This document shows, one piece after another, positions 1-64,000 of a stretch of DNA of 64,000 bases. A model generated the notes under the pieces. That model was not told the origin of the DNA and ran no database searches. It saw only the letters and a list, made by a program, of their open reading frames with translations. Location of the stretch: contig NZ_OMPN01000001.1 in the NCBI RefSeq assembly GCF_900291975.1, positions 1 through 64,000 of the forward strand, in the 5' to 3' direction. The first letter of the stretch is position 1. Each line of letters begins with the position of its first letter. A program made the position numbers and the translations under genes. This stretch comes from Agathobaculum massiliense. Lineage in GTDB: Bacteria > Bacillota > Clostridia > Oscillospirales > Butyricicoccaceae.

Positions 1-563
1 TTCTCATATTGTATTTTTTATATCTTAGAAAATCGGGAAGAGAGCAAAGCCTTCTTCATATTGCTGCTGTATTTGTGTTTTGCTATTATCTATTTGGAAT
101 TTTAACCGTAGCAGGTATTGGCTATACAAGCACAATATCATTTAGTCCAAAGATTTCCCTGATTCCGTTTCTCGGTATGATAACCGGACCAATAGATACT
201 ATACTTAATTTAATTTTATTTGTACCTTTAGGAGTTTTCCTGCCATTTCTGTATAAAAAGTATCATCACATAAAGACAGTTGCATTAACTGGCTTTCTAT
301 TCTCTTTATCTGTTGAAATTGTTCAGATGTTTGGCTGGGGTTCATCGGATATAAATGACCTTATTATAAATACGGCTGGAGCCTGTTTGGGATATTGGAT
401 TTATTATCTGTTATCAAAAGCTTTGCCGAATAATTTTAGAAAAAAACTTCAATCCGAGAATGTTAATGGTACGGTCGAAGTGCTTTTGTTTGTAATTTAT
501 ATATATATGGTTATGGTTACAGTTCAACCCTGGGTAATCCATGATGTATTGAACATCGGATAA
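1..563 (+). CDS. VanZ family membrane protein (5' end cut by window)
   Basis: The reading frame is open to the window edge, so the N-terminus is probably missing; the first possible internal start is TTG at 9. The visible 184 residues hold four to five hydrophobic segments and the VanZ-family core: LNLILFVPLGVFLP near residue 65, then SVEIVQMFGWGSSDINDLI with the conserved Glu, Gln and Asp-Asn-Asp near residues 100-117, and a final transmembrane helix. VanZ proteins are associated with low-level teicoplanin resistance by an unknown mechanism, but most VanZ-like genes are not linked to van operons and none is seen here. It lies upstream of the MobA/MobL module, so it is probably cargo of the nested element. 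Confidence 0.8.
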   Translation, partial: LILYFLYLRKSGREQSLLHIAAVFVFCYYLFGILTVAGIGYTSTISFSPKISLIPFLGMITGPIDTILNLILFVPLGVFLPFLYKKYHHIKTVALTGFLFSLSVEIVQMFGWGSSDINDLIINTAGACLGYWIYYLLSKALPNNFRKKLQSENVNGTVEVLLFVIYIYMVMVTVQPWVIHDVLNIG

Positions 564-621
564 AGTGTTTTTTCAATATTTCAATAAACAGCACACAACA
601 TAAATAAAATAACCCACTCAC

Positions 622-653
622 AAGGGCAGCCGAGAAAATCGACTGTCCTTTTT
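622..653 (+). terminator. Rho-independent terminator after vanZ-like gene
   Basis: An imperfect 12-bp inverted repeat (622-633 with 639-650, loop of five) is followed by a T run. It lies 60 bp after the VanZ stop and before the DUF3847 gene. Confidence 0.55.
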
Positions 654-685
654 CTATGCCTATGAGCAGAAAGGAGCAACCAACC

Positions 686-982
686 ATGACAAAACCAAAA
701 GAGAAAACCCGCGAGGAACTGCAAGTCGAGATTGAGGACGGAAAGAAGAAAATCCGGCAGTTTGAGAACCGGGAAAAGATGTTGCGTCAGAAGTTATCCA
801 AAGAGGAACGCAGAACGCGCAGCCACCGCCTTATCGTTCGGGGCGCAGTCTTTGAAAGCATTGTGCCGGAAGCAAAGAACATGAGCGACGAGGAAGCCGC
901 AGCACTTCTTAGGCTTGCATTGACGAGTGAGCCGGTACGGAAATATCTGAAAAAACGAGCCGAAAGCGGAAACGCTGAATAA
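686..982 (+). CDS. DUF3847-like small charged protein of MobA/MobL modules
   Basis: A 98-residue, highly charged protein. Its N-terminal half (EKTREELQVEIEDGKKKIRQ and onward) is a probable coiled coil, and the C-terminal half contains EEAAALLRLAL. The start ATG at 686 is chosen because AAGGAG (671-676) lies nine bases upstream; an in-frame ATG at 656 has no SD. It resembles DUF3847 proteins, commonly found directly upstream of MobA/MobL relaxases in Clostridia mobile elements. Its function is not known. Its place next to the oriT at 985-1028 suggests an accessory relaxosome role, which is inference. Confidence 0.65.
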   Translation: MTKPKEKTREELQVEIEDGKKKIRQFENREKMLRQKLSKEERRTRSHRLIVRGAVFESIVPEAKNMSDEEAAALLRLALTSEPVRKYLKKRAESGNAE

Positions 983-984
983 AT

Positions 985-1028
985 CCCTTAGACACTAAGG
1001 GCGCACTTATACACCCTAACGGGCGTGT
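985..1028 (-). other. Probable MOBQ-type origin of transfer (oriT)
   Basis: On the minus strand, 1009-998 reads TAAGTGCGCCCT, the core nic sequence I recall for the IncQ/RSF1010 (MOBQ) class. Just upstream on that strand is a hairpin made by 1021-1028 and 1011-1016, with a TTAG-type loop and one bulged base. On the other side, CCCTTA (985-990) and TAAGGG (996-1001) form a second small hairpin. A hairpin beside the nic core, directly upstream of a MobA/MobL gene, is the usual MOBQ layout. Confidence 0.7.
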
Positions 1029-1224
1029 GCGCTCTGCCGAGGGCTTTATCTTCGCACAGGGATTTTACTCCGCGCTACGATTGGCGGCTTTGCCGCAGAC
1101 AGGGGACGCTACACTTCCCCTGCGACAGCTTGCGCTGTCTACCCTTTTGTGTACTTGCGGAAACCGAACACCTTGCTACGCAAGCTATTCATTTTCCACA
1201 AGTTTTATATCCGCTATACTGGAG

Positions 1225-2742
1225 GTGATACCCATAGCCATTTACCATTGTAACATCAGCATAGTCAGCCGGGGCAAAGGTAAATCAGCCGTTGCCGCAG
1301 CCGCCTACCGAAGCGGCGAAAAGCTGACAAACGAGTGGGACGGAATGACCCACGACTACACCCGCAAAGGCGGCGTTGTCCATACCGAAATCATGCTGCC
1401 GCCCCATGCCCCGCCCTCTTTCTCTGACCGTTCTACACTATGGAACAGCGTGGAGCTTTATGAGAAAGCCGGGAACGCCCAGCTTGCGCGTGAGATTGAC
1501 GCAGCACTCCCCATAGAATTATCACGAGAGGAACAGATACGGCTTGTCCGGGAATACTGTTCCTCTCAATTTGTTTCCAAAGGAATGTGCGTGGATTTTG
1601 CTATCCATGACACCGACAGCGGCAACCCCCATTGTCATATCATGCTAACTATGCGACCACTTGACGAGCGCGGCGCATGGGCGGCGAAATCTAAAAAGGA
1701 ATATGACCTTGACGAGAACGGCGAGCGCATACGCTTGCCAAGCGGCAGATACAAGACCCACAAAGTTGACCTCACAGGTTGGAACGACAAAGGCAACGCC
1801 CTCTTGTGGCGTAAGGCGTGGGCTGATATTTCAAACAGCTATCTTGAACGCGCCGGAAGCACAGAGCGTATCGACCACCGCAGCAACGCCGAGAGAGGAA
1901 TTGACGAGATACCTACTGTCCACATGGGCGTAGCCGCCTGCCAAATGGAGAAGAAAGGCATAGCCACCGAGAAAGGCGAACTGAACCGGACTATCCGAAA
2001 ATCAAATAGACTGATAAAGGAAATCCGGGCGCAGATCGGCAACCTCAAAGAATGGATTGCCGGACTGCTTGCGGCGTGGGAAACCGCCCCAAGAAAACTA
2101 CAGCCGCCGAAGTCCCCGAACCTTGCAAATCTTTTGATGAAGTATTTGAGCGTTCAGAGGGAAAAGAGCCGGAAGTATTCGCAGAACTGGCAGCATCAAC
2201 ACGCAGCCGACGAACTGAAAACCATATCACAGGCAGCGAATTATCTTGCGGAGCATGGTATCTCCACTCTTGACGAGTTGGACGCTTCTCTTTCCTCTGT
2301 CAGTGATGAAGCCTTTTCTATCCGGGAGGGAATGAAAACCGCCGAGCAGCGCATGAAAGAGCTGCAAAAGCTGATAGAGAACGGCGAGAATTATTTGCAG
2401 TATAAGCCCATTCATGCCGAACTGAAAAAGCTGAAAAATGGCTGGACGAACAAACGAGATAAGTATGAGGAAGCCCACCGCGCCGAGCTGACTCTATGGA
2501 ACGCAGCAAGCCGCTATCTCCATGCAAATCTGACGGATACAAAGACGCTGCCTATCTCCGAATGGAAACAGGAATACGCTGACCTCAAAGCGCAGAGAGA
2601 TACCGACTACACCAAACTGAAAGCTGCCCGCGCCGAAGTTGCCGAGCTTCAGAAGATACGCAAATGCGTGGATATTGCGCTGAAAGCCGAGCAGCCGGAG
2701 CAGACACAGAACCGCACCAAGCGGCAGGAACAGGAGAGATAA
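1225..2742 (+). CDS. MobA/MobL family relaxase (MOBQ)
   Basis: A DNA strand transferase that would nick oriT and pilot single-stranded DNA during mobilization. The N-terminal part is a MobA/MobL domain: IYHCNISIVSRGKGKSAVAA near the start, then the histidine triad HDTDSGNPHCHIMLT (His128, His136, His138). The C-terminal ~250 residues are charged and helical, without the primase domain of RSF1010 MobA. The start is uncertain. GTG at 1225 overlaps the SD. ATA at 1234 sits exactly where family members begin (Met-Ala-Ile-Tyr-His) and eight bases after GGAGG (1221-1225). It lies 200 bp downstream of the oriT and upstream of the primase gene. This relaxase differs from the MOBP enzyme at 23754-25103, so the window has two mobilization systems. 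Confidence 0.88.
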   Translation: MIPIAIYHCNISIVSRGKGKSAVAAAAYRSGEKLTNEWDGMTHDYTRKGGVVHTEIMLPPHAPPSFSDRSTLWNSVELYEKAGNAQLAREIDAALPIELSREEQIRLVREYCSSQFVSKGMCVDFAIHDTDSGNPHCHIMLTMRPLDERGAWAAKSKKEYDLDENGERIRLPSGRYKTHKVDLTGWNDKGNALLWRKAWADISNSYLERAGSTERIDHRSNAERGIDEIPTVHMGVAACQMEKKGIATEKGELNRTIRKSNRLIKEIRAQIGNLKEWIAGLLAAWETAPRKLQPPKSPNLANLLMKYLSVQREKSRKYSQNWQHQHAADELKTISQAANYLAEHGISTLDELDASLSSVSDEAFSIREGMKTAEQRMKELQKLIENGENYLQYKPIHAELKKLKNGWTNKRDKYEEAHRAELTLWNAASRYLHANLTDTKTLPISEWKQEYADLKAQRDTDYTKLKAARAEVAELQKIRKCVDIALKAEQPEQTQNRTKRQEQER

Positions 2743-2748
2743 AGAAAA

Positions 2749-2780
2749 GGACGGGCAAGCTATTTTGCCTGTCCGTCCTA
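2749..2780 (+). terminator. Terminator after mobA/mobL gene
   Basis: GGACGGGCAA (2749-2758) pairs with TTGCCTGTCC (2765-2774) with one G-T wobble, close after the relaxase stop. The T tract is weak. Confidence 0.45.
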
Positions 2781-2819
2781 AATGTTTTCTGATAAAATGG
2801 ACGCTATTGATACCTAATA

Positions 2820-3239
2820 TTAAAACCAACTTGCTCTTTCGTCCCTAAATTCGGGCTGGTCACTATGCTCATAAGGATTATAATTATTCAAATTGCAACC
2901 AAACTCTTTCAATGATTTTATTTTATTATCCTTTGTCCATTCAACCAGCGAAATTCCATCAAATTCCTCTATGCTCCCATTGTTCATTTCATTTTTGAAA
3001 TACCACTCCACAATCGTCTGATTTCCTTTGTGGAAAAATTGTTTGATTTCCCAAGCAACGACTTTGCCACGAGTATTCCATTCCTGAAACCAGTGTTTTA
3101 CGATTTGACGGTTATTATATTTTGGACTCCAACTTTCAGTATAAATTACATCTTCTGCAAAAATATCATCAATACCTAAATCCTGTTTTGTAAGCCACAT
3201 TTCAAACCATAAGTGAATAATTTTTTCTCTTTCATTCAC
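2820..3239 (-). CDS. SnoaL/NTF2-like fold protein
   Basis: A 139-residue protein with an NTF2-like (SnoaL) pattern: helical N-terminus, then VIYTESWSPKYNNRQIVKHW, VVAWEIKQFFHKGNQTIVEW and FDGISLVEWTKDNKIKSLKE, the alternating strands of this cone-shaped fold. The substrate is unknown; family members include isomerases, hydrolases and non-enzymatic binders. GTG at 3239 is chosen over an ATG at 3278 because GAGGTG lies just upstream and the domain starts there. It is the only leftward gene in the first 23 kb and is more A+T-rich than its neighbours, which suggests separately acquired cargo. Confidence 0.65.
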   Translation of the reverse strand: MNEREKIIHLWFEMWLTKQDLGIDDIFAEDVIYTESWSPKYNNRQIVKHWFQEWNTRGKVVAWEIKQFFHKGNQTIVEWYFKNEMNNGSIEEFDGISLVEWTKDNKIKSLKEFGCNLNNYNPYEHSDQPEFRDERASWF

Positions 3240-3328
3240 AATCCAGCACCTCACTAACTTCCGATTTTTCGGTTTCATTCTACATCAAAACTATGAACAA
3301 TTCAACCACAGAAAGAGAGGTATCAACT

Positions 3329-5206
3329 ATGTATTACACCCAAGAACAAATAGACCGCGCCAACCAAGCCGACCTTGTTTCTTTTCTGCAAGGACAGGGC
3401 GAGCAGCTTACCCGCGCCGGACAGGAATACCGTTGGAAACGGCATGACAGCTTGACTATCCGGGGAAACAAATGGTACAGGCACAGCCAAAGCAAAGGCG
3501 GCGCACCCATTGATTTTGTCATGGAGTTTTTCGGAAAGAGCTTTACCGAAGCCGTAGAACTGCTGACGGGAGAAAAAGGCGCAGCACCGCCGCCGGACAG
3601 ACCAAGCCCCGCGTCCTTTTCTGACTTCCGATTGCCGCCCCGCAATCCCGACAACCGCATAGCGAGGAACTACCTCACAGCCGTCCGCCGCATTGATGAA
3701 GATGTGTCGGGCTTTTTCTTTTCCACCGGGGATATTTACGAGGAAGCCGCCCACCATAACGCCGTATTCGTAGGGCGGGACGAGGACGGAGTACCACGCT
3801 ACGCCCACCAGCGCGGCACAGCCAGGAACTTCCGGCTTGATGTGAAAGGCAGCGACAAAGCCTTTAACTTCTGCTATCGGGGCGAGGGCGAAAGATTGTT
3901 TGTCTTTGAAGCCCCTATTGACCTGTTATCTTTTCTCTGTCTGTTCAAAAAGGACTGGCAGAAGCAAAGCTATCTTGCGCTGGGTGGCGTGGGAGATAAA
4001 GCCCTTATGCGCTTTCTCTCTGACCGCCCGAACATCAAGACCGTATATCTCTGCCTTGACAGCGACCAAGCCGGAAACGACGCTTGCAGCCGCCTTGTGG
4101 AGCTTATGCCGGAGGGCTTGACCGTCCACCGCCTTATTCCTCTTTTCAAAGACTGGAACGAGGTGCAGACGCGCCGGAATGAAATCACAGACGGGAAATA
4201 TCTGCGGGAAGCTGTCTATGGCTTGAAAGAGCCGCCACAGGAAGAAACCGTTGAGATTATCCGCATGAGCGAGGTTGACACACAGACCGTTGAATGGCTA
4301 TGGAAACCGTATATCCCCTTTGGGAAAGTAACCATAGTACAGGGCAACCCCGGCGAGGGAAAGACCACCTTTGCGTTGCGCCTTGCCGCTGCCTGTACCA
4401 CTGGCGGAGCGCTTCCGGGCATGAAGCCCATGCAGCCGTTTCAAGTGATTTATCAGACCGCCGAGGACGGTTTGGGCGATACCGTCAAGCCCCGCTTGAT
4501 AGAAGCCGCCGCAGACCTTGACAGGGTGCTTGTGATTGATGAAGCAAAACGGGAGCTTACCCTGTCCGACGAGCGCATAGAGAAAGCAATCATACAGAAC
4601 GGGGCGCGTCTGATTATCCTTGACCCCATACAGGCGTATATGGGCGACAAAGCCGACATGAACAAGGCAAACGAGGTGCGCCCCATTTTTCGCCGCCTTG
4701 CCGAAGTTGCGGAGCGTACCGGGTGCGCTGTTATCCTTATCGGACACCTCAACAAAGCTGCCGGAGGACAGAGCGCATACAGGGGCTTAGGTTCTATCGA
4801 CTTTAGAGCCGCAGCAAGGAGCGTCCTTTTAATCGGGCGCGTGAAGCGTGAGCCGAATGTGCGTGTTATCATTCACGACAAATCTTCCCTTGCGCCGGAG
4901 GGAAAGCCCGTTGCCTTTTGCCTTGACCCGGAAACAGGCTTTGAGTGGATAGGCGAATATGATATAACCGCCGACGAGTTGCTGTCCGGCGCGGGCGGCA
5001 ATAACGCCACCAAAACCGAACAGGCTGAAAAGCTGATACTTGAGCTACTGGCAAACGGAAAAGAGCTTGCCAGCGAGGACATAGAGAAAGCCGCAGTCGA
5101 CGCGGGGATTTCTGCCCGTACTGTCCGGGCGGCAAAGAAAAACCTTGACGGGCGCATTACCTCAAAGCGTATCGGCGCAGCATGGTATCATGCCCTAAAA
5201 AAGTGA
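3329..5206 (+). CDS. Primase-helicase fusion: CHC2/DUF3991-like + Toprim + RepA-like AAA ATPase
   Basis: A 625-residue replication protein. The N-terminus (SLTIRGNKWYRHSQSKGG) resembles a primase-type DUF3991/CHC2-like domain. It is followed by a Toprim-like segment with LFVFEAPIDLLS and TVYLCLDSDQAGNDA (acidic residues around 250). Next is a RecA-like RepA helicase domain: Walker A GNPGEGKTT near residues 339-347, Walker B LIILDPIQAYMGD, and VILIGHLNKAAGG. The C-terminus is a small winged-helix-like region. Such genes follow MobA/MobL in many Clostridia elements and may prime and unwind DNA after transfer. Start ATG 3329 follows GAGAGG; an ATG at 3293 lacks an SD. Iteron-like repeats lie directly downstream. 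Confidence 0.82.
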   Translation: MYYTQEQIDRANQADLVSFLQGQGEQLTRAGQEYRWKRHDSLTIRGNKWYRHSQSKGGAPIDFVMEFFGKSFTEAVELLTGEKGAAPPPDRPSPASFSDFRLPPRNPDNRIARNYLTAVRRIDEDVSGFFFSTGDIYEEAAHHNAVFVGRDEDGVPRYAHQRGTARNFRLDVKGSDKAFNFCYRGEGERLFVFEAPIDLLSFLCLFKKDWQKQSYLALGGVGDKALMRFLSDRPNIKTVYLCLDSDQAGNDACSRLVELMPEGLTVHRLIPLFKDWNEVQTRRNEITDGKYLREAVYGLKEPPQEETVEIIRMSEVDTQTVEWLWKPYIPFGKVTIVQGNPGEGKTTFALRLAAACTTGGALPGMKPMQPFQVIYQTAEDGLGDTVKPRLIEAAADLDRVLVIDEAKRELTLSDERIEKAIIQNGARLIILDPIQAYMGDKADMNKANEVRPIFRRLAEVAERTGCAVILIGHLNKAAGGQSAYRGLGSIDFRAAARSVLLIGRVKREPNVRVIIHDKSSLAPEGKPVAFCLDPETGFEWIGEYDITADELLSGAGGNNATKTEQAEKLILELLANGKELASEDIEKAAVDAGISARTVRAAKKNLDGRITSKRIGAAWYHALKK

Positions 5207-5208
5207 AC

Positions 5209-5265
5209 TGGCAAAATCCAAGTGGCAAAATCCAGATACCTTGCCACTTTGCCACTTCGCCACTT
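5209..5265. repeat. Iteron-like TGGCAAA / TTTGCCA repeat cluster
   Basis: Two direct copies of TGGCAAAATCCA (5209-5220 and 5223-5234) are followed by three tandem inverted copies of the type TTGCCACTT (5241-5249, 5249-5257, and a variant ending at 5265). They begin three bases after the RepA-like gene stop. They may be initiator-binding iterons of a replication origin or, less likely, a complex terminator. Confidence 0.5.
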
Positions 5266-5425
5266 CAACCATAATCCCACAGCCTCATGTATGACCGCGT
5301 GGGGCTTTATCGTGGAAAAAAGAGCCTATGTTGCGTCAATAACTCAAAAAGGCACTTGACAAAACGCTTCATGGGGCAACGCCGAAGATATAAAGCCCTA
5401 CACAGACCCGGTATTTCAGAATAAC

Positions 5426-6865
5426 GTGCTGCTGACACAGACGGAACGGCTTACCATGAACAGCCGCCCGAAGCAGCCGAAATATGCAAGGAATAAAAAT
5501 ATCCTTGTTATCGGGGGAAGCGGCAGCGGCAAGACGAGATTTTTTGTGAAGCCCAACTTAATGCAAATGCACTCAAGCTACGTTGTAACCGACCCGAAAG
5601 GTACGGTTTTAGTCGAGTGTGGGAAGCTCTTACAGCGGGGCGGCTACCGGATAAAAGTGCTGAACACGATAAACTTCAAAAAAAGCATGAAATACAATCC
5701 CTTTGCCTATATCCGCAGCGAGAAAGACATTTTGAAACTGGTAAATACCTTGATTGCCAACACCAAAGGGGACGGGGAAAAAGCCGGGGAGGATTTTTGG
5801 GTAAAATCGGAACGGCTCTTTTACTGCGCCCTTATCGGCTACATTTGGTATGAAGCCCCGGAGGAAGAAAAAAACTTCACGACGCTGCTTGAAATGATAA
5901 ATGCGTCGGAAGCCCGCGAGGACGACCCGGAATTTCAGTCCCCCGTTGACCTCATGTTTGAACGGTTGGAGGAAAAAGACCCGGAACACTTTGCCGTCCG
6001 ACAGTATAAGAAATTCCTGTTATCTGCGGGAAAGACACGAAGCTCTATCCTCATTTCCTGCGGTGCGCGGCTTGCCCCCTTTGACATTAAAGAGCTGCGC
6101 GACCTTATGGAAACCGACGAAATGGAGCTTGACACCATAGGCGACCGCAAGACCGCCCTGTTTGTTATCATCAGCGACACTGACGATACCTTTAACTTTG
6201 TGGTTTCAATCCTTTATACGCAGCTTTTCAATCTTCTTTGCGACAAGGCAGATGATGAATACGGCGGCAGGCTGCCCGTCCATGTGCGCTGTCTGTTAGA
6301 CGAGTTTGCAAATATCGGGCAGATACCGAAGTTTGAAAAGCTCATAGCCACTATCCGAAGCCGGGAAATCTCTGCTTCAATCATTCTGCAAAGCCAGTCG
6401 CAGCTAAAGGCGATATACAAAGATAACGCCGATACCATAGCCGGCAACTGCGACACCACCCTTTTCTTGGGCGGCAAGGAGAAAACCACCCTCAAAGAAA
6501 TGTCGGAAATCTTGGGGAAAGAAACCATTGACAGCTTCAATACTTCCGAGAACCGGGGGCGGGAGGTATCGCATGGGCTGAACTATCAGAAGTTAGGCAA
6601 GCAGCTTATGACGGAAGATGAAATAGCGGTTATGGACGGCGGGAAATGTATTTTACAGCTTAGAGGAGTGCGCCCGTTCTTCTCTGATAAGTACGACATT
6701 ACAAAGCACCCCAACTACAAATACCTGTCTGATTATGACAAAAAAAATACCTTTGATATGGAAAAGCATTTAAGGCGCAGACCCGCCCTTGTAAAGCCGG
6801 ACGAACCCTTTGACTACTACGAAATCAGCGAAGCAGATTTGCAGGAGGACACCGACCATGAATAG
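5426..6865 (+). CDS. VirD4-like coupling protein (CD1115 type), N-terminally truncated
   Basis: The coupling ATPase that brings the relaxase-DNA complex to the conjugation channel. Walker A is GGSGSGKTR (Lys36); Walker B and the RecA-like core follow (VRCLLDEFANIGQIPKFEKL), with the C-terminal TraG/TraD-type region. It has 479 residues, whereas relatives are about 600 because they begin with a transmembrane N-terminal domain. That domain is missing. Family-like coding continues upstream from the GTG at 5426 to about 5363 (WGNAEDIKPYTDPVFQ) and then meets a stop at 5357-5359. The GTG has no clear SD. I infer that insertion of the MobA/MobL-RepA module removed the 5' part. The product may be an unanchored ATPase or non-functional. 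Confidence 0.8.
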   Translation: MLLTQTERLTMNSRPKQPKYARNKNILVIGGSGSGKTRFFVKPNLMQMHSSYVVTDPKGTVLVECGKLLQRGGYRIKVLNTINFKKSMKYNPFAYIRSEKDILKLVNTLIANTKGDGEKAGEDFWVKSERLFYCALIGYIWYEAPEEEKNFTTLLEMINASEAREDDPEFQSPVDLMFERLEEKDPEHFAVRQYKKFLLSAGKTRSSILISCGARLAPFDIKELRDLMETDEMELDTIGDRKTALFVIISDTDDTFNFVVSILYTQLFNLLCDKADDEYGGRLPVHVRCLLDEFANIGQIPKFEKLIATIRSREISASIILQSQSQLKAIYKDNADTIAGNCDTTLFLGGKEKTTLKEMSEILGKETIDSFNTSENRGREVSHGLNYQKLGKQLMTEDEIAVMDGGKCILQLRGVRPFFSDKYDITKHPNYKYLSDYDKKNTFDMEKHLRRRPALVKPDEPFDYYEISEADLQEDTDHE

Positions 6866-7028
6866 ACGTATCCGAAAGAAAAAGGATAAGAAAATCACAG
6901 AAGCCATAAACGGACTTATCTCCATTGCCGAGTGGCAGGAAAGACAGCGGCAGGCTGCTATCCAGCAGTTTGTGAAACGGTGTGAAGCCTTGTATGAGCA
7001 GCAACGAAAGGAGGAATTGACGCAGTAA
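6858..7028 (+). CDS. Small basic hypothetical protein downstream of coupling protein
   Basis: A 56-residue, Lys/Arg/Gln-rich, probably helical protein whose ATG (6858) overlaps the coupling-protein stop, indicating translational coupling. No domain is recognised. Its position suggests a conjugation-accessory role, which is inference only. Confidence 0.5.
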   Translation: MNRRIRKKKDKKITEAINGLISIAEWQERQRQAAIQQFVKRCEALYEQQRKEELTQ

Positions 7029-7146
7029 CAAAATTTATGAGTGGGTGCAGAATACGCGCCCCTACTGGAAAATCCATAACGCCCACACTTAAAAACCGAA
7101 TACCGCCGCGCGGCAGAATTTTACGCAGCGTGGGGACTTACGACCG

Positions 7147-7176
7147 CGGCAGTTACAAAACTGACCGCCGTTTTTT
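7147..7176 (+). terminator. Terminator- or attenuator-like hairpin before Maff2 gene
   Basis: CGGCAGTT (7147-7154) can pair with AACT (7159-7162) and GCCG (7167-7170) around a short bulge, followed by six T. A second hairpin, GCCGCA-TT-TGCGGC (7197-7210), lies just before the Maff2 SD. The rest of 7029-7223 has no intact gene. Confidence 0.4.
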
Positions 7177-7223
7177 ATGCCCTTTTTAGGGGGCAAGCCG
7201 CATTTGCGGCAGAAAGGAGCTTT

Positions 7224-7439
7224 ATGGAATTTTTTAACTCTGCTATCGACGTATTACAGACCCTTGTTATCGCACTGGGCGCAGGCTTAGGCATTTGGGG
7301 CGTTATCAATCTCTTGGAGGGATATGGAAACGACAATCCGGGTGCAAAATCACAGGGCATTAAGCAGCTTATGGCGGGCGGCGGTGTTGCCCTTATCGGC
7401 ACTATCCTTGTACCTCTGCTTTCCGGTCTGTTCGGATAA
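7224..7439 (+). CDS. Maff2 family small membrane protein
   Basis: A 71-residue protein with two hydrophobic helices around a Gly-rich loop (LVIALGAGLGIWGVINLLEG and GGGVALIGTILVPLLSG), matching the Maff2 family found in Tn1549/CTn transfer regions. Its size and topology recall VirB2/TrbC pilin-like subunits; the pilin-like role is inference. SD AAAGGAGC lies just before the ATG. The VirB6-like gene follows 18 bp later. Confidence 0.85.
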   Translation: MEFFNSAIDVLQTLVIALGAGLGIWGVINLLEGYGNDNPGAKSQGIKQLMAGGGVALIGTILVPLLSGLFG

Positions 7440-7457
7440 GTTTACGGAGGGTAGCCT

Positions 7458-8327
7458 ATGGAGAGCATACTTGACGCGATTAACGAATGGATAAAGGAAA
7501 TCCTTATCGGCGCGATAAACGGTAATCTGTCAACTATGTTCGGGGACGTAAACGAAAAAGTAGGCACCATTGCAGCGGAGGTAGGCAAGACCCCGCAGGG
7601 GTGGAACGCAAACATTTTCAGCATGATACAAAATCTGTCGGAAAATGTGATTGTACCCATTGCGGGGCTTGTCATTACCTATGTCCTCTGTTATGAGCTT
7701 ATCAGCATGGTAACGGAAAAAAACAATATGCACGACGTTGACACTTTTATGTTCTTTAAGTGGTTTTTCAAAGCCTTTGTTGCCGTTTTCTTGGTAACGC
7801 ATACCTTTGATATAACAATGGCAGTCTTTGATATGGCGCAGCATATTGTGTCCGGCGCGGCGGGGGTAATCGGCGGCGATACGAATATCGACGTAACCGA
7901 AGCCCTTGCCGCCATGCAGGAGGGACTAAAAGATATGGAAATCCCCGAACTACTGTTACTTGTCATGGAAACGAGCCTTGTAAGCCTTTGTATGAAAATC
8001 ATGTCCGTACTGATAACCGTTATCCTCTACGGAAGAATGATTGAGATATACGCCTACTGTTCCGTTTCCCCTATCCCTTTTGCCACCATGACAAACCGGG
8101 AATGGGGACAGATTGGGAACAACTACCTAAAGGGGCTGTTTGCACTGGGCTTTCAAGGCTTCCTCATTATGATATGCGTCGGCATTTACGCAGTTTTAGT
8201 AGGCGAAATGGTGGTAGCGGACAATCTGCACAGCGCGATTTTTTCCCTTGCAGCCTATACCGTTATCCTCTGTTTCTCCCTGTTCAAATCCGGCGCACTG
8301 GCAAAATCTATTTTTAATGCACATTAA
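7458..8327 (+). CDS. VirB6/TrbL-like conjugal transfer membrane protein (CD1112/CD0415 type)
   Basis: A 289-residue polytopic membrane protein with about five to six transmembrane helices (for example IVPIAGLVITYVLCYELISM, SVLITVILYGRMIEIYAYCS and a C-terminal pair). Such proteins form part of the inner-membrane channel of type IV secretion systems. The N-terminal ~55 residues are amphipathic. SD GGAGGG lies upstream of the ATG. It sits between Maff2 and PrgI in the usual order of Tn1549-type elements. Confidence 0.82.
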   Translation: MESILDAINEWIKEILIGAINGNLSTMFGDVNEKVGTIAAEVGKTPQGWNANIFSMIQNLSENVIVPIAGLVITYVLCYELISMVTEKNNMHDVDTFMFFKWFFKAFVAVFLVTHTFDITMAVFDMAQHIVSGAAGVIGGDTNIDVTEALAAMQEGLKDMEIPELLLLVMETSLVSLCMKIMSVLITVILYGRMIEIYAYCSVSPIPFATMTNREWGQIGNNYLKGLFALGFQGFLIMICVGIYAVLVGEMVVADNLHSAIFSLAAYTVILCFSLFKSGALAKSIFNAH

Positions 8328-8369
8328 CATAGCACAAGCGGGAAAGTCCCGCAGAAAGGAGGTTTTTTC

Positions 8370-8774
8370 TTGGCGTATGTACCTGTACCCAAAGACTTAT
8401 CCAAAGTCAAAACAAAAGTCGCTTTCAATCTGACAAAGCGGCAAATCCTTTGTTTTTCAGTGGCACTTCTTATGGGACTGCCACTTTTCTTTTTGCTCAA
8501 GGACAGCGCAGGGACGAGCCTTGCGGCAACGGCAATGATTGTCGTCATGCTTCCCTGCTTCTTAGTTGCCATGTATGAAAAGCATGGACAGCCCCTTGAA
8601 GTGGTTGTAAAGAACATCATTCAGACAAAGTTTACCCGCCCCAAAGTGCGACCGTATCAGACGGAAAACCTATATGCACTCTTGGAGAAACAGCGGGCAT
8701 TAGAAAAGGAGGTATCAGCGATTGTCAAAAGGACAGACAAAAAAGACGCGGGAAGCCGCAGGAAACAGGCGTAA
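8370..8774 (+). CDS. PrgI family conjugal transfer protein (VirB3-like)
   Basis: A 134-residue protein. The N-terminus is VPVPKDLSKVKTKVAFNLTKRQ, the signature beginning of PrgI-family proteins, followed by two transmembrane helices (residues about 30-75) and a charged tail. It probably partners VirB4 in the channel, as VirB3 does. Translation starts at TTG 8370 after the strong SD AAAGGAGG. The 3' end overlaps the VirB4-like gene by 53 bp, typical of this pair. Confidence 0.85.
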   Translation: MAYVPVPKDLSKVKTKVAFNLTKRQILCFSVALLMGLPLFFLLKDSAGTSLAATAMIVVMLPCFLVAMYEKHGQPLEVVVKNIIQTKFTRPKVRPYQTENLYALLEKQRALEKEVSAIVKRTDKKDAGSRRKQA

Positions 8775-11151
8775 GCTGACCCGCGCAGAAAAGAAACAGA
8801 TAGCGGCGGTTATCCGGCAGGCAAAGGGGGACGGCAAAGCCCACACCGCACAGCAGACCATTCCCTACCTTGCCATGTACCCGGACGGTATCTGCAAAGT
8901 GGCGCAGCGGAAATATTCAAAGAGCATTGCTTTTGAGGATATTAACTATCAGCTTGCACAGGCAGACGATAAGACCGCCATTTTTGAAAACTGGTGCGAT
9001 TTTCTCAACTACTTTGACGCGAGCGTGAACGTGCAGCTTTCTTTTATCAATCAAGGCTCACAGCAGGAACAGGCAGCGCGGGCAATCCATATCCCGCCCC
9101 AAAACGACGATTTTAACTCTATCCGCACCGAGTATTCCGATATGCTGAAATCGCAGCTTGCCAAAGGGAACAACGGGCTTGTAAAGCACAAGTACATCAC
9201 ATTTTCCATTGAAGCGGACAATCCGGCGGCAGCAAGGGCGAGGCTTTCCCGTATTGAAACCGACGTACTCAATAACTTTAAGGTGCTTGGGGTATCGGCG
9301 CACCCCTTATCCGGCTATGAACGTCTGAAAGTGCTGCATGGGGTATTCCACCCGGCAGGCGAGCCGTTCTCATTCTCCTATGACTGGCTGACCCCGACAG
9401 GGCTTACCACAAAGGACTTTATCGCCCCGTCCTCTTTCAAGTTTGGGGAGGGACGCTACTTTGCTATGGGGAAAAAGACGGGGGCGGTGTCGTTCCTTGA
9501 AATCCTTGCCCCGGAGCTGAACGACCGTATCTTAGCGGATATGTTGGACTTGGAAACAGGGGTTATTGTCAATCTCCACATTAAAAGTATCGACCAGTCG
9601 GAAGCAATCAAGACCATTAAGCGCAAAATCACAGACCTTGACAAGATGAAGATTGAGGAACAGAAAAAAGCGGTTAGAAGCGGCTACGATATTGACATAC
9701 TCCCGTCTGACCTTGCTACTTTTGGGAATGAAGCAAAGAACCTGTTGCAGGATTTACAGAGCCGAAACGAGCGAATGTTTCTTCTCACGTTCCTTGTGGT
9801 AAACATGGCAGACACGAAGCGGAAACTGGAAAATGACATTTTCGCGGCGGCGGGCATTGCACAGAAATATAACTGCGCCTTGACCCGTCTTGACTATCAG
9901 CAGGAAGCGGGGCTGATGTCCTCTATCCCTTTGGGGGAGAACCTTATCCCTATTCAGAGAGGGTTGACGACGAGCAGCACCGCTATTTTTATCCCGTTCA
10001 TCACACAGGAACTATTTCAGACTGGGGCTGCCCTGTATTATGGCTTAAATGCCCTGTCAAACAACATGATACTCTGCGACCGCAAGCAGCTTAAAAATCC
10101 AAACGGGCTTATCTTGGGAACACCGGGCAGCGGAAAATCCTTTGCGGCAAAGCGGGAAATCACAAATGCTTTTCTCATTACCGACGACGATATTTTTATC
10201 TGCGACCCGGAAGCGGAGTATTTTGCCCTTGTAAAACGGCTTGGCGGGCAAGTGATACGGTTATCCCCGACAGGCAAAGGTATGGACGGTACGCCCCAGT
10301 ATGTGAACCCTATGGATATGAACCTCAACTATTCCGAGGACGACAGCCCCCTTGCACTGAAAAGCGATTTTATCCTTTCTCTCTGCGAGCTTGTCATTGG
10401 CGGCAAGGAGGGCTTACAGCCTGTTGATAAGACCGTCATTGACCGCGCTGTAAGAAATGTGTACCGGGACTACCTTGCCGACCCTGTACCGGAGAAAATG
10501 CCTATTTTGGGCGACCTTTACGACGAGCTGTTAAAACAGCCGGAGCCGGAAGCTGCCCGCATTGCGGCAGCATTGGAGCTGTATGTTTCCGGTAGCCTTA
10601 ACGTATTCAACCACAGAACCAACGTGGAACTGAATAACCGCCTTGTTTGCTTTGATATTAAGCAGCTTGGAAAACAGCTTAAAAAGTTAGGTATGCTCAT
10701 TGTGCAAGACCAGATATGGAACCGCGTTACCATTAACCGGGCAGAAAAGAAATCTACCCGCTACTATATGGACGAATTTCATTTGCTCTTAAAAGAGGAA
10801 CAAACCGCCGCGTACAGTGTGGAGATTTGGAAGCGTTTCCGTAAATGGGGCGGCATACCGACAGCTATCACACAGAATATTAAGGACTTGCTTGCTTCAC
10901 GCGAGGTGGAAAATATCTTTGAAAACTCTGATTTTGTCCTCATGCTCAATCAGGCGCAGGGCGACCGGGCTATCCTTGCAAAGCAGCTTAATATCTCCCC
11001 GCAACAGATGAAGTATGTAACCCATACCGAAGCAGGCGAGGGACTTATCTTTTATGGAAATGTGGTGCTGCCCTTTGTAGACCATTTCCCGAAAGATACC
11101 GAGCTTTACCGCATTATGACGACGAAGCCGGAGGAAGTGAGCAGCCTATGA
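8722..11151 (+). CDS. VirB4-like conjugation ATPase (CD1110 type)
   Basis: An 809-residue type IV secretion ATPase. The N-terminal ~400 residues are the VirB4 family domain. Walker A is GTPGSGKS (Gly466-Ser473), followed by DDDIFICDPEAEYFALVKRL and Walker B RYYMDEFHLLL, then AITQNIKDLLASRE. It would power assembly and substrate transfer in the mating channel at the membrane. Start is TTG 8722 after SD AAAAGGAGGT (8704-8713). Its stop overlaps the methyltransferase ATG, so the two are translationally coupled. Confidence 0.92.
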   Translation: MSKGQTKKTREAAGNRRKLTRAEKKQIAAVIRQAKGDGKAHTAQQTIPYLAMYPDGICKVAQRKYSKSIAFEDINYQLAQADDKTAIFENWCDFLNYFDASVNVQLSFINQGSQQEQAARAIHIPPQNDDFNSIRTEYSDMLKSQLAKGNNGLVKHKYITFSIEADNPAAARARLSRIETDVLNNFKVLGVSAHPLSGYERLKVLHGVFHPAGEPFSFSYDWLTPTGLTTKDFIAPSSFKFGEGRYFAMGKKTGAVSFLEILAPELNDRILADMLDLETGVIVNLHIKSIDQSEAIKTIKRKITDLDKMKIEEQKKAVRSGYDIDILPSDLATFGNEAKNLLQDLQSRNERMFLLTFLVVNMADTKRKLENDIFAAAGIAQKYNCALTRLDYQQEAGLMSSIPLGENLIPIQRGLTTSSTAIFIPFITQELFQTGAALYYGLNALSNNMILCDRKQLKNPNGLILGTPGSGKSFAAKREITNAFLITDDDIFICDPEAEYFALVKRLGGQVIRLSPTGKGMDGTPQYVNPMDMNLNYSEDDSPLALKSDFILSLCELVIGGKEGLQPVDKTVIDRAVRNVYRDYLADPVPEKMPILGDLYDELLKQPEPEAARIAAALELYVSGSLNVFNHRTNVELNNRLVCFDIKQLGKQLKKLGMLIVQDQIWNRVTINRAEKKSTRYYMDEFHLLLKEEQTAAYSVEIWKRFRKWGGIPTAITQNIKDLLASREVENIFENSDFVLMLNQAQGDRAILAKQLNISPQQMKYVTHTEAGEGLIFYGNVVLPFVDHFPKDTELYRIMTTKPEEVSSL

Positions 11152-12107
11152 AAACAGACGTGATTATCAACCGGGACGCGCTTTGTGCTTTGCAGGAATT
11201 ACCCAGTGAAAGCGTCCATTGCTGCGTTACAAGCCCGCCGTACTTTGCGCTGCGGGACTATGGGCTTGACGCACAAATCGGACAGGAGGATACGCCGGAA
11301 CAGTATATTGACAGGCTGACCGCTGTTTTTGGCGAGCTTTACCGGGTGCTTAGAAAGGACGGTACGTTATGGCTGAATATCGCAGACACCTATTGCGGCA
11401 CAGGAAATAAAGGCGGCTATGCTGACCCGAAAAATCCAAAGGGGCGCACCGGACAGCGGATTGCAAGGAACAGCCGCGTTACCGGCTGCAAGCAAAAGGA
11501 CTTAATCGGTATTCCCTGGCTCTTGGCGTTTTCCCTGCGGGAACAGGGGTGGTATCTGCGGAGCGATATTATATGGCAGAAACAAAATCCTATGCCGGAA
11601 AGCTGCAAAGACCGCCCGACCCGCTGCTATGAACATATCTTCCTGCTTTCAAAGGAAAAGAAATATTACTATGACGCTGCCGCCATTGCAGAACCCTTAG
11701 CACCTACTACCGCAGAACGGTATCGCAGAGCGCGCAGCACCAACAGCAAATACACACAGGAAATACCCGGACAAGGAAAGGTGCAGGGACTAAACCGACC
11801 GCGGGACGGTGGCTACTATGACGACGCGCTCATGCCGACCACGCGGAACAAGCGGGACGTGTGGCTGATTAACACTGTCCCATATAAAGGGGCGCATTTT
11901 GCAGCTTTTCCCCCAAAATTAGCGGAAACCTGTATCTTGGCGGGCTGTCCCAAAGGTGGGATTGTCATAGACCCGTTTTTCGGAAGCGGAACCACAGGAT
12001 TTGCAGCAAAAAGCCTTGACCGCCATTATATCGGGATTGAATTAAACGCAGAGTATTGCGCCCTTGCGAGGGCGCGGATTGGAGGTGCAGGACTATCAAG
12101 CAATTAA
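11148..12107 (+). CDS. Beta-class DNA methyltransferase (N4-cytosine or N6-adenine)
   Basis: A 319-residue S-adenosylmethionine-dependent DNA methylase. The catalytic motif TSPPY is at residues 28-32 and the SAM-binding motif DPFFGSGTTGFAA near 275-287. This order (catalytic first, SAM last) defines the beta class, in which SPPY usually goes with N4-cytosine although N6-adenine enzymes also occur. The middle region (LRSDIIWQKQNPMPES, RCYEHIFLLSK) is typical. No restriction endonuclease is adjacent, so it is an orphan that may mark element DNA against host restriction, complementing the Ard proteins downstream. It overlaps its neighbours on both sides. Confidence 0.9.
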   Translation: MKTDVIINRDALCALQELPSESVHCCVTSPPYFALRDYGLDAQIGQEDTPEQYIDRLTAVFGELYRVLRKDGTLWLNIADTYCGTGNKGGYADPKNPKGRTGQRIARNSRVTGCKQKDLIGIPWLLAFSLREQGWYLRSDIIWQKQNPMPESCKDRPTRCYEHIFLLSKEKKYYYDAAAIAEPLAPTTAERYRRARSTNSKYTQEIPGQGKVQGLNRPRDGGYYDDALMPTTRNKRDVWLINTVPYKGAHFAAFPPKLAETCILAGCPKGGIVIDPFFGSGTTGFAAKSLDRHYIGIELNAEYCALARARIGGAGLSSN

Positions 12108-14074
12108 AACCACGCGATAAAATCACACAAAAAATGACCCGCGACGGCGTGGTGGAAGTCAACGAAACACAGCAGACCGCCGAGCGTATCAGCAGCCGGG
12201 AAGCAGACAGCGACTTTTCACAGCCGGACAGTGCCGCAGCGGAACGCGTCATAGAACATCTTGACGCAGCACATACCCGAAAGGCAAACAAAAAGGCAGT
12301 CAAAAAAGAGCAGGAAGCTACTGCTTTGCGTACTTCCACTTCCCGCTTGCAGTTTACCGAGGAAGAACTTGCTGCCCCGGAACTGGAATGCTATATTGAA
12401 AAATCAAACAAAGCCGCTGACCGACTGGACGCGGCAAAAGCAGCTATCCCGAAACAAAAGAAACTGGTTAAGGAGCGCACCTTTGATGAAGCCACAGGAA
12501 AAGCAAAGACCCGCTTACGCTTTGAAGAACAGGAAAAACCGATACCCGGCGGCAAAAAAGGAAACCCGCTGTCCCGCCCCGCACAGGAAGCAAGGATTTT
12601 CGTCCACAACAAGATACATTCCGTTGAAAAGGACAATTCCGGCGTTGAGGGGGCGCATAAATCAGAGGAACTTGCCGAGCGCGGCGCGAAATACGGGGCG
12701 CGGAAATTAAAACAGGGCTACCGCAGCCATAAGCTCAAACCCTACCGGGAAGCAGCAAAGGCAGAAAAGGCAGCATTTAAGGCAAACGTCAACTTCCAGT
12801 ATCACAAGACCCTGCACGACAACCCGCAGCTTACCTCTAACCCTCTTTCCCGTTTCATGCAGAAACAGCAGATAAAACGCCAGTATGCAAAGGCGGCAAA
12901 AAACGGCGGGGCAAAAGCCGCAGCGGAAGCCACAAGAAAGACGGCGAAGAAAACCGCCGAGGAAACGCGGAAAGCCGCCGCATTTGCGGCAAGACACCCG
13001 GCGGGCATTTTGATTGCAGTTGCCGCACTGCTTCTCTTTATTATGATTTCCGCAGGGCTGTCCTCTTGCGGGGCTATGTTTTCCGGCTTGACAAACGGGG
13101 TGCTTGGCACGTCCTACACGTCCGAGGACAGCGACCTTGTGGCAGTTGAAAACAACTATGCTGCATTGGAAAACGGGCTGCAAAGTGAGATTGATGCTAT
13201 CGAAAGCACCCACCCCGGCTATGATGAATACCGCTATGACCTTGACAGTATCGGGCATAACCCCCACGAATTAGCGTCTTACTTGACTGCCCTCTTGCAG
13301 AGCTACACCCCGCAGAGCGCACAGGCAGAGCTTGAACGTATCTTTGCCATGCAGTACACCTTGACGCTGACCGAGGAAGTGGAAATACGCTACCGCACCG
13401 AAACAAGCACCGACCCGGAAACCGGGGAAACAACCACCGAGGAAGTCCCTTATGAGTATCACATCTTGAATGTCAAACTGGAAAACAAGCCGATTTCCTC
13501 TTTTGTATCGGAGCTTTTAACGCCACAGCAGCTTGAAATGTTCCATGTCTACTTGGAAACAAGCGGCAACAAACCGTTGATTTTCGGCGGCGGTTCTCCC
13601 GACGGAAGCCCGTCCGAGGATTTAAGCGGCGTGGAGTTTGTAAACGGTACGCGCCCCGGAAATCAAGAACTTATGGAGCTTGCAAAGCAGCAAGTCGGAA
13701 ACGTGGGCGGCTACCCTTACTGGTCTTGGTACGGCTTTAACAGCCGCGTGGAATGGTGCGCCTGCTTTGTGTCATGGTGCTACAATCAAGCCGGAAAAAG
13801 CGAACCCCGCTTTGCGGGCTGCGAATGGCAGGGTGTCCCTTGGTTTCAGTCAAGGGGACAATGGGGCGCACGCGGCTATGAGAATATCGCACCGGGCGAC
13901 GCTATCTTTTTCGATTGGGATTTAGACGGCGTTGCCGACCATGTGGGGCTTGTGCTTGGCAGGGACGAAAGCCGCGTCTATACCGTTGAGGGCAATTCCG
14001 GCGACGCCTGCAAGATAAAGAGCTATGACCTTAACTATCAATGTATCAAAGGCTACGGGTTGATGAACTGGTAA
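12095..14074 (+). CDS. CHAP-type peptidoglycan hydrolase of the transfer system (CD1108 type)
   Basis: About 659 residues. It has a charged N-terminal ~290 residues, a transmembrane helix near 305-325 (ILIAVAALLLFIMISAGL), a periplasm-side region, and a C-terminal CHAP amidase/peptidase domain with the catalytic Cys in VEWCACFVSWC (near 555) and His in ADHVGLVLG. It would open the cell wall locally for the mating channel. The start is unusual. The family begins with (Met)-Lys-Gln-Leu-Lys-Pro-Arg-Asp; here that site is ATC at 12095, nine bases after GGAGG (12081-12085). The nearest in-frame ATG is 12134, and a TTG at 12056 lies inside the methyltransferase. Confidence 0.8.
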   Translation: MKQLKPRDKITQKMTRDGVVEVNETQQTAERISSREADSDFSQPDSAAAERVIEHLDAAHTRKANKKAVKKEQEATALRTSTSRLQFTEEELAAPELECYIEKSNKAADRLDAAKAAIPKQKKLVKERTFDEATGKAKTRLRFEEQEKPIPGGKKGNPLSRPAQEARIFVHNKIHSVEKDNSGVEGAHKSEELAERGAKYGARKLKQGYRSHKLKPYREAAKAEKAAFKANVNFQYHKTLHDNPQLTSNPLSRFMQKQQIKRQYAKAAKNGGAKAAAEATRKTAKKTAEETRKAAAFAARHPAGILIAVAALLLFIMISAGLSSCGAMFSGLTNGVLGTSYTSEDSDLVAVENNYAALENGLQSEIDAIESTHPGYDEYRYDLDSIGHNPHELASYLTALLQSYTPQSAQAELERIFAMQYTLTLTEEVEIRYRTETSTDPETGETTTEEVPYEYHILNVKLENKPISSFVSELLTPQQLEMFHVYLETSGNKPLIFGGGSPDGSPSEDLSGVEFVNGTRPGNQELMELAKQQVGNVGGYPYWSWYGFNSRVEWCACFVSWCYNQAGKSEPRFAGCEWQGVPWFQSRGQWGARGYENIAPGDAIFFDWDLDGVADHVGLVLGRDESRVYTVEGNSGDACKIKSYDLNYQCIKGYGLMNW

Positions 14075-14105
14075 AGCAGCCCCAAAAAGAAAGGAGAAAT
14101 GACCT

Positions 14106-14363
14106 ATGGCAAACAATAAAATCGACCGTATCAATAAGGAAATCGCAAAGACCCGCGAGAAAATCACAGAGTATCAGAACAAGTTAAAAGGACTGGAAGC
14201 ACAGAAAACCGAAGCGGAAAACCTTGAAATCGTGCAGCTTGTACGAGCTATGCGTCTGACCCCGCAGGAACTTAACGCTATGTTGTCCGGCGGCGGTATT
14301 CCCGGCATGACTGCCGCACCCGCAGAAGAAAACGAACAGGAGGAAAATGCAGATGAAGAATAA
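14106..14363 (+). CDS. DUF4315 family protein
   Basis: An 85-residue protein with a long N-terminal coiled coil (KIDRINKEIAKTREKITEYQ and onward), the segment LVRAMRLTPQELNAMLSGGG, and an acidic tail. This matches the DUF4315 proteins always found next to the CHAP and DUF4366 genes in CTn elements. Function unknown. SD AAAGGAG precedes the ATG by eight bases, and its 3' end overlaps the next gene. Confidence 0.8.
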   Translation: MANNKIDRINKEIAKTREKITEYQNKLKGLEAQKTEAENLEIVQLVRAMRLTPQELNAMLSGGGIPGMTAAPAEENEQEENADEE

Positions 14364-15081
14364 ACTGAAAAAGACCATGACCGCCCTTTGTGCCGCCCTT
14401 ATCCTTATGGGCGGTTTTTCTGTCCCTGCCTATGCACAGGGCGCAGCCACAGAGCCGCCCGCAGATAATGCGACCAACGACAGCAACGTAGTTGTGGAGG
14501 AAAAAGAAGAAACGCCACCCCTTACCCCAAAGGGCAACGCAACACTGGTAGACGATTTCGGCGGCAATAAGCAGCTTATCACTGTTACCACCAAAGGCGG
14601 CAACTATTTCTATATCCTCATTGACCGCGCCGCCGAGGGCGAACAGACCGTACATTTCCTAAATCAAGTGGACGAAGCTGACCTTATGGCACTGACCGAA
14701 AACGGCGAAGCTGCCAAAAAGCCGGAAATCTGTAACTGTACAGAAAAATGCGAAGCCGGAAAGGTAAACACGTCCTGCCCGGTATGTGTTACCAGTATGA
14801 CAGGCTGCACAGGCAAAGAACCTACCCCAACACCAACGGAGCAGCCGGAAGAACCGAAAGAAAAAGGCGGCAATCCCGGTGTGGTGCTTGCCTTAGTCCT
14901 CTTTGTGCTGCTTGGTGGCGGCGCAGCGTTCTACTACTTTAAGTTTCTAAAGCCGAAGCAGAATGTAAAGGGCGATACCGACCTTGAAGATTTTGAATTT
15001 GAGGATTACGACGAGGACGAGCCGGAAGCAGATACCGGGGAAGTTTCCAAAGAGAAAGAAACGGAGGACGAAACCCTATGA
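14353..15081 (+). CDS. DUF4366 (CD1107-type) exported, C-terminally anchored protein
   Basis: A 242-residue surface protein. It has a signal peptide (basic KNKLKKTM, hydrophobic ALCAALILMGGFSVP, cleavage after AYA), an extracellular domain with ITVTTKGGNYFYILIDRA, a Cys cluster (CNCTEKCEAGKVNTSCPVC), a Pro/Glu linker, a transmembrane helix (VVLALVLFVLLGGGAAFYYF) and an acidic cytoplasmic tail. ATG 14353 is preferred to ATG 14347 because AGGAGG (14338-14343) is then nine bases upstream. It is probably part of the mating surface; the biochemical role is unknown. Its stop overlaps the next ATG. Confidence 0.82.
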   Translation: MKNKLKKTMTALCAALILMGGFSVPAYAQGAATEPPADNATNDSNVVVEEKEETPPLTPKGNATLVDDFGGNKQLITVTTKGGNYFYILIDRAAEGEQTVHFLNQVDEADLMALTENGEAAKKPEICNCTEKCEAGKVNTSCPVCVTSMTGCTGKEPTPTPTEQPEEPKEKGGNPGVVLALVLFVLLGGGAAFYYFKFLKPKQNVKGDTDLEDFEFEDYDEDEPEADTGEVSKEKETEDETL

Positions 15082-15266
15082 CCCTGTTTACCGACAACCC
15101 CTTTGAAAAGATGATGATACAGAAACCGAACGGGCGGCGTGATAATGCGCCGCCTGTTCCTTATCCCCCGGCTTGCGCTTCCTGCCCTTATAAGGGGCAG
15201 TCCCCTTGTGTGGGGTACTGTCTGAAACAGGTACAGAAGAAAAAAGAAGCCGAGCCGGAACGCTGA
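15078..15266 (+). CDS. Small Cys-containing conjugative-element protein
   Basis: A 62-residue protein with four cysteines in CASCPYKGQSPCVGYC, which could bind a metal or form a small zinc knuckle. It overlaps the DUF4366 stop (ATGA) and precedes topB by 15 bp. It is commonly present at this position in relatives, but I do not recognise a named family. Confidence 0.6.
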   Translation: MTLFTDNPFEKMMIQKPNGRRDNAPPVPYPPACASCPYKGQSPCVGYCLKQVQKKKEAEPER

Positions 15267-15281
15267 AAGGAGGATTTTTTA

Positions 15282-17381
15282 TTGACTTCACATATCTTAG
15301 TTATCGCAGAAAAGCCCAGTGTGGCGCAGACAATCGCTGCCGTACTTGGGGCAAAGGAAAAGAAAGACGGATTTCTCACAGGAAGCGGCTACATTGTTTC
15401 TTGGTGCGTGGGACATTTAGTAGGGCTTGCGGAAGCTGCCGCCTACGGGGAACAGTATAAAAAGTGGAGCTATGACAGCTTACCGATTTTGCCGCAGGAA
15501 TGGAAGTACACCGTTGCTTCTGACAAGGAAAAGCAATTCAAAACCCTAAAAGAGCTTATGCACCGGGCAGACGTTTCCGAAGTCGTCAATGCCTGCGACG
15601 CAGGGCGCGAGGGCGAACTCATTTTCCGCTTTGTCTATGAAATGGCGGGCTGCAAGAAACCTATGCGCCGCCTTTGGATTTCTTCTATGGAGGACAGCGC
15701 AATCAAAGAGGGCTTTTCCCGTCTGAAGAACGGCGAGGAATACGACGCGCTCTTTGCTTCCGCATTGTGCAGGGCAAAGGCTGACTGGCTTATCGGTATC
15801 AACGCCACCCGTCTTTTCTCTGTCCTTTACAACCACACCTTGAACGTGGGACGCGTACAGACCCCGACCTTAAAAATGCTTGTTGACCGGGACGCAGCGA
15901 TTACCACTTTCAAGAAAGAAAAATACTACCATGTGCGCCTTGCCTTATCCGGAGCGGAAGCTGCAAGTGAAAAACTGTCTAACCGTTCCGAAGCTGACAG
16001 GCTGAAAGCTGCTTGTGAAGCGTCGTGGGCAGCCTGCACTTCCCTTGTGAAAGAGAAAAAGACCGCAGCCCCGCCGAAGCTCTTTGACCTTACTTCTTTA
16101 CAGAGGGAAGCAAACCGCCTGTTCGGTTATACCGCAAAGCAGACCCTTGACCTTGCACAAGCCCTGTATGAAAAGCGTTTGCTTACTTATCCGAGAACCG
16201 ACAGCGCATTTCTGACCGACGACATGGGCGACACAGCGGCGGGCATTATCAAGCTGCTTTGCGGAAAGTTTTCTTTTATGGCGGGAAAAGACTTCACGCC
16301 GGAGCTTGGAAAGGTGCTGAACAGTAAAAAGGTATCAGACCACCATGCCATTATCCCGACTATGGAGCTTGCAAAGACTGACCTTACCGCGCTGCCGGAA
16401 AGCGAAAGGAATATCCTTACCCTTGCCGGGGCGCGTCTGCTCATGGCGACCGCTGCACCGCATACCTTTGAAGCGGTTACAGCAGTTTTTGAATGTGCCG
16501 GACAGTCTTTTATCGCAAGGGGAAAAACGGTGCTGTCCGACGGGTGGAAAGAGATTGACCGAAGATACAGGGCAGCCTTAAAGAACAAGCCCGAAACGGA
16601 CGACGCAGACAGTGACACAGAAAAGACCCTGCCGCCATTTACCGAGGGACAGACCTTTGAAAATCCGACGGCAAAGGTAACGGAGCATGACACAACACCG
16701 CCAAAACCTCACAACGAAGCGTCGCTGCTCTCTGCTATGGAGCGCGCCGGAAGTGAGGACACCGACCCGGACGCAGAACGCAAAGGGCTTGGAACTCCCG
16801 CCACCCGTGCCGCCGTCATTGAAAAACTGGTAAAGGGCGGCTTTGTGGAGCGAAAAGGCAAGCAGCTACTTCCCACAAAGGACGGTATCAATCTTGTGTG
16901 TGTCCTGCCGGACACCTTGACAAGCCCGCAGCTTACCGCAGAATGGGAAAACAATCTGACGCAGATTGCCAAAGGCAAGGCAGACCCCGCCGCATTTATG
17001 GAGGGTATCGAGGATATGGCGCGGAAACTGGTAAAGACCTATCCGTTTCTTTCTGATGATAAAGCGCAGATGTTCAAGCCGGAACGGGAAGCGTTGGGAA
17101 GCTGCCCCCGCTGCGGTTCTCCCGTCTATGAGGGAAAGAAAAACTACTATTGCAGCAATAGGGAATGTAGCTTTACCATGTGGAAAAATGACCGTTTCTT
17201 TGAAGAACGAAAAGTAACCTTTACCCCGAAAATTGCCGCTGCACTCTTACAATCCGGCAAGGTAAATGTGAAAAAGCTCTATTCCCCAAAGACGGGCAAA
17301 ACCTACGACGGAACTATCGTATTGGCTGATACGGGCGGGAAATATGTCAACTACCGCATTGAACTGTCGAAGAAGAAATAA
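15282..17381 (+). CDS. topB: DNA topoisomerase III (type IA)
   Basis: A 699-residue type IA topoisomerase that relaxes or decatenates single-stranded DNA. It has an N-terminal Toprim domain (LVIAEKPSVAQTIAAVLG; ACDAGREGELIF), the active-site Tyr in LLTYPRTDS (about Tyr303), the family segment GLGTPATRAAVIEKL, and a C-terminal zinc ribbon (CPRCGSPVYEG...YYCSNREC, from about 608). ICE-encoded copies are thought to help process DNA during transfer or establishment. Start is TTG 15282 with SD AAAGGAGG. Confidence 0.95.
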   Translation: MTSHILVIAEKPSVAQTIAAVLGAKEKKDGFLTGSGYIVSWCVGHLVGLAEAAAYGEQYKKWSYDSLPILPQEWKYTVASDKEKQFKTLKELMHRADVSEVVNACDAGREGELIFRFVYEMAGCKKPMRRLWISSMEDSAIKEGFSRLKNGEEYDALFASALCRAKADWLIGINATRLFSVLYNHTLNVGRVQTPTLKMLVDRDAAITTFKKEKYYHVRLALSGAEAASEKLSNRSEADRLKAACEASWAACTSLVKEKKTAAPPKLFDLTSLQREANRLFGYTAKQTLDLAQALYEKRLLTYPRTDSAFLTDDMGDTAAGIIKLLCGKFSFMAGKDFTPELGKVLNSKKVSDHHAIIPTMELAKTDLTALPESERNILTLAGARLLMATAAPHTFEAVTAVFECAGQSFIARGKTVLSDGWKEIDRRYRAALKNKPETDDADSDTEKTLPPFTEGQTFENPTAKVTEHDTTPPKPHNEASLLSAMERAGSEDTDPDAERKGLGTPATRAAVIEKLVKGGFVERKGKQLLPTKDGINLVCVLPDTLTSPQLTAEWENNLTQIAKGKADPAAFMEGIEDMARKLVKTYPFLSDDKAQMFKPEREALGSCPRCGSPVYEGKKNYYCSNRECSFTMWKNDRFFEERKVTFTPKIAAALLQSGKVNVKKLYSPKTGKTYDGTIVLADTGGKYVNYRIELSKKK

Positions 17382-17387
17382 CTGAAT

Positions 17388-17486
17388 AGCAAGCATAGGA
17401 AAAGAGTACCCTTTTCCGTAAAATCCCTGCTTTCTCTACCGAGAACGGCGGGGATTTTTGCTTGTTGGGAAGTTTCCCAAACCCTC
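17388..17486 (+). repeat. Second copy of the oriT-like sequence (inverted relative to 25415-25513)
   Basis: The 33 bases 17388-17420 are identical to the reverse complement of 25481-25513. They contain a near-perfect 20-bp palindrome centred on GTAC (arms GGAAAAG and CTTTTCC). The second block, 17460-17486, holds TTGGGAA-GT-TTCCCAA and matches the reverse complement of 25415-25441 with one change. The DNA between the blocks differs. A hairpin, AAACCCTC (17479-17486) with GAGGGTTT (17496-17503), follows. It lies between topB and the anti-restriction gene. Confidence 0.75.
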
Positions 17487-17535
17487 TGTTTTATGGAGGG
17501 TTTTACCCTCTGAAACCGAAGAAAGGAGGTTACAC

Positions 17536-20500
17536 ATGGCAAGTTTACGGGACACCGTAAAGGACTATCAAGAAGAATTAAGGGACGGTATCGCTTGGGT
17601 GGCGTTTTGGAAAACGGGACGTTCTTGGAACGCTGAATATTTCCACCTTGGAATGGGCGACTACCTCTACCCGGAGGACAGAAGCCGCATGGAAGAAATC
17701 AAGCAGGCTGACCCCGCCGCCGTTGTGGTAAACGGCTATTATTCCGGCTATCTTGGCGAGGATATGAGCCTTGACGAACTGACCGCCGGGGTGCGCCGCC
17801 ACTATGAAAACGGATATAGCAATATCGGGGAATTTATCGAAGCCCACGACGACAGGCTGCCGCCGGAGCTTATCGAGGAAGCAAGAGCCGCCGCCCACGC
17901 TGCGGGGCTTCCTTTCTCTGAAAAAGCCTACCGGGACGGCGAAGAACCCGACCCCTATCTATTTGACGGGAGCATGAGCATGGAGGATTACGAACTTATG
18001 CACCGCATGATTGAAAACGAAAGGAGTGAACGCATGGCAGAAACGATTTTAAGCGGGTATCTTTCTAATCTTGGAAAGTACACCGAGGGCAGACCTGCGG
18101 GCGAATGGGTATCATTCCCCACGACTGCCGAGCATTTGAAAGAAGTCTTTGACCGTATCGGGATAGACGGCAAAAACTACGGGGAGCTGCACATCACAGA
18201 ATACCAGTCCTCTATTGCGGGACTGGCAGGGAAATTGACCGAGCTTGAAAGCCTTGACGAGCTGAACTATTTGAGCGAACTTTTGAAAATGCAGTTTGAC
18301 GACGACCGGGAAAAATTTGTCGCAGCTATGGCATACGGCGACCATACAAGGGACTTGCAGGACATTATCAACCTTGCACAAAACCTTGATTGTTACTGGC
18401 TTTATCCGTCCGTACAGAGTGAGGAAGATTACGGGCATTATCTGATTGAGGAACTGGACGAGTTGGAGCTGCCCGAAGGAGCAAAAAAATATTTCATGTA
18501 TGAGGAATACGGGCGGGACGCTGCTATCAATGACGGGGGCAGATTTACCGAGCAGGGCTATATCTACAATAACCGCAACACCTTTACACAGTGGTACGAC
18601 GGGCGCGACGTGCCGGAGGAATACCGGGTAACGCCGCAGCCGCCAGTACAGGAAAAGGAACAGGCAGACCTTGACGTTGCCGTAACCATACAAACCGCCG
18701 CCACAGAGCAGCCCCCGGTTCTCCCGATTATCCTATCTTCTGAAAAGCCCGCCGACAAAATGAAAGAGATTACCGACCGACTGGAACAAGGGATTTTAGG
18801 ACTGTATGAAAGCGACCGTTACGCCGACTATCTGCGTACTATGTCAAAATTCCATGATTACAGCCTTAACAATACAATCCTTATCGCCATGCAGGGCGGC
18901 AACCTTGTGAAAGGCTATAAACAGTGGGAAAAGGAATTTGACCGCCATGTAAAGCCCGGAGAAAAAGCTATCAAGATACTTGCACCGTCCCCGTTTACCG
19001 TTAAGAAACAAGTGGAAAAAATCGACCCGGACACCCAAAAGCCTGTTTTCGATAAGGACGGGAAACCTGTTACCGAAGAAAAAGAAATCAAGATACCCGC
19101 TTTTCGTGTAGTATCTGTCTTTGATATTTCACAGACCGAGGGAAAGGAGCTTCCTGCCCTTACCTATGAGCTGACGGGCAACGTGGAACAATACAAGGAT
19201 TTTTTCGCTGCCCTTGAAAAGACTTCCCCGTTTGCTATGGGATTTGAAGCACTAAGCGGCGGCGTAAAAGGACGCTGCAATTATGAGGAAAAGCGTATCT
19301 TCATCAACGAGGGTATGGACGAATTGCAGAATATCAAGACCGCAATCCATGAAATCGCCCACGCCACGCTGCATGATACCGCCCTTGCTATGCCGGAACG
19401 CCCCGACCGCCGCACCCGCGAGGTACAGGCAGAAAGCGTCGCCTATGCTGTCTGCCAACATTACGGGCTTGATACGTCGGACTATTCTTTTGGATATATC
19501 GCCGGGTGGATCAGCGGAAAAGAACTTGCAGAACTGAAAGGCTCTCTTGAAACAATCCGCAGCACCGCCGCGAAGCTGATTGATACCATAGACGGGCATT
19601 TTGCAGAAATCCAAAAGGCACAGGATAAAGAACAGACCACCGAACAGGCACAGCCCGCACAGGAAGCTACCAAACAGCCCGAAGCAGAAACAGCCGCGCC
19701 GGAGCTTTCCGAAGAAACAACCCCGGTACAGGAAAAAGAAGCACAGACCGAGCCGGAAGCTGATACAGGCGTAAGCAGCGAAACACCGCAGACCACACAG
19801 CCGGAACAGGTAGCCCCCGTCGCCCCTTATTACACTATCAATGAAGCTGCCGCCAAACGTGCAAAGGATATGAACAGCTTTTCCGATTATAAGCAAGGCA
19901 GCGCGACGGCTGAATACAGGCATTACGTTGATGAAGCCGTACAGCTTGCAGAAAGGCAGAAACAGCGGGTAGACCCGATGTACCATGAGAAAATCGACAG
20001 CCTGCTTGATACCTACGCCCGGAAATTGGCGGCGAACATGAACAAAGGCTATGAGATTGACGCTCGTGTTCCCTCTATCCTGATTGCGGGCGGCTCTAAC
20101 TTTCCCACAAGGAAGAAAGAAAAGCAGAACGCAGCCCGCGACAGCAATTACCGTGAATGGCAGGACATACAAGGGCTTCTTGATAAAATCCGCAGTACCG
20201 GCATGGGCGGTATCAGTGCAGACGACCCGCAGGCAGTACAGAAGTTAGAAAAGAAACTGGAAAGCCTTGAAAAATCACAGGAAACCATGAAAGCCGTAAA
20301 CGCTTATTACCGTAAGCATAAGACCCTTGACGGCTGCCCGCATTTACCGCCGGAGGAACTGGAAAAACTGAAAGCGGACATGGCGAGCAGTTGGCATTTG
20401 GAGGACAAGCCCTTTGCGACTTGGGCGTTATCCAACAACAGCGCAGAAATCCGGCGTGTAAAAGACCGTATCAAATCCCTTTCACAGCAAAAAGAAATTG

Positions 20501-21420
20501 GTTTTGTCGGTTGGGAATTTGACGGCGGCAAGGTGGAAGCAAACACCGAAGCGAACCGACTGCAAATCTTCTTTGAGGATAAGCCGGACGAAGCCACGCG
20601 GGAAGCCTTAAAAAGTAATGGCTTCCGTTGGTCGCCAAAAGCAGGGGCATGGCAGCGGCAGCTTACCAGTAACGCTTACTATGCGGCTGATTATGTGAAA
20701 GCGATTGCACCCCTTACCGGGGAAAAGCCGACCGAGTTACAGCGGGCGCATATCCGGCAGCAAAAGGTAGCTGCACAGGAACAACCTGCACAGGGGCAGC
20801 CGGAACAGGAAGCCCCACAGCACAAAGACACCTTTTCCATTTATCAGATAAAAGGCGGGGACGAAACAAGAGATTTGCGCTTTGAACCTTACGACCGTCT
20901 GACTGCCACAGGACACCGGGTAGACCCGAAAAACTATGCGCTTGTCTATTCCGCAGAGCTTACGCCGGGGACTTCCCTTGAAGATATTTACACCCGCTTC
21001 AATATCGACCACCCGAAAGATTTTAAGGGACACAGCCTTTCCGTTTCCGACGTGGTGGTGCTTCATCAGAACGGGCAGGACACCGCCCACTATGTAGACA
21101 GCTTTGGTTATAAGGACGTACCGGAATTTTTGCAGCCGGAAAACTATCTAAAAACTGCCGAGCAGACCACCGAGCAAAACTACAACATGATTGACGGGCA
21201 GATAAACAACACCCCGACCGCTGCGGAACTGGAGGAAAAGGCAAAAGCCGGGGAACAGATTTCCCTTGTAGAATACGCCAAAGCATTGAAAACCGATAAG
21301 GAACGCGGCAAGTCTGCCAAACAGGAAAAGCCCTCTATCCGGGCGCAGCTTAAAGCAGCGAAAGAACAGACACCGAAGAAACAGGCAAAACAGAAAACAC
21401 AGGATTTGGAAAGGAGCTGA
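17536..21420 (+). CDS. Giant anti-restriction protein: ArdA + ArdC + YodL + DUF4316-like domains
   Basis: A 1,294-residue cytoplasmic protein. Residues 1-165 are an uncharacterised acidic domain. About 170-375 is ArdA-like (GYLSNLGKYTEGRPAGEW; YGELHITEYQ), a DNA mimic that blocks type I restriction enzymes. About 405-545 is an ArdC-type ssDNA-binding domain (LRTMSKFHDYSLNNTILIAM). Residues 600-680 hold the zinc metallopeptidase motif HEIAHATLHD. Residues 780-1080 are helical. About 1097-1170 is YodL-like, and the tail resembles DUF4316. ATG 17536 follows AAAGGAGG. There is a second SD (AAAGGAG, 18019-18025) eight bases before an in-frame ATG at 18034, exactly at the ArdA start, so a shorter ArdA-led product is likely. 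It probably protects entering DNA. Confidence 0.82.
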   Translation: MASLRDTVKDYQEELRDGIAWVAFWKTGRSWNAEYFHLGMGDYLYPEDRSRMEEIKQADPAAVVVNGYYSGYLGEDMSLDELTAGVRRHYENGYSNIGEFIEAHDDRLPPELIEEARAAAHAAGLPFSEKAYRDGEEPDPYLFDGSMSMEDYELMHRMIENERSERMAETILSGYLSNLGKYTEGRPAGEWVSFPTTAEHLKEVFDRIGIDGKNYGELHITEYQSSIAGLAGKLTELESLDELNYLSELLKMQFDDDREKFVAAMAYGDHTRDLQDIINLAQNLDCYWLYPSVQSEEDYGHYLIEELDELELPEGAKKYFMYEEYGRDAAINDGGRFTEQGYIYNNRNTFTQWYDGRDVPEEYRVTPQPPVQEKEQADLDVAVTIQTAATEQPPVLPIILSSEKPADKMKEITDRLEQGILGLYESDRYADYLRTMSKFHDYSLNNTILIAMQGGNLVKGYKQWEKEFDRHVKPGEKAIKILAPSPFTVKKQVEKIDPDTQKPVFDKDGKPVTEEKEIKIPAFRVVSVFDISQTEGKELPALTYELTGNVEQYKDFFAALEKTSPFAMGFEALSGGVKGRCNYEEKRIFINEGMDELQNIKTAIHEIAHATLHDTALAMPERPDRRTREVQAESVAYAVCQHYGLDTSDYSFGYIAGWISGKELAELKGSLETIRSTAAKLIDTIDGHFAEIQKAQDKEQTTEQAQPAQEATKQPEAETAAPELSEETTPVQEKEAQTEPEADTGVSSETPQTTQPEQVAPVAPYYTINEAAAKRAKDMNSFSDYKQGSATAEYRHYVDEAVQLAERQKQRVDPMYHEKIDSLLDTYARKLAANMNKGYEIDARVPSILIAGGSNFPTRKKEKQNAARDSNYREWQDIQGLLDKIRSTGMGGISADDPQAVQKLEKKLESLEKSQETMKAVNAYYRKHKTLDGCPHLPPEELEKLKADMASSWHLEDKPFATWALSNNSAEIRRVKDRIKSLSQQKEIGFVGWEFDGGKVEANTEANRLQIFFEDKPDEATREALKSNGFRWSPKAGAWQRQLTSNAYYAADYVKAIAPLTGEKPTELQRAHIRQQKVAAQEQPAQGQPEQEAPQHKDTFSIYQIKGGDETRDLRFEPYDRLTATGHRVDPKNYALVYSAELTPGTSLEDIYTRFNIDHPKDFKGHSLSVSDVVVLHQNGQDTAHYVDSFGYKDVPEFLQPENYLKTAEQTTEQNYNMIDGQINNTPTAAELEEKAKAGEQISLVEYAKALKTDKERGKSAKQEKPSIRAQLKAAKEQTPKKQAKQKTQDLERS

Positions 21421-21423
21421 CCT

Positions 21424-22368
21424 ATGAAGTTACAAAAATTTGAAAATGTGGACGTTATCGCTTCCCTTGAAGCCATAATGAAACAGAATACCGCTTTTTA
21501 TCAGAGCGATTTTGACATAGACAAACAGATTTTGCAGAAAGCGGCGGGAAGCCCTATCCCGGAGGACAGACGGCTTTTGTGGTTTTCCCGTCCGTCCGGG
21601 ACGTGCTGCTTCCGGGAACGGGACGTTTTTCTAAAGGACACAAGGCAGCATAATACATGGCGGTTTTATGGGGAACAGACCTGCGATACTATCCTTGCCT
21701 ATGCGGTGGAACTGACAGGCAGAGAGCAGGGAAAAATCAAAGGCAACCTTTATGAACTGAATTATCCGCAGCATTTCCGGGAAGTAATCGAAAAATCCAT
21801 ACCCGCCGACAACTACACGCTGATTTATGAGCATGGGGAGCTGACAAAGCCTGCCGGACAATATTTTGACGGGGACACTGACCCGCAGCTTGGAAAGTTT
21901 ATACGTTTTGAAGCACAGCCAAACAACCCGGAAGCCTTGAAAATCCTTTTAGGGGAACAGAAGAAAAACCGAACACCACATACGCAGGGGGATTTTCAGT
22001 TACATATCGCCGCCCTGCATGACAGACGGATTGAAGCAGAAGCCCGCCGGATTGTGGAAAATGTAAAAGGGCTTGGAGAACCGGACAGCCCCGAAAAGAC
22101 CCATTGTGCGGTAGAACTTTCTCCCTACTTTGTTCCACTGGCAACGGATAAGGATATGGAACGGCTGCTTTCCATGCTCCCTTACAACAGCCTTTCCTTT
22201 TCTACGTTGGAGGGCAGGCATGGCGTTTATGCGCTGATAGATAAAAGCGAGAGGAATAAAGAGATGAAACAGTCCCGTCCCTCTGTCCGGGCGCAGTTAC
22301 AAACAGAAAAATCCCCAAAAGTCCCGAAAAAGACAGCAAAAACAAAACATCACGAATTGGAGGTATGA
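21424..22368 (+). CDS. Conjugative-element protein of unknown function
   Basis: A 314-residue soluble protein with no motif I can name. It contains WFSRPSGTCCFRERDVF, and its C-terminus (SRPSVRAQLQTEKSPK...) closely resembles the tail of the preceding anti-restriction protein (KPSIRAQLKAAKEQTPK...), a shared basic docking-like tail. SD AAAGGAGCTG lies upstream and the gap to the previous stop is three bases, so it belongs to the same operon. It may be a DUF4316-type or defence-avoidance accessory protein; this is inference. Confidence 0.6.
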   Translation: MKLQKFENVDVIASLEAIMKQNTAFYQSDFDIDKQILQKAAGSPIPEDRRLLWFSRPSGTCCFRERDVFLKDTRQHNTWRFYGEQTCDTILAYAVELTGREQGKIKGNLYELNYPQHFREVIEKSIPADNYTLIYEHGELTKPAGQYFDGDTDPQLGKFIRFEAQPNNPEALKILLGEQKKNRTPHTQGDFQLHIAALHDRRIEAEARRIVENVKGLGEPDSPEKTHCAVELSPYFVPLATDKDMERLLSMLPYNSLSFSTLEGRHGVYALIDKSERNKEMKQSRPSVRAQLQTEKSPKVPKKTAKTKHHELEV

Positions 22369-22577
22369 GCATGATTAGACTGACCGTTGAAGAAATGAAC
22401 CTGTTGAGTATTTACCATGAGGGAAGCAAAGCACAGCTTATGGAAAATATGACGGCTGCGCTGCCGTTCATGGACGAGGATATGCGCCCCTTTGCAGAAC
22501 GCACCTTACAGAAAATTTCCCCACTAACAGAAAACGAGTATGCGGAGCTTGCCATTTTCGCCGCTGATGAGGTATGA
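22365..22577 (+). CDS. Transposon-transfer assisting protein (TTRAP family)
   Basis: A 70-residue helical protein: RLTVEEMNLLSIY, then MDEDMRPFAERTLQKISPLT and an acidic C-terminus. This is the TTRAP pattern of Tn1549-type ICEs. The ATG overlaps the preceding stop (ATGA), and its own stop overlaps the next ATG. The molecular role is unknown. Confidence 0.8.
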   Translation: MSMIRLTVEEMNLLSIYHEGSKAQLMENMTAALPFMDEDMRPFAERTLQKISPLTENEYAELAIFAADEV

Positions 22578-22939
22578 CCGGGGGTAAGCGGCTCACGCCG
22601 CCACAGAGCCGGAAAGTCAACAGCCTTGTAAAAAAGGAGTGCTGCAACTGCGAGCGCGGACACTGTATCTTACTGGACGACGGGGAGGAATGTGTCTGCC
22701 CGCAGCTTATTTCCTGTTCGCTTTTATGCAAGTGGTTTCAGATTGCCGTACTTCCTCTTGATAAGCTGCTGTATGCAGAGCTTTTCAAAACCGAGGACAA
22801 AAAGCGTTGTACCGAGTGCGGCACATTTTTTGTATCAAAATCAAATAGCGTCAAATACTGCCCGGATTGCCGGAAACGCATTACCCGCAGACAGGCAGCG
22901 GAGCGCATGAGGAAACGACGTGCGGCGGTTACGCAATAA
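22574..22939 (+). CDS. Cysteine-rich VLP domain protein
   Basis: A 121-residue protein with two cysteine clusters: CCNCERGHCILLDDGEECVC near residues 23-42 and CTECGTFFVSKSNSVKYCPDC near 80-100, a zinc-ribbon arrangement, followed by a basic C-terminus (RRQAAERMRKRRA). This matches the cysteine-rich VLP family located at the end of the transfer operon in CTn elements. It probably binds metal and nucleic acid, but its role is unknown. A strong terminator (23061-23110) closes the operon. Confidence 0.82.
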   Translation: MTGGKRLTPPQSRKVNSLVKKECCNCERGHCILLDDGEECVCPQLISCSLLCKWFQIAVLPLDKLLYAELFKTEDKKRCTECGTFFVSKSNSVKYCPDCRKRITRRQAAERMRKRRAAVTQ

Positions 22940-23060
22940 GGGCGAAAAAAGCCTTGATTTACAGGGCATAAACGGCGTGAAACTGGCATAGGCGATACGG
23001 AATACCTTTTCCCTTGAAATCAGGGTTCTACTGCGTAACAATTTAAAATCAGTACCTATA

Positions 23061-23110
23061 AAAGAACAGGGTGCGGGAGGTCATTACTGGCTTCCTGCGC
23101 CCTGTTCTTT
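23061..23110. terminator. Bidirectional terminator between convergent ICE operons
   Basis: A 20-bp stem with three wobble pairs (23061-23080 with 23091-23110) encloses a ten-base loop. It has A-rich and T-rich flanks on both sides, so it can end the rightward transfer operon and the leftward mobilization operon. Confidence 0.8.
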
Positions 23111-23473
23111 TTGTGTCTGACTGTCTTTATCCTGCATTTCCGGTTTCGGCTGTAATTCTTTTTCTATCCGGTTCCGGTAATGGGTTTTCCTGCGGTAAAA
23201 ATATTTTGTTACTTCCTGTTCCGGCAGCCATATCCCCGCAGCTTCTATCCGTTCCATAACAGCGGCAACGATTTCCCGGTTGTTGCGTTTATGCGGCTCC
23301 TGTCCCTTTTCTATCCAAAGGCGGCGGTATTCTTCATAAAGCCATGTACTGATAGTTTCTTTTTGCCGTTGTTTCAAATGTCGAAACTGCTTATCTGTCC
23401 GCAGCAGCTTCCCGTCTACCTTTTTATGATTTTTTGTCCCGATTTCTTTTTTCCTCTCTTTCCATTTCTTCAA
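23084..23473 (-). CDS. Hypothetical basic protein of mobilization region
   Basis: A 129-residue, very basic protein rich in Lys, Arg and Gln (RTDKQFRHLKQRQKETISTW; EAAGIWLPEQEVTKYFYRRK). It may bind DNA. The ATG lies inside the preceding HTH gene, a 50-bp overlap on the same strand, so the two are probably coupled. The stop lies in the terminator loop. No known family recognised. Confidence 0.55.
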   Translation of the reverse strand: MKKWKERKKEIGTKNHKKVDGKLLRTDKQFRHLKQRQKETISTWLYEEYRRLWIEKGQEPHKRNNREIVAAVMERIEAAGIWLPEQEVTKYFYRRKTHYRNRIEKELQPKPEMQDKDSQTQKEQGAGSQ

Positions 23474-23693
23474 GGGGAAATTGGGGGAGGGCTTCTATCA
23501 GCTTCATTGTGATATACTGGCGCATATCTTCATCAATTTCCAGTTTGAATGTTCCGTCCGGTTGACGTTTCTTTACAGTTGCCTGCCTGTCGATTTCGTC
23601 CTTGTAGCACATAAGCACCTTTTCCACCGCCCATGTTTCTCCGGTAACGGCGGCGCGTATGGTTTCATAATCGGGTATCGTTTGGTCTGCCAT
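23424..23693 (-). CDS. Conjugative-transposon HTH protein (HTH_16-like)
   Basis: An 89-residue protein with the pattern of the helix-turn-helix domain found in conjugative transposons: YETIRAAVTGETWAVEKVLMCYKDEIDRQA, then IDEDMRQYITMKLIEALPQF. Such proteins resemble the sigma-region-2-like regulators of Tn916-type elements. It lies downstream of the relaxase gene on the same strand and overlaps the next gene. Confidence 0.72.
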   Translation of the reverse strand: MADQTIPDYETIRAAVTGETWAVEKVLMCYKDEIDRQATVKKRQPDGTFKLEIDEDMRQYITMKLIEALPQFPLEEMEREEKRNRDKKS

Positions 23694-23753
23694 GTTTTCA
23701 CGCTCCTGTCTATATTGGAATACCTTTATCCTACCACGCTTTTATAGATATTT

Positions 23754-25103
23754 CTACTGTAAGCGTTCGGTTTCCCTGCCCCGTTCCGGTTCTTTTTCCA
23801 GTCTTAAAATACTGTCTATGTTCTGTTTGATAACGTCGTATTCCTTGACCTGTTTTTTCAACTTGCCATAATCAGTGTAAAGGGCTTCTTTCTGCGCTTG
23901 GAGCTTCCCGTATTCTTCCTGCATGGCGGCAAGATTGGGGAGCTTGGTAACACCCGCCGCTTTCAATGCCTTTGCCGCCGCTTCATGGAGTATCAGACTG
24001 CTTTCCTGCTTTGCCCGGTATGTGTCCTTATCCTTTGCCCTGCGGTATGCTTCATAGACGTTTTTTGTTTTTTGGTAGGTGGTAACGTGCTTCATCAGCA
24101 CCGCCATATCTGCAAGACGCTTCTCCACACCCTTTAATGCGTCTGCTGTCTTTTCATTTTCCGCATTTACGTCCTCAATCCGACTGACTAAATCTGCATA
24201 CTGCTCAATCTTATGTTCCGTCAAGAAATTCATAGTCTTTGCAACCAGTTTCAGATTATGGATTTTCGCCCACTGTTCATAGCCCCGGCTCTCTTGTGCC
24301 TTGATACTGTTTTCAATGTCGATAAGCAGCGATACGCCGCGCTGCTCTTCGGGAGCTTTCGCCGCCTTTGTGCGCTTGCCTGCAATCCGTTCTTTGATTG
24401 CTTCCTCTGTATAGTCTGCACCGAGGGTTTTTAAGCGGGTAAACCGTTCCTGTCCGGGAGCGCGGCAGGAGATATATTTTCCCGTCTTTATCTCATAGCC
24501 CGCTGCCTGTAACCGCTGCAACAATTCTTCAAAACTTGCTACTTGGGGAATAAGCGTATCAACGGCAATTTTCAGCTTGCCTTTCCAACTTGTTCCCGTC
24601 TTTTCCGCTTGATATTCCGCATAGCTCTTTCCCTTGCTGCCTTTGCCCGGAACGACGACGGACAGCCCGTTTTCCCGACACAGCTTATCGCTCATATTCC
24701 GTATGCCGTAGTAGCTGCGCTTATTGGAATTGTACTTATGGTAGTCAACAAAGTTGACCGCGCAAAAAATGATGTGGTTATGGACATGCCCCTTGTCTAT
24801 GTGGGTAGTTAGGACGTATTCGTGCTGTCCCTTTGTTGTTGCATCGGCAAGCTGCTTTCCGATTGCATGGGCTTTCTCACAGTCCACCTCTCCCGGTTCA
24901 AACGATTGTATCAGATGAAAGGCTAAGTTGTTCCCTTTCTGCCGAGCCTGCGACAAAGTATATTCAAACTCAATATCTGCCGTTTCATAGCTGCACCCAA
25001 AGGAGGACACAAGCGTTTTCCCGTCTGTCTTATCCGGGTTTTGGATATAATCAAGGGCTTTGCTCAACGTGCTTTTAATAGGCTTAATCTTTGTAACCGC
25101 CAT
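23754..25103 (-). CDS. Relaxase/mobilization nuclease (MOBP type) of the ICE
   Basis: A 449-residue relaxase that would nick the ICE oriT and attach to the 5' end of the transferred strand. The N-terminal domain has the candidate catalytic Tyr in KALDYIQNP (about residue 18) and the histidine triad HIDKGHVHNHIIFCAVNF (near 112-129). The C-terminal half is coiled coil. It overlaps mobC by 40 bp, as in Tn1549, where the equivalent genes (orf28 and orf29, from memory) act at an adjacent oriT. It ends the leftward mobilization group. Confidence 0.93.
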   Translation of the reverse strand: MAVTKIKPIKSTLSKALDYIQNPDKTDGKTLVSSFGCSYETADIEFEYTLSQARQKGNNLAFHLIQSFEPGEVDCEKAHAIGKQLADATTKGQHEYVLTTHIDKGHVHNHIIFCAVNFVDYHKYNSNKRSYYGIRNMSDKLCRENGLSVVVPGKGSKGKSYAEYQAEKTGTSWKGKLKIAVDTLIPQVASFEELLQRLQAAGYEIKTGKYISCRAPGQERFTRLKTLGADYTEEAIKERIAGKRTKAAKAPEEQRGVSLLIDIENSIKAQESRGYEQWAKIHNLKLVAKTMNFLTEHKIEQYADLVSRIEDVNAENEKTADALKGVEKRLADMAVLMKHVTTYQKTKNVYEAYRRAKDKDTYRAKQESSLILHEAAAKALKAAGVTKLPNLAAMQEEYGKLQAQKEALYTDYGKLKKQVKEYDVIKQNIDSILRLEKEPERGRETERLQ

Positions 25104-25393
25104 ATCTCCGCAAGCACCCCCTTTATTTCTTCTATGTCCTCTTGATAGACGCTGCCTGTCGCATTGACACGCTTTGCAATCTGATTGATGTTGACCCCGA
25201 TTTTCTGTATCTCCGCTGTCATGGCTTTTATATCGCTATGGTCTGTCTGAATGATATAGCCGTCAATGGCAATCTTGCGAAGATACGCCGCCATGTTTTG
25301 GGTAGGGACGAGCTTCATTTTCTGCTCAATCAACGCCCGTTCTTCCTCTGTTACATAGAATTTGATTTGTACTTTTCTTTTGCGTCCGTTCAT
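25064..25393 (-). CDS. mobC: MobC-like relaxosome accessory protein
   Basis: A 109-residue DNA-binding accessory protein that helps the relaxase at oriT. The N-terminal ribbon-helix-helix segment is KRKVQIKFYVTEEERALIEQ. The MobC-type C-terminal part is EIQKIGVNINQIAKRVNATG. ATG 25393 has SD AAAGGAG seven to eight bases upstream; longer in-frame starts would run back through the oriT region. Its 3' end overlaps the relaxase start. Confidence 0.9.
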   Translation of the reverse strand: MNGRKRKVQIKFYVTEEERALIEQKMKLVPTQNMAAYLRKIAIDGYIIQTDHSDIKAMTAEIQKIGVNINQIAKRVNATGSVYQEDIEEIKGVLAEIWRLQRLSLLKAR

Positions 25394-25513
25394 GCAATCG
25401 CTCCTTTCCGTTCCGAGGGTTTGGGACACTTCCCAACAAGCAATTTTCAACCGACGCACCGCAGGGCAAGAGGGCGAAAATACGGAAAAGGGTACTCTTT
25501 TCCTATGCTTGCT
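25394..25513 (-). other. Probable ICE origin of transfer (oriT) upstream of mobC
   Basis: The intergenic DNA before mobC holds two inverted-repeat blocks: 25415-25441 (TTGGGA...TCCCAA palindrome) and 25481-25513 (near-perfect 20-bp palindrome around GTAC). Location directly upstream of mobC/relaxase is where oriT was mapped in Tn1549 (from memory). Both blocks recur in inverted orientation at 17388-17486. Confidence 0.68.
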
Positions 25514-25638
25514 AAGAAAGTTTTTCCTCACTTATCACTACAACGGAACTCCCAGTATGCCAAAAAAGAGCAAAAGAAAAACGCTGCAATCTGCAAAGAT
25601 TACAACGCTTCCTAAATCTTATTTAATTTACTGGACAT

Positions 25639-25992
25639 TTATTTGTCCTCTTTTTCGACTTCTGAAATTTCTTTTGCAGTTGCTGTTACAATCCGTATGC
25701 CGTTATCGCTCATATCATCAAGCAGAGCGTCAAGCTGCCGCCGCTTTGTATTTTTTTCGGCAGGCGTATCTAAAAGAAACTGGTCTACGGATATATTGTA
25801 ACGGAGCATAAGCTCAAAAAAGATTTGCAGACTGGGGTGCTGTCCTTTGTTTTCGATATTTGCAAGATAGCGAGGAGAAATATACATTTCATCACTTACC
25901 TGTTTGCGGCTTTCTTTGCGCCCCGTCCGCGCAGCTTTTATAGCTTCTCCAAATGCCTTGAAGTCATATTTTTCTACCGGTCTTTTTGCCAT
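25639..25992 (-). CDS. XRE-family helix-turn-helix regulator
   Basis: A 117-residue protein. The helix-turn-helix is near residues 28-55 (RKQVSDEMYISPRYLANIEN), followed by PSLQIFFELMLRYNISVDQF, typical of XRE/Cro repressors. The C-terminal ~40 residues (KRRQLDALLDDMSDNGIRIV) may dimerise. It is divergent from the lantibiotic-immunity operon across a 178-bp A/T-rich gap and upstream of the mobilization genes, so it could regulate either the ICE or the cargo. Confidence 0.85.
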   Translation of the reverse strand: MAKRPVEKYDFKAFGEAIKAARTGRKESRKQVSDEMYISPRYLANIENKGQHPSLQIFFELMLRYNISVDQFLLDTPAEKNTKRRQLDALLDDMSDNGIRIVTATAKEISEVEKEDK

Positions 25993-26102
25993 ATTTATTC
26001 ACCCAGTTACATTTTACTGTTCCTCTTTCTTCTTGGATATGTTTACACAGTACATATCATTAGCCAAAATATTTCCTATTATGTATTTAAGAAATTCTAT
26101 AT

Positions 26103-26150
26103 TCTTTATGAAATCTTCAAAATTTGCAGTTATCCTTTTAGCATAATCAA
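26103..26150 (+). promoter_or_regulatory. Candidate response-regulator operator and promoter of the immunity operon
   Basis: TCTTTATGAAATCT (26103-26116) followed by a CAAA element and AGCATAAT (-10-like, 26139-26146) lies upstream of the ABC ATPase gene. The same 14 bases recur at 31267-31280, also followed by CAAA and TAGCATA. This suggests a site bound by the cluster's response regulator. Confidence 0.4.
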
Positions 26151-26170
26151 AAGAAAGGACAGTACAAAAT

Positions 26171-26872
26171 ATGAGTATAATCTTGAAAACAACAAATCTC
26201 TGCAAATCGTTCAACGGGCAGACAGCCGTAAATAACATATCGCTGAACATTGAAAGAAATTCCGTCTATGGATTGTTAGGACCAAACGGAGCCGGAAAAT
26301 CTACAACACTCAAAATGATAACAGGTATTTTGAGGCCCACATCTGGGAGTATTGAGTTTGACGGCCACGCATGGAAACGCAGCGACTTAAACCATATCGG
26401 AGCGTTAATTGAAATGCCGCCGCTTTATGAAAATTTGACCGCCTATGAAAATCTGAAAGTAAGGACTACTATTTTAGGGCTGACAGATAAGCGGATTGAC
26501 GAAGTGCTGCAAATCGTCCGGCTGACGGAAACAGGCAAGAAAAGAGCCGGACAGTTTTCTCTTGGTATGAAACAGCGTCTTGGAATTGCAGTTGCATTAC
26601 TAAACAACCCGAAGCTGCTCATACTTGATGAACCAACCAACGGGCTTGACCCGATTGGGATTGAAGAACTTAGAGAGCTTATCCGTTCCTTTCCTGCAAA
26701 GGGTATTACCGTTATTTTATCAAGTCATATTCTCTCCGAGGTACAACAGACCGCTGACCACATCGGCATTATTGCGGGCGGCGTCTTAGGTTATGAGGGG
26801 AAACTTAATGCAAACGAAAATTTGGAACAGCTTTTTATGGACGTTGTAAAAAGCAATCACAGGGAGGGTTAA
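26171..26872 (+). CDS. Lantibiotic-immunity ABC transporter ATP-binding protein (LanF/CprA type)
   Basis: A 233-residue ABC ATPase. Walker A is GPNGAGKST (residues about 38-46), the signature is FSLGMKQRLGIA, and Walker B is LLILDEPTNGLDP, followed by the H-loop SSHILSEVQQ. The short single-domain form and its two permease partners match LanFEG / C. difficile CprABC transporters, which expel lantibiotics from the membrane. It is the first gene of a five-gene set with lipoprotein and two-component system. Confidence 0.92.
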   Translation: MSIILKTTNLCKSFNGQTAVNNISLNIERNSVYGLLGPNGAGKSTTLKMITGILRPTSGSIEFDGHAWKRSDLNHIGALIEMPPLYENLTAYENLKVRTTILGLTDKRIDEVLQIVRLTETGKKRAGQFSLGMKQRLGIAVALLNNPKLLILDEPTNGLDPIGIEELRELIRSFPAKGITVILSSHILSEVQQTADHIGIIAGGVLGYEGKLNANENLEQLFMDVVKSNHREG

Positions 26873-26875
26873 GGC

Positions 26876-27601
26876 ATGGACTATCTAAAATCAGAACATT
26901 TGAAATTCAAGAGGACAATATCGAACAAACTGATTTTCATTGTTCCGCTAATTACGGCTATTTTTGCGTGGCTTATGGGTGGATATATGGGGTATCAGTA
27001 CATGACGCTTTACTGGTGGTATGCGTTCCTGCTTCCGGGAGCAATCGCAATTTTGTGTTCTTTGTCACACAGAAAAGAAGAAAACGCCGGGAAATACTAT
27101 TCAGTATTTTCTATGCCTGTAAATCTTTCGAGATTTGAATTTGCTAAGGGCATTATCTTAGTCGAAAAACTGCTTGTTTCAGCGATATTTTTAGCATTGC
27201 TTATTTCTATCAGTAATATCATTGCTCCGGCAACGGCAGTATATTCTCTTTTACACAGCATTACAGGAAGTATCGGAATTATCCTTGCGTCTGTCTGGCA
27301 AATCCCTTTGTGTCTGTACTTAGCACGCAAAACGGGAATGTTTGTGCCGATTGTGTTAAATACAATACTTGGGATTGTCCTATCTACTGCTACCGCATTA
27401 GGAAATACAATAGCATGGTGGTTTGTACCGTATTGTTGGGCAGCAAAACTGGCAGAGCCACTTATGGGAATTGAAATAAACGGAACTTATGCGGGGAATT
27501 GTGGATTTTCTATAGCCATTATGATTTCCATTTCATTGTCAATACTCTTGTTTCTTATTTTATCCTATGCCGACGCAAAGGATTTTTCCAAAGGGAGGTA
27601 G
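26876..27601 (+). CDS. Lantibiotic-immunity ABC transporter permease (MutE/EpiE-like)
   Basis: A 241-residue membrane protein with six predicted transmembrane helices. The N-terminus YLKSEHLKFKRTISNKL is typical of LanE permeases, and the third segment begins with RFEFAKGIILVEKLLVSAIF. It lies three bases after the ATPase gene and six before the second permease, so the three form one transporter at the cytoplasmic membrane. Confidence 0.87.
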   Translation: MDYLKSEHLKFKRTISNKLIFIVPLITAIFAWLMGGYMGYQYMTLYWWYAFLLPGAIAILCSLSHRKEENAGKYYSVFSMPVNLSRFEFAKGIILVEKLLVSAIFLALLISISNIIAPATAVYSLLHSITGSIGIILASVWQIPLCLYLARKTGMFVPIVLNTILGIVLSTATALGNTIAWWFVPYCWAAKLAEPLMGIEINGTYAGNCGFSIAIMISISLSILLFLILSYADAKDFSKGR

Positions 27602-27607
27602 ACAGAA

Positions 27608-28339
27608 ATGGGTTTTATTTATGCGCTTCGTTCTGAACAGGAAAAAACGAAGCATACATCGTTTTGGGCTATTCATTTTTGTGTACCCGTTATGGGGGCA
27701 TTGTTATTTCTTGCTTACTATTCCCAGTATGCCAGCACCGAAGACAGTAAAAAGCTCAAAATGATATTGGAAATTACGACAACGTTTTTTCCGTTGTTGA
27801 TAAGCGTTATTGTTGGTCTGAACGTTGCACTGGAAGAAAAGGCTTCACACTTCCAAACGCTGCTTGCTGTACCAAACAGACACAAAAATATGCTTGCAAA
27901 ATTAACTTATCTTTATAGTTCAGGGGTATTTGCATTGTTCTTTCTGTTCCTGTTATTTGTGATTGGCATACATCTTTTGGGAATGGCTGATACAGTGCAG
28001 CTCGGAATGCTGATTGGAGCCGCCGCCGGGATGGTCTTTTGTAATTTGATAATATACATCTTGCACCTGTTCCTTAGCTTCAAATTTGGATTAGGGTTAT
28101 CCTTGTTTTGGGGCGTGTTTGAAAGTCTGCAATGTATCTTGTATAGCAATATTGAGCTGAAAGGTGTAGCCCGGTATATCCCCTTTGCATGGTCTATGAA
28201 TTGGGTACAGGATATTTTGAGCCGACAAATTTTCAACTATGGAACGGAAAAAATATGGATTGCAGCATTAACGACAGGTGGCTTGTTGCTGACCTTATTA
28301 TGGTTTTCTCATTGGGAAGGACGGAAAAATTATGAATAA
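27608..28339 (+). CDS. Lantibiotic-immunity ABC transporter permease (MutG-like)
   Basis: A 243-residue membrane protein with six helices. The N-terminus IYALRSEQEKTKHTSFWAIH resembles LanG permeases, and the central part has FPLLISVIVGLNVALEEKAS. It would pair with the preceding permease. Its 3' end overlaps the lipoprotein ATG by eight bases, indicating coupled translation. Confidence 0.87.
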   Translation: MGFIYALRSEQEKTKHTSFWAIHFCVPVMGALLFLAYYSQYASTEDSKKLKMILEITTTFFPLLISVIVGLNVALEEKASHFQTLLAVPNRHKNMLAKLTYLYSSGVFALFFLFLLFVIGIHLLGMADTVQLGMLIGAAAGMVFCNLIIYILHLFLSFKFGLGLSLFWGVFESLQCILYSNIELKGVARYIPFAWSMNWVQDILSRQIFNYGTEKIWIAALTTGGLLLTLLWFSHWEGRKNYE

Positions 28340-29147
28340 AAATAGAAAAATGGTTATCGTCTTGCTGTTTGCTTTTGTTGTATGCTTTTCTCTTGCAGGC
28401 TGTACTTTACAGGACAGAATCGAAGAATATTCCAGTGACAAGGAACAATGCTATTTGAATACGGAAAATGTAACACGTTTTTCCTATAAAGGTAACGATT
28501 ACACCATTTTGGCAGATACCGTATCAAATGGCGGGCTTGGAGAATGGATTGGATATATCCGGCAGCTTGCTGCCATAGACGAGAACGGAAAAATATTGCT
28601 GCAAGAAAATGTTGAAACGGTGACTTTTCAATCCTTAGCGGATTTGGCGGAGAAAGCACCAAAAGCCGCTTACATTATTCCTTTTCTCAATGTATATGCG
28701 GCTCCTAACGCAGACGATTATCTTATTGTAGATGTAAACGGAGGGTATCATAAAGCTGTTATCAGCAAAAATGTCAAAGATAGCGATACTGTTTTTGATT
28801 TTAAGAAAACAGAAGAATCTATAAATGACAGCTTTGAAGTCAATCCAGAAAATGCGACACAGCTTCTTTGGGGCGGGGCGGTTTATCAAGTAACGTCTGA
28901 TATGGTATCAGATGATGAATTAGGCAGCTACATTGATATTCTTGCTGAAAGTGTTACATTCGATACAGAAACGAAAATCCCTTTGTCAAAAGAAGATTTA
29001 AGCAAGATTGACTGGTACGGGGAAAATGCCGGACAGGGGCGAGAGTGTTGGTTTTACACAGATGTCTATGAGATTTACGGAACCGATAAAGCGGAAGCTG
29101 TTGCGGTCGAGGTAAATAATAACTACTATATTGCAAAGCGACAATGA
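28332..29147 (+). CDS. NisI/SpaI-like lantibiotic immunity lipoprotein with duplicated domain
   Basis: A 271-residue exported lipoprotein: signal peptide with lipobox SLAGC (Cys about residue 24) for membrane anchoring. The mature part has two related halves: VTRFSYKGNDYTILADTVSN...LGEWIGYI near 37-66 and ATQLLWGGAVYQVTSDMVSD...LGSYIDIL near 175-205. This two-domain layout is known for NisI, which binds nisin at the cell surface. It probably sequesters a cationic lantibiotic while the ABC transporter expels it. The ligand is unknown. Confidence 0.8.
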   Translation: MNKNRKMVIVLLFAFVVCFSLAGCTLQDRIEEYSSDKEQCYLNTENVTRFSYKGNDYTILADTVSNGGLGEWIGYIRQLAAIDENGKILLQENVETVTFQSLADLAEKAPKAAYIIPFLNVYAAPNADDYLIVDVNGGYHKAVISKNVKDSDTVFDFKKTEESINDSFEVNPENATQLLWGGAVYQVTSDMVSDDELGSYIDILAESVTFDTETKIPLSKEDLSKIDWYGENAGQGRECWFYTDVYEIYGTDKAEAVAVEVNNNYYIAKRQ

Positions 29148-29171
29148 CAGCTTTCCTGCCCTTGTAGCTTG

Positions 29172-29180
29172 TGCTATACT
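29172..29180 (+). promoter_or_regulatory. Extended -10 promoter for the two-component genes
   Basis: TGCTATACT (TG-N-TATACT) lies 25 bp after the lipoprotein stop and 29 bp before the response-regulator ATG. No good -35 is seen. It would allow independent expression of the regulator genes. Confidence 0.5.
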
Positions 29181-29208
29181 AAAAAGGACAACGAAAGGAG
29201 GCAACAAT

Positions 29209-29868
29209 ATGGCGGCAATCCTTATGATTGATGATGAACGGGCTATTTTAGAGCTTGTCAAAAACGGGCTGCAAAAGGACGGACATTTCGTGACCGCTTA
29301 TACCTCTGCCGCACAAGTACCACTTGATAAGCTGAACAGATATGACTTGATTATACTGGATATTATGATGCCAGATGTAGACGGCTTTTCCTATTGTGAT
29401 AAAATTCGTTCCCTTGTAGACTGTCCTATTCTTTTTCTGACAGCAAAGACAATGGAGCATGACATCACATTTGGGCTTGGTCTGGGAGCAGACGACTATC
29501 TGACAAAACCATTTCGCATTGCAGAATTGCGGGCGAGAGTAAACGCCCACTTACGGCGTGAACGTAGGGAACGACATACCGCACTTACCTTTGACCGCAT
29601 AAAAATTGATTTATCTGCAAAAGAATTACGGGTGGATAACACGCCTGTTGCCTTAACGAAAAGCGAATATCTGATTTGTGAATATCTTGCAAGGAATAAA
29701 GGACAGGTATTTTCAAAAGAACAAATTTACGAAGCTGTTTTCAGCTTAGAGGGCGACAGTGATAATTCTACAATTTCTACTCATATCAAGAATATCCGGT
29801 CAAAATTGAACAAACTGGATATTCAGCCGATAGCGACAGTCTGGGGGATTGGGTATAAATGGGAATGA
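29209..29868 (+). CDS. OmpR/PhoB-family response regulator (NisR/SpaR/CprR-like)
   Basis: A 219-residue regulator. The receiver domain has the acidic pocket Asp8-Asp9, phosphoacceptor Asp51 in DLIILDIMMPDVDG, and Lys in DDYLTKPF. The C-terminal winged helix (VALTKSEYLICEYLARNKGQ; STISTHIKNIRSKL) binds DNA. ATG 29209 follows SD AAAGGAGG. It overlaps the kinase gene. It probably switches on the transporter operon when the kinase senses a lantibiotic. Confidence 0.93.
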   Translation: MAAILMIDDERAILELVKNGLQKDGHFVTAYTSAAQVPLDKLNRYDLIILDIMMPDVDGFSYCDKIRSLVDCPILFLTAKTMEHDITFGLGLGADDYLTKPFRIAELRARVNAHLRRERRERHTALTFDRIKIDLSAKELRVDNTPVALTKSEYLICEYLARNKGQVFSKEQIYEAVFSLEGDSDNSTISTHIKNIRSKLNKLDIQPIATVWGIGYKWE

Positions 29869-31223
29869 AAAAAACAACATCACTGAAAGCGTCTTTTTGG
29901 AAATTCTTATGTATGCTGCTGATTGGACTAATAGGTGCGGTGGCAATACCATTCAGTCTTATTTTAGCCGGAACCAGTACAGAGCTTATTACCTATGCGG
30001 ATTATTCAGAACGCATCACAAAAAACCTTGCTCCTGTTATTGCCGCAACGCCGGATTTGGCAGATGTGCAGCTTCCTATGGGCTGTAAATATTTGGTGCT
30101 GGATAAAAATTATCAAGTGACGGAAACGACCTTAGAGGGTGACGATTTGGACCGGGCTATGGAATACGCAATATCCGGGAAGATAAATACAAACCTCAAC
30201 AAACAGTATTTGCTTGTGACCCGCGAAAATGAATATGTGGTGCTGCAATATTACATAGGTTCACAGTTTACAAATGAATGGCTTTATGAGCATTTTCCCT
30301 CACCGGAAATTCTACTTTATATTTTTATAGCAATCAACTGTATTGCAGTATGCGTGATATTGACAGCGAAGTTTGCAAAAAATATGAGGACGCAGCTCTC
30401 CCCACTTTTTGAAGCGACAAGGCAGGTAGCAGAACAAAATCTTGGTTTTGAAGTGGGACATTCAAAAATCAAAGAATTTGAGGATGTACTTTGTTCTTTT
30501 GCAAATATGAAAGATAATCTGAAAATATCTTTAGAGAAGCAATGGAACGCGGAACAGTTACAGAGAGAACAGATTGCAGCACTCGCTCACGATTTGAAAA
30601 CACCTCTGACCGTCATTCAAGGAAATATTGATTTGATAAATGAAACGGAGCTTGACGACGAACAACGTCTATATGCGGGTTACATCACTGAAAGCTCCGA
30701 GCGGATAGGCATTTATATTAAAGCGTTAATTGACATTTCCCAGACAGTCGCCGGGTATCAGCTTCATTTGGAGAGATTTGATATAGCTGATTACATGGGC
30801 CAGATTGAAGCGCAGGCAAGCTCTTTATGCCTTACCAAAGGAATTTGTCTGCAACTGGAAACGGGGGTTAACCTGGGTACACTCAAGGCGGATAAGCTGC
30901 TGTTGGAACGGGCAATTATGAACGTGATAAGCAATGCGTTAGACTATTCTCCACCACAGGGGACAATTTATGTAACGGTGCAAAAAACTGACTGCTTTTT
31001 GCATATATCTATAACGGACGAGGGAGGCGGCTTCACGCCGGAGGCCCTACATCATGCACAGGAACAGTTTTTCATGGGCGACAAAAGCCGTACTTCTAAT
31101 ATGCACTTTGGTATGGGACTTTATATCACAAGCAGCATTATCAAGCAACATGGCGGGCAGCTTGTTTTAAGCAATTCTAAAAAGACTGGCGGCGCACAGG
31201 TTATTATCAAAATTCCATATTAA
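29859..31223 (+). CDS. Sensor histidine kinase (NisK/SpaK/CprK-like)
   Basis: A 454-residue membrane kinase with two transmembrane helices (about 15-37 and 147-170) around a ~110-residue extracellular sensor. A HAMP-like segment follows, then the phosphoacceptor His244 in ALAHDLKTPLTVIQGN. The ATPase domain has NVISNALDYSP (N box), DEGGGF (G1) and HFGMGLYI (G2). Its ATG overlaps the end of the response regulator gene. C. difficile CprK is the nearest functional comparison I know; it responds to lantibiotics. Confidence 0.92.
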   Translation: MGMKKTTSLKASFWKFLCMLLIGLIGAVAIPFSLILAGTSTELITYADYSERITKNLAPVIAATPDLADVQLPMGCKYLVLDKNYQVTETTLEGDDLDRAMEYAISGKINTNLNKQYLLVTRENEYVVLQYYIGSQFTNEWLYEHFPSPEILLYIFIAINCIAVCVILTAKFAKNMRTQLSPLFEATRQVAEQNLGFEVGHSKIKEFEDVLCSFANMKDNLKISLEKQWNAEQLQREQIAALAHDLKTPLTVIQGNIDLINETELDDEQRLYAGYITESSERIGIYIKALIDISQTVAGYQLHLERFDIADYMGQIEAQASSLCLTKGICLQLETGVNLGTLKADKLLLERAIMNVISNALDYSPPQGTIYVTVQKTDCFLHISITDEGGGFTPEALHHAQEQFFMGDKSRTSNMHFGMGLYITSSIIKQHGGQLVLSNSKKTGGAQVIIKIPY

Positions 31224-31266
31224 AAGTAGTGGGCGGTACTGCGGTATCGCTCATTATTTTTTCAAA

Positions 31267-31310
31267 TCTTTATGAAATCTACAAACTTTCCATATAGCAT
31301 ATAGGTAAAG
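31267..31310 (+). promoter_or_regulatory. Second copy of the candidate immunity-operon operator
   Basis: The 14 bases TCTTTATGAAATCT (31267-31280), followed by ACAAACTTT and TAGCATATAGG, resemble the element upstream of the ABC ATPase gene at 26103-26150. No gene lies within 470 bp downstream except terminator-like hairpins, so this copy has no obvious target. Confidence 0.35.
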
Positions 31311-31395
31311 AATAGAACTACAATCTGCCGGACGACGGCAAAAGAAAAAAAGCCGTCGCAAAGCAGAGGTATCTTCACGCGCTATTTCTAAATTA

Positions 31396-31433
31396 CGGCG
31401 GCTTTGATTTTCAGAGCCGCCGCTTTCTTTTTG
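31396..31433 (+). terminator. Rho-independent terminator downstream of histidine kinase
   Basis: CGGCGGCT (31396-31403) pairs perfectly with AGCCGCCG (31415-31422) and is followed by a T-rich run. A second hairpin, GGCGGCT with AGCCGCC (31476-31482 and 31492-31498), lies 54 bp further. No gene is supported between 31224 and 31784. Confidence 0.65.
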
Positions 31434-31628
31434 CCTATCGGCAAGTCTACGACGACCCGAACACTGTAAAAAAACGGCGGCTAATGGAGGTAGCCGCCAT
31501 GATATATAGAGCGTATCGACAAAGTACGACACCTTTCAGCTTATCAAAAAAAGCCCGACCGCCACCGGGGATATTTCTATCCTTAGATATGAACTATCAA
31601 ATCATCTAAATACTTTTTATTATTCCTA

Positions 31629-31670
31629 TGCGCCTGTCTGCCGTTTGCAGATGGGCGCATTTTGCATTTT
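31629..31670 (+). terminator. Strong terminator or attenuator upstream of the ICE sigma-factor gene
   Basis: A 13-bp stem (31629-31641 with 31647-31659, two wobble pairs, loop of five) is followed by TTTTGCATTTT. It lies 115 bp before the sigma-like gene on the same strand, so it either isolates that gene or attenuates read-through into it. Confidence 0.65.
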
Positions 31671-31784
31671 ACAGAAGATTTTTCAAAGAAATTTTCGCTT
31701 TCGTCCGGCGTTTGAAAAAGTCGTCTGTATTATCCCGCGAAAAGGGGAGGTACTACCGCCTTTCGGCAGAAAGGAGGTGATTAC

Positions 31785-32225
31785 ATGGAACCTAATCGCA
31801 GAGAATTTCAGAAGCAATGTGTCTTTCAAAGTTTCTGTAAACGGGTGCTACACAACGAAGCCTGTAACGCCCATGATGAAATCCGGCGACGCAGGAAACG
31901 GGAAGTTTCTTTTTGTGACCTTGCCTTGCATGAGGAACGGCAGCTTTACACTACGGATAAATATTTTCAAGCTGAAACAGCCGAGCCGACTTATCAAATG
32001 GCAGGAAAAGAAATAACCCCGAAGTTATTGCTTGAAGCAATACGCACCCTGCCGGAAGAAAAGAGAACTGCTATACTTCTGTACTATTTCGAGGGCATGA
32101 CTGACGTGGAAATCGGAAAAATGTTCAATACGTCGCGCAGCACGATACAGTACAGACGGACAAGCTCTTTTGAACTGTTAAAGAAATATTTGGAGGAACA
32201 CGCTAATGAATGGAACGAATGGTAA
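31785..32225 (+). CDS. Sigma-70 region-4-like regulator of the ICE
   Basis: A 146-residue protein. The C-terminal half is a sigma region 4 helix-turn-helix: LLEAIRTLPEEKRTAILLYY, then EGMTDVEIGKMFNTSRSTIQ. The N-terminal half is charged and lacks region 2. Such proteins precede the HTH_16 gene, xis and int in Tn916/Tn1549 elements and are thought to control excision or transfer. The SD AAAGGAGGTGA before ATG 31785 is perfect. It overlaps the next gene by 20 bp. Confidence 0.87.
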   Translation: MEPNRREFQKQCVFQSFCKRVLHNEACNAHDEIRRRRKREVSFCDLALHEERQLYTTDKYFQAETAEPTYQMAGKEITPKLLLEAIRTLPEEKRTAILLYYFEGMTDVEIGKMFNTSRSTIQYRRTSSFELLKKYLEEHANEWNEW

Positions 32226-32463
32226 TCAAAACGACTACCCGGAAAATGCCCTTGTTCCCTATCCCGTTATTTTGGCGGCGAGCAAAGGCGACCCGGACGC
32301 TATGAAAATGGTCTTGCAGCATTTCAGCGGCTACATAGCAAGTCTTTCCATGCGGAAGCTCTACGATGAGCGCGGCAATGTCTATTATGGCGTTGACGAG
32401 GATATTCGGGAACGGCTGCAAGCAAGACTGATGAGGGCTATCCTCACTTTTCGGGCTGAATAA
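32206..32463 (+). CDS. Conjugative-transposon HTH protein (HTH_16-like)
   Basis: An 85-residue protein: PYPVILAASKGDPDAMKMVL, then HFSGYIASLSMRKL and DEDIRERLQARLMRAILTF. This is the HTH domain of conjugative transposons, related to region 2 of ECF sigma factors. Together with the overlapping upstream region-4 protein it could act as a split sigma factor, an inference from their complementary domains. It has a paralogue on the other strand at 23424-23693. Confidence 0.82.
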   Translation: MNGTNGNQNDYPENALVPYPVILAASKGDPDAMKMVLQHFSGYIASLSMRKLYDERGNVYYGVDEDIRERLQARLMRAILTFRAE

Positions 32464-32883
32464 CCTACGCGATATTGGAACGCTTCTTTCCCCTTTTCCG
32501 TTCCATACCGCAAGACAGCCCCCTGCTCTTTGATAAAGAAAGCGGCGCAATAGAACGGCGACGCAGCATAAGGCAAATCGGATACGTTCCTTTTGTGCCG
32601 AGCCATGCGGTGGGTACGCCATGACCTTTCTCTTAATAGAAAAGCGAGCGAGAAATACCACACCGTAAAGCAGGGATAGCAGCCTGCGGGCGATAACACA
32701 CAGAATACATAATGATACTTCCTTATAGCCATAGTCCGAGCGTTAGAAGCGTCGCAGGCAATGGGTAGGGCTTCGGCAGACCGCCGGAGGGGTGCAAGTC
32801 CCATGAGGTTACGCTAATAGCCGTCCGATTAAAGCCTATGTTACAGATTGATTTTTGACCCATTAAGAAAGGGGGACGACAAA
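32464..32883 (+). other. 420-bp non-coding region upstream of xis
   Basis: No convincing open reading frame is present on either strand. The last ~150 bp (32740-32850) are G/C-rich and look structured, with GGGGTGCAAGTCCC and complementary short segments around GGCTTCGGCAGACCGCCGG. It may be an RNA leader, or recombination and regulator binding sites controlling xis/int. No known riboswitch is recognised. Confidence 0.4.
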
Positions 32884-33087
32884 TTGAACAATAACGACGT
32901 GCCGATTTGGGAAAAGTACACGCTTACCATAGAAGAAGCAGCAAAATATTTTCGTATCGGAGAAAGCAAGCTGCGGAAACTGGCAGAAGAAAATCCCGTC
33001 CCGGACTGGGTAATGATGAACGGAAACCGTATTCAGATTAAGCGGAAGCAATTTGAAAAAATGATTGATACGGTGGACGCAATCTGA
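32884..33087 (+). CDS. xis: Excisionase (Tn916 Xis family)
   Basis: A 67-residue winged-helix DNA-bending protein that directs Int towards excision. The pattern is [20 protein letters not shown], then [15 protein letters not shown] and [19 protein letters not shown], matching Tn916/Tn1549 Xis. Start is TTG at 32884 with SD AAGGGGG; an upstream in-frame ATG at 32848 has no SD. It lies 79 bp before int. Confidence 0.9.
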
Positions 33088-33097
33088 TAGTGAAATC

Positions 33098-33140
33098 GAG
33101 CCTTGAATGTGGTACAATATAGTCAAGCATATCAAGGCTC
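33098..33140 (+). promoter_or_regulatory. int promoter inside an inverted repeat
   Basis: GAGCCTTGA (33098-33106) and TCAAGGCTC (33132-33140) form a perfect 9-bp inverted repeat. Between them lies an extended -10, TG-G-TACAAT (33110-33118). The arrangement could be an operator over the int promoter, or a hairpin limiting xis-to-int read-through. Confidence 0.5.
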
Positions 33141-33166
33141 TTTCCATTATGGAAAGGAGCATAACG

Positions 33167-34360
33167 ATGTCGGAAAAAAGACGGGATAATAAAAATCGTA
33201 TTCTCCGCACCGGAGAGAGCCAGAGAAAAGACGGGAGATATGCCTACAAATATATAGATACCTTTGGGAAACCGCAGTTTGTGTATTCTTGGAAGTTAGT
33301 ACCTACGGACAAAACCCCGGCAGGAAAACGCGACGATATAGCGTTGAGGGAAAAAGAGAAAGAAATCCAAAAAGACCTTGACGACGGTATCGACCATATC
33401 GGAAAGAAAATGACGGTCTGCCAACTTTATGCAAAGCAGATACGCCATCGGGCAAATGTGCGGTATGGTACAAAGCAGGGGCGAAAACAGCTCATGCGGA
33501 TTTTGCAGGAGGATAAACTTGGAGCCTGCCGGATTGAAAATGTGAAGCTCTCCGACGCAAAGGAATGGGCGTTACGCATGAAAGAAAAAGGTTACGGCTT
33601 CAAGACTATCAACAACCACAAGCGTTCATTAAAGGCTGCCTTTTACACAGCTATACAGGACGATTGTATTCGTAAAAATCCGTTTGACTTCCAGTTGAAC
33701 ACCGTTCTTGAAGATGATACGGAACCAAAGGAACCTCTATCCCCTACGCAAGAAGCGGCTTTCCTGTCCTTTGTGCAGCATGATAAAGTCTATCAGAAAT
33801 ACTATGACGAGATTATCATACTATTAGGGACAGGACTTCGTATTTCGGAACTCTGCGGACTGACGGAAGCTGACATTGACTTAGAGAAACAGCTTATCAA
33901 TGTAGACCACCAACTTTTGAAGATTGCAGACGTGGGCTACTATGTGGAAACGCCTAAGACAAAAAGCGGCAACCGGGTTATTCCTATGAGTGAAAAAGTG
34001 TTGGAAGCATTTCAGCGGGTGCTGAACAAGCGGAAATATGCACAGCCTGTTATTTTGGAGGGCTACACAAAGTTTCTGTTCCTTAATCGGAACGGCTTGC
34101 CAAAAGTGGCAGTCAACTATGAAAGTATGTTCCGGGGGCTTGTAAGGAAATACAACAAAATGCAAAAGGTAGCATTGCCAAAGGTAATGACACCGCACAC
34201 CTTACGCCACACATTCTGCACCACGTTAGCAAATGCGGGAATGAACCCTAAAGCATTGCAGTACATCATGGGACATTCCAACATCAATATGACGCTGAAC
34301 TATTACGCGCATACGACTTCCGAAACGTCGATAACAGAAATGAAGCGGTTGATTGCATAA
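33167..34360 (+). CDS. int: Tn916-family tyrosine integrase
   Basis: A 397-residue tyrosine recombinase that integrates and excises the ICE. It has an N-terminal arm-binding domain (RYAYKYIDTFGKPQFVYSWK), a core-binding domain (residues ~80-185) and a catalytic domain with Arg225 in GTGLRISEL, HTLRHTFCT, MGHSNI and nucleophile Tyr379 in LNYYAHT. Tyr379 is also the catalytic residue number in Tn916 Int. ATG 33167 follows SD AAAGGAGC. Arm-type repeats lie directly after the stop. Confidence 0.96.
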   Translation: MSEKRRDNKNRILRTGESQRKDGRYAYKYIDTFGKPQFVYSWKLVPTDKTPAGKRDDIALREKEKEIQKDLDDGIDHIGKKMTVCQLYAKQIRHRANVRYGTKQGRKQLMRILQEDKLGACRIENVKLSDAKEWALRMKEKGYGFKTINNHKRSLKAAFYTAIQDDCIRKNPFDFQLNTVLEDDTEPKEPLSPTQEAAFLSFVQHDKVYQKYYDEIIILLGTGLRISELCGLTEADIDLEKQLINVDHQLLKIADVGYYVETPKTKSGNRVIPMSEKVLEAFQRVLNKRKYAQPVILEGYTKFLFLNRNGLPKVAVNYESMFRGLVRKYNKMQKVALPKVMTPHTLRHTFCTTLANAGMNPKALQYIMGHSNINMTLNYYAHTTSETSITEMKRLIA

Positions 34361-34395
34361 GTAGTAAACGGAGAATTTACTACTCCACATACTAC
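34361..34395. repeat. Integrase arm-site-like TACTAC repeats
   Basis: GTAGTA (34361-34366) is followed by two direct TACTAC copies (34378-34383 and 34390-34395) spaced 12 bp. They lie just inside the element end, where Tn916-type Int binds its arm (DR2) sites. Confidence 0.5.
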
Positions 34396-34753
34396 TTTTG
34401 AACACAAAAACATACGGGGATATAAAAAGATTTGAGAGTATCTTCCACAATGAAAAATGCCGGAAAAGCCTGTAACAATAGGCTATACCGGCATATAAGA
34501 ACTTTTGAAAAGATAATCAAAAATTACTTTGTGATTTCATATAAAAAACGAAAAAAACAGTTTTAATGTGCGAATTATCCGTTTGTGTTTTGCCATGCCG
34601 TTCCTATGAATATGTGTGAAACGCGGCACTGGATACCGGTGTGGCGGCAAAATGCAGCAGGCTCGACGGCGTATCCATAGCAGCCGGTTAGGTCTGCAGT
34701 AATGGAAAAACGGGACAGAAAAAGATTGTCTGTTGGGGAGAATGTGTTTCCAT
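34396..34753. other. ICE right end and attR region
   Basis: A/T-rich DNA up to about 34566 belongs to the element and includes a compound hairpin: ATGCCGG/CCGGCAT (34457-34463 with 34488-34494) enclosing AGCCT/AGGCT. After about 34570 the composition becomes G/C-rich like the chromosome. The junction is most likely near the A-run/TTTTAAT around 34547-34566. The remaining ~185 bp to the yolD-like gene show no gene or tRNA. Confidence 0.5.
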
Positions 34754-35212
34754 CTATATATCGACGCCGCGGAATAAGGGGCTTTCGATTGCGAGGAGGT
34801 CGTCGATCGCAATAACAGTGCCATCCATCAATAGAATCTTTCTTTCATGCTCGTTAAACCTTTTGATTGTACCGGATACTGTGGCGTAAGCGCCGCCCTC
34901 TTTTTTTCTGTCTGGGATGAAATAGGTGACGGCGATATGCGGATGCTGACCGGAACGCTCCCGCAGGAGCCGTAGCCGCCTATCGATCACGGCTTTTTCG
35001 TTTTCGTCCAGATCAATCTTCCGGTCGGTGAGCCGTGCTGTCTCCTTTAGCGTATCGCCATGCCCTGTCAGCGCGGCGAACGGGGCGAACTGCGCGGCAC
35101 GGTCCAGCATCGGCATGGAGGGATGCTTTAAAGACCTGTGATGCGGCCGTTTGAGGATATCGTCATACCGGCGGATTTTGTCCGCCTGCCCATAACGGTT
35201 TACGCCTTTCAC
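34754..35212 (-). CDS. YolD-like protein
   Basis: A 152-residue protein with the YolD-like pattern: PMLDRAAQFAPFAALTGHGD near residues 34-53, then LDENEKAVIDRRL and a beta-rich C-terminus (GTIKRFNEHERKILLMDGTV). YolD-like proteins are found with UvrX/YqjW-type Y-family polymerases in Bacillota and are proposed to assist them. Its ATG overlaps the polymerase stop by four bases (ATGA). It is the last gene of the SOS-type operon, next to the ICE end. Confidence 0.82.
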   Translation of the reverse strand: MKGVNRYGQADKIRRYDDILKRPHHRSLKHPSMPMLDRAAQFAPFAALTGHGDTLKETARLTDRKIDLDENEKAVIDRRLRLLRERSGQHPHIAVTYFIPDRKKEGGAYATVSGTIKRFNEHERKILLMDGTVIAIDDLLAIESPLFRGVDI

Positions 35213-36747
35213 GCCCGATGCCCTCCGATCTGGCAGTTGCGCTCCCTCGCGGTAGCGGATTCCTGTAGGCTGGTGCCTTTCAGAATCGCGTTTTTGCCAT
35301 GTTTGCTTTTGATGGATAACACAGCCTGCTGCATTTTCCTTTCCCGCGCTAACAGGGCGTCCTGCTGCCGGCGCTGCTGCGACAATACGTTATAATCGGT
35401 GAAAAGATCAAGCTGCTCGAAAGTCGGCTGGTGTATCGCCGCATCTTCTTCAAGCACATGGTTTGCGGACAGGTAGATCCGCCGTATGGTAAGCGTTTTG
35501 TTTACAATGCGGTCGTACAGTTCCAGAACGGCATTGGAGATAAGATGCGCGGAGAAGGTATGCCGGTCCAGGTTGGCGGTTCCGTGCGCATGCTTGGGGA
35601 TTGTCCGTCCATAGCGGTCTGCGGTGACTGCACCGTGATACGCCCGACGCGTTTCAGGATGGGTCAGGTTTTCCCGATCATATCCGACGGTCAGGACGAT
35701 CTGGTCGATGACGAGCCTGCGTCCGACCAGGTCGAGCGCGAGCAGATCTGCCATTTCCTGCACCACCAGCCTGGCCTGTGAAAAGCTGTAGGGGGATTTC
35801 AATACCTGCCCCGAAGAAATGCTTTTCGAGGAGGGGCGGTACCTTTTGATATCCGCGATGGTGCAGGGCTCCCAGCCCCATGCGTGGTCGATCAGCAGCT
35901 CCGCATTGATGCCGAACATCTGATAGAGCAGGTCTTCGTTATAATAATCATTCGGCTTGCCGAGGGAGCAGCGCGCGATATCGCCCATAGTGTATATCCC
36001 GTGCTGCGCCAGCTTTCTGGCGTAGCCCCGCCCCACACGCCAGAAATCGGTCAGAGGCTGATGCCGCCATAGCAGGCGACGGTAAGTGATTTCATTCAGG
36101 CGCGCAATGCGCACTCCCTTGCTGTCCGGCCGGATATGCTTTGCGACGATATCCATGGCGACCTTGGACAGATAAAGGTTGGTTCCGATTCCAGCGGTCA
36201 CAGTAATACCGGTCGTCTGCAGCACATCGCGGGCGATCATCGACGCAAGCTCACGCGCGGAAAGCCCGTAATAGGGCAGGTAGTCTGTCGCGTCGATAAA
36301 TACCTCGTCTATGGAATAAACATGGATATCTTCGGGTGCGATATATTTCAGATAGAGCTGGTAGATTCGGGCGCTCCATTCAATATAGTGCGCCATTTGA
36401 GGCGGCGCTGTGATAAACCCAACCGCCAGTGACGGGGAGGCCTTCAGTACGGTATCGTCGCAGGATTCACCGGCCAGGATATGGTTGGGCGCGTTTTGCC
36501 TCCGGTTGCGGTTGACCTCCCCGACCCGCTGCAGCACTTCAAACAGGCGCGCCCTGCCGGCGATCCCGTAAGCCTTGAGGGAGGGGGATACCGCAAGGCA
36601 GATCGTTTTTGCCGTCCGGCTGGCGTCCGCTACGACGAGATTGGTTGTCAGCGGGTCAAGGCCACGCTCCACACATTCGACCGCGGCGTAAAATGATTTC
36701 AAGTCGATCGCGATATAGGTGCGCTCTTGGGGGGTATCTGTCGACAT
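35209..36747 (-). CDS. Y-family DNA polymerase (UmuC/UvrX/YqjW-like)
   Basis: A 512-residue lesion-bypass polymerase. The palm begins AIDLKSFYAAVECVERG with the first catalytic Asp (and the steric-gate region Phe-Tyr). The second catalytic pair is in VYSIDEVFIDATDYL. The helix-hairpin-helix region is GIGTNLYLSKVAMDIVAKHI, and a little-finger domain ends the core near 430. About 70 C-terminal residues may contain a sliding-clamp contact (QLDLFTDY). It is 59 bp downstream of the helicase gene in the same operon and coupled to the YolD-like gene, consistent with SOS mutagenesis. Confidence 0.92.
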   Translation of the reverse strand: MSTDTPQERTYIAIDLKSFYAAVECVERGLDPLTTNLVVADASRTAKTICLAVSPSLKAYGIAGRARLFEVLQRVGEVNRNRRQNAPNHILAGESCDDTVLKASPSLAVGFITAPPQMAHYIEWSARIYQLYLKYIAPEDIHVYSIDEVFIDATDYLPYYGLSARELASMIARDVLQTTGITVTAGIGTNLYLSKVAMDIVAKHIRPDSKGVRIARLNEITYRRLLWRHQPLTDFWRVGRGYARKLAQHGIYTMGDIARCSLGKPNDYYNEDLLYQMFGINAELLIDHAWGWEPCTIADIKRYRPSSKSISSGQVLKSPYSFSQARLVVQEMADLLALDLVGRRLVIDQIVLTVGYDRENLTHPETRRAYHGAVTADRYGRTIPKHAHGTANLDRHTFSAHLISNAVLELYDRIVNKTLTIRRIYLSANHVLEEDAAIHQPTFEQLDLFTDYNVLSQQRRQQDALLARERKMQQAVLSIKSKHGKNAILKGTSLQESATARERNCQIGGHRA

Positions 36748-36806
36748 ATTCTCACCTCACAGGCAAAGGGGGATGGGGATAAAAAGGCGGCTGCGCTCCC
36801 AGCGCG

Positions 36807-38960
36807 CTAAAGCGGTGTGATCCGGACGCGGAAGGAGATGCTGCGCGGCGTTGGGATATCGTCGAACTGAACGGTGTAGGTGGAAGCTTCCCGATCGATG
36901 GCAAGGATGGCGCCGTCGCCAAAAATAGGATGCGAGATCCGCTGTCCCGCTGAAAAAGAAGGGCCGGCCGCCAAGGCGCTGAGCTGACGCTGGTGAAAGC
37001 GGATATGGTCCGAGGCTTCGGCCACAAGGCTTTCCGGAAGCTCGGCGGTATACTGTAGCAGCAGGCGGTCGATATCGAAAACGAAGCGGGAGGGGATGCG
37101 GGAGGAGCCATCTATGTTGCGGCCTGCATTGTCCGATAGGAACAGCCCGCCTTCCGCGCGGGTCATGGCGACAAAAGCGAGCCGCCGCTCCTCCTCCATG
37201 GCCGGCAGGGTTTTCGTTTTGACAGAGGGGAACACGCCCTCGCAAAGCGAACAGAGGAAAACATACGGGAATTCCAGCCCCTTTGCCGTATGGACGGTCA
37301 TCATTTTAACGGTATTGCGCCGCTCCGATGTATCGCTGTTGGAAAAAAGCGCGACATGGGAAAGATAATCCTCCAAAGTACATTCTTCGCCGCAGGCGGC
37401 TTCATATTCATAGATGGACTGCTTCAGCTCCGCCAAATTATCCAGCCGGTCCTGATTGCCCTCCGTCCGCAGCATTTCCTCATAGCCGCTCCGGTTGAGC
37501 AGCATGCCGAGAACCTCGGAGACAGGCTTGCCGGCATATCTGGCCGCGGTTTCCTCAATCAACTGGATGAACGGGCGCGCTTTCGTGTTTCGGAACAGTT
37601 CGTCTTCCAAACAACGATGCAGCGCTTCGTACAGCGAGCAGCCGTTTTGTTCCGCATAGAGCTTCAGGAAGCGCATCCGCTTTTCACCGAGGTTTCGTTT
37701 GGGGGTATTGACAATACGCTGGAAAGAAAGGTCGTCCCGATAGGCCGTCATGCGGAGGTAAGAGAGTGCGTCCTTGATCTCTTTCCGGTCAAAAAACTGC
37801 GCGCCGCTGTATATAACATAGGGAAGCTTGCGCCTGCGAAAGACTTCTTCCAAGGTTCGCGTTACATAATGCGCACGGTAAAGGATTGTAATATCCTGAT
37901 AAGGGACGCCCTGCTGCTCCAGCTCCGCGATTTTTGCGGCGATCCATTCCGCCTCCTGCTCCGCGGATTCCGCATGGTGAAAAAACACCGGACCGCTATC
38001 CGGCAAAGTCGAGAGGAGTTCCTTTTTGATGCGGTGGACATTTTTGGAGATCAGGGAATTGGCTGCCCGCAGGATTTGCGGGGAGGAACGGTAGTTCTGC
38101 ATCATCATGATGGTTTTGCAGTTCGGAAACGCTTTGTCAAAATCCAGCAGGTATTTTACATTGGCGCCGCGCCAGGTATAGATCGTCTGATCGGGGTCCC
38201 CGACGATGAACAGGTTCCTGTGATAGCCGCAGAGTACGCACATCAGCTTATACTGCAGCTCGTCGATATCCTGGAATTCATCGATCATTATATATTCCAA
38301 GCGCCTTTGCCATTTCAGACGGATGCCGGCGTCCTGCTCAAAAAGATACAGCGTAAATTTGATCAGATCGTTATAATCTAGGCCAAAGCACTTTTTTTCC
38401 TGATACAGATAGCCGTAAAAAATGATATCCTCCACAGCGGCGGCAGAGAGATATTTCTCGCGCAGCCCCTCCAGCGGCATGGCCAGCATATCCTGGTAAT
38501 AGTCCGGCTCCTGAAACAGCTTGCGTATTTCGATCATATCCCGCGCCCTGCTGAACGTCATATGGCGCAGGGTGAGGTTTCGTTCCTCATAAACGGTTTG
38601 CAGCATGGTGTCGATATCCGAATTATCCAGCACGAGGAAGCGCTTGGGATACTGCACGGCATGGCTGTCCTCCTGCAAAACGGATACGCAAAAGCTGTGA
38701 AAGGTGCAGATATAGCCTGCGTCGCTATCTCCGGTAAGCTGGCGGATTCGCTGACGCATTTCACCCGCTGATTTATTCGTAAAGGTAACGCACAGAATAT
38801 TGCCGGGCAGGATGCCAGCTTCGTTTACCAGATAGGCAAACCGGTGCGCGAGCGCGCGCGTCTTTCCGGAGCCGGCGCCCGCAACGACGCGGATCAGGCC
38901 CTCGGTCGTTGTGACCGCCTCACGCTGCGCGGCGTTTAAGTTTTTCAGGACATCCTGCAT
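36807..38960 (-). CDS. UvrD/PcrA-like ATP-dependent 3'-5' DNA helicase
   Basis: A 717-residue superfamily 1A helicase. Motifs: Q-motif LNAAQREAVTT, Walker A VVAGAGSGKTRAL, Ia ILCVTFTNKSAGEMRQRIRQ, Walker B MIDEFQDID, III IVGDPDQTIYTWRGA, V VKMMTVHTAKGLEFPYVFLC and VI AFVAMTRAEG. A C-terminal domain with SAGQRISHPIFGDGAILAID resembles the PcrA/UvrD tail that contacts RNA polymerase. It may act in repair or removal of stalled complexes. It is first in the operon with the Y-family polymerase and YolD-like protein, under a LexA-box promoter. A second PcrA is presumably elsewhere. Confidence 0.92.
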   Translation of the reverse strand: MQDVLKNLNAAQREAVTTTEGLIRVVAGAGSGKTRALAHRFAYLVNEAGILPGNILCVTFTNKSAGEMRQRIRQLTGDSDAGYICTFHSFCVSVLQEDSHAVQYPKRFLVLDNSDIDTMLQTVYEERNLTLRHMTFSRARDMIEIRKLFQEPDYYQDMLAMPLEGLREKYLSAAAVEDIIFYGYLYQEKKCFGLDYNDLIKFTLYLFEQDAGIRLKWQRRLEYIMIDEFQDIDELQYKLMCVLCGYHRNLFIVGDPDQTIYTWRGANVKYLLDFDKAFPNCKTIMMMQNYRSSPQILRAANSLISKNVHRIKKELLSTLPDSGPVFFHHAESAEQEAEWIAAKIAELEQQGVPYQDITILYRAHYVTRTLEEVFRRRKLPYVIYSGAQFFDRKEIKDALSYLRMTAYRDDLSFQRIVNTPKRNLGEKRMRFLKLYAEQNGCSLYEALHRCLEDELFRNTKARPFIQLIEETAARYAGKPVSEVLGMLLNRSGYEEMLRTEGNQDRLDNLAELKQSIYEYEAACGEECTLEDYLSHVALFSNSDTSERRNTVKMMTVHTAKGLEFPYVFLCSLCEGVFPSVKTKTLPAMEEERRLAFVAMTRAEGGLFLSDNAGRNIDGSSRIPSRFVFDIDRLLLQYTAELPESLVAEASDHIRFHQRQLSALAAGPSFSAGQRISHPIFGDGAILAIDREASTYTVQFDDIPTPRSISFRVRITPL

Positions 38961-39024
38961 AGCGACCCCACCTTTTTTCTGTTGCGTGTGCGGGCGTCCG
39001 GCGGCTTCCGCACCCGCTGTTTAC

Positions 39025-39064
39025 AGTATAGCATAAAGATTTGAGATATGCAAACATTTGTTCG
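39025..39064 (-). promoter_or_regulatory. SOS promoter with LexA/DinR box
   Basis: On the minus strand, TTGCAT (39053-39048) and TATACT (39030-39025) are 17 bases apart. Overlapping the -35 is CGAACAAATGTTTG (39064-39051), matching the Bacillus DinR/LexA consensus CGAACRNRYGTTYC in all but the last base. It would place the helicase-polymerase-YolD operon under DNA-damage control. Confidence 0.75.
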
Positions 39065-39111
39065 TGTTTTTGACCGATGATCGCGTGGCCCGCTTTGCGA
39101 GAGGATTCGGC

Positions 39112-39140
39112 TTGTCCGAACACCGTGTTTTTGCTATAAT
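39112..39140 (+). promoter_or_regulatory. SigA-type promoter of the GTPase-NYN gene
   Basis: TTGTCC (39112-39117), 17-base spacer, TATAAT (39135-39140), 40 bp before the ATG. The LexA box of the divergent operon is 48 bp upstream. Confidence 0.65.
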
Positions 39141-39179
39141 AATTTTATAATACAACGAATTACAGCAAATGAGGAAATT

Positions 39180-41762
39180 ATGAAACGAATTGTCGTCGGA
39201 ATTCTGGCACATGTGGATGCCGGTAAAACCACGCTGGCCGAAGCGATGTTGTACCGGGCGGGTGTGCTGCGCAGGCTTGGCAGAGTGGACCACAGGGATG
39301 CTTTTCTCGATACGGCCGCGCTGGAACGGGAGCGCGGTATCACGATTTTTTCCAAGCAGGCGGTTTTTGATCTGGCGGGAACCTCTGTCACCCTGCTGGA
39401 TACGCCGGGACATGTGGATTTCTCTGCGGAGATGGAGCGCACGCTTCAGGTGCTCGACTATGCGGTTCTGGTGATCAGCGGTACGGACGGCGTACAGGCG
39501 CACACCCATACGCTTTGGCGACTGCTTGCGCGGCATCAGATCCCTGTAGTGGTTTTTGTCAACAAGATGGACCTCGCTAGTACGGAGCGGGCGGGACTGC
39601 TCGCCGAACTGAAAAAGCAGCTGGGGGAGGGCTGCGTTGATTTCAACGGAAACGCCGCGCGGCAGGCGTTTGAAGAAAACTTGGCGGTATGCGATGAAAC
39701 GCTGCTGGAGCGGTATCTGGACGGACAGGCCGTGCGGGATAAGGATATTGCCGCACTGATTCGGACAAGAACGGTTTTCCCATGCTATTTCGGCTCCGCA
39801 CTGCATCTACAGGGTGTGGAGGACCTGCTGGACGGATTGGACCGCTATACGGACATGCCGGCGGATGGCGCGGCTTTTGGAGCGAGGGTGTTCAAAGTCG
39901 CGCGGGATGAGCAGGGAAACCGGCTGACCTATCTCAAGCTGACCGGCGGTACGCTGCGTGTGCGCGAGGTGGTCAGCGGCAGCGAGGACGGCGGCTGGCA
40001 GGAAAAAGTCAACCAGCTTCGGATCTATTCCGGCATGAAGTACCGGACGGTGGAAACAGCGGAATGCGGTATGGTTTGCGCGGCGACAGGGCTGACGCAT
40101 ACCATGCCGGGCATGGGGCTGGGGAGCGTGGCGGGCGCGCTATCACCGGCGCTGGAACCAGTGCTGACCTATCGGATGCGGCTGCCGGATGGCTGCGACC
40201 CGCATGCGATGCTGCAAAACATGCGGCTGCTGGAGGAGGAAGACCCGCAGCTTCGGGTATCGTGGAATGAAGCGTCTGCGGAGATCCACCTGCAGCTTAT
40301 GGGCGAGGTTCAACTGGAAATACTGGCACGGCTGATTGAGGAACGCTTTGGGGCGGCCGTGCAGTTTGACACGGGCAGGATTGTTTATAAAGAGACGATC
40401 GCTTCGCCGGCTGTTGGTATCGGTCATTTTGAGCCGCTGCGCCACTATGCGGAGGTGCATTTGCTGCTCGAGCCGGGCGAGCGGGGCAGCGGCCTTGTGT
40501 TTGCTTCCGCCTGCCCGACCGATGTGTTGGACCTGAACTGGCAGCGGCTCATCCTGACCCATCTGGGAGAGAAGACGCATATCGGTGTGTTGACCGGCGC
40601 GCCGGTCACGGATATGAAGATCACACTGCTCACCGGTCGGGCGCACGTTAAGCATACCGAGGGCGGAGATTTTAGGGAAGCGACCTACCGCGCGGTGCGG
40701 CAGGGCTTGATGCAGGCGGACAGCATTCTTTTGGAGCCGTATTATGCTTTTCGACTTGAGGTGCCGGAAAGCTGTGTCGGGCGGGCGATGAGCGATATTC
40801 AGCGGTTGGATGGTTCGTTTGAGATACCGGAAAGCAAAGACGGCCGCGCGGTACTGACCGGAAAGGCGCCAGTGTCCACCCTGCGCGATTACTGGACTGA
40901 GGTTGCGGCGTATACGCGCGGTGAGGGGCGGCTTTCCTGCGAGCTGTCCGGCTACGAGCCGTGCCATAATGCGGCGGAAGTGATCGCGGCGGCGGCATAC
41001 GACGCCGCGCATGACGTGGAAAACACACCGGATTCGGTTTTTTGCTCGCATGGCGCGGGGCATGTCGTCAAATGGGACGAAGTACCCGCGCAGGCGCATC
41101 TGGACAGCGGCCTCCGGCTGGGCGGCGGAAAAGAACAGACGGATACGCCGCCGGCACGGCAGACACGCTCCCGAGCAGGTTCGGGCCTGGAGGAGGACGC
41201 GGAGCTTCGCGCGTTGTTTGAACGCACCTATGGCCCGATCAAGGACCGGGGGTTCGAGGCGTTCCAGCAAAGCCGCAGGAAAAGCGCTACGCTCGAGCAG
41301 CTGTATGTGACCCGCATCCGCGCGGAGGATTACCTGCTGGTGGACGGCTACAACATCATATTCTCCTGGGACGAGCTGCACGACATCGCGGCGGGGGACA
41401 TCAACGCCGCGCGGGAAGCGCTGCTCAACCTGCTCAGCGATTATCAAAGCGTGCGCAAGTGCCATTTGATCGTGGTGTTTGACGCGTATAAGGTTAAGGG
41501 CGGCGTCGGCTCGGTCGAGAAGCTACATGGCCTGGATGTCGTTTACACCAAGGAGGCGGAGACTGCGGATATGTATATTGAGCAGGCATCCTATGACTTG
41601 TCCCGCAAGCATCGGGTTCGGGTCGCGACCTCGGACGGTATGGAGCAGATGATTATTCTGGGGCATGGGGCGGAACGCATGTCTGCGACCGAGCTGAAAT
41701 GGGAAGTGCAGCAGGCAAGCGAACATATTCAAAGCGTTTTGCGGGAGATGAAAAACCGGTGA
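39180..41762 (+). CDS. TetM/EF-G-like translational GTPase fused to a YacP/Rae1-type NYN ribonuclease domain
   Basis: An 860-residue protein. Residues 1-640 follow the ribosomal-protection/EF-G plan: P-loop GILAHVDAGKTT, LERERGITIFSKQ, DTPGHVDFSAEMER, NKMD, then domains II-V. A linker (~640-710) leads to a YacP-like NYN domain (~715-860) with acidic residues Asp722 (LLVDGYNIIFS), Asp768 (VVFDAYKVKGG), Asp797 (ETADMYIEQA) and Asp819 (ATSDGMEQ). B. subtilis YacP (Rae1) cleaves mRNA in the ribosomal A site, where TetM-type GTPases also bind. A combined ribosome-rescue or mRNA-cleavage function is inference. It is a single-gene unit with its own promoter, not next to known resistance genes, so I do not call it tet. 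Confidence 0.88.
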   Translation: MKRIVVGILAHVDAGKTTLAEAMLYRAGVLRRLGRVDHRDAFLDTAALERERGITIFSKQAVFDLAGTSVTLLDTPGHVDFSAEMERTLQVLDYAVLVISGTDGVQAHTHTLWRLLARHQIPVVVFVNKMDLASTERAGLLAELKKQLGEGCVDFNGNAARQAFEENLAVCDETLLERYLDGQAVRDKDIAALIRTRTVFPCYFGSALHLQGVEDLLDGLDRYTDMPADGAAFGARVFKVARDEQGNRLTYLKLTGGTLRVREVVSGSEDGGWQEKVNQLRIYSGMKYRTVETAECGMVCAATGLTHTMPGMGLGSVAGALSPALEPVLTYRMRLPDGCDPHAMLQNMRLLEEEDPQLRVSWNEASAEIHLQLMGEVQLEILARLIEERFGAAVQFDTGRIVYKETIASPAVGIGHFEPLRHYAEVHLLLEPGERGSGLVFASACPTDVLDLNWQRLILTHLGEKTHIGVLTGAPVTDMKITLLTGRAHVKHTEGGDFREATYRAVRQGLMQADSILLEPYYAFRLEVPESCVGRAMSDIQRLDGSFEIPESKDGRAVLTGKAPVSTLRDYWTEVAAYTRGEGRLSCELSGYEPCHNAAEVIAAAAYDAAHDVENTPDSVFCSHGAGHVVKWDEVPAQAHLDSGLRLGGGKEQTDTPPARQTRSRAGSGLEEDAELRALFERTYGPIKDRGFEAFQQSRRKSATLEQLYVTRIRAEDYLLVDGYNIIFSWDELHDIAAGDINAAREALLNLLSDYQSVRKCHLIVVFDAYKVKGGVGSVEKLHGLDVVYTKEAETADMYIEQASYDLSRKHRVRVATSDGMEQMIILGHGAERMSATELKWEVQQASEHIQSVLREMKNR

Positions 41763-41786
41763 ACGGGTAGCTCTGCGCTTTACTGC

Positions 41787-41815
41787 TTGAATTCATAGTA
41801 ATTCTGTGGCATAAT
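41787..41815 (+). promoter_or_regulatory. Promoter of the Rrf2 regulator gene
   Basis: TTGAAT (41787-41792), 17-base spacer, CATAAT (41810-41815) with TGG before it (extended -10). The ATG is 22 bp downstream. Confidence 0.65.
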
Positions 41816-41837
41816 AGTGGAAAGAGGGGAATGCCAT

Positions 41838-42266
41838 ATGAAGATTTCTACAAAAGGCAGGTATGCGCTGCGCCTGATGATCGACCTTGCGCAGCATGAC
41901 GCAGGGGGCTTTATCCCGCTACGGGATATTTCCAGGCGCCAGGAGATATCGGCAAAATATCTGGAGCAGATTGTTGTGCAGCTTTCGCGGGCGGGCTTTG
42001 TCCGGTCGATCCGCGGTGCGCAGGGTGGGTACCAGCTTTCCCGACCGCCGGCGGAATATACGGTCGGCGATATCCTGCGTATCACGGAGGGGTCGCTCGC
42101 TCCGGTCGCGTGTTTGGAGAGCGAGCCGGTCGAATGTTCGCGCGCGGGCGACTGTATCACATTGGATTTTTGGCGCGGCTTATTTGATACGATCAATCAG
42201 TATGTCGATTCCGTGACGCTCGAGGATTTGATCCACAGGGGACAGTCGCTGGATTTTTCCATTTGA
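41838..42266 (+). CDS. Rrf2-family transcriptional regulator (IscR/CymR-like)
   Basis: A 142-residue regulator. The N-terminal winged helix-turn-helix is MKISTKGRYALRLMIDLA, then ISAKYLEQIVVQLSRAGFVR and GAQGGYQLSRPP. The C-terminal half has three cysteines, CLESEPVECSRAGDC. This C-x7-C-x5-C spacing differs slightly from the IscR Fe-S pattern but suggests cluster binding. ATG 41838 starts the conserved domain; an ATG at 41817 would overlap the promoter spacing. It stands alone with a strong terminator after it, so it may regulate itself and distant Fe-S or cysteine genes. Confidence 0.9.
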   Translation: MKISTKGRYALRLMIDLAQHDAGGFIPLRDISRRQEISAKYLEQIVVQLSRAGFVRSIRGAQGGYQLSRPPAEYTVGDILRITEGSLAPVACLESEPVECSRAGDCITLDFWRGLFDTINQYVDSVTLEDLIHRGQSLDFSI

Positions 42267-42295
42267 AAAGCCGCAGGCTTAGGCCTGCGGCTTTT
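42266..42295. terminator. Bidirectional terminator between rrf2-like and flippase genes
   Basis: A perfect 13-bp stem (42266-42278 with 42283-42295, loop of four) is flanked by A and T runs. It begins at the last base of the Rrf2 stop codon and is seven bases from the convergent flippase stop. Confidence 0.85.
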
Positions 42296-42301
42296 ATTTG
42301 C

Positions 42302-43720
42302 TTACGCGCGGTGCAAAAGCTTTTTTACGCCGAGAAGCAGCTCCTTGCAGTTGAGCAGGAATACGAAACCGAACAGAAGCAGCTGCCAGACGATCCAGAG
42401 CGGCGGCTCCGTGAGCATGAGCGCGGTCTGGACGGCGAGCAGGAGTACGGTGCCTCCCAGACGCCTGACATTCCAGTGGATCGGCATGAACCGGCGGCTG
42501 TCAATCGCACGATAGAGGAACAGGCCGATATAGCTGACCATGGACGCGGTGGCGGCGCCCATGCCGCCGTACCGCGGGATCAGCAGCACGTTGAGCAGAA
42601 TATTAACGACCGCGGAAAACGCGGTGGAAAGGAAAGAGGGGACCGTGCGTTTTTCCAAAAGATAGACGCTTTTCTGGAAGCTGGAAAGACAGTTGAACCC
42701 CGCGCCGACCGCCAGCAGGGGAATAAACATCCAGCCTATAAAGTAGCTGGGAACAGCGAGGATCATCATAGCCAGCTTGGCGCACATGATGCCGCCCGAA
42801 GCGATAATGAAAACGATTGAACTGTAGGTGTTTCCAACGTTGGAAAAGAAGCGGATCTGCTCCTGACGGGAATTGTCATTGACCATGGAGAGCTGCCAAG
42901 CGTCGACAAATATGGACGCTACCAGCGCGATCAGCGTGGGGACGCGGTAGGCGACCGAGTAGATGCCGCTGACCGCGGTGCTCTGCATGCTGGCCAGAAA
43001 GGTCTGCCCGAAAAAGCCGACAATATAAACAAAAATCGCATCGGGTACAAGGGGCAGGGAATAGGCGAGCATGCCCCGCCAGAGGTGGAAATTGATCTGC
43101 AGCGGCTTGATATATTTCCACAGTCCGGCAATCAGGAACAGGCAGACCGTGGAGAGAGCGTCCGCGCAGATAATGGAAAATACATAGCCGAATATGTTCC
43201 ACTCAAATACCTTCAGGTAGAGGATGTTGAGCAGAATGGTCATCAGCGTGCGGAAGATGCCGTCGACCGCATAGAGGCGGACAAAGCCGAGCGCGCGGAT
43301 GAACTGGCTGCATACATTCTGCGTGCAGGAGGTCAGCACATACAGGTAAATCAGCCATTGGTAATCCAACAGGGAACCGCTTGTGCCGAAAGAGGTTTTA
43401 TAATGAATCAGGCTGAGCGCGGGGTGGAACGGCAGGGAGATCAGGAAGCCGCAGAGTAAGGTAAGCAGCCCGATGGTAAACACCTCGGGCTTGCTCTGCC
43501 TGCGTTCCAGCCCATAGCGGATGACCGCCTGCCCGATGGACAGGGACACGACCGGATAAAGGATGCTTGTGGTTTTGACGATCAGGTCCGCCACGCCCAT
43601 TTCGTCCTGCGTGAGGATACCCGTGTAAAAACGGAGCATCAGAATCACAAGGATTTTGGAACTGAATGTGCCGACCGCAAAAATAAACGTGTTGCTTAAA
43701 AGGCGCTTATACTGATTCAT
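42302..43720 (-). CDS. Polysaccharide/oligosaccharide flippase (Wzx/MVF-like)
   Basis: A 472-residue membrane protein with about 12-14 transmembrane helices. The N-terminus NTFIFAVGTFSSKILVILML is the usual beginning of polysaccharide-biosynthesis flippases of the MOP superfamily, which move lipid-linked saccharides across the membrane. C-terminal helices include SAVVNILLNVLLIPRYGGMG, a typical family segment. The ATG overlaps the PAP2 stop (ATGA), so both are co-transcribed. No glycosyltransferases are adjacent, so the substrate is unknown. Confidence 0.85.
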   Translation of the reverse strand: MNQYKRLLSNTFIFAVGTFSSKILVILMLRFYTGILTQDEMGVADLIVKTTSILYPVVSLSIGQAVIRYGLERRQSKPEVFTIGLLTLLCGFLISLPFHPALSLIHYKTSFGTSGSLLDYQWLIYLYVLTSCTQNVCSQFIRALGFVRLYAVDGIFRTLMTILLNILYLKVFEWNIFGYVFSIICADALSTVCLFLIAGLWKYIKPLQINFHLWRGMLAYSLPLVPDAIFVYIVGFFGQTFLASMQSTAVSGIYSVAYRVPTLIALVASIFVDAWQLSMVNDNSRQEQIRFFSNVGNTYSSIVFIIASGGIMCAKLAMMILAVPSYFIGWMFIPLLAVGAGFNCLSSFQKSVYLLEKRTVPSFLSTAFSAVVNILLNVLLIPRYGGMGAATASMVSYIGLFLYRAIDSRRFMPIHWNVRRLGGTVLLLAVQTALMLTEPPLWIVWQLLLFGFVFLLNCKELLLGVKKLLHRA

Positions 43721-44292
43721 TGGACACCCTTTCTCAGACGAGCGGCATGGATACGGTCAAAAAGACGGTCGACAAGCCACACGGCAAGCAGGCCGCAAAG
43801 GATACCGATCAACAGGCCGGCGAGTACATCGGTCGGATAGTGTACACAGGCGTAAAGACGGGAAAAACCGATCAGCGCAGCGACCACATAAGCGGCAGCG
43901 CCGGCTTTTCGGTGAAAAAAGCAGAGCGCTGTTGCGGCGGCAAACGAGGACAGCGTGTGGCCGGAGGGGAACGACCACTGATCGCCCGGGTCGAGCAGCG
44001 CGGTCAGTTCCGGATGCGTGACAAAGGGACGCGGCCGCATGACCCATTCCTTCAGAAAAACATTGCCCACCAGCAGGCCGATCAACAGGGCCGCGAGCAT
44101 CGCGGCCCCCGCGCGTCGGGTCTTCCTAAAAAAGAGCAGGATGACCGCCAGCGCAATCCACAGTGCGCCGCCGTTGCCCAGGGTGGAGAATACGGTCCAG
44201 ACTGCGTCGGACACACCGCCGCGCCAATGCTGGAAAAGCTGCAGCAGGATTTCATAATCAAACGTATGGACAATATCCCAGAAAACTTCCAC
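43717..44292 (-). CDS. PAP2-family phosphatase
   Basis: A 191-residue membrane phosphatase with five or six helices and the PAP2 motifs KEWVMRPRPF (with K-x6-RP), PSGHT and SRLYACVHYPTDVLAG. These act on lipid phosphates such as undecaprenyl diphosphate or phosphatidylglycerol phosphate. GTG 44292 is chosen because GAGAGGAG lies upstream and the sequence beyond is not membrane-like; ATG at 44508 would overlap the leu promoter. Pairing with a flippase suggests recycling of an undecaprenyl carrier, which is inference. Confidence 0.88.
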   Translation of the reverse strand: MEVFWDIVHTFDYEILLQLFQHWRGGVSDAVWTVFSTLGNGGALWIALAVILLFFRKTRRAGAAMLAALLIGLLVGNVFLKEWVMRPRPFVTHPELTALLDPGDQWSFPSGHTLSSFAAATALCFFHRKAGAAAYVVAALIGFSRLYACVHYPTDVLAGLLIGILCGLLAVWLVDRLFDRIHAARLRKGVQ

Positions 44293-44472
44293 AGCGGAAC
44301 TCCTCTCAGTGGAATTTGCGGCGGAGGGGCGAACACGTGGGTGCTCCCTTCGCCAGATGCAGGTTTTTTGAAAATCGTATTTGCTATACCAGTAACTATA
44401 CCAGATAAAGCGCTGCTTAGCAAGATTTATCAAAATGTAGCGAATGGCACAAAGAAAAATCTGAAAAAGCAC

Positions 44473-44502
44473 TTGACAAAGCCGCAGGGCAGAGAGTAAT
44501 AT
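44473..44502 (+). promoter_or_regulatory. Promoter of the leu operon
   Basis: TTGACA (44473-44478), 18-base spacer, TAATAT (44497-44502), directly upstream of the T-box leader. Confidence 0.75.
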
Positions 44503-44515
44503 AGTCACATAATGA

Positions 44516-44783
44516 AAAAAGTGATGAACGGGTAAAGTAACCGCGTCCCTGTCCGCAGAGAGCTGCCGGCCGGTGTAAGGCAGCGTCAGAAAACGGTGAA
44601 ACTCGCCCGGGAGCTGTCCGCTGAAAGCCTTTGGCCGGTAGGCTGGAACGGAGGCCCTCCGTTACAGGGGCGGCGTATTGTTAGATGCGCGCTGAGTGGT
44701 CGCAGGAATGCGGCAACAAGAGTGGTACCGCGGAGCTTTCGCTTCGTCTCTTAATTTTGGATTAAGGGACGAAGTTTTTTTTG
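44516..44783 (+). ncRNA. Leucine T-box leader with terminator
   Basis: The T-box sequence AAGAGTGGTACCGCGG is at 44718-44733. Upstream is a long Stem I region. A candidate CTC (Leu) specifier is at 44602-44604 in GGTGAAACTCGCCC. Downstream, a 14-bp stem (44742-44755 with 44761-44774) and eight T form the intrinsic terminator. Uncharged tRNA-Leu would stabilise the antiterminator and allow leuA transcription. The leucine assignment rests mainly on the downstream genes. Confidence 0.93.
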
Positions 44784-44822
44784 TCCCTGTACACCCTGAA
44801 ACAAGAAAGTGAGGACAAGAAA

Positions 44823-46331
44823 ATGGGCAGAACAATTCGAATATTTGACACAACACTGCGCGACGGTGAGCAGTCCCCCGGCTGTAGCATGAACCTGAAC
44901 GAAAAGATCGAGGTAGCCAAGCAGCTCGAAATGCTCAAGGTCGATATCATAGAGGCCGGCTTTGCCGCCGCCTCCCCGGGCGACGCGGCCGCGATCGCGG
45001 CGATCGCAGATATCGTTCGCGGCTCAACGATCTGTTCGCTGGCACGCTGCAACGAAAAGGACATCGATGCGGCGTGGAATTCCATCCGCCGCGCAGAGAA
45101 CGCCCGCATCCATACGTTTTTGGCCACCTCTCCGGTGCATATGCAGTATAAGCTTAAAATGACGCCGGACGAAGTGGTGGAATCGGTTGCGCACAATGTT
45201 GCCTATGCGAAAAAATACTGCGACGATATCGAGTTCTCCGCAGAGGACGCCTGCCGCTCGGATCTGGATTTCCTGTGCCGCGTGTTTGAAACCGCAATCA
45301 AGGCAGGAGCGACCACGATTAATATTCCGGATACGGTCGGATATATGATTCCAGAGGAGTATGCGGCGCGGATCCGCTACCTGCGCGAGCATACGCCGGG
45401 CATTGAAAATATTGTACTCTCCTGCCACATGCACAACGATCTGGGTATGGCGGTCGCAAATTCGCTGGCCGGCGTGGAAGCGGGCATCGACCAGATCGAA
45501 TGCACAATCAACGGCATTGGAGAGCGCGCGGGCAACGCTTCCATGGAGGAATGCGTTATGGCGCTCAAAACGCGCGCGGATATTTTCGGCATCGCCTGCA
45601 GCATTGATACGACGCAGATCTACCGCGCCAGTCGCATGATCCAGACCATCACGGGCGTTTCCGTGGCGCCGACCAAGCCGATCGTCGGTGCGAACGCGTT
45701 TGCGCACGAGGCAGGTATCCATCAGCACGGTGTGATGGAAAACAAGGAGACTTACGAAATTATGACGCCGGAGTCGGTCGGCATCCCGAAGAACGCAATC
45801 GTGCTGGGCAAGCATTCCGGCCGCCATGCGTTCGAGGAGCGGCTGCGTGAGCTGGGCTATACGCTGGATCAGGAAAAGCTCAACAAGACGTTTGAAAAGT
45901 TCAAAGCTCTGGCGGACAAGAAAAAGGTCATCAAGGACCGCGACCTGGAAGCGCTGGTCGGCGCGGTGCCGGTTTCCGGTGAGGAGCGTTACACGCTGGA
46001 CCGCTTTGTCATCAACTCGGGCAACACCATCACTTCGACCGCGGTCATCCGCGTCAAGAAGGGCGACGAAACCTTCGAACGCGCGGCCGTGTCGGACGGC
46101 CCGATCAACGCGGCGTTCCGCGCAATCAATAAGATCGTTGACAAGGATGTGGAGCTGGAGGATTACTCGCTGCGCTCCATGACCGATGGTGAGGACGCGC
46201 AGGCGGAAGCGATCGCCAAGATCAGCGTTGACGGGGGAGAGATCGTTACCGGCCGCGGCGTTTCGACCGACGTGATCGAGGCATCTATCAAGGCCTACAT
46301 CAATGGCATCAATAAGTACTTTATCGATTAA
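44823..46331 (+). CDS. leuA: 2-isopropylmalate synthase
   Basis: A 502-residue enzyme condensing acetyl-CoA with 2-ketoisovalerate, the first committed leucine step. It has the TIM-barrel signature [17 protein letters not shown] at the N-terminus, [16 protein letters not shown] with metal-binding His, [13 protein letters not shown], and a C-terminal LeuA regulatory domain (from ~390) for leucine feedback. ATG 44823 follows GTGAGGA; an ATG at 44781 lies in the T-box terminator. First gene of leuACDB. Confidence 0.96.
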
Positions 46332-46351
46332 AACAGGGGGGAAGCACTGTT

Positions 46352-47614
46352 ATGGGCATGACGATGACACAGAAAATACTCGCAAAGCATGCGGGGCTGG
46401 AAAGCGTGGGAGCCGGGCAGTTGATCGAGGCGAACGTTGACCTGACGCTTGCCAACGATATCACCGGTCCGGTCGCGATCCGTGAAATGGAGAAAGCCGG
46501 CTTTGACAAGGTGTTTGACCGCACCAGGATCGCGCTGGTGATGGACCACTTCGTGCCGAATAAGGATATCAAGTCCGCGGAGCAATGCCTGGAATGCCGA
46601 GAGTTTGCCAAAAAACATCAGATTGTCAACTTCTATGACGTGGGCGCGATGGGCATTGAGCATGCGCTGTTGCCGGAAAAAGGGCTCACCGCCCCGGGCG
46701 AGCTGATTATCGGCGCGGACAGCCACACCTGCACTTATGGCGCGCTGGGCGCGTTCTCGACCGGCGTGGGTTCGACCGACCTTGCCGCCGGCATGGCGAC
46801 GGGCAAGGCTTGGTTCAAGGTGCCGGGCGCGATCCGGTTTGTACTCAAGGGCAAGCTTAGCCCGTGGGTGTCCGGCAAGGACGTGATCCTGCACATCATC
46901 GGCCAGATCGGCGTGGATGGCGCGCTGTATCAGTCCATGGAGTTCGTGGGCGAGGGCGTGGCCTCCTTATCCATGGACGACCGCTTCACCATCTGCAATA
47001 TGGCGATCGAGGCGGGTGCGAAGAACGGAATCTTCCCCGTGGATGAAAAGACCATGGCGTACATCCAGGGGCGCGTGGACCGTGAGGTCACGGTGTTCGA
47101 GGCTGATCCGGACGCGGTATATGAGAGGGAGATCGAGATCGACCTGTCTGCCCTCAAGCCCACGGTCGCGTGTCCGCACCTGCCCGAGAACACCAAGACC
47201 ATCAACGAACTGGGTCATATCGAGGTGCAGCAGTCGGTCATCGGCTCGTGTACCAACGGCCGCATCGACGATATGCGCGCCGCAGCAGCCATTCTCAAGG
47301 GCCGCAAGGTGCATCCGAGCGTGCGTACCATCGTCATCCCTGCCACACAGGAGGTTTATCTCCAGTGCATCGAGGAGGGGCTGACCAAAATCTTCATCCA
47401 GGCGGGCGCAATCGTTTCCACCCCGACCTGCGGCCCATGCTTGGGCGGCCATATGGGCATCCTGGCGCACGGCGAACGGTCGGTTTCGACCACCAACCGC
47501 AATTTCGTCGGCCGCATGGGACATATCACTTCGGAGATCTATCTGGCAAGTCCGGCCGTTGCGGCGGCGAGTGCGGTCGCAGGCTATATTTGCGCGCCCG
47601 ACGAACTGAAGTAA
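46352..47614 (+). CDS. leuC: 3-isopropylmalate dehydratase large subunit
   Basis: A 420-residue aconitase-family subunit that isomerises 2- to 3-isopropylmalate with LeuD. It has [36 protein letters not shown] and [14 protein letters not shown], providing the three cysteines for the [4Fe-4S] cluster. The short length matches the HacA/LeuC2 type of anaerobes and archaea rather than the ~470-residue E. coli form. It is 20 bp after leuA with SD GGGGG. Confidence 0.95.
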
Positions 47615-47630
47615 GGGAGGAAACAATACC

Positions 47631-48122
47631 ATGAATGCAAAAGGCAGAGTTTTCAAATATGGGGATAACGTCGATACCGACGTCATCATCCCCGCGCGCT
47701 ACCTGAACATCGCGGACGCCAAGGAGCTGGCAACTCACGCGATGGAGGATATCGACGCGGATTTCGTCAAAAAGATGCAGCCGGGTGATATCGTCGTGGC
47801 AACGCGCAACTTCGGCTGCGGCTCTTCGCGTGAGCATGCGCCTCTTGTCCTCAAGGAAAACGGCGTGTCCTGCGTGATCGCGGCCTCGTTCGCGCGCATT
47901 TTCTACCGCAACGCCATCAACATCGGCCTTCCCATCCTCGAGTGTGAGGCGGCGGCGAACGGCATCGATGCGGGCGACACGGTTTCGGTCGATTTCGACA
48001 CCGGTGTGATTACCAATGAAACCAAGGGCGAGACCTATCAGGCGGCGGCTTTCCCGCCGTTCATCCAGAGCATCATCCAGGCGGGCGGCCTTTTGAAGTC
48101 GCTCAAAGAGAGAGGGGAGTAA
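47631..48122 (+). CDS. leuD: 3-isopropylmalate dehydratase small subunit
   Basis: A 163-residue swivel domain: [37 protein letters not shown] and [20 protein letters not shown]. It pairs with LeuC. The short form matches the small LeuD type that goes with the LeuC2 class. SD GGAGG, 16 bp after leuC. Confidence 0.95.
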
Positions 48123-48127
48123 GTCCG

Positions 48128-49204
48128 ATGGAATACAATATCGCAGTCGTCAAGGGCGACGGTATTGGTCCGGAGATCGTGACCGAGGCCATGCAGGTGC
48201 CCGACAAGGTGGGCGAGCGGTTCGGCCACACCTTCCACTATCAGGAGGTGCTCGCGGGCGGCTGTTCGATCGACGCGAACGGCATCCCGCTGACTGAGGA
48301 GACCATCGAGATATGCAAAAACGCGGACTCCGTGCTGCTCGGCGCGGTCGGCGGCCCTAAGTGGGACGAGGTACCCTCGGAAAAACGCCCGGAGAAAGCG
48401 CTGCTCGGCCTGCGTTCGGCGCTCGGCCTGTTCGTCAACCTGCGTCCGGCGCAGATGCACAAGGCGCTGTCCGACGCGTGTCCGATCAAGCCCGAGATCA
48501 TCGGCGACGGCTTTGACATCCTGGTCTGCCGCGAGCTGACCGGCGACGTATACTTCGGCCGGCATTACCGCCGCGAGAGCGACAAGGGCTGGGGCGAGAC
48601 CGGCGCGGATGATATGAACTACTCGGTCTACGAGGTCGAGCGCATCGGCCGCCGCGCGTTCGAGATGGCGATGAAGCGGAATAAGAAGGTCTGCTCGGTC
48701 GATAAGGCGAACGTGCTCGAAACCAGCCGCGTCTGGCGCGAAACCATGCACCGCATCAAGGACGAGTACCCCGAGGTAGCATATTCGGATATGTATGTGG
48801 ACAACTGCGCGATGCAGCTTGTCCGCAATCCCAGCCAGTTCGACGTGATCGTGACCGGCAACCTGTTCGGCGATATCCTGTCGGACGAGGCATCCATGAT
48901 CACCGGCTCGATCGGCATGCTGCCCTCCGCCTCGATGAACGAGAGCGGCAAGGGCATGTACGAGCCGATTCACGGCTCCGCGCCGGATATCGCCGGCAAA
49001 GGCATCGCCAACCCGATCGCGACCATCCTGTCCTGTGCGATGATGCTGCGCTACTCTTTCGGCCTCATGGCCGAGGCGGACGCGGTTGAGAACGCGGTCG
49101 AGGCCGTGCTGGACGCGGGCCATCGCACAGCGGATATCGCCGCGCCGGGGGAAAAAGCGCTCTCTACCAGCGAGATGGGGGCGCTCATCCGCGCACAACT
49201 TTGA
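48128..49204 (+). CDS. leuB: 3-isopropylmalate dehydrogenase
   Basis: A 358-residue NAD-dependent beta-decarboxylating dehydrogenase. It has VVKGDGIGPEIVTEAM at the N-terminus, substrate-binding LRSALGLFVNLRP, RELTGDVYFG, the metal-site GNLFGDILSDEASMI, and the NAD-binding region GSAPDIAGKGIANP. Five bases after leuD. A terminator follows directly. It makes 2-ketoisocaproate, completing the pathway except for the final transaminase. Confidence 0.96.
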   Translation: MEYNIAVVKGDGIGPEIVTEAMQVPDKVGERFGHTFHYQEVLAGGCSIDANGIPLTEETIEICKNADSVLLGAVGGPKWDEVPSEKRPEKALLGLRSALGLFVNLRPAQMHKALSDACPIKPEIIGDGFDILVCRELTGDVYFGRHYRRESDKGWGETGADDMNYSVYEVERIGRRAFEMAMKRNKKVCSVDKANVLETSRVWRETMHRIKDEYPEVAYSDMYVDNCAMQLVRNPSQFDVIVTGNLFGDILSDEASMITGSIGMLPSASMNESGKGMYEPIHGSAPDIAGKGIANPIATILSCAMMLRYSFGLMAEADAVENAVEAVLDAGHRTADIAAPGEKALSTSEMGALIRAQL

Positions 49205-49217
49205 TTGTTGACAGAGA

Positions 49218-49251
49218 GGAACGCCGGCCGTGGGCCGGCGTTCCTTTTTTT
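49218..49251 (+). terminator. Terminator of the leu operon
   Basis: A perfect 12-bp GC-rich stem (49218-49229 with 49233-49244, loop of three) is followed by seven T. Confidence 0.92.
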
Positions 49252-49282
49252 CGCTTCCTTTCATAAAATGGATGGGAGGTGA

Positions 49283-49603
49283 ATGAATTTGGAGCAGGTT
49301 TCGCAATATATCAAGGCGGATTATGCCATTCTGGTGGCAGTCCTGTATTGCTTGGGGCGCGCTTTCAAGGCAATCAGAAAATTCCCCAATCAATTTATTC
49401 CACTTGCCCTTACCGGCTGCGGCGTCATGCTGGCCTGTCTGTCGGCTGTTTCCCGCTACGGGGAGTATGCAAACTGGGCAGCCGCTCTGTTCGATGGTAT
49501 GGTGCAGGGAATCCTCTGCACCGGAATGTCCGTTTACCTCAATGAAGTGATCTCGCACTGCGGCCTAGGCGGCTGTTCGTGCCGGAAAGACAAAAAAGAT
49601 TGA
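49283..49603 (+). CDS. Holin-like small membrane protein (phage holin 5_2-like)
   Basis: A 106-residue protein with three hydrophobic helices: YAILVAVLYCLGRAFKAIRK, FIPLALTGCGVMLACLSAVS and ALFDGMVQGILCTGMSVYLN. It ends in a Cys-rich, basic tail (CGLGGCSCRKDKKD). This resembles the Hol44 / holin superfamily V pattern. No endolysin or other phage gene is adjacent, so it is either a phage relic or a domesticated membrane protein. ATG 49283 is very close to GGAGGT; TTG 49289 has better spacing. It has its own terminator. Confidence 0.6.
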   Translation: MNLEQVSQYIKADYAILVAVLYCLGRAFKAIRKFPNQFIPLALTGCGVMLACLSAVSRYGEYANWAAALFDGMVQGILCTGMSVYLNEVISHCGLGGCSCRKDKKD

Positions 49604-49612
49604 AAAACACCA

Positions 49613-49639
49613 AAAGTCAGGCGCTTTGCCTGGCTTTTT
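49613..49639 (+). terminator. Terminator after holin-like gene
   Basis: AAAGTCAGGC (49613-49622) pairs with GCCTGGCTTT (49628-49637) with one wobble, followed by T. Confidence 0.8.
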
Positions 49640-49680
49640 ACATCAATTTTCCGAATCATCCAGTTTTATACCTTGCAGGC

Positions 49681-49709
49681 TTGAGATTTTGAAACAACTG
49701 CGCTATAAT
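49681..49709 (+). promoter_or_regulatory. Promoter of the wecG/tagA-like gene
   Basis: TTGAGA (49681-49686), 17-base spacer, TATAAT (49704-49709). The next genes (to about 57.4 kb) are all rightward with small gaps or overlaps, so this promoter may serve many of them. Confidence 0.7.
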
Positions 49710-49768
49710 AAAATAGATTTGGAATGTGTATTATGCAGCAATGATGTGAAAATATGGGAGACAAAGAG

Positions 49769-50506
49769 ATGAAAACCGCTTCAATTCTGGGCGTGCATTT
49801 TCATGCCGTAACGTTGCAGCAGGCGGTGGAGTTGGCCATGAGCCGGATCCGCGCGCGGCAAAAGGGGTATGTGGTGACGCCAAATCCGGAAATAGTGGAT
49901 CTTTGCCGAAAGGACAGCGATTTTATGAGGGTGGTGAATCATGCCGCCCTGATATTGCCGGATGGCATCGGCATCATCTATGCCGCAAAAATCCTGGGCG
50001 AGGAGCTGTGCGGCAAGGTCGCCGGCATAGATTTTGCCGAAAGCCTTGCCGCTGCCATGGCAAAGGAAGGAATGCGCCTTTACCTGCTCGGCGCAAAGCC
50101 GGGCGTGGCAGAAAAGGCGGGCAGAAACCTCTGCGTAAAATACCCCGGGCTGGTCCTTGCAGGAACGCACGACGGCTATTTTTCCGATGAACAGGAAGCG
50201 GTCGAGGCCATCAATGCCTGTGGCGGCGCGGACGCTGTGTTCGTATGCCTGGGGGCGCCGAAGCAGGAGAAGTTCATTTCCGCGCATATCGACGAAATCC
50301 ATGCCACTCTGTACTGCGGCTTGGGCGGCTCGCTCGATGTTTTCGCAGGCGAAGCAAAGCGCGCGCCGGATATTTTTATCCGGCTGGGGCTGGAATGGTT
50401 TTACCGCCTGCTCAAGCAGCCCAGCCGGATCGGCCGTATGATGAAGCTGCCCAAATTCCTGCTTATCGTGTTTCGGGAGCGCCTTTTGGGACGGAAAGGA
50501 AAATAA
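49769..50506 (+). CDS. WecG/TagA/CpsF-family glycosyltransferase (GT26)
   Basis: A 245-residue glycosyltransferase that probably transfers N-acetylmannosamine or a related sugar onto undecaprenyl-PP-GlcNAc. Signature parts: GYVVTPNPEIVDLCRKD, ALILPDGIGIIYAAKILG, YLLGAKPGVAEKAG, VFVCLGAPKQEKFI and GLGGSLDVFAGEAKRAP. ATG 49769 is preferred to ATG 49754 because GGGAG lies at the right distance. The WecA/TagO-like and WecB genes at 60-62 kb could supply its acceptor and the UDP-ManNAc donor. Confidence 0.93.
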   Translation: MKTASILGVHFHAVTLQQAVELAMSRIRARQKGYVVTPNPEIVDLCRKDSDFMRVVNHAALILPDGIGIIYAAKILGEELCGKVAGIDFAESLAAAMAKEGMRLYLLGAKPGVAEKAGRNLCVKYPGLVLAGTHDGYFSDEQEAVEAINACGGADAVFVCLGAPKQEKFISAHIDEIHATLYCGLGGSLDVFAGEAKRAPDIFIRLGLEWFYRLLKQPSRIGRMMKLPKFLLIVFRERLLGRKGK

Positions 50507-50509
50507 AAA

Positions 50510-51286
50510 ATGAAAGTGAAACTGTTGGCGCACACGCCCGAACCGGAAAAGCTGGTGGCGGCGGCGGCCAAGAACTGCTATTCCTTCACAGATGTCGACA
50601 GCGTGCTGGACGGATTGACAGAGGAAAAAACCCAAAGTTTTGTCCATATGCTTTCAGAGATCGGGCATGAAAGCCCGATCGAGCATGTGTCGTTTACATT
50701 TGCGATCGAGGGCGTGTCGCGTTCGCTGCTCGCGCAGATCACGCGGCACCGCATGGCCTCGTTTTCCGTACAGTCCCAGCGGTATGTGAGGGAACGCGGG
50801 TTTGAGTATGTCGTGCCGCCGGAGATCGATAAAATCCCAGCGGCGCGGGAACAATTTATTCGGGCGATGGAGGATGACCAGCGCACCTACGAGGCGCTGA
50901 CCGCCGCGCTGATGGAGGGCTACGTTGAGGAGCTGCTCGCGCAGGGCGTTCCGGAGAAGCAGGCGCGCAGCCAGGCGGAAAAGCACGCGATCGAGGACGC
51001 TCGATATGTGCTGCCGAATGCCTGTGCTACCCGCATTGTGATGACTGCCAATGCACGCAGCCTGAAAAACTTTTTTAAGCTGCGCTGCTGCAACCGCGCG
51101 CAGTGGGAGATCCGCGCGCTTGCAGAGGAAATGTACCGCGTGGTATACGCGGTCGCGCCGACGCTGTTCGCGCACTGCGGGCCTGCGTGCGTGGACGGCG
51201 CCTGCACCGAGGGTAAAATGTCCTGCGGGAAGGCGGGTGCAGTACGCGCATATTATCAAAAGCTGCGAGAGACAGCGGGACAATAA
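50510..51286 (+). CDS. thyX: Flavin-dependent thymidylate synthase
   Basis: A 258-residue FAD enzyme making dTMP from dUMP with methylene-THF and NAD(P)H. The ThyX motif RHR-x7-S is present as RHRMASFSVQS (Arg79-Ser89). The substrate-binding segment NARSLKNFFKLRCCNRAQWE is also conserved. The C-terminal tail has several cysteines (CGPACVDGACTEGKMSCGKA), as in Clostridia ThyX. It starts three bases after the glycosyltransferase gene. Confidence 0.96.
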   Translation: MKVKLLAHTPEPEKLVAAAAKNCYSFTDVDSVLDGLTEEKTQSFVHMLSEIGHESPIEHVSFTFAIEGVSRSLLAQITRHRMASFSVQSQRYVRERGFEYVVPPEIDKIPAAREQFIRAMEDDQRTYEALTAALMEGYVEELLAQGVPEKQARSQAEKHAIEDARYVLPNACATRIVMTANARSLKNFFKLRCCNRAQWEIRALAEEMYRVVYAVAPTLFAHCGPACVDGACTEGKMSCGKAGAVRAYYQKLRETAGQ

Positions 51287-51303
51287 GGAAAAGGATATTT
51301 TTT

Positions 51304-52218
51304 ATGTTACCATTTTGCGAAATCACACTGAAGGACAAGCGGGCGGTCGAGGCTTGCGGCGCCCATTACAATTACCATCTGTGCGAGCGTTGCTTTGTCG
51401 ACCTGTTTATGTGGCGTAGTCATTATGGCACGCAGATCTGCTTCCGCGACGGTTTTTTGCTGGTCAAGATGACGCCGCTTGACGGCGGGCATGACTGTTA
51501 CTTGGCGCCGATTGGAGAGGGAGATCTGGGCGGCGCGCTAGACGCGCTGGAAGCCGACGCCGCGGAGCGGGGAATCCCGTTCCAGCTGGTATCCATAGCG
51601 GAGCCTATGATCGAACGGATCGAAGCTGTCCGGCCGGAAAAGTATTTTTTCTCCCACGATAATGAGGATGGGGATGACTACATTTACCTTGCAGAAAAGC
51701 TGCGCACCCTGTCCGGAAAAAAGCTGCAGTCCAAGCGCAATCTGGTCAACCGGTTTAAAACCGCGTATGAGGGCAGATGGAGCTATGAGGATATGACGCC
51801 GGAAAACGTCAAGGATGCGTTTGGATACCATATCCGTTGGTGCAATCAGAACGGCTGTGCGCAGAATCGGGACTTTCAGGGGGAAACCTGCGCGATTGTG
51901 CAGGCGCTGCACAACTTCTCCGCGCTTGCGCTCAAAGGCGGGCTGCTGCGTCTGGATGGCGAAGTGATCGCTTTCACGTTTGGATGCCGGGCAACGCCGG
52001 ATATGTATGTGGTACAGATCGAAAAGGCCGACCATACGATTCCGGGCGCTTACCAAATGATCAACCAGCAGTTCGTTTTGCGGAACTGCGATGATGTGGA
52101 ATACGTCAACAGAGAGGAAGACCTCGGTATAGAGGGGCTTCGGAAAGCCAAAAAATCCTATTATCCGGTGATGCGCGGCGTGAAATACACGGCCGTGCCA
52201 AAGGAGCGTGCGGAATGA
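51304..52218 (+). CDS. DUF2156 protein (MprF C-terminal-like / GNAT-fold)
   Basis: A 304-residue protein of the DUF2156 family: NYHLCERCFVDLFMWRSHYG, LSGKKLQSKRNLVNRFKTAY and GEVIAFTFGCRATPDMYVVQ. This resembles the catalytic half of aminoacyl-phosphatidylglycerol synthases but lacks the membrane part. The substrate is unknown. Its stop overlaps the start of a GNAT acetyltransferase, a recurrent pair in Clostridia. Confidence 0.85.
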   Translation: MLPFCEITLKDKRAVEACGAHYNYHLCERCFVDLFMWRSHYGTQICFRDGFLLVKMTPLDGGHDCYLAPIGEGDLGGALDALEADAAERGIPFQLVSIAEPMIERIEAVRPEKYFFSHDNEDGDDYIYLAEKLRTLSGKKLQSKRNLVNRFKTAYEGRWSYEDMTPENVKDAFGYHIRWCNQNGCAQNRDFQGETCAIVQALHNFSALALKGGLLRLDGEVIAFTFGCRATPDMYVVQIEKADHTIPGAYQMINQQFVLRNCDDVEYVNREEDLGIEGLRKAKKSYYPVMRGVKYTAVPKERAE

Positions 52219-53012
52219 TCCGCTTTGCTGGACCGGAGGATTCCGGCGCGGTTCGAGCGCTTTGGGAGCGTTGCTTTCCGGACGAGGGAGGCTTCAATCC
52301 GTATTTTTTCGCCCATTTTTTCGATATCGGGAAAACGCTGCTCTCGGTTGAGGGAAGCACGCTGTGCGCGATGGTGCAAATGCTGCCGTACCGTCTGGAC
52401 TGCGGGGGCGATGTGTCCGAAGCGACCTATATTTACGGGGCATGCACCCATCCGGACTATCGCCGGCAGGGACATATGGCGCGGCTTCTGGAGCATTCCT
52501 TTGCGCTTGACCGCGCGGCGGGACGAACTGCCTCCACGCTTATCCCTGCGGAGGAGTGGCTGTTCGGCTTTTACCGGCCGTTTGGCTATGAGCCGTTTTT
52601 TCGCATAGCGCGCCACGAGATCGTGAAAAAGACGCGGGGGAGCGTTCCGCAGCGTCTTTCCGAACAGGATATCCCACAGCTCGCGGCGCTGTATGACCGG
52701 CTTGCCGCACCCTGCCGTATCGCGCGCAGCCCATCCTGCTGGGCGGGGCAGATAGCGCTGTTCGACGCTTTGGGAAAGGGCGTGTACGGCTGGCGGGAGG
52801 CTGGTAAGCTGGCTGCCTATGCGTTCTGCTGGGAGGATACCGCACAGGAAGCATTCGGCATGACGCCGGAGCGGGAGCAGGGCTTGCTGGAGGTATTGCG
52901 GAAAGATGCGTTCACCTATACGGCATGCGGTCGGGAAACGGCCCTGGGCTGTATCAAATGGCATGTGCCCAGGGCGGTTTCCTGCGGCTACATGAATTTA
53001 ATGCTCAATTGA
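52215..53012 (+). CDS. GNAT-family N-acetyltransferase
   Basis: A 265-residue protein. The N-terminal GNAT domain has VSEATYIYGACTHPDYRRQG (strand 4 and the acetyl-CoA pyrophosphate loop Arg-Arg-Gln-Gly) and PAEEWLFGFYRPFGYEPFFR. The C-terminal ~120 residues may be a second, degenerate GNAT or Eis-like half. ATG 52215 overlaps the preceding stop. The substrate is not predictable. Confidence 0.87.
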   Translation: MIRFAGPEDSGAVRALWERCFPDEGGFNPYFFAHFFDIGKTLLSVEGSTLCAMVQMLPYRLDCGGDVSEATYIYGACTHPDYRRQGHMARLLEHSFALDRAAGRTASTLIPAEEWLFGFYRPFGYEPFFRIARHEIVKKTRGSVPQRLSEQDIPQLAALYDRLAAPCRIARSPSCWAGQIALFDALGKGVYGWREAGKLAAYAFCWEDTAQEAFGMTPEREQGLLEVLRKDAFTYTACGRETALGCIKWHVPRAVSCGYMNLMLN

Positions 53013-53028
53013 AAGGTGTGTGACAACA

Positions 53029-53580
53029 ATGGTATATGTGTTGCTGGCAGAAGGCTTTGAAGAACTGGAAGCGCTGTCGCCGGTCGATCTCCTGCGCCGT
53101 TCGAGTGTGGAGGTAAAGCTGGTGGGCGTGACCGGTAAAATCGTACACGGTTCTCACGGCATCGGCGTGGAAACCGAGCTTTCCATGGACGAAGCGGATT
53201 GGGATGCGGCGGAAGCGGTGATACTGCCGGGCGGAATGCCGGGTACGGCCAACCTGTATGCGGACAAGCGTGTGACGGATGCCGTGCGGAAGTGCTATGA
53301 CGATGGCAAATTCGTTGCGGCGATCTGTGCCGCGCCCTCGGTCATTCTGGGCGGCATGGGGCTGCTGCAGGGGCGCAGGGCGACCTGCTACCCCGGCATG
53401 GAGGATGGAATGAAAGGTGCGACCGCAGTTCGGCAGACCTGTGTGCGGGATGGAAAAATCATCACGGCGTGCGGCGTGGGCGGCGCGTTGGATTTTGCCT
53501 GTACGCTCGTCTCCGCGCTCTGCGGTGAAGCGGAGGCCCGCCGTGTGGCGGATTCCGCGCTGTATGCGTTTGGAAAATAA
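53029..53580 (+). CDS. DJ-1/PfpI family protein
   Basis: About 183 residues with the DJ-1 pattern: VYVLLAEGFEELEALSPVDL, VILPGGMPGTANL and the nucleophile elbow FVAAICAAPSVILGG (reactive Cys), then CVRDGKIITACGVGGALDFA. Relatives act as glyoxalase/deglycase or redox-stress proteins; the exact activity is unknown. ATG 53029 is preferred; GTG 53020 overlaps the SD. Its 3' end overlaps the next gene by 17 bases. Confidence 0.9.
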   Translation: MVYVLLAEGFEELEALSPVDLLRRSSVEVKLVGVTGKIVHGSHGIGVETELSMDEADWDAAEAVILPGGMPGTANLYADKRVTDAVRKCYDDGKFVAAICAAPSVILGGMGLLQGRRATCYPGMEDGMKGATAVRQTCVRDGKIITACGVGGALDFACTLVSALCGEAEARRVADSALYAFGK

Positions 53581-54139
53581 ACCGGAGCTACGCCGCTTTT
53601 TCCTGAAGCAGCGGATGGAGCAGCCGCGGGCGGAAAAAGCCGCGGCCGATCGGAGTATCTCCGAGCGGCTGCTGGCCAGTACGGTTTTTGCCCGCGCACA
53701 ATGCGTGTTCTGTTATGTATCCACGCCGGATGAGATCGATACGCATGGTATCCTGCGTCAGGCGCTTGCCGAGGGGAAAAACGTTTGCGTGCCGCGCTGC
53801 CTCCGCGCGGGGGAGATGCGGGCGTACCATATCGCGTCGTTGGACAGCCTGCGGACGGGACGCTTCGGCATTCTGGAGCCGGATGCGTCTGCGCGGGAGG
53901 TGCCGCCGGAGCGTATCGACCTGATTGTCGCACCGGCGCTGGCCTGCGACCGTGCGGGGTACCGCCTGGGCTACGGCGGCGGATATTACGACCGCTTTAT
54001 GATACGGACGCCGGCCATTCGGGCTGCCTTGTGCGCGGAGGGGCGTTTGTTGGAACGGTTGCCGCGCACGGCGTTCGATCAGCGCTGCGGCTGGATTTTT
54101 ACCGAAAGGCGGGTGCTGCACACGGATGAAAAACAATAA
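53564..54139 (+). CDS. 5-formyltetrahydrofolate cyclo-ligase
   Basis: A 191-residue enzyme converting 5-formyl-THF to 5,10-methenyl-THF with ATP. It has ELRRFFLKQRM near the start, VFCYVSTPDEIDTHGILRQA, GKNVCVPRC and the signature YRLGYGGGYYDRFM near residue 137. It supplies one-carbon folates, fitting with thyX nearby. Start ATG 53564 lies inside the DJ-1 gene in another frame, with the conserved domain starting there; the 3' end overlaps the CPBP gene. Confidence 0.93.
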   Translation: MRLENKPELRRFFLKQRMEQPRAEKAAADRSISERLLASTVFARAQCVFCYVSTPDEIDTHGILRQALAEGKNVCVPRCLRAGEMRAYHIASLDSLRTGRFGILEPDASAREVPPERIDLIVAPALACDRAGYRLGYGGGYYDRFMIRTPAIRAALCAEGRLLERLPRTAFDQRCGWIFTERRVLHTDEKQ

Positions 54140-55013
54140 GATCGCGCTGCTGCCCGGCCTGTCATTGTTTCTGTGCTTTTGCCTGCTGACCGGCATGGGG
54201 CGGCTGGCAGGACGGCTCGGCGGCGGCGCGCCGCTGACCGCGCTGTCGGAGGCAGCGGCTTTTCTGCTGCCGATGGTTTTGGCGGTCGTCTCTCTGCGCG
54301 ACCAGAAGGCGGTCCGCCAGCGCCTGCGGCCCAGGCGGCTCCCCAAAGGGGCGCTCGGCGTAACGGTTAAGCTCGGCGTAACGGTGGCGGTGCTGTCGCT
54401 TTTTTTGAACCTGCTGATATACCAGATCGCCGGCCTTGCCGGAGCGGATCTGACTGCAACCGCGCTGGACACACCGCAGACCGGCATGACGCTGCCAGGG
54501 AAGCTGCTGGTGATCGTAGCGCTGAGCGCGACCGTGGAGGAGATGTATCTGCGCGGCGCGCTGATGGCCGCGCAGGAGCAAAGCGTCGGCACCGGCGCGT
54601 GCCTGGTGTTCAGCGGCTTTGCGTTTGCGATGCTGCACGGCAGCCTGATGAATTTTTTCGGCCCGCTGCTGGCGGGTATCGCCTATGCGTATCTGACGTA
54701 TGCGTTCGGAAGCGTTTGGCCGGCCGTGCTTGCGCACGCGGTCAATAATCTGTATTATGTTTTTGTCCTTTGGATCACGGATACTTATGCCGCCTTTGGC
54801 ATTTGGAATCATTTCGCGGCGATCAATGCGATCGTATTGCTGCTGTTTTTGTATCTGACGCTGCGCGGGGCGGAAGGACTGCTGGCAAAGGGGTATATCC
54901 CGCACCTGGAAAAGGGCGCGGGGCTGTACGACCTGTTCCTGCTCGTGCGCAATCCCGGTGTTATAGCTTTTATCGCGGCGTTTCTCGTCAAAGTAGTGCT
55001 GCACTGGATCTGA
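54126..55013 (+). CDS. CPBP-family intramembrane metalloprotease
   Basis: A 295-residue polytopic membrane protein with about eight helices. The CPBP (Abi) motifs are EEMYLRGAL (Glu-Glu-x3-Arg), FAMLHGSLMNF (His) and the third motif HAVNN, forming the metal site within the membrane. Such proteases have roles in prenyl-protein processing, bacteriocin immunity or stress; the target here is unknown. The start overlaps the cyclo-ligase end by 14 bases. Confidence 0.92.
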   Translation: MKNNKIALLPGLSLFLCFCLLTGMGRLAGRLGGGAPLTALSEAAAFLLPMVLAVVSLRDQKAVRQRLRPRRLPKGALGVTVKLGVTVAVLSLFLNLLIYQIAGLAGADLTATALDTPQTGMTLPGKLLVIVALSATVEEMYLRGALMAAQEQSVGTGACLVFSGFAFAMLHGSLMNFFGPLLAGIAYAYLTYAFGSVWPAVLAHAVNNLYYVFVLWITDTYAAFGIWNHFAAINAIVLLLFLYLTLRGAEGLLAKGYIPHLEKGAGLYDLFLLVRNPGVIAFIAAFLVKVVLHWI

Positions 55014-55044
55014 AAAAACCTTGAGAAATGGATGAGGTGAAAAC

Positions 55045-56184
55045 ATGGAAAACATGGAGAATCAGCAAACCCAACCGGTACAGCAAACGCGCCGCCGGAG
55101 CAGGCGGCGCAAGAACAGCGGGTGTGCGGGCACGGTTGTGTATGTAATCGCCGTGCTGGGCATTTCGATCGTCCTGTCGCTGGTGGCGATTTTTGTTGCA
55201 AACGACGTGTTTGCGTTTGTCAAGGACGACGCGGTAAAAGAAATAACCGTTGCGGAGAATACGGACGTTCTCTCCCTTGCCAAACAGCTTGACGATGAGG
55301 GCGTGATTAATTACGGCACGATTTTCAAGCTGTATGTCCGTCTGAAAGGGGATAACGAGAGCGTTTTGGCCGGCGCCTACGCGCTCAATCCCAATATGGA
55401 TTACGGGCAGATCATCGACACGCTGGCAAATTCCACCAGCACGGAGACGATCCAGATAACCGTGCCGGAAGGCTATTCGACCATGCAGATCAAGCAGCTG
55501 TTGCTTGATGAGCACGTCTGCACGGAGGAAGCGATCGACGAAGCGCTCAACGATTACGAGTTCAAGCATGAGTTTTTACAGGAGGAAAAGCCGGCGAAGC
55601 AGGGCTGGCTGGAGGGGTATCTATTCCCCGACACCTATGAGATATACAAGGGGAACTCCACGGTCGTTTCCAGTCTCAACAAGATGCTCAACAACTTTGA
55701 TGAAAAGTATGACGATGAGATCCAGGCAGGGGCCGAGAACCTTGGCATGTCGATGCACGATATCGTAACGGTTGCGTCCCTGATCGAACGCGAGGCGCAG
55801 CAGGACGGGGAGCGCGCGACGATCGCGGGTGTTATTTATAACCGTCTGAACAATCCGGATTCGTTCCCCTACCTGCAGGTGGACGCCTCGGTGCTGTATG
55901 GCTTGGGACGGACGAGCGGAAAGCTGAGCGAGGAGGATCTGCAGTCCGATACGCCATATAACCTGTATACCAAGCAGGGCTTACCCCCCGGACCGATCTG
56001 CAATCCCGGCTACGCTTCGCTGTACGCGGCAAGCCATCCCGAGCAGCATAACTATTTCTACTATGTCGCCATGCCGGATGGCAGCCATCTGTTTGCCAAC
56101 AGCTATGCGGAGCATGAGGCGAATATCGCCGCCTCCAACGCGGCGCAGGCTGCGGCCGCCAGCGCGGAGGGAAGCGGTGAATAA
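55045..56184 (+). CDS. mltG: Endolytic murein transglycosylase
   Basis: A 379-residue enzyme that cuts nascent glycan strands at the membrane. It has a short basic cytoplasmic tail, one transmembrane helix (~30-55), a LysM-like segment, and the YceG domain with YLFPDTYEI, the catalytic Glu248 in SLIEREAQQDGERATIAGVI, YNRL and YLQVDASVLYGLG. The C-terminus is Ala-rich. It lies directly upstream of the U32 gene, as yrrL does near yrrN/yrrO in Bacillus. Confidence 0.95.
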   Translation: MENMENQQTQPVQQTRRRSRRRKNSGCAGTVVYVIAVLGISIVLSLVAIFVANDVFAFVKDDAVKEITVAENTDVLSLAKQLDDEGVINYGTIFKLYVRLKGDNESVLAGAYALNPNMDYGQIIDTLANSTSTETIQITVPEGYSTMQIKQLLLDEHVCTEEAIDEALNDYEFKHEFLQEEKPAKQGWLEGYLFPDTYEIYKGNSTVVSSLNKMLNNFDEKYDDEIQAGAENLGMSMHDIVTVASLIEREAQQDGERATIAGVIYNRLNNPDSFPYLQVDASVLYGLGRTSGKLSEEDLQSDTPYNLYTKQGLPPGPICNPGYASLYAASHPEQHNYFYYVAMPDGSHLFANSYAEHEANIAASNAAQAAAASAEGSGE

Positions 56185-57409
56185 GCGGCCGGAGCTGCTC
56201 GCGCCGGCAGGGGATATGGAAAAGCTGCGCTTTGCCATTGCGTATGGAGCGGACGCCGTGTATTGCGCCGGACAGCAATTCGGCATGCGGGCCGCTGCCG
56301 CCAATTTTGACGAAGAAGCGCTTCGTTCCGGCATCGCTTATGCGCATGGGAGGCACGTCAAGTGCTATGTAACGGTTAATATCATGCCCTCCAACCGCGA
56401 CCTGCTCGCCCTTCCATCCTATCTGGAGCTGTTGGAGGATGCGGGAGCGGACGCGCTGATCGTGGCGGACGTGGGCGTGCTTCGGCTGGCACGGAAATAC
56501 GCGCCTCATGTGCCGCTGCATATCAGCACCCAGACCAGCATCCTGAACCATGAGGCGGCGAATTTCTGGGCGGATCTTGGGGCAGAGCGGATTGTGCTGG
56601 CGCGTGAGCTTTCCTTGGACGAGATCGCGGAAATACGGGAAAAGACCCCTAAAACGCTGGAAATCGAAGCGTTTGTCCATGGCGCGATGTGTATATCCTA
56701 TTCGGGACGCTGCCTGATTTCGCAATATATGACAGGGCGGGACGCCAACCGCGGCGCGTGCGCGCAGCCGTGCCGGTGGAATTACGCGCTGATGGAGGAA
56801 AAACGGCCGGGGGAATATTTTCCGGTCGAGGAGGACGCGCGCGGCACCTATCTGTATAACTCCAAGGATATGTGCATGATCGGGCATATTCCAGAGCTGA
56901 TCCGCGCGGGGGTGGATTCATTTAAGATCGAGGGACGCAACAAAACGGCTTACTACGCCGCCTGCGTGACCGGGGCTTACCGCGCGGCGATCGACGCGTA
57001 CCGCGCCTCTCCGGAGACATTCGTGCTGCCGGAGTTCTGCACGGAGGAGGTCAATAAAGTAAGCCATCGGGAATATTACACCGGCTTTTACTTCGGAAGC
57101 GGGGAGAACGGCCAGCATTATGGCGATAGCCAGTATATCCGCGATTACGAGGTCGTAGGGATGCCAGTCTGCTGCGGTGCGGACGGACAGGCGGTGTTTG
57201 CGCTGAAAAACCGCTTTTTCCGAGGGGAGGAGCTGGAGCTGCTGCAGCCCGGCAGGGAACCGCATGTGTTCCGCGCGGAAAACGCGGTAAATGAAGAGGG
57301 GGAAGCGCTGGCGCTTTTCAATGTCCCACAGATGAAAGTGCAGTTTGCGTTCCCATTCCCAGTGAGTGAATACGCGATTCTCAGAAAGAAAAAGGAACGG
57401 CCGAATTAG
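56177..57409 (+). CDS. U32-family peptidase-like protein (YrrO/TrhP-like)
   Basis: A 410-residue protein. The N-terminus RPELLAPAGDMEKLRFAIAY and the U32 signature EAFVHGAMCISYSGRCLISQ, then GACAQPCRW, supply conserved cysteines likely for an Fe-S cluster. DSFKIEGRNKTAYYAACVTG follows. Relatives of this size (TrhP) act in tRNA 5-hydroxyuridine formation rather than proteolysis. The start is GTG 56177, overlapping the mltG stop, with GGAGGG upstream. Confidence 0.9.
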   Translation: MNKRPELLAPAGDMEKLRFAIAYGADAVYCAGQQFGMRAAAANFDEEALRSGIAYAHGRHVKCYVTVNIMPSNRDLLALPSYLELLEDAGADALIVADVGVLRLARKYAPHVPLHISTQTSILNHEAANFWADLGAERIVLARELSLDEIAEIREKTPKTLEIEAFVHGAMCISYSGRCLISQYMTGRDANRGACAQPCRWNYALMEEKRPGEYFPVEEDARGTYLYNSKDMCMIGHIPELIRAGVDSFKIEGRNKTAYYAACVTGAYRAAIDAYRASPETFVLPEFCTEEVNKVSHREYYTGFYFGSGENGQHYGDSQYIRDYEVVGMPVCCGADGQAVFALKNRFFRGEELELLQPGREPHVFRAENAVNEEGEALALFNVPQMKVQFAFPFPVSEYAILRKKKERPN

Positions 57410-57420
57410 GCCGTTCCTTT
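57391..57420. terminator. Bidirectional terminator between U32 gene and glpK
   Basis: A perfect 12-bp stem (57391-57402 with 57409-57420, loop of six) has A- and T-rich flanks. The U32 stop codon (57407-57409) lies in the loop and right arm. Confidence 0.88.
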
Positions 57421-57434
57421 TCGTTTGTCTCGAT

Positions 57435-58925
57435 TCAGTTGTGCGGCGCCCAGTCCAGACTCCGGCTCACCGCTTTATTCCAGCCGTCCAGCAACCGGAC
57501 GCGCTCCTGCGTCTCCATATGGGGGGCATACAGCGTGTCACAGCGCCAGAGCCGTTTCAGTTCCTGCCGGTCTTTCCAAACACCGGTAGCAAGCCCAGCC
57601 AGATAGCATGCGCCGAGCGCGGTCGTTTCACGGATGACCGGCCGCCGGATGGTACAGTTCGAGATATCCGCCTGGAACTGCATCAGGAAACTGTCCCTGC
57701 TCGCGCCGCCGTCAACAGAAAGGGAGGCGAGAGGGACGCCGGTATCGCGCGCCATTGCGTCAAGCAGGTCGTTAACCTGATAAGCGATGGATTCCTGCGC
57801 GGCGCGGATAATATGCTCACGGCTGGTGCCGCGCGTCAGGCCGATCAGGCAGCCACGCGCGTACATGTCCCAATGCGGCGCGCCGAGGCCGGTGAACGCG
57901 GGAACAAGGTATACGCCGCCGGTATCCGGCACCTTCTTGGCGTAGTATTCCGCATCGCGGCTTTCGGAGAAAAAGCGCATTTCATCGCGCAGCCATTGGA
58001 TCACCGCGCCGCCGATAAATACGCTGCCCTCCAGAGCATACTGGGTTTTTCCCGCAATATGGATGCCGATTGTGGTTAGCAGGCCGTTTTTGCTTTCGCA
58101 AACCTGTTCCCCTGTATTCATCAGCAGAAAGCAGCCTGTCCCGTAAGTGTTTTTCGCATCCCCCGCGTCAAAGCAGGTCTGGCCAAACAGCGCAGCCTGC
58201 TGGTCGCCTGCAATGCCGGCGATCGGCACGTCGCCGCCGGGAAGGGAGACATAGCCGTAAATTTCGCTGGAGGAGCACACGCGCGGCAGCATGGCGCGCG
58301 GGATGTCGAGTGCGCGGAGCAGGGTGTCGTCCCAGTCCAGCTTATGGATATCAAAGATCATGGTGCGGGCGGCGTTGGTCATGTCAGTGATATGCGCTTT
58401 CCCGCCGGTCAGCTTCCATACCAGCCAGGAATCCACCGTGCCGAACAGAATCTCGCCGCGCGCGGCTTTTTCCCGCGCGCCTTCGACATGGTCCAGAATC
58501 CACTTGATTTTTGTTCCGGAAAAATAAGCGTCCAGCACGAGTCCGGTTGTATTGCGTATGTGATCGGTCAGCCCCTGCCGCACGAGGCTGTCCACAATAT
58601 CGGCGGTACGCCGGCACTGCCATACAATTGCGTTATAGACAGGACGGCCGGTGGCCTTGTCCCACAGGATCGTTGTTTCGCGCTGATTGGTGATGCCGAT
58701 CGCGGCAACATCAGCGGGAGAAACGTCTGCCGCAGCGAGAGCCTCCAGCATAGCGGCGTATTGCGTTGACCAGATTTCCATGGGGTCCTCCTCGACCCAG
58801 CCCTCGCGGGGATAGTGCTGTGACAGTTCGTGCTGCCGGATGGAAAGGATGTTTTGTTCGTTGTCGAATAAAATTGCGCGCGAGCTGGTTGTCCCCTGAT
58901 CGAGTGCCAATACATAGTTTGCCAT
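57435..58925 (-). CDS. glpK: Glycerol kinase
   Basis: A 496-residue FGGY-family kinase making glycerol-3-phosphate. It has [18 protein letters not shown] at the N-terminus, [10 protein letters not shown], the FGGY signatures ([36 protein letters not shown]) and [20 protein letters not shown] near the C-terminus. ATG 58925 follows GAGAGG; upstream in-frame starts precede the conserved domain. It is the only leftward gene in this stretch, and no glycerol facilitator or glpD is adjacent. Confidence 0.96.
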
Positions 58926-59010
58926 TGGATCGCCGCCTCTCTTTTTCCTGCTATTATCATACCCCGCGGCCCCTGCTGCTGTCAATATTCCGCAAATGCG
59001 CGAAAACACA

Positions 59011-59039
59011 TTGCAAAAGTGGGCAAAATATGATATTAT
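59011..59039 (+). promoter_or_regulatory. Promoter of trpS
   Basis: TTGCAA (59011-59016), 17-base spacer, TATTAT (59034-59039), 73 bp before the ATG. No T-box motif is present in this short leader. Confidence 0.7.
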
Positions 59040-59111
59040 TACAATCGAGTATAGCCTTTTAGCACAAACCTGTCACAAAGTAAATTCTAATTTGTAAGGG
59101 AAGTTTTCTAT

Positions 59112-60122
59112 ATGAGCGAAAATCAGAAGCAAACCATTTTTTCTGGTGTCCAGCCGTCCGGCAAACTGACGCTGGGCAATTACCTGGGCGCGATCCGCAA
59201 CTTTCCGCTGCTGCAGGAGGATTATAACTGCATCTACTGCGTGGTTGACATGCATGCGATCACGGTGCGTCAGGATCCGGCAGCGCTGCGGCGCCAGACG
59301 TTGGAGGTGCTTGCGCAGTATATCGCCTGTGGCCTTGATCCGGAAAAGAGCGTCCTGTTTATCCAGAGCCATGTGCCGGCGCACGCTGAGCTGGCTTGGG
59401 TGCTCAACTGCTTTACCATGTTTGGAGAGGCTTCCCGCATGACGCAGTTCAAAGATAAGTCCGCCAAGCATTCGGATAATGTGAATGTCGGCCTGTTTAC
59501 CTATCCGGTTTTGATGGCGGCGGACATCCTGCTGTACCAGACCAATATTGTGCCGGTCGGCGTGGACCAGAGTCAGCATATCGAGATCTGCCGCGATATT
59601 GCAAACCGCTTTAACGGGGTTTTTCCGGATACTTTCACGATTCCGGAGGGACGCTATCCGAAGGCGGGCGAGGGCGCGAAGATCATGAGCCTGTCCGATC
59701 CGGAAAAGAAAATGAGCAAGTCGGATGAAAATGAAAACGGGTATATTCTGCTGATGGATCAGCCGGATGTGATCATGCGCAAGTTCAAGCGCGCGGTGAC
59801 CGATTCGGACGCCCGCATCGTCATGGACCCGCAGGGCAAGCCCGGCATTTCCAACCTGCTGCAGATTTACGCGCTTGCGACTGGCAAGACGGTTGCCGAG
59901 GCGGAAGCGGAATTTGCGGGCAAGGGCTATGGGGAGTTCAAGCCGGCGGTGGGCGAGGTGGTCGTCGAGCTGCTGCGCCCAATCCGCGAAAAGACGGAGG
60001 ATCTGCTGCGCAACAAGGATTACCTGCAGCAGGTATATACCGAGGGCGCGCAGAAAGCGTCCTACCTGGCGCGGAAAACGCTGGACAAGGTTTACCGGAA
60101 GCTGGGGTTTGTCAAGCGCTGA
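59112..60122 (+). CDS. trpS: Tryptophanyl-tRNA synthetase
   Basis: A 336-residue class I synthetase. The HIGH-like motif is PSGKLTLGNYLGA and the KMSKS loop is DPEKKMSKSDENENG. DMHAITVRQDP, VGVDQSQHIEICRDIANRFN and the C-terminal anticodon-binding helices match the bacterial TrpRS type. It charges tRNA-Trp. It starts a rightward group continuing into envelope-precursor genes. Confidence 0.96.
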   Translation: MSENQKQTIFSGVQPSGKLTLGNYLGAIRNFPLLQEDYNCIYCVVDMHAITVRQDPAALRRQTLEVLAQYIACGLDPEKSVLFIQSHVPAHAELAWVLNCFTMFGEASRMTQFKDKSAKHSDNVNVGLFTYPVLMAADILLYQTNIVPVGVDQSQHIEICRDIANRFNGVFPDTFTIPEGRYPKAGEGAKIMSLSDPEKKMSKSDENENGYILLMDQPDVIMRKFKRAVTDSDARIVMDPQGKPGISNLLQIYALATGKTVAEAEAEFAGKGYGEFKPAVGEVVVELLRPIREKTEDLLRNKDYLQQVYTEGAQKASYLARKTLDKVYRKLGFVKR

Positions 60123-60148
60123 ACATCTGCTTTTGAGAGGAACAAAAA

Positions 60149-61282
60149 ATGCCTGAATATATCGTGATCGGTATGGTTGTCGCCGCGTTTGCCGCGGCGG
60201 GCGTGCTGTCGTATTTCTTTACGCCGCCGGTCAAAAAGTTCGCGCACAAGGTCGGCGCGATCGACGTTCCCAAGGATAACCGCCGCATGCACAAGGAACC
60301 CATACCGCGGCTGGGCGGGTTGGCCATTTTCGGCGGCTTCCTCTGCTCGATTCTGATTTTCGGACAACTGGACAAAACCATGCTGTGCGTACTGCTGGGA
60401 GCGATCATCATTGTTTCGCTGGGCATTTTTGACGATGTCCTGGCGCTTGGCGCAAAGCTCAAATTCGTTGTGCAGATTGTCGCGGCGGCGATACCTGTAT
60501 GCGTAGGGGATCTGCAGATCAAGCTGTTCACCAATTTGAACCCGTTTTCCGACGAAGCGTACTTCCACTTGGGGATTTTTGCAATTCCGGTGACGATCCT
60601 CTGGATTGTAGGCATTACCAACGCCGTGAACCTGATCGACGGCCTGGACGGACTGGCGGTCGGCGTTTCATCCATCGCTGCGATCACCATGCTAGCGGTC
60701 GCGTTGCTGACGGAGAACATGATGATCGCTGTCACAATGGCGGCGCTCGCAGGCGCATGCGTCGGCTTTATGCCGTATAACCTGAACCCCGCAAAGATAT
60801 TTATGGGGGATACTGGCTCGACCTTCCTTGGTTATATGCTGGCAACGGTATCCATCATGGGCCTGTTCAAATTTTATGCGGTCATTTCGTTCGCTGTTCC
60901 GTTCCTGATACTGGGACTGCCGATTTTTGACACGGCCAATGCGATCATCCGCCGCGTGGCGGCGGGGCGCAGCCCGATGAGTCCGGACCGCGGCCATGTC
61001 CATCACAAGCTGATCGATATGGGCTTTAACCAGAAGCAGGCGGTCGCGATCCTGTACGCGATCAGCGCGACCCTTGGCCTGACAGCGGTCGTATTGACCT
61101 CGTCGGGGGAAGTAAAGGCCATTATCCTGCTGCTGGCGGTATTGGTCGCAATTATCGTCGGCGCATGCGTCATCTACGGCGCGGAACACTGGGGCAGGCA
61201 TCCGCACGATGGAACCCCAGAGGCAGAAGATAGGGATGATGGGGACGCACAAAAGGAGAAAACAGACAATGAACAAAATTAA
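60149..61282 (+). CDS. UDP-GlcNAc:undecaprenyl-phosphate GlcNAc-1-phosphate transferase (WecA/TagO/MraY superfamily)
   Basis: A 377-residue membrane transferase with about 10-11 helices. Conserved loops: VPKDNRRMHKEPIPRLGGLA, GIFDDVLALGAK (Asp-Asp), NAVNLIDGLDGLAVG, IFMGDTGSTFLGY and SPDRGHVHHKLIDMGF (His-x-His-His). It starts lipid-linked glycan synthesis on undecaprenyl phosphate. The end overlaps wecB by 14 bases, supporting a teichoic-acid or ManNAc-containing polymer; TagO-like is the better guess for a Gram-positive. Confidence 0.93.
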   Translation: MPEYIVIGMVVAAFAAAGVLSYFFTPPVKKFAHKVGAIDVPKDNRRMHKEPIPRLGGLAIFGGFLCSILIFGQLDKTMLCVLLGAIIIVSLGIFDDVLALGAKLKFVVQIVAAAIPVCVGDLQIKLFTNLNPFSDEAYFHLGIFAIPVTILWIVGITNAVNLIDGLDGLAVGVSSIAAITMLAVALLTENMMIAVTMAALAGACVGFMPYNLNPAKIFMGDTGSTFLGYMLATVSIMGLFKFYAVISFAVPFLILGLPIFDTANAIIRRVAAGRSPMSPDRGHVHHKLIDMGFNQKQAVAILYAISATLGLTAVVLTSSGEVKAIILLLAVLVAIIVGACVIYGAEHWGRHPHDGTPEAEDRDDGDAQKEKTDNEQN

Positions 61283-62417
61283 AGTGATGACTGTGTTCGG
61301 CACGCGACCGGAGGCGATCAAAATGGCGCCGCTGGTGCATGCACTGAAAAAGAATGCCCATACCGAGCCGATCGTCTGCGTCACCGCGCAGCACCGCGAG
61401 ATGCTGGATCAGGTGCTGGATATTTTTCAGATCAAGCCGGATTATGACCTTAACATCATGCAGCCGCGGCAGACGCTGGCACTGATTACAGAGAAAAGCC
61501 TGCATGGGTTGGATGATGTACTCGAGCAGGCGCAGCCCGATATGGTGCTGGTGCATGGAGACACCTCGACGACGTTCGCAGGCGCGCTTGCCGCGTTTTA
61601 TCATAAAATACCGGTCGGGCATGTAGAGGCCGGCCTGCGCACCTATGACAAGTACTCTCCGTTCCCGGAGGAGATGAACCGCAAGCTGACCGGCCAGATC
61701 GCGACGCTGCATTTTGCGCCGACCCCGCGCAATCGGGATAATCTGGCGCGCGAAAGCATCACGGATGGGGTTTCGGTGGTCGGCAATACCGTCGTCGATG
61801 CGATCCACATGACGGTCCGGCCGGATTTTGCTTTCCGCGACGAGCAGCTGAAAACGCTTGATTTTCAGAATAACCGCGTGGTGCTGGTCACCGCGCACCG
61901 GCGGGAGAATTATGGCGAGCCGATGGAAAATATCTGTCGCGCGATCGCCGCGCTGTCGGAGGCCTATCCGGATGTGCATTTCGTGTATCCGGTTCACCTC
62001 AGTCCGTATGTGCGTGAAACGGCGGAGAAGTTTCTGGGTGGGAACGACCGCGTCCATCTGATCCATCCGCTCGCGGTGGATGAGATGCACAACCTGATGG
62101 CACGCTGCTATCTAATTATGACGGATTCCGGAGGCCTGCAGGAAGAGGCCCCCAGTCTTGGCAAGCCGGTGCTGGTGCTGCGCCGCGAAACCGAGCGGCC
62201 CGAGGCTATCGAGGCCGGCACAGTCAAGCTGGCTGGGGTGGAGCAGGAGAACATCGTCCGTCTGGCGCGCGAGCTGCTGGACGACGCGCAGGCTTATGGA
62301 GCAATGGCGCATGCGGTCAACCCATATGGCGACGGCCAGACCTCTGAACGCATCGTACAGGCGATTGAGCATTATTTCGGCCTGCGGGAAGGCGGCCCCG
62401 CGCCGTTTACACCGTGA
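61269..62417 (+). CDS. wecB: UDP-N-acetylglucosamine 2-epimerase (non-hydrolysing)
   Basis: A 382-residue enzyme interconverting UDP-GlcNAc and UDP-ManNAc. It has VMTVFGTRPEAIKMAPLVHA, VTAQHREMLDQVLDIFQIKP, VHGDTSTTFAGALAAFY, HVEAGLRTYDKYSPFPEEMN, VTAHRRENYGEP and TDSGGLQEEAPSLGKPVLVL, all family landmarks. ATG 61269 follows AAAGGAG. Together with the WecG/TagA-like enzyme at 49.8 kb it could make the ManNAc-GlcNAc linkage unit of wall polymers (called mnaA in Bacillus). Confidence 0.95.
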   Translation: MNKIKVMTVFGTRPEAIKMAPLVHALKKNAHTEPIVCVTAQHREMLDQVLDIFQIKPDYDLNIMQPRQTLALITEKSLHGLDDVLEQAQPDMVLVHGDTSTTFAGALAAFYHKIPVGHVEAGLRTYDKYSPFPEEMNRKLTGQIATLHFAPTPRNRDNLARESITDGVSVVGNTVVDAIHMTVRPDFAFRDEQLKTLDFQNNRVVLVTAHRRENYGEPMENICRAIAALSEAYPDVHFVYPVHLSPYVRETAEKFLGGNDRVHLIHPLAVDEMHNLMARCYLIMTDSGGLQEEAPSLGKPVLVLRRETERPEAIEAGTVKLAGVEQENIVRLARELLDDAQAYGAMAHAVNPYGDGQTSERIVQAIEHYFGLREGGPAPFTP

Positions 62418-63187
62418 AAATGAAGAAAAAGCTGTCCGCCCCTCTGATTGCGGCCATTGGCGCCGGCGTATTTGTCGCTCTGCTGGCGCTGGCATATCTG
62501 TTTGCTTCCGGCCTGCTGCATGAACGGGATACCGGCATCGTGTTGTCCGATGGTACGCAAAACGCGCCGGTCGTCAGCTCGGGAAGCCAGATGCTGACTG
62601 CGCAGAGCGTCGCGGATATCGAGATCGGCCCTGTGAATGCGCAAAAGGTCGTTGCGTCCTTGGTACGTCCGACCGCCTATAGCTGCAGCATACAAAATAC
62701 GCTGTACTATGCGGGCGGTTCGTCCACGCTGTCCTGCCGCCAATATGTCAAGGATGGCGTGGTGCGGACTGATACCCTGCAGGCGTCGGGGAGCGTGGAA
62801 AGTACCCTGCTGCGCAGGGGCGATACGGTTTATGCCTGGGAGAACGGTGCTTCCAGCGCTTATGAGGGAAACTGGGGCGATTTTACGGACGACGCGGCTG
62901 CCATGCTGCCCACCTACGAGGACGTATTGGGGGAAGAGGTGCGGCTTTTGGACGTGGGGCGGCAGGACATGGACTATGAGCCGTGTATCCGTGTGGAATT
63001 TGAGCAGGGAGGCTACCGCTGTGTATATTACATATCAGCAGCCTCCGGCCTGCTGAAAGCAGCGTCGTTTTACAGCGGCGATACGCTGGTCCGTCAGGTG
63101 ACGGTCAGCGAACTGAAAACCGAAGCGCCGGAGGACCAGGTTTTTGATTTGCCGGATGGGCGCTCGGCGTTGGGAGAGAATCACTGA
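62414..63187 (+). CDS. Hypothetical exported/membrane-anchored protein
   Basis: A 257-residue protein with one N-terminal transmembrane helix (APLIAAIGAGVFVALLALAY, residues ~9-30) and a beta-rich outside domain (STLSCRQYVKDGVVRTDTLQ; GDTVYAWENG; YRCVYYISAASGLLKAASFY). The layout resembles LolA/GerS-type lipoprotein-like folds, but the match is weak and there is no lipobox Cys. Start is GTG 62414 overlapping wecB, or ATG 62420. It lies between wecB and a PLP enzyme; role unknown. Confidence 0.65.
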   Translation: MKMKKKLSAPLIAAIGAGVFVALLALAYLFASGLLHERDTGIVLSDGTQNAPVVSSGSQMLTAQSVADIEIGPVNAQKVVASLVRPTAYSCSIQNTLYYAGGSSTLSCRQYVKDGVVRTDTLQASGSVESTLLRRGDTVYAWENGASSAYEGNWGDFTDDAAAMLPTYEDVLGEEVRLLDVGRQDMDYEPCIRVEFEQGGYRCVYYISAASGLLKAASFYSGDTLVRQVTVSELKTEAPEDQVFDLPDGRSALGENH

Positions 63188-63189
63188 AA

Positions 63190-64000
63190 ATGTCTGAATA
63201 TTTACCAATATCGGAAGAAATACGCGCGCTCGGCCGTCAGGCTGAGCGCGAAATCATGCCGTGCTTTTCTCGTATCGAAGAGATCTGCGACCGGAATACG
63301 GAAAAGGTGCTGGCGGCGTTTACGAAAAACCGCGTGTCGGATAACCTTTTTGCCGGCACGACCGGCTATGGATATGACGATCACGGGCGTGACACCCTGG
63401 ACCGCATTTATGCCGATATCTTCGGGACGGAGGCCGCGCTGGTGCGCATCGGCTTTGTCAACGGCACGCACGCGCTTTCCTGCGCGATGTTTTCCGCAGT
63501 CAAAACAGGGGACACGGTGCTTTCAGTCACCGGTCCGGCGTATGACACGCTGCAAAACACAATCACCGGGGATTACTGTGGCAGCATGAAGCACTATGGT
63601 ATCGGTTACAAGCAGGTGGACCTCAAGGACGGCGCGCCCGATCTGCCAGCGATTGCCGCAGCCGTGCGAGACCAAGCGGTCAAACTAGTGTTCATCCAGC
63701 GCAGCCGCGGCTATGCCGTACGTAAAACGCTGTCCTGCGAGGAGATCGGAGAAATCTGCCGGACGGTGCGTGCCGCAGGCTCCGAAGCCGCGATTATGGT
63801 GGATAACTGCTACGGCGAATTTGTGGAGGAGACTGAGCCGACCCAGGTTGGCGCGGATCTGATTGCGGGTTCGCTGATTAAAAACCCGGGCGGGGGTCTT
63901 GCGCCCACCGGCGGTTACATCGCAGGCCGCTCGGATCTGGTGGAGAATGCCTCCTATAAGCTGACCGCGCCCGGTATCGGCGGGGAGGGCGGCTGCACCA
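63190..64000 (+). CDS. Methionine gamma-lyase family PLP enzyme ('aluminium resistance' type), 3' end cut
   Basis: The first 270 residues of a fold-type I PLP enzyme; the frame is open to the window end. It has RVSDNLFAGTTGYGYDDHGR, VRIGFVNGTHALSCAMFSAV, the PLP-Asp segment AIMVDNCYGEFVEE, and the probable Schiff-base Lys in AGSLIKNPGGGLAPTGGYIA. This is the family annotated as methionine gamma-lyase-like or aluminium resistance protein, usually ~410-430 residues and beside hfq-miaA in Bacillota. ATG 63190 is four bases after the previous stop. Confidence 0.93.
   Translation, partial: MSEYLPISEEIRALGRQAEREIMPCFSRIEEICDRNTEKVLAAFTKNRVSDNLFAGTTGYGYDDHGRDTLDRIYADIFGTEAALVRIGFVNGTHALSCAMFSAVKTGDTVLSVTGPAYDTLQNTITGDYCGSMKHYGIGYKQVDLKDGAPDLPAIAAAVRDQAVKLVFIQRSRGYAVRKTLSCEEIGEICRTVRAAGSEAAIMVDNCYGEFVEETEPTQVGADLIAGSLIKNPGGGLAPTGGYIAGRSDLVENASYKLTAPGIGGEGGCT

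Follow-up and report, generated by a model that had tools for sequence, protein, structure and literature searches.

The window, by which we mean the whole analysed stretch of 64,000 nucleotides, encodes a translational GTPase joined in a single chain to a Rae1-type nuclease. We propose that the GTPase guides the nuclease to ribosomes in which the A site is blocked or empty, where cleavage of the mRNA and rescue of the ribosome would follow, and we assign this reading a probability of roughly 50%. The gene occupies positions 39180..41762 of the forward strand as one open frame with an ATG start, encoding 860 amino acids plus a stop codon. Pfam placed GTP_EFTU at residues 4-224 (the G domain, 39189..39851, +; E 6.8e-50), EFG_III at residues 326-396, EFG_IV at residues 400-513 (domain IV, 40377..40718, +), EFG_C at residues 517-598 (domain V, 40728..40973, +) and NYN_YacP (PF05991) at residues 719-858 (E 6.7e-46; 156.7 bits against a curated cut-off of 24.6). 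The match to domain II was weak (EF-G_D2, 7.5e-05, 23.2 bits, under its cut-off of 27). The Pfam matches and the open frame therefore bear out the architecture described in the first-pass annotation, a GTPase and a C-terminal NYN domain in one frame. An assembly accident as the origin of the fusion was ruled out, because the best 80 relatives match across both halves. The nearest relatives of the protein suggest that the window is clostridial.

A sequence search of the PDB returned TetO and TetM at the top for the front part of the protein and YacP/Rae1 of B. subtilis for the back part. AlphaFold2, supplied with an alignment of 36 sequences, gave a full-length model with a mean pLDDT of 83.9 and a pTM of 0.61. 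In structure searches this model matched EF-G, EF-2, RF3, TetM and spliceosomal relatives; the rmsd was often large, which may reflect domain movement, and the NYN part was therefore folded alone. The GTPase closes with a C-terminal cap at residues 595-640 (40962..41099, +), marked by C595, SVFC622, W632 and H640 and predicted as two strands and a helix with pLDDT values of 70-90 by blocks. The cap is followed by what the model presents as a flexible linker, residues 641-716 (41100..41327, +), in which two stretches with pLDDT <50 (648-670 and 688-714) are predicted to be disordered and a helix is predicted at 669-684. Across 88 fusions the linker measures 66-141 amino acids, and the linker-helix pattern recurs in 68 of them. 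The NYN_YacP/Rae1-type domain fills residues 717-860 (41328..41759, +).

The set of 88 fusions comprises 79 aligned proteins, namely the window protein and 78 full-length relatives, and nine more distant ones. The aligned relatives were drawn from the best 80 of 596 confirmed matches of a contig-level genome scan in which at least 598 stretches fitted the search pattern, confirmed meaning some relative, fused or otherwise; the rows L001 (our own locus), L037 and L070 (cut) were removed before alignment. The residues checked in the P-loop, DTPGH and NKMD motifs were kept in 86-88 of the 88 fusions, and H78 of the DTPGH motif was invariant (88/88). Columns at least 97% identical among the 79 aligned fusions amounted to 52/117 in domain IV (residues 399-515), 63/230 in the G domain, 32/144 in the NYN domain and 11/116 in the linker region (601-716). 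Domain IV has the highest share of such columns, and the tip that would reach the decoding centre is therefore the most constrained part of the protein. Its loop III (G-R-A-H-x-K-H-T-E-G-G-D-F-R, residues 486-500; 40635..40679, +) stands in place of YYSPVSTPADF of TetM.

Separate expression of the two parts, which the first-pass annotation had named as evidence against its reading, did not clearly emerge from these data. Starts preceded by a Shine-Dalgarno (SD) sequence were not clearly enriched in the linker relative to five comparison stretches: SD-preceded ATG codons occurred at 2.58 per 1000 in the linker versus 0.47-3.0 in the five other stretches, and with all three start codons counted the linker was slightly the highest (8.88 versus 4.43-8.39). 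This enrichment is not convincing as evidence for translation of a separate NYN domain from an internal start, although some such translation may occur. No conserved gene neighbours of the fusion were found within the available flanks, which reached 5 kb at most and were often shorter; leaving aside the fusion gene itself and frames overlapping it, the commonest neighbour families occurred at no more than 7 of 81 loci and looked unrelated, judged by their first residues.

Sequence and predicted fold together show that the C-terminal domain belongs to the Rae1-type NYN nucleases and that its acidic site is intact. First, the model of the NYN part folded alone (pLDDT 83.8) matched Rae1 in PDB entry 5mq9 with a Z score of 21.3 and an rmsd of 1.5 Å over 135 residues, and in entry 5mq8 with a Z score of 17.9, while the best chain other than Rae1 scored 9.2. 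Second, Asp722, Asp768, Asp797 and Asp819 align with D7, D53, D81 and D104 of B. subtilis Rae1, in numbering counted along the alignment, and all four are invariant in the 79 aligned fusions, in the full set of 88 and in 30 of 30 separate YacP proteins, that of B. subtilis included. The intact acidic site and the YacP/Rae1 fold had both been claimed at first pass, and both claims stand; neither loss of the catalytic residues among homologues nor want of a structural match, which had been held to speak against them, was encountered. In a tree of NYN domains, 41 of the 42 fused rows and three separate proteins fell on one side of a branch with 99% support, and the remaining fused row, which is long-branched, grouped with the separate YacPs. 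A single origin of the fused NYN domain from a resident yacP is likely on this tree; our trees took in 42 of the 88 fused rows.

To survey the distribution of the fusion, we ran a GTPase profile (residues 1-605, 36 rows) over 293 genomes of the class and obtained matches in 122 of them at E ≤1e-170. Ninety-nine of these genomes had fusion-length frames, two of them with a stop inside the frame, so that the conservation survey proposed in the first-pass annotation finds the arrangement in about a third of the sampled class genomes (99/293). A further 19 genomes had short frames of 624-729 amino acids, and four contig-cut GTPases were left out of the fused and short counts. In a phylum-wide sample, 21 of 299 genomes matched at E ≤1e-150 (18 fusion-length, 3 short; 6 of the 21 are members of the class or our own genome), and the group is therefore rarer outside the class. 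Among 25 genomes of the genus, our own included, the NYN domain was matched in 21, with 19 frames of fusion length and two shorter (478 and 563 amino acids). The other four, with completeness values of 81, 94, 96 and 98%, had no NYN match, and the fusion gene therefore seems dispensable. Fusion-length matches also occurred in two unannotated records named 'Bacteriophage sp.', and fusions were present in two records called plasmids, from Monoglobus and Agathobacter.

The fusion and the separate yacP gene nearly exclude each other. NYN_YacP was matched in 192 of the 293 class genomes at E ≤0.001, 191 of them over the family cut-off (frame lengths were seen for part of these matches, the weakest excepted). 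A second NYN match over the cut-off was present in 1 of 99 fused genomes versus 88 of 190 others (Fisher p 4e-19), and at E ≤0.001 in 4 of 99 versus 89 of 190 (p 1e-15), both p values being inflated by relatedness, for which the counts are uncorrected. Three of the four second matches cover 47 residues, score about 21 bits where the cut-off is 24.6, and are perhaps remnants. The only fused genome with an ordinary separate yacP encodes it as a protein of 174 amino acids beside rlmB and sigH. Fused and unfused genomes were both present within each of four families. From this near exclusion, the fusion appears to replace separate rae1/yacP in the genomes that carry it. The loci are in keeping with such a replacement: among 29 hand-picked separate yacP genes, 28 lay within 0.2 kb of rlmB and/or sigH and 25 beside rlmB, an rRNA methylase gene. 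Our own genome holds exactly one NYN_YacP match, the fusion, and after its best rlmB match come a 734-amino-acid frame with no Pfam match and an EF-G-like gene, with no yacP.

The C-terminal tail of the nuclease also differs between the fused and separate forms. Counted from D819 inclusive, the window protein has 42 residues left, versus 65-69 in the 29 separate YacPs, and the Rae1 tail is therefore absent. A length count, which is independent of any pattern, placed the ends of 59 of the 88 fusions short of the shortest separate YacP. An LEKxRR-type tail pattern was found in 29 of 29 separate YacPs versus 17 of 88 fusions; its first form, widened after misses were seen, had found 25 of 29 and 12 of 88. 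A looser pattern found 29 of 29 and 29 of 88 and also matched the window protein, apparently at LREMKNR. Some form of the tail is thus retained by 17 to 29 of the 88 fusions under the two patterns. In B. subtilis the tail, FEKWRR, ends at R166, and PMC6613710 groups rae1 R166P with loss-of-function alleles that suppress an efp mutant. A GTPase that has taken over the role of the tail would explain why many fusions lack it, but so would a nuclease whose activity is altered or reduced.

The two halves might alternatively act independently, with the GTPase serving as a translation factor in its own right that deals with a particular stall or A-site ligand, the NYN domain carrying out ordinary Rae1-type decay and the fusion merely keeping both near ribosomes. 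We regard this as possible but rather unlikely. GTPases similar in tip and cap do occur on their own: 20 hand-picked short proteins have in common loop I (little changed from GHFEPLRHYAEVHL), loop III in the form H-x-K-H-T-[ESCN]-G-G-D-F-R and a cap with C595, C622 and H640, and most of them end at the cap or a few residues beyond it (L133, whose frame is split in its genome, was left out of the alignment). Since 6 of the 19 class genomes with short GTPases have no NYN match at all, the GTPase must have a function of its own. The conservation maximum in domain IV rather than in the NYN domain and the length and predicted disorder of the linker are likewise what independent halves would lead one to expect. 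However, the near exclusion of separate YacP and the loss of the tail in most fusions suggest that the NYN domain now depends on its partner, and the recurrence of the linker-helix pattern in 68 of 88 fusions also speaks against independent halves. When unfused, the two partners are not clearly linked: an NYN match accompanied the short GTPase in 13 of 19 genomes and was present in 76 of 171 genomes that have no such GTPase (p 0.055), which we considered too weak to use.

Free-standing GTPases also include the protein of Ligilactobacillus salivarius UCC118 plasmid pMP118 (LSL_RS10690). It shows about 50% identity to the fusion protein over 632 aligned positions, shares with it loop I (GHFEPLRHYSEVHL) and the SVFC...MH cap, and keeps HTxGGDFR in loop III. 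It differs in having neither linker nor NYN domain and in its loop III, ASNVHTVGGDFR, in which the H and K preceding HT are not kept. A quick tree nested this protein inside the fusions, yet a tree constrained to unite the 42 fused rows had the higher likelihood and was not rejected (p-AU 0.80). Loss of the NYN domain in L. salivarius was dropped as a scenario for this reason, and the same test is compatible with a single origin of the fusion. The passages of the literature that we searched held no statement on the tetracycline susceptibility of UCC118.

A further possibility, put forward by Atkinson 2015 (PMC4342817), is that the GTPase is a tetracycline ribosomal protection protein to which the added RNase contributes in resistance. 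Several observations favour this possibility: the best NCBIfam match of the GTPase is tet_protect, TetO and TetM are its closest solved relatives, and many public records label relatives as TetM, TetW, TetO or TetS family. Other comparisons pointed the other way. The tet_protect match reached 424.5 bits against a cut-off of 775 and tet_protect_M_W 275 bits against 1100; nor does the protein pass as EF-G, its score for the EF-G equivalog being 273.9 bits against 659.4. A quick tree built from 68 rows joined the fused proteins (42) and the short ones (21) in one group (99%) apart from TetM/O/W (100%), so that on these sequences the group stands beside rather than inside the TetM/O/W clade; three Tet proteins represented that family, OtrA, TetQ and TetP being left out. 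Pro509 of TetM, which PMC8161019 locates in the drug site, aligns with Lys491 of the fusion protein, and the C-terminal extension, whose helix matters for TetM according to PMC4750697, is replaced by the SVFC..H cap. The latter paper also records that a TetM S508A/P509A/V510A triple mutant can remain active, and loop III alone is therefore no bar to protection.

The genomic setting agrees with these comparisons. In our own genome, where an EF-G-like gene lies elsewhere in a 704-amino-acid frame, the next-best match to the GTPase profile scored 258.5 bits versus 1059.7 for the fusion, and this separate gene passes the curated Tet(M/W) cut-off (1284.8 versus 1100). Upstream of the fusion, a putative sigma-70-like promoter, TTGTCC-17-TATAAT (39112..39140, +), was recognised by consensus match alone (10/12 matches); promoter-like sites numbered two in the 401-base upstream region versus a mean of 0.2 in shuffles. 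By our estimate the leader from this promoter would be about 33 nt, which would leave too little room for an attenuator of the tet(M) type. Moreover, because the HxKHTxGGDFR loop is nearly invariant, the tip of domain IV may be tuned to something other than tetracycline. Tetracycline protection by the fusion GTPase is hence unlikely, and we regard resistance aided by the RNase as improbable. The assignment of the GTPase to the ribosomal-protection type at first pass is not supported by the profile scores, the tree, loop III, the missing extension and the separate Tet gene, and the idea of drug-blocked ribosomes proposed with it is correspondingly weak.

We return to the reading in which the GTPase delivers the nuclease to the A site. 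By homology to EF-G and TetM, the GTPase would insert domain IV into the A site, seeking out ribosomes in which that site is vacant or holds the wrong occupant. Domain IV and the NYN domain should not fit the A site together, and the order would therefore be sequential: after GTP hydrolysis domain IV would withdraw, and the NYN domain, on its linker of 66-141 amino acids, would cut the A-site mRNA in place of the separate Rae1 that these genomes nearly always lack. The truncated mRNA could then engage trans-translation to free the ribosome; SmpB is encoded in our own genome. This last step accords with PMC12320835, which describes Rae1 as attacking mRNA in the A site, cleavage of this kind readying ribosomes for tmRNA-SmpB. 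That the NYN domain instead cuts or processes rRNA or tRNA, with the GTPase targeting ribosomes or precursors, is very improbable: the older predicted NYN role quoted in PMC4342817 and the position of 25 of 29 yacP genes beside rlmB favour it, but the Rae1 work cited in PMC12320835, PMC10100781 and PMC6613710 describes cleavage of mRNA, A-site or translation-dependent. More tentatively still than the delivery reading itself, Clostridia and, in a variant form, some lactobacilli may carry a translational GTPase, frequently annotated as a tetracycline protection protein, whose conserved HTxGGDFR tip (HxKHTxGGDFR in Clostridia) senses a particular state of the A site. In many Clostridia this GTPase may have been fused to the resident Rae1, making the separate gene superfluous and yielding a single GTP-driven protein that would first empty the A site and then cleave the mRNA in it, in the service of ribosome rescue or regulated decay.

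If the delivery reading holds, a fused factor carries out in many gut bacteria the A-site cleavage of mRNA for which B. subtilis has a small free enzyme, and this natural fusion would reveal which GTPase works with Rae1. In addition, probably not every gene labelled as TetM, TetW, TetO or TetS family is a resistance gene, although the label invites counting it as one. With the relatives that have no NYN domain, the two functions can be taken apart in experiments.

The domain architecture itself has been published. Atkinson 2015 (PMC4342817) reports a Tet protein with a YacP-like NYN domain in ten clostridial species, and the window protein, a Tet-like GTPase followed by a YacP-like NYN domain in one chain from a clostridial genome, matches that definition and is apparently one more example, alike in domain order and bacterial group. 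The same paper quotes rRNA or tRNA processing as the predicted role of the YacP-like domain. Among the papers listed by literature searches on Rae1/YacP, NYN and Tet fusions, we found no experimental work on the GTPase-NYN fusion; nor did we meet in print the distinction between this GTPase and true Tet proteins, the near exclusion of a free YacP or the loss of the tail. Whereas the proteins of Atkinson 2015 were listed within the Tet subfamily, in ten species, the GTPase of the window falls outside TetM/O/W, the fusion is widespread in the class (99 of 293 genomes) and the group includes free-standing members. Compared with TetM, TetO and TetW, the GTPase has the same domain layout and about 28-32% identity, and they are its closest solved relatives by sequence; it differs in loop III, loop I and the C-terminal extension, scores below the curated cut-offs and forms a separate group in the tree. 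Compared with Rae1/YacP of B. subtilis (5mq8, 5mq9), the NYN domain has the same fold (Z 21.3), the four aspartates and the same Pfam family; it differs in being joined to a GTPase, in lying away from the rlmB-sigH locus and in having no FEKWRR tail.

Positions 8722-34360 of the window appear to belong to an integrative conjugative element. Encoded there are a TraG-type ATPase at 8722-11151, a protein of 1320 aa at 17458-21420 that carries LPD15, ArdA and ArdC-N domains, and an integrase of the Tn916 type at 33107-34360. In the window, GC3 was 0.52-0.56 for the genes of the integrase and the 1320-aa protein, against 0.69-0.78 for parts of the fusion (39180-41762, + strand). Because its GC3 exceeds that of these two genes, the fusion looks like a native gene.

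At the end of the GTPase part of the fusion (residues 595-640, window 40962-41099), C595 was present in all 88 fused proteins, C622 in 86 of them and H640 in 85. Each of the three was also kept in 20/20 short GTPases, the free-standing relatives lacking the NYN domain, and together these residues possibly form a metal or redox site.

Among the other genomes, G209 (L122:3987-4508 and L108) carries a short GTPase together with a separate NYN gene, and the latter groups by sequence among the fused NYN domains. Neither rlmB nor sigH, the usual neighbors of a separate yacP, was found in the 8.5-kb stretch around it. The G209 pair might be the product of fission of the fusion. In genome G190 (L133), the fusion is broken into two frames of 285 and 540 aa, possibly through decay or a sequencing error. 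Three genomes of one genus (G120, G174 and G208 of g34), all with the fusion, also show a weak 47-residue NYN match of about 21 bits, below the family cut-off of 24.6 bits, within a frame of 163-165 aa; these matches are perhaps degenerate former yacP genes.

A GTPase without NYN was also observed on the megaplasmid of Ligilactobacillus salivarius UCC118 (L161:3986-5920), where an rpsN (S14) gene and a gene with a putative role in metal homeostasis lie nearby. The A. massiliense genome itself encodes an additional 721-aa EF-G-like GTPase near rlmB (L160:3095-5260), which forms a long branch in the GTPase tree (row L153). Separate from the fusion, this genome also possesses a tetracycline ribosomal protection gene of the Tet(M/W/O/S) family (L141:2008-3927; C2, about 714.3-716.2 kb), which scores above the curated cut-off.
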